The position numbers and the translations under genes are program-made. Of a stretch of DNA of 26,835 bases, positions 1 through 26,835 are shown one piece after another. The number at the start of each line of letters is the position of its first letter. The stretch's first letter is position 1. The stretch lies in NCBI GenBank assembly GCA_029717555.1, contig JAMDHS010000146.1, forward strand, positions 1 to 26,835. Reading direction: 5' to 3'. Below the pieces are notes generated by a model. The model ran no database searches and had not been told where the DNA came from. It saw only the letters and a list, made by a program, of their open reading frames with translations. This DNA is from Peribolospora baueri (lineage: Eukaryota > Basidiomycota > Peribolosporomycetes > Peribolosporales > Peribolosporaceae).

Positions 1-645
1 TGCAGTATGGGAAAACGTGGCCTAGGTCTACGCTCAATCGGACTCCGGCACCTCTTACCTTACGACTCCGGATCACGGCTGGCCTCTCGTTAACCAGGGA
101 TGGCTAAACTGTCCGCAGTGCGGAGGTCCTTTCTTTCTCAGTTTGAAGACAACATTCACTTGGCCTTCCCTTGCTTGCACTCCCTGCGATCAGCTGAGAT
201 CACCGGCCACGCAGCTGCAGACCTCATCTTCGAATTCCTCAATCTACTTGGAAAGGGTAACACGAAAGCCGCTTCCGTGGACAAGGTCGACCCTTCTTTC
301 GTCCAGCAGTCTGGTCGAACTCATAGCGAGCTTTGAGCTAAAGGAAAGGAAGGGGCAGATACCTTGCTGCCCGGATGCAGACCGCCCTTGTGCTTCCAAA
401 CTTATGCATGTACGCGGACAGCAGCTTACGGAACGTCCGCCTTTCACGAGCATGCAATTTCATCAACGAGGTAAAGCGTCTTTTCCTCTCTGCCTTCCGA
501 AGAGGCAACACATGCGGTGCGAACTGTTGCGAGTACTGCATGGCCGAGTCCCAATGCGTCCGACATCAGAACCATCCGCCGCCTTCCCACTTTTTGATCA
601 CGCCGATCACGGCATCCACGCCCATTCTAGATGGTCACGAACTGA
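1..645. other. Left edge: 3' flank of the dioxygenase gene, possible partial exon
   Basis: No gene can be assigned firmly here. On the plus strand a branch-like ctaaact (104-110) followed by gtccgcag ending at 118 resembles an intron end. It opens a frame to a stop at 334-336 whose product contains AADLIFEFLNLLGKG. This could be the last exon of a plus-strand gene entering from the left and converging on the dioxygenase, but it matches no family I know. Longer plus-strand frames at 143-740 run antisense into the dioxygenase 3' end and look like shadows. Confidence 0.25.
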
Positions 646-3010
646 CTACAGGCCCTCGTCCCAGACGTCCCTCTCCCCCTTGTCATCGCTGTACCGGCGT
701 CGCAGCACCTCCAACCGGGACTTGTAATCGTCTGCGTTAACATAAGCACCACAGAGACGTCGCTTTCCGACGAAGGAGGCGCGGCCGTGCAAGACGCGGT
801 GGTTGTCGAAAACTGCGCATGGAGTATGGCGATGGAAGACCGGAGCGGGCTCGTCAGTCTCACTGAAGTGGACTGCACTTCCCCGTGGGCACAGGTCGCA
901 CTAGGCATGCCCAGTTCGCGGGACGAACTTTCACTCAGCCCAACTCACTCAGCGCGGTGCCGGGGACGAGCTTGGTCCAATATTCCGAGTCTTCGCTCCT
1001 CAGCGTCTCCTCCCACCTCCTCAGCGCCTCATAGAAGGCCTCAACCTTGTGCGGCTCCAGCGTGTTCATCACGCTTCTGTCGTCGTTGTTGTACCGTACC
1101 TGGACCAACTCCTCCGTCGTCGGGTCGTGGTTGAAGATGGGGTAGCCGCTAGACGGAAGCGGGCGGATGAGCGTGTCCTCGTTGCCGGCCGAGTGGGCGG
1201 GAATACGGGTGCGTGACAGAAGCTCGTAGGAGGAAGGGTGGACCTCACGCAAGATCGACGCGGTATAGAAGCCGTCCACGAAGAGCGATTCGCCACCCCG
1301 CGCTCCCTCGCCCGAGTGCTCGAGAAGGTGGAAAAGCTAAAGGGAGATGTGCGCGGTGGATCGGTGCTTTGAAAACCACCTGTATGACTCTACACAAAGA
1401 GGATAGACATGGAGGGCCTCACCTGAAGACCTGCGGGATCAGTGAAGTAGGTCGTGTCGGTGTGGGCCGGCAGTTTCAGATTGGTATATGCCGTGTCCCC
1501 ATGCTCCAGATTGCTGGTAAAGTCCCAGAACCCTCCGTAGTGCGTCGGGCGGATGAAGGCAATGCGCTGCACGAGCCGCTCCGTGTCCTCAGGCGTAGGC
1601 GGAACGCCTTCTACAAAGCAGAAGCCAAACTCCGACTGCGTGGGGAAGGGTACGATTGAACGGAAGAAGAGGGAAAGGTGACAAAGAGAAGACGAGAGGA
1701 AAAATGAGATCCTCTACCGCGACACACTCGCTGTTAGCCATGCATAGCGACATAGCGACAAAACGCACGATCTTGGAAAGCCACCTAAAGACTCCACGAT
1801 CATCACCCATGACCTCTTTATACGTGACCGTCGGCGGGGCGGCGCTGATCCCTCGACCCCACAGCGTCTTTCTGAGGCGGGCAAAGATTTCGACGATGTC
1901 AACCAAAGCTATAGATGATACATGGACTGAATAAAGCCCATGATAGGAGTACTCACTCGGTGTCGGAACGATCTGTTTCGAGAAGAGGAACGTCATAGCT
2001 GTTCCGCATTAGCCACTGCCACGGATAAGTGGATTCGTGCTTTTCGCCTTGCCCTGAGGGGGAGAGAGAGCAAATTCATCTCGCCGAGCAAGTGAGCTTG
2101 CAAGGCCTAAGAGATTTAGACGATCAACGACCATCTAAGGCCTTACACACATTTGACGGTCATGCCCGAGACTGAGGTTCCTACCCATTCCGGACGAATG
2201 TCAGCAGGTACCTGTGGCTCAGAAAAATGCGCGGGCGTCAACATTTGTGATACAAAATAGATGGAGGGGTTCATCGTGTTCAGCGTATGGAGATCTGCGA
2301 GCCCGGATCCCACCCACCTTCCAAGTCTCGAGTAGACGCTGCTTCGTTTTGGGGTGGAAGCACTCGGCACATCGGCAATGATCGCGAAGCCAAATGTGAT
2401 GACTGGTAATCATGCGCAAATAAATAACGAAGAGGAGGAGACCCCAAGCGTGAGATGGGAGCACGCGCTGGTAGACTTAAATTGGGACAGAGCCTAGGAG
2501 GACTCACAACCCGCTCCGGCTCCCACTCGCCCACCCGACCTCGAGGACCTTTTCATCGAACCGGACTGACGGCGCCGATGGTTCGGAGGCGGTGACATGG
2601 GTTTCTTTCCCTACGCCAGGTTTTGTTCTGGAGAGCGAGGAAGCCGGGTTCGTGATGAGGGTGCCGGTGGCAGGGCCCGGGGACCGGGCGGAGGAAGAAG
2701 ATGGAGATGGGCTGACAGAGAGAGACTCGTTTCGCTGTTGTTCGAGAGGTCAAGAGGCAACTATAATGAGAACATGGCTCGCGTTGACTGTCTTTGCTCT
2801 TTCGCGCTGCGTTACGCTTACCTCCCAGCCCGTCGTTGTGAAAGACCTCGAGCTGGATGTCAAATCCACACGTACGCTGGTCGTCAGCCGCCTGGCGGCG
2901 CATAATAGATGTGAGCCGGGGCGGACAACTCTACAAGTGACTGGCCGTACTATGCTCGGTATCGTTCTCGTTCGCGCCGCCATCCTGGATAGAGCATATC
3001 GAGGCACCAT
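646..3010 (-). CDS. TMLHE: Trimethyllysine dioxygenase, mitochondrial (EC 1.14.11.8)
   Basis: Fe(II)/2-oxoglutarate dioxygenase that hydroxylates N6-trimethyllysine, the first step of carnitine biosynthesis. Nine exons: 3010-2822, 2734-2508, 2402-2318, 2211-2151, 2053-1957, 1871-1769, 1635-1423, 1336-949, 812-646; 509 residues. The N-terminus is Arg/Ser/Thr-rich and almost free of acidic residues, like a mitochondrial presequence. Next comes the small N-terminal domain with the signature WLRDHCRCAECFHPKTKQR. The TauD-type catalytic domain follows, with iron ligands in PAHTDTTYF (about H312, D314) and the distal His in RVLHGR (about H463). HTDTTYFTDPAGLQ and GKRRLCGAYVN favour trimethyllysine dioxygenase over the sister enzyme gamma-butyrobetaine dioxygenase. 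The ATG at 3010 has A at -3 and G at +4; ATGs at 3094 and 2983 are alternatives. The first intron (2821-2735) is the least certain splice. It shares a promoter with PPX1. Confidence 0.9.
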
Positions 3011-3125
3011 GGTTCGGAACTCTCCTCCGTGTTTGGCCGCGCGACCTTGCTTTGGCCCCCACGCGGCGCCGCAGCCGATCAGTCGTCGTCCCATCCGCTC
3101 CTCCGACAAGCGCCGAGTAGAGAAG

Positions 3126-3133
3126 TGACGTCA
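3126..3133. promoter_or_regulatory. TGACGTCA (CRE/ATF-type bZIP site)
   Basis: A perfect 8-base palindrome identical to the cAMP-response element bound by CREB/ATF-type bZIP factors, including fungal Atf1/Sko1 relatives. It lies 116 bases from the dioxygenase ATG and 372 bases from the PPX1 ATG, so it could serve either gene. Binding is inferred from the match only. Confidence 0.5.
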
Positions 3134-3138
3134 TTTTT

Positions 3139-3150
3139 GATCACGTGATC
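3139..3150. promoter_or_regulatory. GATCACGTGATC palindrome with E-box CACGTG
   Basis: A perfect 12-base palindrome centred on CACGTG, five bases from the CRE-like site. The flanks make TCACGTGA, the form preferred by Cbf1-type bHLH proteins. Yeast Pho4 disfavours a T directly 5' of CACGTG, so a phosphate-response site for PPX1 is less likely though not excluded. Confidence 0.5.
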
Positions 3151-3504
3151 TTCTTCTCCTTTCCTTCTGCACGCGCGCTCGAGTCGTGACCGACTACAAT
3201 TCGGCGATTGTCGCTTCCCATCTTGTTCTTTCTCAGCGTGAGATAAGCGGGGAGAGGGAGGAAGGAGGCGGACAGGAATCATCATATTTGCTGTGGAAAG
3301 GATGCCCTGCCAAGTTGAACGAAGGTCCCCCCGGAGAAGCATCCGCGGAGGCAGAAGCCAGCGTCGCGCAGACAACATGAGTCGATCATGTTTTTAATAA
3401 GTCACTCCGCGCGGGCTCGTCCTTGGCTGCTCAGCTGGTTAACTCCATAACTGCCACGCGATCAGGGACCATTCCCCCGGCCACCACCTCTTCCTCCCGG
3501 CGCC

Positions 3505-5239
3505 ATGCCGAACAGCAACTCCCTTCCGTCGCTCCCTCAGTTCGTCGCGGTTCAAAAGCGCGCCTTCCTGGAGGGTTCGATCGAAGATGGCAAGCAGTTC
3601 GTGCTTTGCATCGGCAACGAGGCTGGAGGTGGGTTGTGTTCAGCGGCCTTGGTGCATCCGGCTTTGGCCCGCTTTGTATAGCGGAAGGACGAGGGGCAGA
3701 TGCCAGTATGGGCTGCGCGGCTGACACGGATGTGTGTACGCCGGCACCCTCGCACCAACAGATCTTGACTCTGCGGCCTCCTCCATGGCGCTCTCCTATC
3801 TCTTCACCTACTTCTCCCCTTCGCCGCAATCCACATCTTCCTACGTATTTGTTCCGCTTCTGCAAACCGACCGTGCGGACCTTAAACTTCGCCCCGAGAA
3901 CCAACTCGCCTTCTCTCTCGCCGGGCTGGACCCCGAAACGCTGCTTTGTCGCGACGACCTTTTCAAGTTGGGCGACGCTCCCAAGCGCCCGACGCACTTT
4001 GCGCTTGTCGATCACAACAGGCTTAACCCGAAGTGGCAGGAGTGGGCCGAGAGCCATGGCGGAGGCGGGCAAGTGAAGGCCATCATTGATCACCACGCCG
4101 ACGAGGGCGTACACGTCGAGTCGGCGGAGCTTGTCCGTAAAGTGATGAGTCCAACCGAAGTAGGCTCATGCGCCAGTTTAGTGACGGACTATTTTCGACC
4201 CGTCATTGAGGAGCGTATCAAGGAGGGCAAGCCCACACCTCCGAGCGCGCTCGCCGACTTGCTGCTGTCTGCCATCGCCATCGACACGGGTAATCTCAAG
4301 CCGGGAGGCAAAGCGAGGGACGTCGACCGCCGGGCGTTTGCCTTTCTTCTTCCACTTTCGAGCTTCGCCCAGGGAAAGCAGCAGGATTCGGTGCATGTCG
4401 TCCTCTCTGCTCTTCCCGAGAGCCTCAAAGGTGATGCCAACGAAGTGAGCGCCGAAGACGAGGGCCGCAGCGACGCCTTGTTCGAGCGGTACTTTTCAGC
4501 GCTCTCGCGAAGCAAATTCGAGATCAAGGATATGGAGAGTCGGGACTTGCTCCGAAGGGATTACAAAGAGATCGAAGTGCCCGTCCCCGATGATTCGCTT
4601 CGGGAGGAGGAAGGCAAAAACGGTGGCAAGGGGGGCACCAGCACCCCGTCCAGCGGCCGCGCACCCTTCCATATCAGAATCGGCTTCTCCACCGTCCCCC
4701 TTGGCCTGCACTTGTGGCTCCACCGTTCCCTGCCCGCGACGCCCTCAGGTGGACACCTCGTACGTCCGGACGACCTCTGGGCACCCTTCTGGGCGTCCCT
4801 GGACGCGTGGATGTCCGAGCGCAACCTCGATCTCGCCGTCGTACTCAACTCGTTCCGGGAGCCGCGAAAAGAGAAGAGAGAGGGGAAGATGGACACGAAG
4901 CTGCGGCGAGAGCTCGTCGTCTGTTTCCGGCATCGGCCGGAAGGGAAATGGGGCGTGGGGGCGTTGGACCCGGACGAGTTCTGGAGGAAGGTCAAGCAAG
5001 GTCTCGAGGAGGACGAGACTTTGGACCTGCAGGAGTGGAAGGGGGAGAAAGGCGAGGACCCATCGCAGCCTTGGAAGAAGTCCGCCGTCGGTGGGCTCCT
5101 TTCCTCATCCCCAGAGAATCAGAGCGGCGAGCGATGGGAGAAAAGGGCGATGGTGTGGAAACAGGGGAATGCCAAGGCGACGAGGAAGCAGGTCTTACCC
5201 ATTGTGAGAGCCGTTGTAGAAAAAGCAATTAGGAAGTGA
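3505..5239 (+). CDS. PPX1: Exopolyphosphatase Ppx1-like (DHH family)
   Basis: Releases terminal phosphate from inorganic polyphosphate. Two exons, 3505-3628 and 3762-5239, give 533 residues. The join creates the first metal-binding motif, NEAGDLDS (about residues 38-45). The other DHH-family motifs follow: VDHN (about 124-127) and IIDHHADEG (about 149-157), then EVGSCASLVTDYF and LLLSAIAIDTGNL. The C-terminal half fits a DHHA2-type domain but is loosely conserved and contains charged Gly/Lys-rich loops. Yeast Ppx1 is shorter (about 397 residues), the excess here being mostly C-terminal linkers. No presequence is visible, so a cytosolic enzyme is likely. The first exon is needed: without it the protein would lack the DLD motif. 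The stop is at 5237-5239. Confidence 0.93.
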
Positions 5240-6038
5240 GAATAGCGAATGAGCAGGTAGACCCCACCTGTCACTTCTTTCCGGTAGTAAGTCTATCCGA
5301 GTGAATAATAGTGTTCTGTTTTACGCCATGAGACAAACATACTGTAACATGTCCTTCACCATCGCAGGCACATATCCTCCCCACCTCCTCTCCCGCGAGA
5401 ACCATACATACGCCCTGGCACTGCCGGCTTGATCTCAAGAAACGCAGTTCGATGCCCGGCTGTATGTGCGTGCGCCATCGCATCGTCGGACGCCTTCGTC
5501 TTCGCTTTGAAGACCAATTTTATCCTTCTTTCGTTCGCCGAGGTGCGAGAGGAAAAACAGGAGCGCTCGACATCGGCCGTCCCGCAGACTTTTACCGTCG
5601 GAAACTTTGCCAGATTGCACCCAAACTCGCATGGAGGAGTTGGTCTGCGGGTTCTCAGCCCTCTGGAAAGGCTTCAGGCAGTCTAGGCTGCTAAGCTACG
5701 CTCGATGAGGCGCCCATAGCGTTCGTCGCAATGAGCCAGGTGCCCAGGGCTTAAAGACTTTCTGAAGGCACCTGCGATGAGTGCAGTGGTGCATGAAACT
5801 ACATTTGTATCTCCTCATTTGTATCTTCTCGTCCGCTGAGCTACCATCCGTGTCTCGTTCCGAAGGCTTCTTCCGTCGATGCCAAAGTATAATAACGAAA
5901 AAAAAAAAAAAAAAAAAAAAAAAGCGTCTTCGAAGCCGGCAGACAGCGTTCCTACCAGGAGCAAGCGGCTCCAATCACTTTGCTCTTCACCCAAAATTTG
6001 CAACCGCATGAGGTGGCTTAGAGCATGGGCACGCCCCG
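5240..6038. other. Tail-to-tail spacer between PPX1 and the beta-like ligase gene
   Basis: This 799-base region should hold the two 3' ends. It contains a run of 26 A at 5898-5923 and a 14-base near-perfect tandem duplication (catttgtatctcct/catttgtatcttct) around 5803-5830. On the minus strand there is an open frame of roughly 105 codons without an early ATG, ending at 5356, with stretches such as NERRIKLVFKAKTKASDDAM. It could be an exon of a small unrecognised gene or chance. I found no convincing start or splice pair for it. Confidence 0.4.
5898..5923. repeat. A26 homopolymer
   Basis: Uninterrupted run of 26 A on the plus strand (T26 on the minus strand). No upstream coding match and no flanking target-site duplication that I can see, so it reads as a simple homopolymer rather than a retrocopy tail. 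Confidence 0.95.
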
Positions 6039-8239
6039 CTATTCTCTGACCTGCTCCTCAGAAGCCGCTTTGGTCGCCGCCGCGGCAGCCTCGCGGAAAT
6101 CATCGAAAGTCCGGAAGGGAAGGTTGGACTCGTTGAGCTGCGAGAGGAGACGTGGCGTCCGGCCAGAAAGTCAGAGCGGTTCCCATCGCATCGGTTCACA
6201 CGCACACACGCGACAGGCTTGCAAGTCACCGGAAGACGGAACAAGAGCGCGGATCGGATAGGATGAACAACTCACGATCGCCTTGGCTTCCTCGGCCTTG
6301 TTTCCTCTCAGACGGACGATCAGCGGCACCTTGATTCCCAGAGTGCGTACGGCATCAATCATTCCCTGGGCCACCCAACTGCCAAGGCAAATGACGAGAT
6401 ATATGGGATCAGCTGCCAGCATCTCAGCAAAAGGGAAGTAATGGTCCGCAACGTCTCCAGTGTGCCGAAAGCCAGCTCACTCCGTCCTGGTGATGCCTCC
6501 GAAAATGTTAACAAAGATGCTCCGAACGTCCGGATCCTCGTTGATGAAGCCGAGGGCCTGCTTCGCGTTCTCGGCCGTCGCGCCTCCGCCACCGTCGAGG
6601 AAATTAGCCGGCTTGCCGCCAGCGAGGAGGAGACCGTCTACGGTGGACATGCCCATGCCCTGGAGCACATACGAACGTTTGAAAGAGGAGCGGATTCACA
6701 AACAATGTCCGGCGAAAGAAAAAGGCTCCTTTCTCAACTCTGGCGGATTTCGAGTGAGAACGGCGGACTCACCGCTCCATAGCCCATGCACCCAATGTTG
6801 CTGACAACCAGAAGGGAAAGGGGAAACGGTAGTTCGGGACGACGACGTCCGTCAAACTTGAGCCAATAATTCAATGCGAAAACGGAGGAGATGACGACTC
6901 ACCCTCCTCCAAACTTGCGGTACACCATTCCAACCTTCTTCGCCTCGAGCTCCAGTGGATTCACTTGAAAGGGATCGTCGAGCGCAAAGAGCTCCTTTTG
7001 GCGGTACGCTGCGTCGGTGTCAAAGGCCAGAGAATGGGAGGAGCTGTGGTACAGAAGCGAGAGAAGTGGAAGGACAAAGCACCATCAGCGCTCGTAGCTG
7101 ATAGTCGCCATTGACAGCTGCCGAAGCCCGACGTCCAACTCCAACGGCACTCAGTCCCGCTTCAGACACTCACACGACGGCGCTTCCATCCTCCTGAAGT
7201 GCGACCTCAACTTCAAACTTCGTTCCGTCCTTTTCCCAAAAAGCTTTCCAAAGACCGTTTACAATTCGTCTAATCTCCTCCCTCGTCACGCCCTCCAGGT
7301 CCTGCCCCACCTCGCCATCCAGCAACGCGCTCATCTCCTCCTCGCCAACGACAGCCGCGCCATCGTCCCCAACAGTCTTGGTCACATCCAGAGGGACGAA
7401 AGACACGGACGAAGGGAAGAGCCTCCGACCGTTGAGGACGGGTACTGTCGAGGGTAAGCGCGTCGCCAGAAGGCTCGGGCCCAGGTGCATTTTGCCCGTG
7501 GGGAGGCGGTAAGGGACTCGGTCGGCGAGAAGAAGAAGACGGAGGGGCGGGGAAGCATATGTGGGAACTTGGGTGAGAAGCGCCTGTTGTCAAAGATTGG
7601 GATGGTTAGGATCGTTCGAGGATTGCCGACACCGCACTCCTCCATAAAGCTCGACGGACTCGTCCCCGTCAGTCGGAACATGAGCCCCGATGGGAGACAT
7701 GGCCCTACTCGTGAGACCCACCGTGGAGCATGGCTTGTCAAAAGCGGGCGAATCGGGACTGGAGTAGGCCGAGCCAAGCATGGCTGCTGCAATCGAACCA
7801 GCCTGACTGGCGCTGTCAGAGTCATAGGGGGTTGGTTGCATGAGGGAGTGGAAGGCGCCTGCGTGAGCAGGTGCAGAGAATTGACGGCGCCGGCGAGCCA
7901 AAGGAAAAGGAGATGTACTCACTTTGAAACGACATGTCTCGCGCCTTTCAGCCCGGTCGTCCACTCGCCCCGCTCGAGCTCTCCATCAACGAGACCGGCT
8001 CGCACTTCCACTCTTCGCTTTCCCCTTCCTCCCGAGGCATCTGCCAATTGATCAAAAGCGTGGGCAGCATCGACTGAGGAGGACGCGGAGAGCTGTGGGA
8101 GTAAGGGTAGGCCATAAGAGTTGAGGAGCGAGGTAGTCTTTGCGACATGCAGGGTGAGAAGTCGGCGGAAGACGGTGAATCTTGTGCGCAGGGACGATGC
8201 GATGGTTGGCCGAAGGGCCGTCCACGTCGCACCAGACAT
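6039..8239 (-). CDS. LSC2-like: Divergent succinyl-CoA ligase beta-like subunit, mitochondrial
   Basis: Eight exons: 8239-7923, 7812-7638, 7583-7174, 7043-6903, 6800-6773 (28 bases), 6659-6481, 6378-6276, 6137-6039; 483 residues. The first 27 residues are Arg/Ser/Thr-rich without acids, suggesting import. The C-terminal ligase domain is clear: [16 protein letters not shown] (about 346-361), [26 protein letters not shown] (about 407-417) and [18 protein letters not shown]. The N-terminal ATP-grasp half is unusual. True beta subunits have an LHEYQ-type start, KAQ..AGGRGKG, EINPL and a metal-binding Asp; here these positions read [25 protein letters not shown] and VSSHSLAFD. The Mg2+-binding Asn and Asp and the usual Asn of NGAG (here YGAG) are therefore missing. 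These residues lie inside single exons or in well-supported joins, so mis-splicing does not explain them. Partner of the alpha-like gene next door; the reaction is unknown. Confidence 0.88.
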
Positions 8240-8513
8240 GACCGTTGCACGAGGGAGGACAGGATGTGGTTTTCCCTGGAGAAATCTAGAAGTCCGGACG
8301 CTGGCGAGGGGAGCGATGATGAGGTAGCAAGGAGCGTCTTGCGTGCTGGACAACCTCGTCGTCCCCGGCAGAGGTATGCGGCCGGAAGACGCCGGAGTGC
8401 GGGGTCGGGCCGAAGTAGAGGCCGATGGTGCTGGACTGGTCGGGCGACGTACACTGACTGATTGTATCACTGTATCGACACACACCACCTCAAACACGAC
8501 GACTGCACTGACC
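8240..8513. promoter_or_regulatory. Shared promoter of the two ligase-like subunits
   Basis: Only 274 bases separate the two divergent ATGs, so both subunits of what should be one heteromer are probably transcribed from a bidirectional promoter. I see no CCAAT box. The alpha side has ACTG/TGTATC-type short repeats near 8450-8480. Shared control is inferred from arrangement. Confidence 0.6.
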
Positions 8514-10047
8514 ATGGCGTCCTTCTCCAGGTCTGCTCTCGCCTCCCGTTCCTCCCGGTGGGCAGCGGGCCCAGGAAGAAGAGGCCTGGCGACGTACCGA
8601 GAGTGAGCATCGTGTTCTTCACCTAACCCGTCCTGACCCTGGCACCCACACGGCTGACCCGGACCCGCCTCAATGGGCCTCGTCAGCACGCTTCCCAACC
8701 TCGCGACCAGCTCGGAGACCCGGGTAATCGTTCAGGGGTTTACGGGCAAGGCGGTGAGCTAGGACAATCGTTTCGCTGCTCGCTGGCGACTCGCTAACGT
8801 GGGCCCGCGTCTAATCCGATCGCCCACCGAACGAACAGTCGACCTATCACTCAGCGCTCTCCCAGCAACTCGGCACCTGCATCGTCGGCGGCGTGTCTCC
8901 CTCCAAAGGTGGGACTACGCATCTCGACCTCCCCGTTTTTGACACAGTGCGCCAAGCAGTGCGTGAGCTTCGGCCTGAGGCCACCTCCGTGTTCGTGCCG
9001 CCGAAGCAGTGCGCGGACGCCGTACTTGAGGCTATTGAGGAAGAGGTGCCGCTCATCGTGGCTGTTGCTGAGGGGATTCCGGTCAAGGATCAAATGAAGG
9101 TGAGCCGCCTAATAGACGGGACCTGGAAGCCATCCGGCCCAGGTTCAGAACAGTGCGATCGCAAGTGAAGAGCCCATTCTTAACTCTCTTGCCCGCGCGC
9201 GCTTGCTCATACGCAGATAATGGCGGCCCTACAGTCTCAGTCCAAGTCGCGCTTCGTCGGAGCAAACTCCCCCGGATACTGTAACCCGGCGGGATGTAGG
9301 CTTGGCATCTCTCCCGTTACCGTCTGCAAGCCGGGCACGATAGGTTAGCAAGCCGCTGGGTCTTGTCCGCGGAGAAAGCGGCCGTATTGCCCGCTCATGT
9401 TCAAGAATAGGACTCGCCGCTCATCACCATATCTCCCTTCTTGACAGGTATCGTCTCCCGTTCAGGCACGCTCTCCTATGAGGCCACGGCCCAGACCACT
9501 GAGGTCGGTCTCGGCCAGTCATACATCCTCGGCCTCGGCGGAGACTACTACCCGGGCACGCGCACAGACGAGGCTCTTGAGTTTCTCCTTCGTGACGAGA
9601 GGACAGCAGGTGTGATCAGCAGCGGCCGCGTTCTCTCGTCTAGACCAAGCGGGGAGGTCGCAGTGACTCCTGCGTGTAGTGGACCACTGGGCTCATGGAT
9701 ATCCGGTCCATTCGGTTATTATTTTCTTCGCAGGCATCATTCTCATCGGCGAAGTCGGCGGCTCGATGGAAGAAGAAGCAGCCGCGCTACTCTCCACCCT
9801 CTCCCTCTCGTCCTCTCCACCACCGTGCAAGCCTATCGTCGGCTTCATCGCCGGACTGGCCGTGCCACCCGGAAAGAATTTTGGTCACCAGGGCGCGCTG
9901 TTCTACGATGGGGATGGTTATGGTAGGCCGATGGAGAAGCGGTCATTATGGGAGCGGGCAGGGATACGCTGCGTGGGCACTATTGGAGAAGTGGGCGTCG
10001 CCATTAGAGCAGAGCTCGACAAGGCCAAGGCCGAAAGTTCATCATGA
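8514..10047 (+). CDS. LSC1-like: Succinyl-CoA ligase alpha-like subunit, mitochondrial
   Basis: Six exons: 8514-8602, 8687-8753, 8839-9099, 9217-9343, 9448-9609, 9734-10047; 339 residues. The N-terminus (MASFSRSALASRSSRWAA...) is a plausible mitochondrial presequence. The CoA-binding Rossmann part shows VIVQGFTGKAS (about 43-53), GGVSPSKGGTTHL and NSPGYCNPAGCRLGI. The phosphohistidine part shows VSRSGTLSYE, LGLGGDYYPGT, IGEVGGSMEEE and GKNFGHQGAL, where H287 matches the phosphorylated His of the family. The overall order and length fit SucD/LSC1. Differences from ordinary subunits are GKAS for GKQG, SPSKGG for TPGKGG, PAGCR for PxECK, and FGHQGALFYDGDGYG for the usual MGHAGAI region. Catalytic residues are thus kept here while the beta partner has lost its nucleotide-site residues. 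An AATAAA lies 38 bases after the stop. Confidence 0.92.
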
Positions 10048-10084
10048 CCCTGTCAAGTCTAGTCCTCACAACATCGATGAGGCT

Positions 10085-10090
10085 AATAAA
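10085..10090 (+). terminator. AATAAA, likely polyadenylation signal of the alpha-like gene
   Basis: Canonical AATAAA starting 38 bases downstream of the stop at 10047. Fungal signals are loose, so this is a suggestion only. Confidence 0.4.
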
Positions 10091-10271
10091 GTTATTCCCT
10101 CTGGAATCACCAAGTCAGTCCGAACTGGAAAGATGGCAAGACCCGTTCTATTAAACCACTTCACCACAGCCTACACGGGAGGATCACCCGAACGAGCGAA
10201 CGAGGTAAGATCACGGACAACTACAACATTCTGGAGTGTAAACTTGGCTGTGAGAGCGAGGCCTTTAGGAG

Positions 10272-10290
10272 TGACTTGCCGAGCAAGTCA
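10272..10290. repeat. Perfect 8-bp inverted repeat with 3-base loop
   Basis: TGACTTGC-CGA-GCAAGTCA is a perfect hairpin between two convergent 3' ends. It could fold in either transcript. Confidence 0.7.
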
Positions 10291-10431
10291 GACCATTGTC
10301 GGCATCGGCTTTTTGACAGGAGGTCGGTTGGGCACTCTTGGTGGCACGTCGGCCGTCTAGAAGATATGAACGAGCGGTCCAAGTCAGAGGATGGAGTTTG
10401 TGGCCAGGTGAGCGAGAGCAGAATTCCATCC

Positions 10432-11284
10432 TTAAACATTTTCTCCGCTGCAAGTCGTCACAGCACTCACACTTGCGTCCCTTCCGATCTCCGTAGTGAG
10501 AACGCCACTGCCTTCTCCACCAGCAGCTCCAGTTCCAGACTCTGTGCCTTTCGAGCGCAAGATGACATCAAGGAGGCGGAAGGGGTCCTGGTTGTCCTTG
10601 GAGTCAGGGTCACCGGAAGGGGCAGAGACACCGTACGAGGTGCGGGCAATGTTCCGGAGGTCGGCTTTCGATTCCGAAGGAGGATTTCCACATGTTCTTC
10701 AGCTCTCTGTTCTTCAGCTCTCTTAAGCTCTCGGAGTCAAAGGCGCCCATCGAAGAGACTCACTTCTGCCCTTCTTTCTCCAAGCACGAGTATGCCGCCG
10801 CCTCTCAGCCTCGTTCCCCCTGCGATCCGCAAAGCCCCTTTCAATGCCTTCACCCTTAGCCTCCTCCCATGGGGACAGCTCAAAGCCGAGGTCTGAGGTC
10901 GTCTCATGTGACGTGTTCGCACCTGGGATCAAGTCCCCTTCTCCTAGTGCTGTTTCCATGTCCCTACGCTCGTCCATGACGGCCATGAGTTCGTACGCAA
11001 CCTCCGAGTTGAATGCACCCCCTTGTGAAGACGAAGTGGTGACAAGGGATGAGAATGGTAAGAATTTGCAAACAGCATGGTTCACCGAACCAAGGCCCCG
11101 TTCGTTCGTCATTCATTTGCCGAGCACCGAGACCTCCATGTGCATGAGATCAAAACGCACAGTTGTGAGGGCCGTTGCCATCCTTCACCATCTGTGCCTT
11201 TGTCTCTCGACGGATGCCGTGCGGCACATGATGATCTTGCTCATACTCGGCGACGGAGGCTGGAGCGCGTTCAGAGCGAGTCAT
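10432..11284 (-). CDS. Small Stf2/HABP4-type RNA-binding-like protein
   Basis: Three exons, 11284-11161, 11021-10764 and 10664-10432, give 204 hydrophilic residues. The start MTRSERAP and the sequence GNGPHNWG made by the first splice (about residues 36-43) match the fungal Stf2-like/HABP4_PAI-RBP1 family, which usually has MTRT... and a G-x-x-NWG core. Known members are linked to stress and desiccation tolerance and to ribosome or mRNA binding. The third exon brings DLRNIARTSYGVS, resembling a short conserved IARTS block I recall in basidiomycete relatives. The second intron ends at a poorly pyrimidine-rich cgaaag and is less certain. A good donor (AGT|GTGAGT) sits just before the stop, so a further 3' exon is possible. 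Upstream lies a 47-base tandem repeat. Confidence 0.7.
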
Positions 11285-11894
11285 ATCCGTCGAGCTGGTC
11301 AAGGTTCACTGCGTATGTAGGAGGGGACGTCTGATTTTGGGAGTGGTGGGATAAAAATTTGGTCCTCTTGACAGCGTCTGACTTTGGGAGTGGCGGGATG
11401 AGAACGTGGTCCTCTTGAGAGGCTCTCAGTTATGAAGGCTTTGTAGACCCGACGTCAGATATCCCGCTTTGTGAGCGAGCGAGGGGCTAGCTCAGAGAGG
11501 CGCGGTTCGATGGACGTTAGCACTTCCGAATAAGGCAAGCATTGTCTGAATAAGGCAATGTGCACCCAGATCAGAGGAGAGTGACAAATCCGACTGGAGA
11601 TTTGTTGTGAGAGCGAATAGGCGAAGGGTAAACAAACGGGCGAGTCGAATGTTTATTCCAGATTCGCTGTGAGAAGCAGCGTCTGGCTTCAATGGGAACG
11701 GTCACCAGCTAATGATACAGAGAAAGGTCGTCGTCTTTGCTGGTCGACACCGCCGACGTTGGTTGTGAGCAAGTACACCTAATGTTCATACCTGTACAAA
11801 CCTGGTGGTTCCGTACATGCTATATTCTGATCAAACATCATTCTCCTCCCCATTTCTTCAAGATTCTTCTTGATCTTGGAGCCGGTTCCTCCTG
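11285..11894. promoter_or_regulatory. Spacer: promoter of the Stf2-like gene and 3' flank of malic enzyme
   Basis: This 610-base region between two minus-strand genes contains a 47-base imperfect tandem repeat (11329-11422) and a short direct repeat gaataaggcaa about 20 bases apart near 11528-11558. No gene is supported in it. Confidence 0.55.
11329..11422. repeat. Two tandem 47-base imperfect repeats
   Basis: Units begin at 11329 and 11376, each starting gtctga(t/c)tttgggagtgg and containing tggtcctcttga. By eye about 39 of 47 positions agree. They begin 45 bases upstream of the Stf2-like ATG, so they may be duplicated promoter elements. Confidence 0.85.
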
Positions 11895-14800
11895 TCAAGC
11901 AGGAACGAGGGGACGGTAAACTGTCGAATGAGATGAAGGAGGACAGTAAACAAAATATGGGTGAGTGAAACAGATCGCACCGCCGGCTACCGACTTGCGA
12001 CGAGGAAAAACTATTTTCTTGCCGCCCAACTCACGCGGCTCCCACATGCTCCCATGCACAAGCTCCTCGATCGCCTTGGCATCGTTCACATCCTTGGGAA
12101 GCATATCTTTGTCCATCCTCGCGGCGCCTTCCTCAATGGAAGCCTTAATAACGGCTGAAGCGACCGCAATCGACACTTTTCGCACGTCCGCCACGTCGGG
12201 CAAGAGCGGGCCATCGGGATCCTTGAGGGCTGGAGACAGGGATGCGAGGGCCTGTACACCTGCAACGATCATCTCATCTGAGAGGCGCCGGGCGCGAGAG
12301 AGGATGACGCCTTGGCCGAGGCCTGGGTAAACAAGACACTGAGAATGGAAAGCGAGAAGAAAGGGGAGGGCGGTTGGAATGGTTTAGAGGATGCGTAAGA
12401 TGCTTAGCTCGAGAAAACGGTTATCGTCGAACGAGTGGGACGCCCCACCGCTGCCTCACGTTGTTACACTCGGAAACGATGTACTCCTTTCCAGTCTTGG
12501 GATTCTTCCACGGAGGGAAAGGGCTGCCAGTGGCAATGATCGCCTTCCCATCCGTCCATTGCATAACATCAGCTGTAAGAGTGTGGGCATGCAAACAAGC
12601 TTGGGATTAGTCTCTGCTTTCCCCGCTACACAGGAACAGACCTAACTCTATCCCTGTGGCCTTGGTCTGCACGAACAGAGTAATGCAGGGCTAGCTCACC
12701 AGGATCAACTTCGCAGAGCGTCGTAGGGTTGCTCAGTGGGAAGATGACCGGCCGGTCGACGTGCTTGGACATCTCGGTGATGACCTCCTTGCCGAACGCC
12801 CTAGCCTGGCCAGACGTGCCTATGAGCACAGTGGGATGGGCGTTGTGGACAACGTCGTAAAGCTTGAATCCTTCCCTACCAGGGTCGGCTTTTTCCCAAC
12901 CTTTCACTTCCTCTGGCTCACGAGCCATTTGGTAGTGAACTACGATGTGCAAAGCACGCAGAAGGGAAGTGGATGAAGTCAGCAAGGCCGTGCCAGATGC
13001 CAAGTTCAGCGCGAAGGTCACCCTCACTAGGTTTCATCTGCCTGCCTTTAACGACCAGCCCAAAACGATCGATAAGGCTGCACGACGGCACAATGGGAAA
13101 CCTTGGCTCAGCTTGCCTCCTCTGCAGAAAGTCAACTGGCTCAGACTCTTCACCATGGAAAGCCATCGCTCACTAGAACCTCTTGTTAGCCTCTTCCTTT
13201 GACAGGCCATCGATTTGCACCATAGCGTCCCTCATACGGGTGGCGATACCCATACCTGCCGTTCCGGGACCGAAGATGCATACCCTCTGGTCCTTGAGCT
13301 TGCTCTTCTTGATGCCCATCGCCGACATAATCGCTGCAAGCGTAACGGCGCCAGTTCCCTGGATATCGTCGTTGAAGCACGATACGCTATTTTGGTACTT
13401 GTCCAACAGGCGTTGCGCATTGGCGTTCCCAAAGTCCTGCATGGAAAAGAGAACATGGTCCAGTGTCATCGTTCGCAGGTCGTCAGAGAGCACGATGTGG
13501 CGGAAGAGCCAAGAAGACCCTCTCACCTCAAAGTGCAGGAACGCGTTGGGGAAGAATTCATCGACGGCGCGAACAAAGCTGTCAACATAGTCGTCATACT
13601 CCTTGCCCCGGAGACGGCTGTGGCGCCAGCCCATGTAGAGAGGGTCGTTGAGGTACTGATCATTGTCTGTACCGACATCGAGGACTACAGGGAGCACTCT
13701 GAGAAGCGCAGCGAGGGGATAAAATGAGTGAGCGACGATGACGGTGGTGCGATGCCAGCGGAAGGTGAGGTGCTGCAGAGAAGCTCACCGATTCGGATCG
13801 ACACCTGCGCCAAGAACGTAAAGCCTGAGGAACGGCCAAGCGCCACAAGGATCGATCTATGAACAGAACGCCGGCGACAGAACCGACTACGCGTACGGCG
13901 CCACCCTCAGCCCAGAACGCGCCATCGGTGGATAGCTCACGTTGTTTTTCCGATACAAATTTGCACGCCGCCCACGCCTTGATCCCCGATACCCAAGATG
14001 GCTTCCGAGTCAGTGACGACGACGAGGTCAATGTCGTTTTCGGTCAGCGCACCGCTATGAGTGAGACTCTTCCTCATCTGGTCGCTGTACCGGGGGCTGA
14101 TCCTCGAAGGCGAAGGGCCCAGCTTTTGACCTCCAACGTCCTCTCCAGACGCAGGAGGCGTAGGGGGACGAGAGGGAGCTTCAAAACTAGGCTTGTGCGT
14201 GGGGTAGGTGAGAAAAATACCATCCGGACGGCGGAAGAGTTGCGAGTAGTGCTGGATCGCTTCGCCGCTGTGGGCGTACGAACAAAAGGGAGATGAGACG
14301 AACCGGATACGAATGAGCAAATGCTAAGTTCAGGGATATCATGTGCAGTACGGTGGCTCACACTGTCGGAGTGTAAATGATGGGCAGAGTTGCCTTCAAG
14401 TGCTCAAGCAGGAGGCGGTGGAAGAGAACCTGGTTCTGCTCGCTGTCCGTTAGTGCGGAGGGAAGAGAGATCAGCCCTGGGAAGAGAGGTGGCTTTGGAG
14501 CCGATGCCAGCTTACCGCAGGGAGATGAGAAACGAGTATCTGAGGAGGTTGTTAGGGCGCGTGCAGAACTGATCCCATGCTCTCTGAACGTCGAGACGCG
14601 ACACGATCGATCGATGCGAAGTCAGCGGTCCCTGCGCAGATCCTGGCCACCTTGCTCTGAACGCCATAGGACACACCTTCAGTTGCTTCTCCAAAGACTG
14701 GACGTCATGAGGAAGCAGCCCCTCAAGGTCAAATGTCAGGCGCTCCTACATGGAAGAGAAGCAGGCGGGACCGGGTAATGAGATATTTGTTCGCTCAGGC

Positions 14801-15448
14801 AAATACGAGGGCGGCTTCAGCGGCTGAAGGGATCACTGACCTGCCGAGTAACTGGAAGTAGGGGCGTATATGTTCGATGGGGAGCACATGCCCGTCAGCA
14901 GAATAGTCGACCCTCACGTCTCATACGCCTGACGAACCCGCTCCTCGTCCGGGCTCGTCTGACAAACGTTCGATCCAAACTGTACGGACGATCGACGACG
15001 CATGGACGAGGCGAAGCTCACACGCAGATCCCTTGTTCAATATCGGGTTCTCCAACAGCGTGGAACGTCTGTCCTTGACGCGAGCAGGGTGCACGCCCTC
15101 GACGACGACGGTTCCCATCATATCGACCTTCTCCCCCGGTATCCACTTCTCCGACCCCTCCCTAGGTTCCTTGCCGCCCCAGAGCTCTCGGATGTACACC
15201 CCATTGTGAGGAATGCGCCATGGGTGAGGAGCACGAAGGCCCTGCATGGTTGCTGTGTCCTCGGTGGAGGGCGTTTGTGGTTCTGACGTACCAGTCTCGC
15301 GGGGCGGGTCATCCTTTGAGCGTGCGTTAAAGCTAGACGCTGCGCGAGAGTGGACCGCTAGGAGTGCGTTGGAGCTAGTACGAGCGGGGACGCAGACAGG
15401 TTCGACGACCCAGCGCGAGATGCCCAACCGGGCAAGGCGGGCGGCCAT
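11895..15448 (-). CDS. MAE1: Malic enzyme, mitochondrial
   Basis: Oxidative decarboxylation of malate to pyruvate. Fourteen exons: 15448-15022, 14851-14841 (11 bases), 14745-14677, 14583-14516, 14442-14362, 14267-13941, 13824-13789, 13698-13527, 13436-13174, 13077-13028, 12939-12700, 12572-12460, 12338-12035, 11920-11895; 728 residues. The N-terminus is a likely mitochondrial presequence. Motifs in order: [28 protein letters not shown] (catalytic Tyr about 215), [22 protein letters not shown] (about 418-425), [11 protein letters not shown] (nucleotide binding, about 452-462), [15 protein letters not shown] and the terminal YRPLV. The 11-base exon is required to make the NKGSAFTRQER join in frame. 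Pro/Ser-rich residues about 242-285 are an insertion not usual in the family, explaining part of the extra length. The intron 13526-13437 is 90 bases without a stop, so its retention would keep the frame. NAD or NADP use cannot be decided by eye. Confidence 0.95.
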
Positions 15449-15952
15449 GATGACAAAAGACGCTTGCTTGCTGAAAGAGCAGGAAAGAGCAGGTTCTCAA
15501 CGTCGTCCAAGGTTGTCAGTGGAGGACTTCTCGCGCGCGAACGGCTGGACCCATCTAATCGTGCCGCAGCTGCGTGTCGATGACGCACGGGCCGTCGCCG
15601 CATACCTGGGTGAAACATATGGCAGGGCAAGGAGCACGAGAAGGAAAGGCACTCCGAGGAGACGCTTCGCGAACGGAATGAGCGCATCGTAGCGTTGGAT
15701 GCGCGCAAATACACGTACGAACATCTTGGGCGCACAGAGCTAGCATAGGTATGAGCATGAAGGGTGAGGTATGGATTGCGCTGACGCCCCCTCGGACGGC
15801 GTGAGACGAAGATCAATTCGCCCAGCCAAAAGGTTCAACGACTACACGGGACCAAGGAGGGCTATGTCAAGTCGTTCCGAGACACGACGGAGATGGCTCC
15901 TACGCAACGTGACATGCATGGACGCCGCAGACCGTATAGCGCCCCCGAAAGG
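15449..15952. other. Spacer between malic enzyme promoter and TSR4 3' end
   Basis: This 504-base region should hold the malic-enzyme promoter and the TSR4 3' end. Several open frames cross it on both strands, but none has recognisable motifs or splice support, and I see no clear element. Confidence 0.6.
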
Positions 15953-18037
15953 TCAGTCCTCAAACTGCACGCCTACCCATTCCTCCCTCCAAGTCTCGTC
16001 TGAAGGTGCTCCGGCGGCGCTAGACACGCAGCAGTCCTTCTCGCAAACAAACACCACTGCGATCGCCCAATCGATCCCGCTTCGTTCCTTGGGGTCCTTT
16101 GCCGCCTCGGTAATCCGAGAGCCCCCGCTGCCTTGGTCGTCTGCGGGCGTCCGGCCGAGGATACGACTCAACTCTGCCCGTCGTTCGTCGTCTGTCTGAC
16201 TGGCGGAGTTTTTACCTCGCTCGGAGGAGGAACCGTCGTCGCGAGGAGACAGCGAGTGGGCGAGATGGGGCATCAGTTGGAGCTCGAAGACTCGCCTGGA
16301 GCCGCAGACCTCGCATGGGGGTACCCGCGAAGGATCGTATTTCCGCTGGTGCGAAACCGGTGCGGAGGGAGCAGAACCAGCAGCAAAAGCTCCTCCGGTG
16401 ACGGCTGTAAGTGTCCCTGGCGGCGGTGCGGAAGAGGACGGGTCGGGGAAGAGGAGAGAGTAAAGAGAACCGTTTGCGTTGTACGGTAGGGGTTCGCCGC
16501 CGAATTCGTATCTGATGACCGTAGGGGTATTTTTCAAAGGAAGACCTAAGTGTCTTTGAAAAGGACGGAAGGAATCTATCGCGCAGCGGCCTACTCACCT
16601 GATGCACTGCCCACCGTGCTCGCCCACCCTCTTGGCGAATTTTTCAAACACCTCATCTACCCCTTCGACAAACATCTTCTCGTATCCCTCCTTCCCCCAC
16701 TTCTCTGCCTTGTCTCCCCCGCCAATGTCCACGCCGGCCTCGGCGTCGCGTGCGGCCTTCCGTTGGGCAGCCGTCAACGAGGACATCGAGAGCGCTTCCC
16801 GACTTGACAGGCTTTCGGTCACAGTGGACAAGTAGAGCGGTCCGTATGAGGGCGCGTGGGGGGCCCAATCTGTTTGAAAATGCCAATATCGATAGCGAGA
16901 GCTCAGTTGCGTTGAAGTGTGGTACGGGCGGCGTGATTGTGGGAGGAATGGAAAGCACGCTCACCTTGCGAAGAATCTTTCTCCGCCAGACTCGCCTTTA
17001 TGGCAAGCTCTTCCGCCAGTTGCTCGTTTACATCCTCGTCCTCGTCCTCGTCCTCGCTTTCGCTTTCTTCCGAATCCTCCCTGTCGGCGTGCTCGCCTAC
17101 TGCGGTGGGCTCAGCGTCCGACGAGGCAAACAGGTTGTTTGGCGCCGCCGCCGCCGCCCCGCTGAATAGGAATGAGCCGAGATCGGAGCCGGTGTTGGTT
17201 TGCGAAGTCGAGGTCTGCGACTGGAACGATTGAGATGTGAGGAAACCGTTTTCGCTTCACGCTCTTCAACGTGCGCATGCACCCACCAAAAACGGGTTCG
17301 AGCTCTTCCCCTGCGCTTCCATCTTCTCCTTGTCCGCCTTCGCTCTCCGCGCCGCGTCTTCACGCTCCTGCCTAGCTTTCTCCTTTTCCTCTTTGGCCTT
17401 TCGCTTCTTGGAGAGTTTGGCTGCCCATCGCTCGTTGCGTTTCAACGTTCGTATCGCGCGGACGCTGTCAAGGACACGAAGCCAAATAGGAAGCATTGTA
17501 AATGGGTAGATCGCTTGTCGCGCGTTGGTGAAGGGTTAATTAGAGATGAGTGTCCGTGCTCACCTGCCGTCCTTCCGCTGACATCCCCTCCGAGCGCAAC
17601 CCCAAACCATCAACGTCCGATCATACTCGGACTCTTCGAGCGGCGCGAAGATTTGAGCCAAGAGCTCCATCAGGCCACCGCATACCTTGCATATGGCGAC
17701 GTCTGCAGGCGGCGGAGATGCTAGCGGGAGCCACGACTGTGAAGAGCGGGGACGGCAAACGGGAGACTTCATCAGCCCATCGAAACTCGGCGGCAAGCCA
17801 AGGCGAGACGTTAAATTGCAGGAGCATAGCCCCAACCGAATTATGTACACAAAAGAGAAGAGAAAGTAAAGAGCGAACTCCACCCACAGGGCGGCCGCCG
17901 ATCCTGCTGACGAGCGGGTTTTTCTCGTCACCCGGCTCGAGCGGACCGTCGTTGAGGCCTAGTTGGACGTCAGTGACGAGCGAGCCTACCGACTCGTCGT
18001 CCGAGTCGGAATCGTAGATGGGTCTCGGAGGAGGCAT
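15953..18037 (-). CDS. TSR4: Tsr4/PDCD2-like ribosome assembly protein
   Basis: Family members chaperone nascent ribosomal protein uS5 (Rps2) for 40S assembly. Six exons: 18037-17888, 17736-17564, 17464-17287, 17220-16965, 16869-16599, 16511-15953; 528 residues. The order fits the family: acidic start DSDSDDES, SRIGGRPSWLP, the first zinc-binding cysteines in CKVC (about 66-69) and WGCARRGCQRK (about 96-106), a charged Lys/Glu linker, a Ser/Asp/Glu-rich acidic tract, then the PDCD2_C domain. That domain contains WGKEGYEKM, QCIRYEFGGEPLPY, a second cysteine pair in CEVCGSRRVFELQLMPHL, and DWAIAVVFVCEKDCC. All intron phases agree. The first intron has a weak internal pyrimidine tract, but the SWLP junction matches the family. 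Confidence 0.93.
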
Positions 18038-18797
18038 GATGAGAAAGAAGGAGAGGGGGGGTGCTCGAAGGGGATAGGCTGGGGTAGGGTACCTAACAAA
18101 ACTTCAAAGTGGAAAAGCAACTTGGTCAGCTTTCACGCCGCCTCCGCCGAGCGAATGCCAAGGACAAGGAGAAGACTAAGGATATTCCTCCCCTCCACAA
18201 AACAAGTGCCTCAGAAATGCATGAATGGTAAAATAAAGAAGTCTCGTCACGGAGGCGTCCGAGCAAGGCGCGGTCAAGACGACCGGCGAAGGACAGACTT
18301 GTATCGGACTCGTCATCTAAGGAGTTCATCTTGGGTACAAGCAGGAGAAGGTAGGAGAGGGGGAACGAAAACAAATGGAACGGGACTCACCAAGGCAGAG
18401 ACGTATACTAGGGGGTTCGAGTGGTGGGGGTTTCAAGTGGTGGTGGTGTTGGAATGCTTCGTTTGAACGACGACGGCCGGTCGACTTTTTTTTTTTTCTG
18501 ATCGACGGATCGCCGCAGTCCGCAAACGCCGACGGCGTTCCCCTGTGCGCCCGACTTCGCCCTCCTTTCAGATCTCGTTGTCTTTATGTTCTATTCTTCC
18601 AAAATCTTGGTCTCGAGCGAGCTACCGGGTACATCGTACAGGCGCAAGTCCATCTCACCAGTTGGAGACTGCACGTCTCGTCGAGAGTCGTATAGGACCG
18701 ACTGCCTCGCGAGACGTTTGCTCACGCCTCAAATTCAACGGGCGCTCTTCCGTCATTTATTGCCGAATGAAGAGTGAAATCATTGCTCCTCCCGCGA
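18038..18797. promoter_or_regulatory. Spacer: TSR4 promoter and CYB2 3' flank
   Basis: 760 bases between two minus-strand genes. A minus-strand ATG at 18329 opens a 67-codon frame ending at 18126, upstream of the TSR4 ATG and not overlapping it. It could be an upstream ORF, a small gene or chance, and it matches nothing I know. A T-rich run (13 T) lies near 18486-18498. Confidence 0.4.
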
Positions 18798-21700
18798 CTA
18801 GGAGGCAGTGGATTTCGGCGAATCCTTGCCTTCGAAATCAAAGTCCGGAGGCGGCATCCACCCAGAAGGGTATGCTGGGCCAGGGTAATAGGCGCGTGGG
18901 AGAACGTCGAGCAGCTGAGGAGAAGACAGGGCGAAAGGACAAGTGAAAGGGAAGAGAGAAGGCGCAAGCAGACGGAGGAGGGCAAAGTCGATAGACCCAT
19001 GCAGAGCGGGTGAATGAGATGAGCAAGGGATGGATGCGAAAACAGGACCAAGAGCGAGAGCGCACCTCAGGCTTGAGCTGGTCCAGCCGAGTAACGCCCA
19101 GGAGTCGCATTCCACGAGTGATCTCGTCGTGTAGGACTATGGCCGAGCGGGCGACCATCGAGAATTAGGTACGGGGGGTAAAAGTGAATCACCGGTCGCA
19201 ACCACAAGAGAGGACACTGCCGGAAGCATCCAGTACTCACTTCCCCAAGCCCTCTTGACGCCCTCCTCTGCCCATCCGCTCTGGGCATACAGGAACGGTC
19301 GGCCGAGTCCGACGGCTTTGGCACCTAGACAGAGCGCCTTGAGGACGTCCGTTCCGCGCCGGACGCCGCCGTCGAGGTAGACTTCTAGCTTGTCAAACAC
19401 CTCTGGCGCTTCCTTCCGCAACGCGACTAGGACGTCGATGGACGGTTGGGCGCTGTGCGACAGGTACAGGAAGGCAAGGGCCGGGGAGCGGTGAGAAGAG
19501 AAAGTGGATTGGTTCGGCGTGCGATCAAAATCAAACTTACTAGTCTAGAGATCGACCACCGTGCTGCAAAAACGCAGAATAAAGCGAAGTGAGATGAACA
19601 TTCATTGGGAGGATAAGCGGTCAAGTCAAATGAAGGCGACAAAGTCACACATGTCAGAGGTCCCACGATACTGACGTTCGAGATGACGATACCTTGAACA
19701 CCAGCTTTGCAAGCCAGTTTCGCGTCCTGAAGGCCATGGAAGACATGACGTAAGAGAGCGAAGGTCATCAACAACTGTCTTCTGTCACGCTAGCACGGCT
19801 ATCCTCTCCCCGTCATGACCGCGGGCGCTTCACCTCACAACGGGTCGTACAATGATCTCGTCCTTTCAAACGCAACGAAACCACAACTTACTTCAACGGT
19901 CTGTATCCCTTTGAGCACGATGGGCAACTTAGTCTGCTTCTTCAACCACGCTACGTCTTCCCATGATAAGTTGGGGTCGATGTATCCGCTAATCGCGCCC
20001 GCAACGCCACCGGTCTTCGAACCCGAACCCGTGACGCTGCTGGGGGTGGGAGAGGAGCCGTAGTTTGCTGGACCCTGTGTGGGTGAGACGAAGAGTAATG
20101 GAACGTTGAAACGAAAGACAAAAAATGGACAAGAGCAGGTGCAGATGAGACAACGGCGTGCAGGAAACAGATATATACGTAGATAAACACTTTGGAAAGA
20201 TCTATTAAAGGAAAAGGACGGCTAGGCGGACTCACCTCTACCTCAACCTCCTTCACTCTCAAGTCTCTTTCTCTCTTGCCCATGACGTTGGCATCGACGG
20301 TGAGCCAGATAGCCTTGCAGCCCAACCTCTCGACCTTCTGAATGAGCCTCCGGCTAGCTTCGCGATCCCTGTTCATGTAGAGCTGGAACATGAGCGGCTG
20401 GTCCTCTCTCGTCTTGCTCTCCACCATCTCTTCCAGGGAACAAGACGCGTTGGCAGAGATGCCTTGGATGATGCCCATCTGTCCAGCTCCGGCAGTGAGG
20501 TTACACTCGCCGCGGGGATGTCCCAATCGAGCCATGGCGGCGGGGGAGATGTAAATGGGGAGCGTGACAGGATAACCGAGCATCGAGGTGCCGGCGTCGA
20601 CATCATCAAGCTGTCCTACTAGAACCCGGGGCTTGAAAAAGATACGGGAGAAGGCAGTTCGATTGGCATTGTGGGCTGTCAAAGGACGAAAGGAAGGCCA
20701 TGTTAGTTCAGATACAGCAAGCGGGAAAGACGGGGCAGATCAGTACGCCACCGTCCGGGGTCGAAGGAAGCTACACACTGATTTCGTCATCGCCAGCGCT
20801 GGAGTAGTAAGCCCAGGCTTGAGGAGAGAGAATAGCTTGCGCAACTCGCTGCAGAGAACATGAAATGGAAAGGCCGGCTTTCAGCGCTTTGGTTGCTGCA
20901 GGCTTTCAACCCAGATCTAAGTCAACAACAGGCCGGTCCACGCTCCACTGCCTGCTCACCTCCATATCATCCAAGTTGAGCACGGCTTCCACTGGAGGGA
21001 TATTTTCTCTCGCAACCCTCCTCCTTCTCTCCTCTTCCGTCTTCTCTTTGACGACGACTTTGACGGTCTTTGGGTCCACAGCGCCAACGTGCGCTTGAGG
21101 GCGCTCTTTAATGTATTCGGGCAGGAGGGTGGGCGCATGAATCGGGTCGAATATTTCACTTTGCAAAAGATAAAGACAAGGAAGAAAGAAAATAAAGTAG
21201 CAGTCAGCATAGCTAGCGTCCGGGTCCACTCTCTAAAGGAGCGAGGGAACCAAAGCCAGCAAGCGCAGCGCGGCGATTGGAACACAGCATGGCCACACTC
21301 ACGTAACGTCTTTGCCAGCGTTCTTAAGAATGGCCTTGACCCCGCCGGGATGGTGGTCAAGGAACCCCGTGAGGTCATACACCTGTCCGTGAATGACGAC
21401 CCAAGCGCTCTCCCTAGAGTTGTGCTTCTCCACCTCGGCCATGGTGATCATTCCTTCCACCGCGTGCCCTGCCGAGGACGTTTCCACTGTTGTTTCGAGG
21501 TCATTTTTACGTTTACCGGCAGAACCTTTGATGCGTTTGACGCTGGGAGGGGCGTCTGCTGAGACAGGGGAGTGCAGAAGGAGATAGAGAGCGGCGGACA
21601 GGGATATGGCAAGAGCGGTGTAGAGGATGCGGTGGGTGGAGAAAATCGAGGACTCGGACGAAGACGGGTTAGGGCCAGAGCTTGAGAAGGCTCGCCATTG

Positions 21701-21853
21701 AAACTCCCGGGTGCGCCCGCTCCGGCTGGGGACAGAGGCCTGCCTCAGCGACGGAAAAGAGGCCCGCCCTGTCTGGGTGACACGGCGCGAGGGCCATGCC
21801 AGGCGGGCGGCGGGGGCCAGCTGATGGAGGAAGAGACGCGAGGAGGGATGCAT
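18798..21853 (-). CDS. CYB2: Cytochrome b2, L-lactate dehydrogenase (cytochrome c)
   Basis: Oxidises L-lactate to pyruvate in the mitochondrial intermembrane space and passes electrons to cytochrome c. Ten exons: 21853-21303, 21158-20960, 20848-20779, 20675-20236, 20074-19892, 19726-19676, 19563-19541 (23 bases), 19452-19241, 19136-19066, 18914-18798; 638 residues. The N-terminus is bipartite: a basic presequence, then a hydrophobic sorting segment (about 76-93). A cytochrome b5 domain follows, with heme ligands in HHPGG (about H168) and PIH (about H191). The FMN domain shows AWAYYSS, FFKPR, QLYMN, IVLKG (about K475), the catalytic base in NHGGRSLD (about H499) and [20 protein letters not shown] Gly/Ser-rich loop (about 422-455) occupies the known protease-sensitive loop. 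The catalytic HGGR is encoded alone on the 23-base exon. Confidence 0.95.
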
Positions 21854-22168
21854 GGGGCGATCGAGCGACGGTGGGCAGTGAGGGGCAGGCGATGGATGTC
21901 CACGTCTCTCGCCTTCTTGTGTCGGCGGACGAGCGGATACGATGAGGGGGAAGTTGCTCGTCTTGCCTCTGTCGTCCCGCACTCTTTCTTGTACGAACCC
22001 CACCGCGGCCCTCGGTCCGAATTTCCTGGAGTACCCCGGACAACGCCCAGTTAAGTCGCCGGCGTTTAACCGGCCTGAGCACGTGATTTTGCCGCAGCTT
22101 TCTCGAGGAGACCTTCGCCGGGCCTGAATCTTCCTCTTTCCCGCGCTATCTCGAAGGAGGGCAGAAGC
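21854..22168. promoter_or_regulatory. Divergent promoter between CYB2 and RRP1, with CACGTG at 22081
   Basis: This 315-base spacer separates the two ATGs. CACGTGAT at 22081-22088 is a bHLH-type E-box 83 bases upstream of RRP1. Minus-strand frames upstream of the chosen CYB2 ATG stay open, so a longer CYB2 start cannot be fully excluded, but the residues after 21853 already make a good presequence. Confidence 0.5.
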
Positions 22169-23992
22169 ATGGCTTCGACGGTTTCATCATCACGACCGGG
22201 CTCAGCCAACGGTGCCGGAGATGCAGAAGGAGCAGTTCCGCTTGGAAAGCATCTCGCTTCCACTGGTGGGTCTCGCCATTAGCCATCTTCGGCATCTTAG
22301 TCGCCTTCGTCAACGCTGCGATGGCTCGTCGCTAACGCTTTGTCCTCCATTTTTTTCCTATTTTCACGTCGTTAAAACCCGTCGTCCTCTCTTAAAGAGA
22401 AGAAAGTGCGTGACAGAGCCATCAGGTCCCTGGCTGCCTTCCTCTCTCAAGCCTCCTCTCGCAACGATGGTGGTGACGAAGACGCGGATAGCCTCGATGA
22501 GGCCATCCTTCCGCCGAAGGAGATCGCCAAGCTTTGGAAGGGTATATTCTATTGTGAGTGCGAAGAGGATCTTGTTTTGCCAGAATTGAACGGCTAGATA
22601 GTCATAAGCTCTGCCATTCGGTGTCGATCGTTCAAGGTCAGCCTACTGAATATTGCCCCTTCCTCCAGGCTTTTGGATGTCCGACAAACCGCTAGTCCAA
22701 CAGTCCCTCGCCCAAGACCTCGCCGACCTCCTTCTCAAGATTTCCGCCAGCCCGTCTGAGAAGATCGATGAACAGAATCGGGGCAGTCTCTCTCGCGGAG
22801 GGAAAGCGAAGGAAAAGGCGACAACGAGCGCGAGGGCGCAAAAGATCAGGCTGAGGAGGGCTTTCGGCTTTCTCGAAGGGTTCTGGGATGCGCTTGTTAG
22901 GGAATGGAACGGCATCGATCGGCTGAGGTGAGTTGGACCGGCAAACAAACAGATGAGCACGCGGCCATCAGATTCCTCGGCAACGGTCTGACTGCTTGTA
23001 ACCCTGGCGATTTCATTCCTCGCTCACTATAAACCACAACACGAAGGATCGACAAGTATTACATGCTCGTCCGACGATTCGTCAACGCCTCTTTCCGACT
23101 TTTGGCACGAGAAGGGTGGGACGAGGAGGGATTGAGGGAGTATGAGAGGATCATGACCAAGACTGGGGGCCCATTGTGGTGAGTATTCGTTCTGTCGTAT
23201 TTTGGAACTTGGGACACTGGCGATTCTAATGGATTCATTTTTTGATGACTCGTATCAATTTTAACTTCCTTTTCCTTCTTTGTTAGTGTCAATGACCCGC
23301 GCGTCCCTGCTAGTATCGGATATCACCTCGCAGACATCTACCTCGACGAGTTAGAGAAGGCCCTTGGTGCGATGGAAGGTGTCGCCACCGGCGAACACCA
23401 AACGCTCTCTCAAGTCCCGCTCCTTCCCCTCCTCGCGCCCTTCTACTCCCTCCTCGCGGCCGTCCAGTCCTCTACATCGTTCGACCGTGTCCTAGAGAAC
23501 GCGATCAAGCCTGCCATCCAGGCTTGTGACGCGGCAGAAAAGGCGCTCGGGAAAATGTCGCGAACGGGCGAAGAAGGCGACGTTAAGGAGGAGAACGATA
23601 GACGGAGAGGTGACAGAAAAGAAGGTGGGCGAGAGAAGAAACGGCGTCGGGTCGCGGACTCGCGGTCGAATGGCACAGCGGAGGAGGCGGAGGCGGACGG
23701 AGACGGGGAGGACGTGGAAGGCGGTACAGCAGAGACGGATATGGATCGGCGGATGAAGCTGGCCATCGCAAGCACTCGCTTTCCGCGGATCCTCACTTTC
23801 TCCTCCACCTCCGCTCACGTCGAGTCCACATCCTCCGACCACTCCGAGCCGACGATGCGCCCGGCAAGGCTGAAGGACGCACTGACGCGCGAGCTGTTCC
23901 GGAAGAGCGAGGAGGAGGAGACGCGGCAGCCGAACAAGAAGAAAATGCGCGCGGCTTGGAAACGGGTTGGGGGTGCCCGCCCTGAGGACTAG
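22169..23992 (+). CDS. RRP1: rRNA-processing protein Rrp1/Nop52
   Basis: Nucleolar factor needed for 27S pre-rRNA processing and 60S assembly. Five exons: 22169-22265, 22398-22553, 22669-22927, 23047-23178, 23287-23992; 449 residues. The conserved Nop52 region is clear: [35 protein letters not shown] (about 71-90), [20 protein letters not shown], and [39 protein letters not shown] and PLC|VND are all created by splicing. The C-terminal third is basic and acidic in blocks ([20 protein letters not shown]), as expected of a nucleolar protein. The ATG at 22169 follows agaagc, and no earlier in-frame start is needed. It is divergent from CYB2. Confidence 0.94.
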
Positions 23993-24405
23993 GATGACGG
24001 AGGAGGGAGCAGCGTTGTGTTGTGATCGAGTCTGGGCCTCCAGGGAGGACGTGTGTATGTAACGTAGTGTCTCGACGGGACGTGTCTCGACGGGAAAACC
24101 GCTTTGGTACCCGTTCGTCGCCCCCAAGGAACGCTCCGGCCATGCAGGCCAGGGCGAGGCGCCATCCTGCATGCACGCACTGATCTTGATTAAGATCGAT
24201 TCTTCTGCGGCGGCGGTACCAGAGACCCTTTTCTGGCTTCCCCGCGCCCTGCCGCGCATCTCCGTCCCCAGTGCGAGGGTCGGGCTCGGAGCGATGTCGC
24301 AATTTCTTCCCGTCTTCTTGCCGCCGCTGACTCGGAAGCCACTCGGTCGAACGAACGTTTTTGGCCGTCCCTCCCTTTCTTACCCACCACCAAGACCTCG
24401 TCGAC
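23993..24405. promoter_or_regulatory. Spacer: RRP1 3' flank and SER33 promoter
   Basis: 413 bases between two plus-strand genes. It contains a 14-base near-tandem repeat gtgtctcgacggga around 24066-24096. Long minus-strand frames here are antisense and Arg/Pro-rich, with no family features. Confidence 0.5.
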
Positions 24406-26140
24406 ATGTCGCACGCGAATGGCATTCCCATCCCGCCCCGCTCCGGCGGGCCCTCCTCAATGAACTTGGGCAGCGTGGCGATATCTCCCAGCTCTCCTCC
24501 GAACCCGTTCAGCACCTCGCCCAGTCATGCACGCTCCGGGTCCCTGCCGTCCGGCTACACGGCGCCCAAAGTGCTTCGCCCCTTCAACACGAGCGAGATC
24601 CGCGTGCTCGTGCTGGAGAACATTAGCCAGGGGGCCGTGGCCATGCTCAAGGAGCAGGGGTACCAGGTGGATTTCTACACCAAGGCCATGGGTGAGGACG
24701 AGCTGGTGGAGAAGATCGGCCAGTACCACGCGATCGGCATCCGGAGCAAGACGAGGATCACCAAGAGGGTCATCGAGGCCGCTTCCAAGGTAGGTCGCGT
24801 CGTCGGACGAGACGCCACGAAGAGCTCTGCGTGCCTTGCGCAACGTGACTGAAGCGGACTGGCCGGCCGGGCCTCGTTCGTCTCCTTCTCCTTCTCCTCC
24901 TCCTCCTCCTTTCCCAGCTCCTCGTCATCGGCTGTTTCTGCATCGGCACGAACCAAGTGGACCTGGTCAACGCGGCCAAAGCGGGCATCTCCGTGTTCAA
25001 CTCGCCGTTCTCTAACTCTCGCTCGGTGGCGGAGATTGTGATCTCCGAGGTGATCGCTCTCTCGCGCCAGCTCGTGGACCGGTCGATGGAGCTGAAGCAG
25101 GGCATCTGGAACAAGGTATCGAAGGGGTGCTGGGAGGTTCGAGGAAAGACGCTCGGCATCGTCGGCTACGGTCACATCGGCTCGCAGCTGTCCGTGCTTG
25201 CAGAGGCGATGGGCATGACGGTGCTGTATTACGACGTCTTGCCTATCATGCCTCTCGGCCAGGCGCGCCAGGTGGAGACCCTAGAGGAGCTCCTCAGCTC
25301 GGCCGACTTCGTGACGCTCCACGTGCCGGAGCTGCCTGAGACGCGCGACATGATCGGCGTGAAGGAGCTTGCGTTGATGAAGAAAGGTTCCTATCTCCTC
25401 AACAACGCCCGCGGCTCGGTCGTCGACATCCCCGCGCTCATCGACGCCCTCTCGTCCGGCCACCTCGCTGGCGCGGCGGTGGACGTGTACCCCAAGGAGC
25501 CCGCAGCGAACGGCCCTTCGTTCAATGACCAGCTCAACCCCTGGGTTTTGGCGCTCCGCAAGCAGAAGAACGTCATCCTGACCCCGCACATCGGCGGGTC
25601 CACCGAGGAGGCTCAGAGGATGATCGGCCAGGAGGTGGCGACGGCGTTGGTGAGGTATATCAACTATGGCGGAACGTGAGTGCTTCGTCTACCTGGTCGC
25701 CGTCGGGGGTGGGCATGGGCGAGCGTCCGGCCTGTTCATATGATCTCTGTGTCCTTTCCAGCGTCGGCGCCGTCAACTTTCCCGAGGTCGACCTACGCGC
25801 GATCAGCGCCGAGGAGAAGCACGCCCGTCTGTGCTACGTGCACGCCAACCAGGTGAGAAGGCGAGGGTGGCGCGGACGGCACGACGCGGCCTCGGATGCG
25901 TCCCCGACGGGGTCTGACCGAGTAACCCCTGTTTTTTCTCGTCCCGCGCAGCCGGGCGTGCTCCGCGAAATCAACGAGATCCTCGCGGACCACAACGTGG
26001 AGAAGCAGTATTCGGACAGCAAAAAGGACATTGCCTACCTCATGGCCGACATTGCCGACGTGGACCAGGACACCGTCAGGGACATTTACGAGCGCATTGG
26101 CAGGACCAAGGCGAACATTCTCACCAGGATCCTCAGCTGA
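24406..26140 (+). CDS. SER33: D-3-phosphoglycerate dehydrogenase
   Basis: First step of serine synthesis: oxidises 3-phosphoglycerate to 3-phosphohydroxypyruvate with NAD. Four exons: 24406-24789, 24918-25675, 25762-25852, 25952-26140; 473 residues. After a Ser/Pro-rich leader (about 1-60, typical of fungal forms) come LVLENISQGAV, the substrate-loop region GCFCIGTNQVDL, FNSPFSNSRSVAE, and the NAD site GIVGYGHIGS (about 208-217). The catalytic Arg is in NNARGSVVD (about R293), the acid in YPKEP (about E322) and the His in TPHIGGST (about H352). A C-terminal ACT domain begins near PGVLREIN, the likely serine-feedback site. The ATG at 24406 is chosen; the frame is open a little upstream but has no earlier ATG. 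The first intron ends in a long CTCCTC tract. Confidence 0.96.
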
Positions 26141-26680
26141 GTTGTTGACAGCCGTGCGCACACCAGCCGGAGCGCCCAATCCCGAAGACCATGTGCGAGT
26201 CCGCATCCATGTATTTCTTTTTTGTCTATACATGCTCGTCGCTACCGGTAGAAGCCGTCGTATCTCTTGGCCCGCCTGCGTCCGGTCGTGCGCGTGAGCG
26301 AAAGCATAAGCGACGACGCAGCGGAGGCGAGCGAAACGGAGACGAAGCCGGGTGGCTCGGCGAGACGCCTGATGGAGGGAAGAAAGGAAGAGAGCCAGCC
26401 GTCGCGGCTGCTTTCGGCGTGCTTCCGTTGTGTCGTCTTCCCAACTTCTGTCTTTGTGCCGTCTTCCGTACCTCTTCCATACATACCTCTTCCATTGTGT
26501 CCTCTTCTTCCATTGTGCCGTCTTCCTATTGCCGCCTCATTGTCTGCCGTGGGCCAAGGCATGATCACACGTGATCCTTCCATTGCTCTCCTTCCTTTTG
26601 CGAAAAATAATGAAAGAAATAACAAACCGATTATTATATCTAAGTATGTCCAACATACATCTTCCACATGGACGGTATAG

Positions 26681-26691
26681 TTAGGGTTAGG
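26681..26691 (+). repeat. Short telomere-like TTAGGGTTAGG
   Basis: Nearly two units of the TTAGGG repeat used at most fungal telomeres, 38 bases from the tRNA 3' end. Too short to be an old chromosome end; it could be a TRF/Tbf1-type binding site or chance. Confidence 0.5.
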
Positions 26692-26722
26692 TATGCCGAG
26701 GAGGAAATAAAAAAGTTGAAAC

Positions 26723-26728
26723 AAAAAA
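26723..26728 (-). terminator. T6 RNA polymerase III terminator
   Basis: Six T on the minus strand, one base after the discriminator base of the tRNA gene. Confidence 0.85.
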
Positions 26729-26729
26729 G

Positions 26730-26830
26730 CGACCACGGCAGGGGTCGAACCTGCGATCTTTGGATGTCTCCGAGCTGCTGCTGCTGCTGCGAATTCGTAG
26801 TCCAACGCCTTTCCATTTGGCCACGCGGCC
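26730..26830 (-). tRNA. tR(ACG): tRNA-Arg(ACG) with a 29-base intron
   Basis: Acceptor GGCCGCG pairs with CGTGGTC (two G-U pairs), followed by discriminator G. The D arm is GCC-AAATGGAAA-GGC. The anticodon stem TTGGA pairs with TCCAA. The loop CTACGA places anticodon ACG after the invariant T33. The variable loop is AGATC, and the T arm GCAGG-TTCGACC-CCTGC is perfect. The intron (26794-26766) sits at the standard place after position 37 and contains five CAG triplets. The D-arm and anticodon-loop sequence resembles yeast tRNA-Arg(ACG). CCA is not encoded, as expected in eukaryotes. Confidence 0.93.
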
Positions 26831-26835
26831 TACGA

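What the first reader, a model, noticed from the sequence alone, without database searches (positions are those of the whole stretch)
6039..10047. Paired succinyl-CoA-ligase-like system whose beta subunit lacks the ATP/Mg2+ site
Two divergent genes encode alpha- and beta-like subunits. The beta-like protein keeps the CoA-ligase domain but has [14 protein letters not shown] where true subunits have KAQ..AGGRGKG, EVEVAL for EINPL, and Ser where the second Mg2+ ligand (Asp) lies. The alpha-like protein keeps the phosphohistidine (H287). A heteromer with an active-site His but no evident nucleotide site could use another phosphate donor, act as a CoA-transferase or sensor, or regulate the ordinary enzyme. 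I know of no description of it, but cannot search.
Basis: partly seen in the sequence, partly recalled or inferred. Interest (0 to 1): 0.75.

Follow-up and report, generated by a model that had tools for sequence, protein, structure and literature searches.

The report
Succinyl-CoA ligase-like pair lacking ATP site
A fungal genome carries two neighbouring, intact genes for a look-alike of a central energy enzyme, in which the half that should bind ATP has eroded while the half that handles acyl-CoA and phosphate is kept; what it does is unknown.

Summary
On the + strand (8514-10047) lies a six-exon gene for a succinyl-CoA synthetase (SCS) alpha-like protein (339 aa). Head to head on the - strand (8239-6039) lies an eight-exon gene for a beta-like protein (455 aa in my revised model). 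All 12 introns are GT-AG; 274 bp separate the start codons; both N-termini look mitochondrial. Pfam finds CoA-binding and CoA-ligase domains but no ATP-grasp domain (human SUCLA2 control: 251 bits). Of beta sites conserved in at least 98% of 109 bacterial rows and identical in two mammalian and one (recalled) yeast subunit, the window keeps 8 of 34 in the ATP-grasp half and 33 of 40 in the CoA-ligase half. K46, GRGK53-56, N199 and D213 are lost; no reading frame or tested splice alternative restores them. The phosphohistidine (His287) and its two glutamates remain. Alpha groups with human and yeast alpha on a very long branch. So this is a maintained SCS paralog pair without a nucleotide site. 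Function is inferred: most likely a nucleotide-independent acyl-CoA/phosphohistidine half-enzyme, with a regulatory pseudoenzyme as close rival. No own genome and no fungal collection is held, so a canonical pair in the organism and conservation in fungi were not testable.

The parts
8514..10047 (+). SCS alpha-like gene, exons 8514-8602, 8687-8753, 8839-9099, 9217-9343, 9448-9609, 9734-10047; 339 aa
   Evidence: Spliced model open, all five introns GT-AG; PDB 284 bits to human SUCLG1; Pfam CoA_binding and Ligase_CoA above cut-off
9886..9888 (+). Codon of His287, the phosphohistidine position (GHQGA; E. coli His246 in mature numbering)
   Evidence: Alignment A2, position and codon
6039..8239 (-). 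SCS beta-like gene, exons 8239-7923, 7812-7722, 7583-7174, 7043-6903, 6800-6773, 6659-6481, 6378-6276, 6137-6039; 455 aa (exon 2 may end elsewhere, for example at 7638)
   Evidence: Pfam only Ligase_CoA
7961..8002 (-). [14 protein letters not shown], where canonical beta has KAQ..AGGRGKG (glycine-rich nucleotide loop)
8015..8032 (-). GGRGKR (beta 70-75), an upstream look-alike of the lost loop; probably a chance purine-rich run
   Evidence: Anchoring test; but chosen by the bacteria-dominated alignment
7197..7214 (-). EVEVAL at EINPL: Glu197 kept, Asn199 (Mg ligand, recalled) to Glu
7037..7039 (-). Codon of Ser275 at the position of the second Mg ligand Asp213 (ligand role recalled)
6078..6778 (-). 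CoA-ligase domain of beta (Pfam Ligase_CoA, beta 328-443), including NIFGGI (6492-6509); introns lie within
   Evidence: 33 of 40 conserved sites kept in the CoA-ligase half
8240..8513 (.). 274-bp gap between the two start codons, presumed shared bidirectional promoter
   Evidence: Gene models; promoter function inferred; the bacterial-type promoter scan of 8200-8560 found 0 sites and says nothing about a fungus

Best explanation
This is a duplicated, strongly diverged pair of mitochondrial succinyl-CoA synthetase subunits that is maintained by selection as a pair. Shown: both reading frames are intact, the CoA-binding and CoA-ligase domains and the phosphohistidine with its two glutamates are kept, and the nucleotide-binding half of beta is eroded at the loop and at both Mg-ligand positions. 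Inferred: the proteins assemble into an alpha-beta heteromer in mitochondria, their joint site I still binds an acyl-CoA and phosphate, and His287 can be phosphorylated from succinyl-CoA (or another acyl-CoA) plus inorganic phosphate. That phosphate cannot then go to ADP. It is used to activate a second acid (net CoA transfer) or is released (acyl-CoA hydrolysis).
For: Intact spliced models with 12 of 12 GT-AG introns. Pfam finds no ATP-grasp_2 in beta even at E 10, while human SUCLA2 in the same call scores 251.5 bits. Sites conserved in at least 98% of 109 bacterial rows and identical in SUCLA2, SUCLG2 and recalled yeast LSC2: ATP-grasp half 8 of 34 kept, CoA-ligase half 33 of 40; Fisher p = 5e-6 for the first-model count of 10 of 34. 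Alpha keeps 79 of 108 sites conserved in at least 98% of 108 bacterial rows and identical in human, including Lys43, Asn123, the SRSGTL power helix, Glu209 and His247. The review PMC10342173 (passages) names His246-alpha, Glu208-alpha and Glu197-beta; all three are kept. HHalign still sees ATP-grasp ancestry over beta 28-296 (96.8%). The first 30 residues hold 6 and 5 Arg with 1 and 0 acidic residues. E. coli FdrA/AllF has CoA_binding and Ligase_CoA but no ATP-grasp and is part of a working enzyme (PMC11326118, passages), so the module can act without a nucleotide half. Random substitution from the window's own coding sequences (beta: first model) to 55% (alpha) or 60% (beta) identity gave 7.0 and 8.4 stops on average, minimum 1 and 3 in 100 runs each.
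Against: Site I also shows losses: alpha His142 to Cys and Cys123 to Ser, beta Asn264 to Tyr and Cys325 to Thr. At 70-80% background retention, keeping the His and two Glu could be chance. No transcript, protein or relative supports the models. Beta 136-255 does not align better than shuffles to SUCLA2 or SUCLG2 (167 and 211 of 300 shuffles reach the score; 5 and 20 for recalled yeast and E. coli), so that stretch could be mis-modelled. Synonymous codon preference is weak in the ATP-grasp half (-5 bits against +15 in the CoA-ligase half, first model). There is no evidence for any substrate, and pairing rests on gene arrangement only.
Confidence: 0.42

Rival explanations
1. A non-catalytic pseudoenzyme pair: it binds CoA or succinyl-CoA and regulates or scaffolds the canonical SCS, 2-oxoglutarate dehydrogenase or another mitochondrial complex; the histidine is a leftover.
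For: Losses are not confined to the nucleotide site (alpha His142, Cys123; beta Asn264). Alpha sits on an end branch of 5.3 changes per column. Subunits of different species can be refolded into working SCS (PMC7931218, passages), so mixed complexes with canonical subunits are plausible.
Against: A regulator would need only one subunit (inference); here both are kept in divergent orientation with the inter-subunit site I motifs SRSGTL and NIFGGI intact.
Confidence: 0.32
2. The complex still uses a phosphate donor through a remodelled nucleotide site (for example with Glu in place of Asn199 as metal ligand and the upstream GGRGK as loop), or an entirely different donor.
For: Glu197 is kept and Asn199 became Glu, a possible metal ligand; a GGRGK string lies 16 residues upstream; the bacteria-dominated MAFFT run aligns it to the canonical loop.
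Against: The KAQ lysine and Asp213 are gone, the upstream loop scores worse in 3 of 3 eukaryotic references, and Pfam sees no ATP-grasp at E 10.
Confidence: 0.12
3. A recently relaxed relic on its way to loss, perhaps transcribed but without a function.
For: Long branch, weak codon preference in the ATP-grasp half, and no clear similarity of beta 136-255.
Against: Both frames are open over 794 codons with intact splice sites although alpha differs from human at 155 of 299 aligned residues; random-substitution runs never stayed stop-free. The CoA-ligase half keeps 33 of 40 conserved sites.
Confidence: 0.09
4. An ordinary ATP/GTP-dependent SCS whose site is hidden by a wrong gene model.
For: No transcript data; one intron had to be remodelled, and six of the other open alternatives scored 5 to 9 units higher.
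Against: No frame of 6903-8300 on the - strand and none of 26, 24 and 33 open alternatives for introns 1-3 contains GGRGKG, K[AC]Q, E[IV]NP or D[AG][KR].
Confidence: 0.02

Closest known systems
Mitochondrial succinyl-CoA synthetase (SUCLG1 with SUCLA2 or SUCLG2; yeast LSC1/LSC2)
   Same: Alpha CoA-binding and CoA-ligase domains, phosphohistidine, Glu208-alpha and Glu197-beta, beta CoA-ligase domain, eukaryotic-type GLKG segment after the loop; alpha groups with human and recalled yeast alpha
   Different: No ATP-grasp match, loop and both Mg-ligand positions lost, alpha His142 lost, both subunits below NCBIfam cut-offs
FdrA/AllF of E. coli (part of oxamic transcarbamylase AllFGH)
   Same: CoA_binding plus Ligase_CoA domains without ATP-grasp
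   Different: One 555-aa protein that works with AllG and AllH; far in sequence (23% to E. coli SucD in A4; HHalign 79.8% over 170 columns against A2); no remnant of an ATP-grasp half found
Degenerate SucC/SucD pair of unnamed bacterial genome G031
   Same: Beta lost GGRGKG and EINPL, alpha keeps the histidine (GHMGA) and GEIGG
   Different: Arisen independently in a bacterium (inference); Asp213 and Asn264 kept; adjacent overlapping genes in a 1.2-Mb genome; a sub-threshold 14.7-bit ATP-grasp_2 match remains
Citryl-CoA synthetase and ATP-citrate lyase
   Same: Same superfamily; alpha matches 113 bits (6hxq_A) and 85 bits (6hxj_B)
   Different: Far weaker than SCS (284 bits); those enzymes keep the nucleotide half (recalled)

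Membership tests
Succinyl-CoA synthetase (ADP/GDP-forming) | Alpha: CoA-binding and CoA-ligase domains | tested here: met
   Pfam 78 and 71 bits, above cut-offs
Succinyl-CoA synthetase (ADP/GDP-forming) | Alpha phosphohistidine | tested here: met
   His287 aligned with E. coli H247 with Met, H246 mature
Succinyl-CoA synthetase (ADP/GDP-forming) | Glu208-alpha and Glu197-beta | tested here: met
   Both Glu
Succinyl-CoA synthetase (ADP/GDP-forming) | Alpha His142 (facilitative catalytic residue, recalled) | tested here: not met
   Cys in the window; His in E. coli, human and 99% of the alpha panel
Succinyl-CoA synthetase (ADP/GDP-forming) | Beta ATP-grasp_2 domain | tested here: not met
   No match at E 10; SUCLA2 control 251.5 bits
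Succinyl-CoA synthetase (ADP/GDP-forming) | Glycine-rich loop and Mg ligands Asn199, Asp213 (roles recalled) | tested here: not met
   G53E R54L G55E K56R N199E D213S
Succinyl-CoA synthetase (ADP/GDP-forming) | Beta CoA-ligase domain | tested here: met
   Ligase_CoA 71 bits
Succinyl-CoA synthetase (ADP/GDP-forming) | NCBIfam family cut-offs | tested here: not met
   Alpha 299.6 against 353.2; beta 219.1 against 370 (first beta model)
Succinyl-CoA synthetase (ADP/GDP-forming) | Nucleotide-dependent succinyl-CoA formation | not testable with these tools
   Needs purified protein
FdrA/AllF-like | Single CoA-ligase protein with AllG/AllH partners | tested here: not met
   Two separate genes; among the ten other window frames given to Pfam none matched a family of such a partner (not all window frames were given)
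Known CoA-transferase families | A CoA-transferase domain in Pfam | tested here: not met
   Only CoA_binding, Ligase_CoA and a sub-threshold Succ_CoA_lig found

The most novel reading that the evidence does not exclude
A nucleotide-independent succinyl-CoA-synthetase-type enzyme of fungal mitochondria: an alpha-beta complex that takes phosphate and acyl-CoA at site I, stores energy as phosphohistidine, and spends it on another acid or acceptor, giving a Pi-dependent CoA transferase or a succinyl-CoA/Pi sensor. The same outcome would have been reached separately in a reduced bacterial lineage.
Probability: 0.3. Interest if true: 0.75.

Novelty: new variant of a known kind. Interest (0 to 1): 0.5.

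Why it matters
Succinyl-CoA synthetase is the substrate-level phosphorylation step of the citric acid cycle. A maintained pair that has lost only the nucleotide half would separate its two chemistries in nature, and would let one ask directly what site I can do alone: CoA transfer, hydrolysis, or sensing of succinyl-CoA and phosphate. Automatic annotation is likely to name both genes plain succinyl-CoA ligase subunits (inference).

Tried and rejected
Own-genome search for a canonical pair: no genome is held, so this question stays open. Close relatives: none confirmed in viral contigs (beta: 15 pattern matches; alpha: 6) or in prokaryotic species genomes (beta: 187 pattern matches). In plasmids 104 records matched beta and 0 covered 80% or more of it; in the 30 rows listed the match begins at query residue 221 or later. 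These collections hold no fungi, so absence there says nothing about fungi.

Mapping the lost loop to the upstream GGRGK was considered and rejected on eukaryotic references, against the bacteria-dominated alignment. The retention counts for the ATP-grasp half (18 of 49) rest on that alignment; replace them. The first beta model (483 aa, 54-nt intron 2) was replaced; searches used it (the stretch tested is the same in both models), and repeats the Pfam test with the new one. Of 18 open alternatives for intron 2, six scored 5 to 9 units above my choice (1231) and one tied; I preferred GTGGGT...ACAACAG because its donor and acceptor look better formed, which is a judgement. The old model scores 1181. 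The coding-potential and random-substitution tests use simple models, three training pieces of the same window and uniform substitutions.

The neighbouring DHH/DHHA2 hydrolase gene (3725-5236) as a hint of a polyphosphate donor was thought of and dropped: adjacency alone proves nothing.

Since the first, returned version of this report I corrected the count of higher-scoring intron alternatives, narrowed the literature claim to the searches that bear on it, added the motif test, and lowered the ordinary-enzyme rival from 0.03 to 0.02 because.
Full report
What is there. The window is GC-rich (57%) and fungal in character: many short GT-AG introns, a match to the snoRNA family snR75 and a tRNA match of 101 nt, long enough for an intron. 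At 6039-10047 two genes stand head to head. The alpha-like gene has six exons and encodes 339 aa. The beta-like gene has eight exons. My first model gave 483 aa with a 54-nt intron 2 and a poor donor (GTGCGG). Enumerating open GT-AG alternatives against three eukaryotic references led to a 138-nt intron (GTGGGT...ACAACAG) and 455 aa, score 1231 against 1181; six of 18 alternatives scored 5 to 9 units higher with sites I judged worse. The start codons are 274 bp apart. The first 30 residues hold 6 and 5 arginines with 1 and 0 acidic residues, as in mitochondrial presequences (the comparison is recalled).

Alpha. It matches human SUCLG1 over residues 31-334 at 284 bits and has CoA_binding and Ligase_CoA domains. 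Identity is 144 of 299 to human and 131 of 289 to E. coli, against 192 of 289 between those two. His287 is the phosphohistidine. Of 108 sites that are at least 98% conserved in 108 bacterial alpha rows and identical in human, the window keeps 79 (36 of 52 and 43 of 56 in the two halves). Kept are Lys43, Asn123, the SRSGTL helix, Glu209 and His247 (numbering with Met). Lost are His143 to Cys, Cys124 to Ser and Pro122 to Ala. In a tree of 48 sequences alpha falls with human SUCLG1 and recalled yeast LSC1 (support 91/80; the bootstrap had not settled) on an end branch of 5.3, so its exact place is unsure; these are the only two canonical eukaryotic rows.

Beta. Only the CoA-ligase domain is recognised. 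Pfam finds no ATP-grasp domain in the revised model even at E 10, while human SUCLA2 in the same call scores 251.5 bits. Profile comparison of beta 1-296 with ten canonical beta subunits still gives 96.8% probability over 231 columns, so the region descends from an ATP-grasp domain. Local scores of beta 28-135 exceed 300 of 300 shuffles for each eukaryotic reference and 296 of 300 for E. coli. Beta 136-255 does not stand out for SUCLA2 or SUCLG2 (167 and 211 of 300 shuffles reach it) and only weakly for yeast and E. coli (5 and 20 of 300). Among sites conserved at 98% or more in 109 bacterial beta rows and identical in SUCLA2, SUCLG2 and recalled yeast LSC2, the window keeps 8 of 34 in the ATP-grasp half and 33 of 40 in the CoA-ligase half. 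Losses include K46R, G53E, R54L, G55E, K56R, N199E and D213S; Glu197 stays. The bacterial panel is biased towards canonical genes: the best 80 of 593 hits to an E. coli-led query and 31 high-scoring family hits from the class of a Rhodospirillaceae bacterium, after dropping duplicates, two E. coli loci and L114.

The loop question. GGRGK appears at beta 70-75. Forcing it onto the canonical loop costs 17, 14 and 9 BLOSUM62 units against SUCLA2, SUCLG2 and recalled yeast LSC2, compared with mapping GELER there. The bacteria-dominated alignment preferred the other. K46, N199 and D213 are lost in both. No frame of 6903-8300 on the - strand, and none of 26, 24 and 33 open alternatives for introns 1, 2 and 3, contains GGRGKG, K[AC]Q, E[IV]NP or D[AG][KR], so a different splicing of these introns would not restore the site.

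Is it a pseudogene? Both frames are open across 12 introns. Starting from the window's coding sequences (beta: first model), random substitution to 55% (alpha) or 60% (beta) identity produced means of 7.0 and 8.4 stop codons and never fewer than 1 and 3 in 100 runs each. In-frame synonymous usage scores +9 and +10 bits for alpha and beta on a scale trained on three other pieces of the window, and -32 to -90 bits in the other frames. Within beta it is weak in the ATP-grasp half (-5.1 bits) and positive in the CoA-ligase half (+15.4 bits). I conclude that the pair is maintained, with the ATP-grasp half under weaker constraint.

How it may work. The review PMC10342173 (passages) describes a histidine stabilised by Glu208-alpha and Glu197-beta that is thought to swing to the nucleotide site. 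PMC11494057 (passages) describes the two power helices that hold phosphate beside the histidine. The window pair keeps the first site largely and has lost the second. A two-site enzyme cut down this way could take phosphate from acyl-CoA plus Pi and pass the energy to another acid. The altered alpha His142 and beta Asn264 speak against full catalytic power, which is why a regulatory pseudoenzyme is a close rival. Both readings are inference.

Comparison with the known. E. coli FdrA (AllF) carries the same two domains without ATP-grasp and belongs to oxamic transcarbamylase (PMC11326118, passages), so nucleotide-free use of this module exists. Six searches of the open-access library aimed at paralogs or pseudoenzymes of this enzyme listed no paper on a nucleotide-less SCS pair; one search listed 15 of 19. 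The other four searches were for mechanism and precedents. PMC7931218 (passages) shows that alpha and beta subunits of different organisms can be refolded into a working enzyme.

A parallel. In 96 genomes of one bacterial class, 86 had a match to the SucC family. In one, G031 (1.2 Mb), the SucC-like match is confined to the C-terminal half plus the first 45 positions; another, G075, had only a weak hit to a 755-aa frame. The G031 beta (350 aa) scores 14.7 bits to ATP-grasp_2, below the cut-off, and its alpha keeps the histidine. The only other genome held of its order, G097, has a partly altered loop (SSERTKG) but keeps EINPL and the Asp, and scores 362.6 bits, just under the family cut-off. 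Neither has a detectable 2-oxoglutarate dehydrogenase E1 (0 of 2; completeness unknown). A search of 385 class genomes with the G031 beta at E 1e-50, a limit that ordinary SucC does not reach, found only itself. This looks like an independent loss of the same half, possibly reductive decay.

Limits. No fungal collection was available, no relative of the pair was found, and no structure was predicted. The claim is one genome deep.

Noticed in passing
L114 1522-3422 (G031:C39): Bacterial SucC/SucD pair with overlapping genes whose beta has lost the ATP-grasp loop and EINPL while alpha keeps the histidine; the sister genome G097 has a partly altered loop, and neither has a detectable 2-oxoglutarate dehydrogenase E1.
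   Followed up: partly
3725-5236 +: DHH/DHHA2 protein (exopolyphosphatase/pyrophosphatase type) convergent with the beta gene.
   Followed up: no
11898-13784 -: Malic enzyme exons beyond the alpha gene.
   Followed up: no
19954-20739 -: FMN-dependent dehydrogenase (lactate dehydrogenase/glycolate oxidase type) exon.
   Followed up: no
24849-25676 +: D-isomer specific 2-hydroxyacid dehydrogenase, perhaps phosphoglycerate dehydrogenase.
   Followed up: no
15956-16594 -; 23249-23989 +; 938-1336 -: PDCD2 C-terminal domain, Nop52, and TauD-type dioxygenase fragments.
   Followed up: no
18209-18334 -; 26730-26830 -: Rfam matches to the snR75 C/D snoRNA and to a tRNA that ARAGORN (bacterial code) did not report, probably intron-bearing.
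   Followed up: no
5898-5923 +: Run of 26 A residues between the DHH gene and the beta gene.
   Followed up: no
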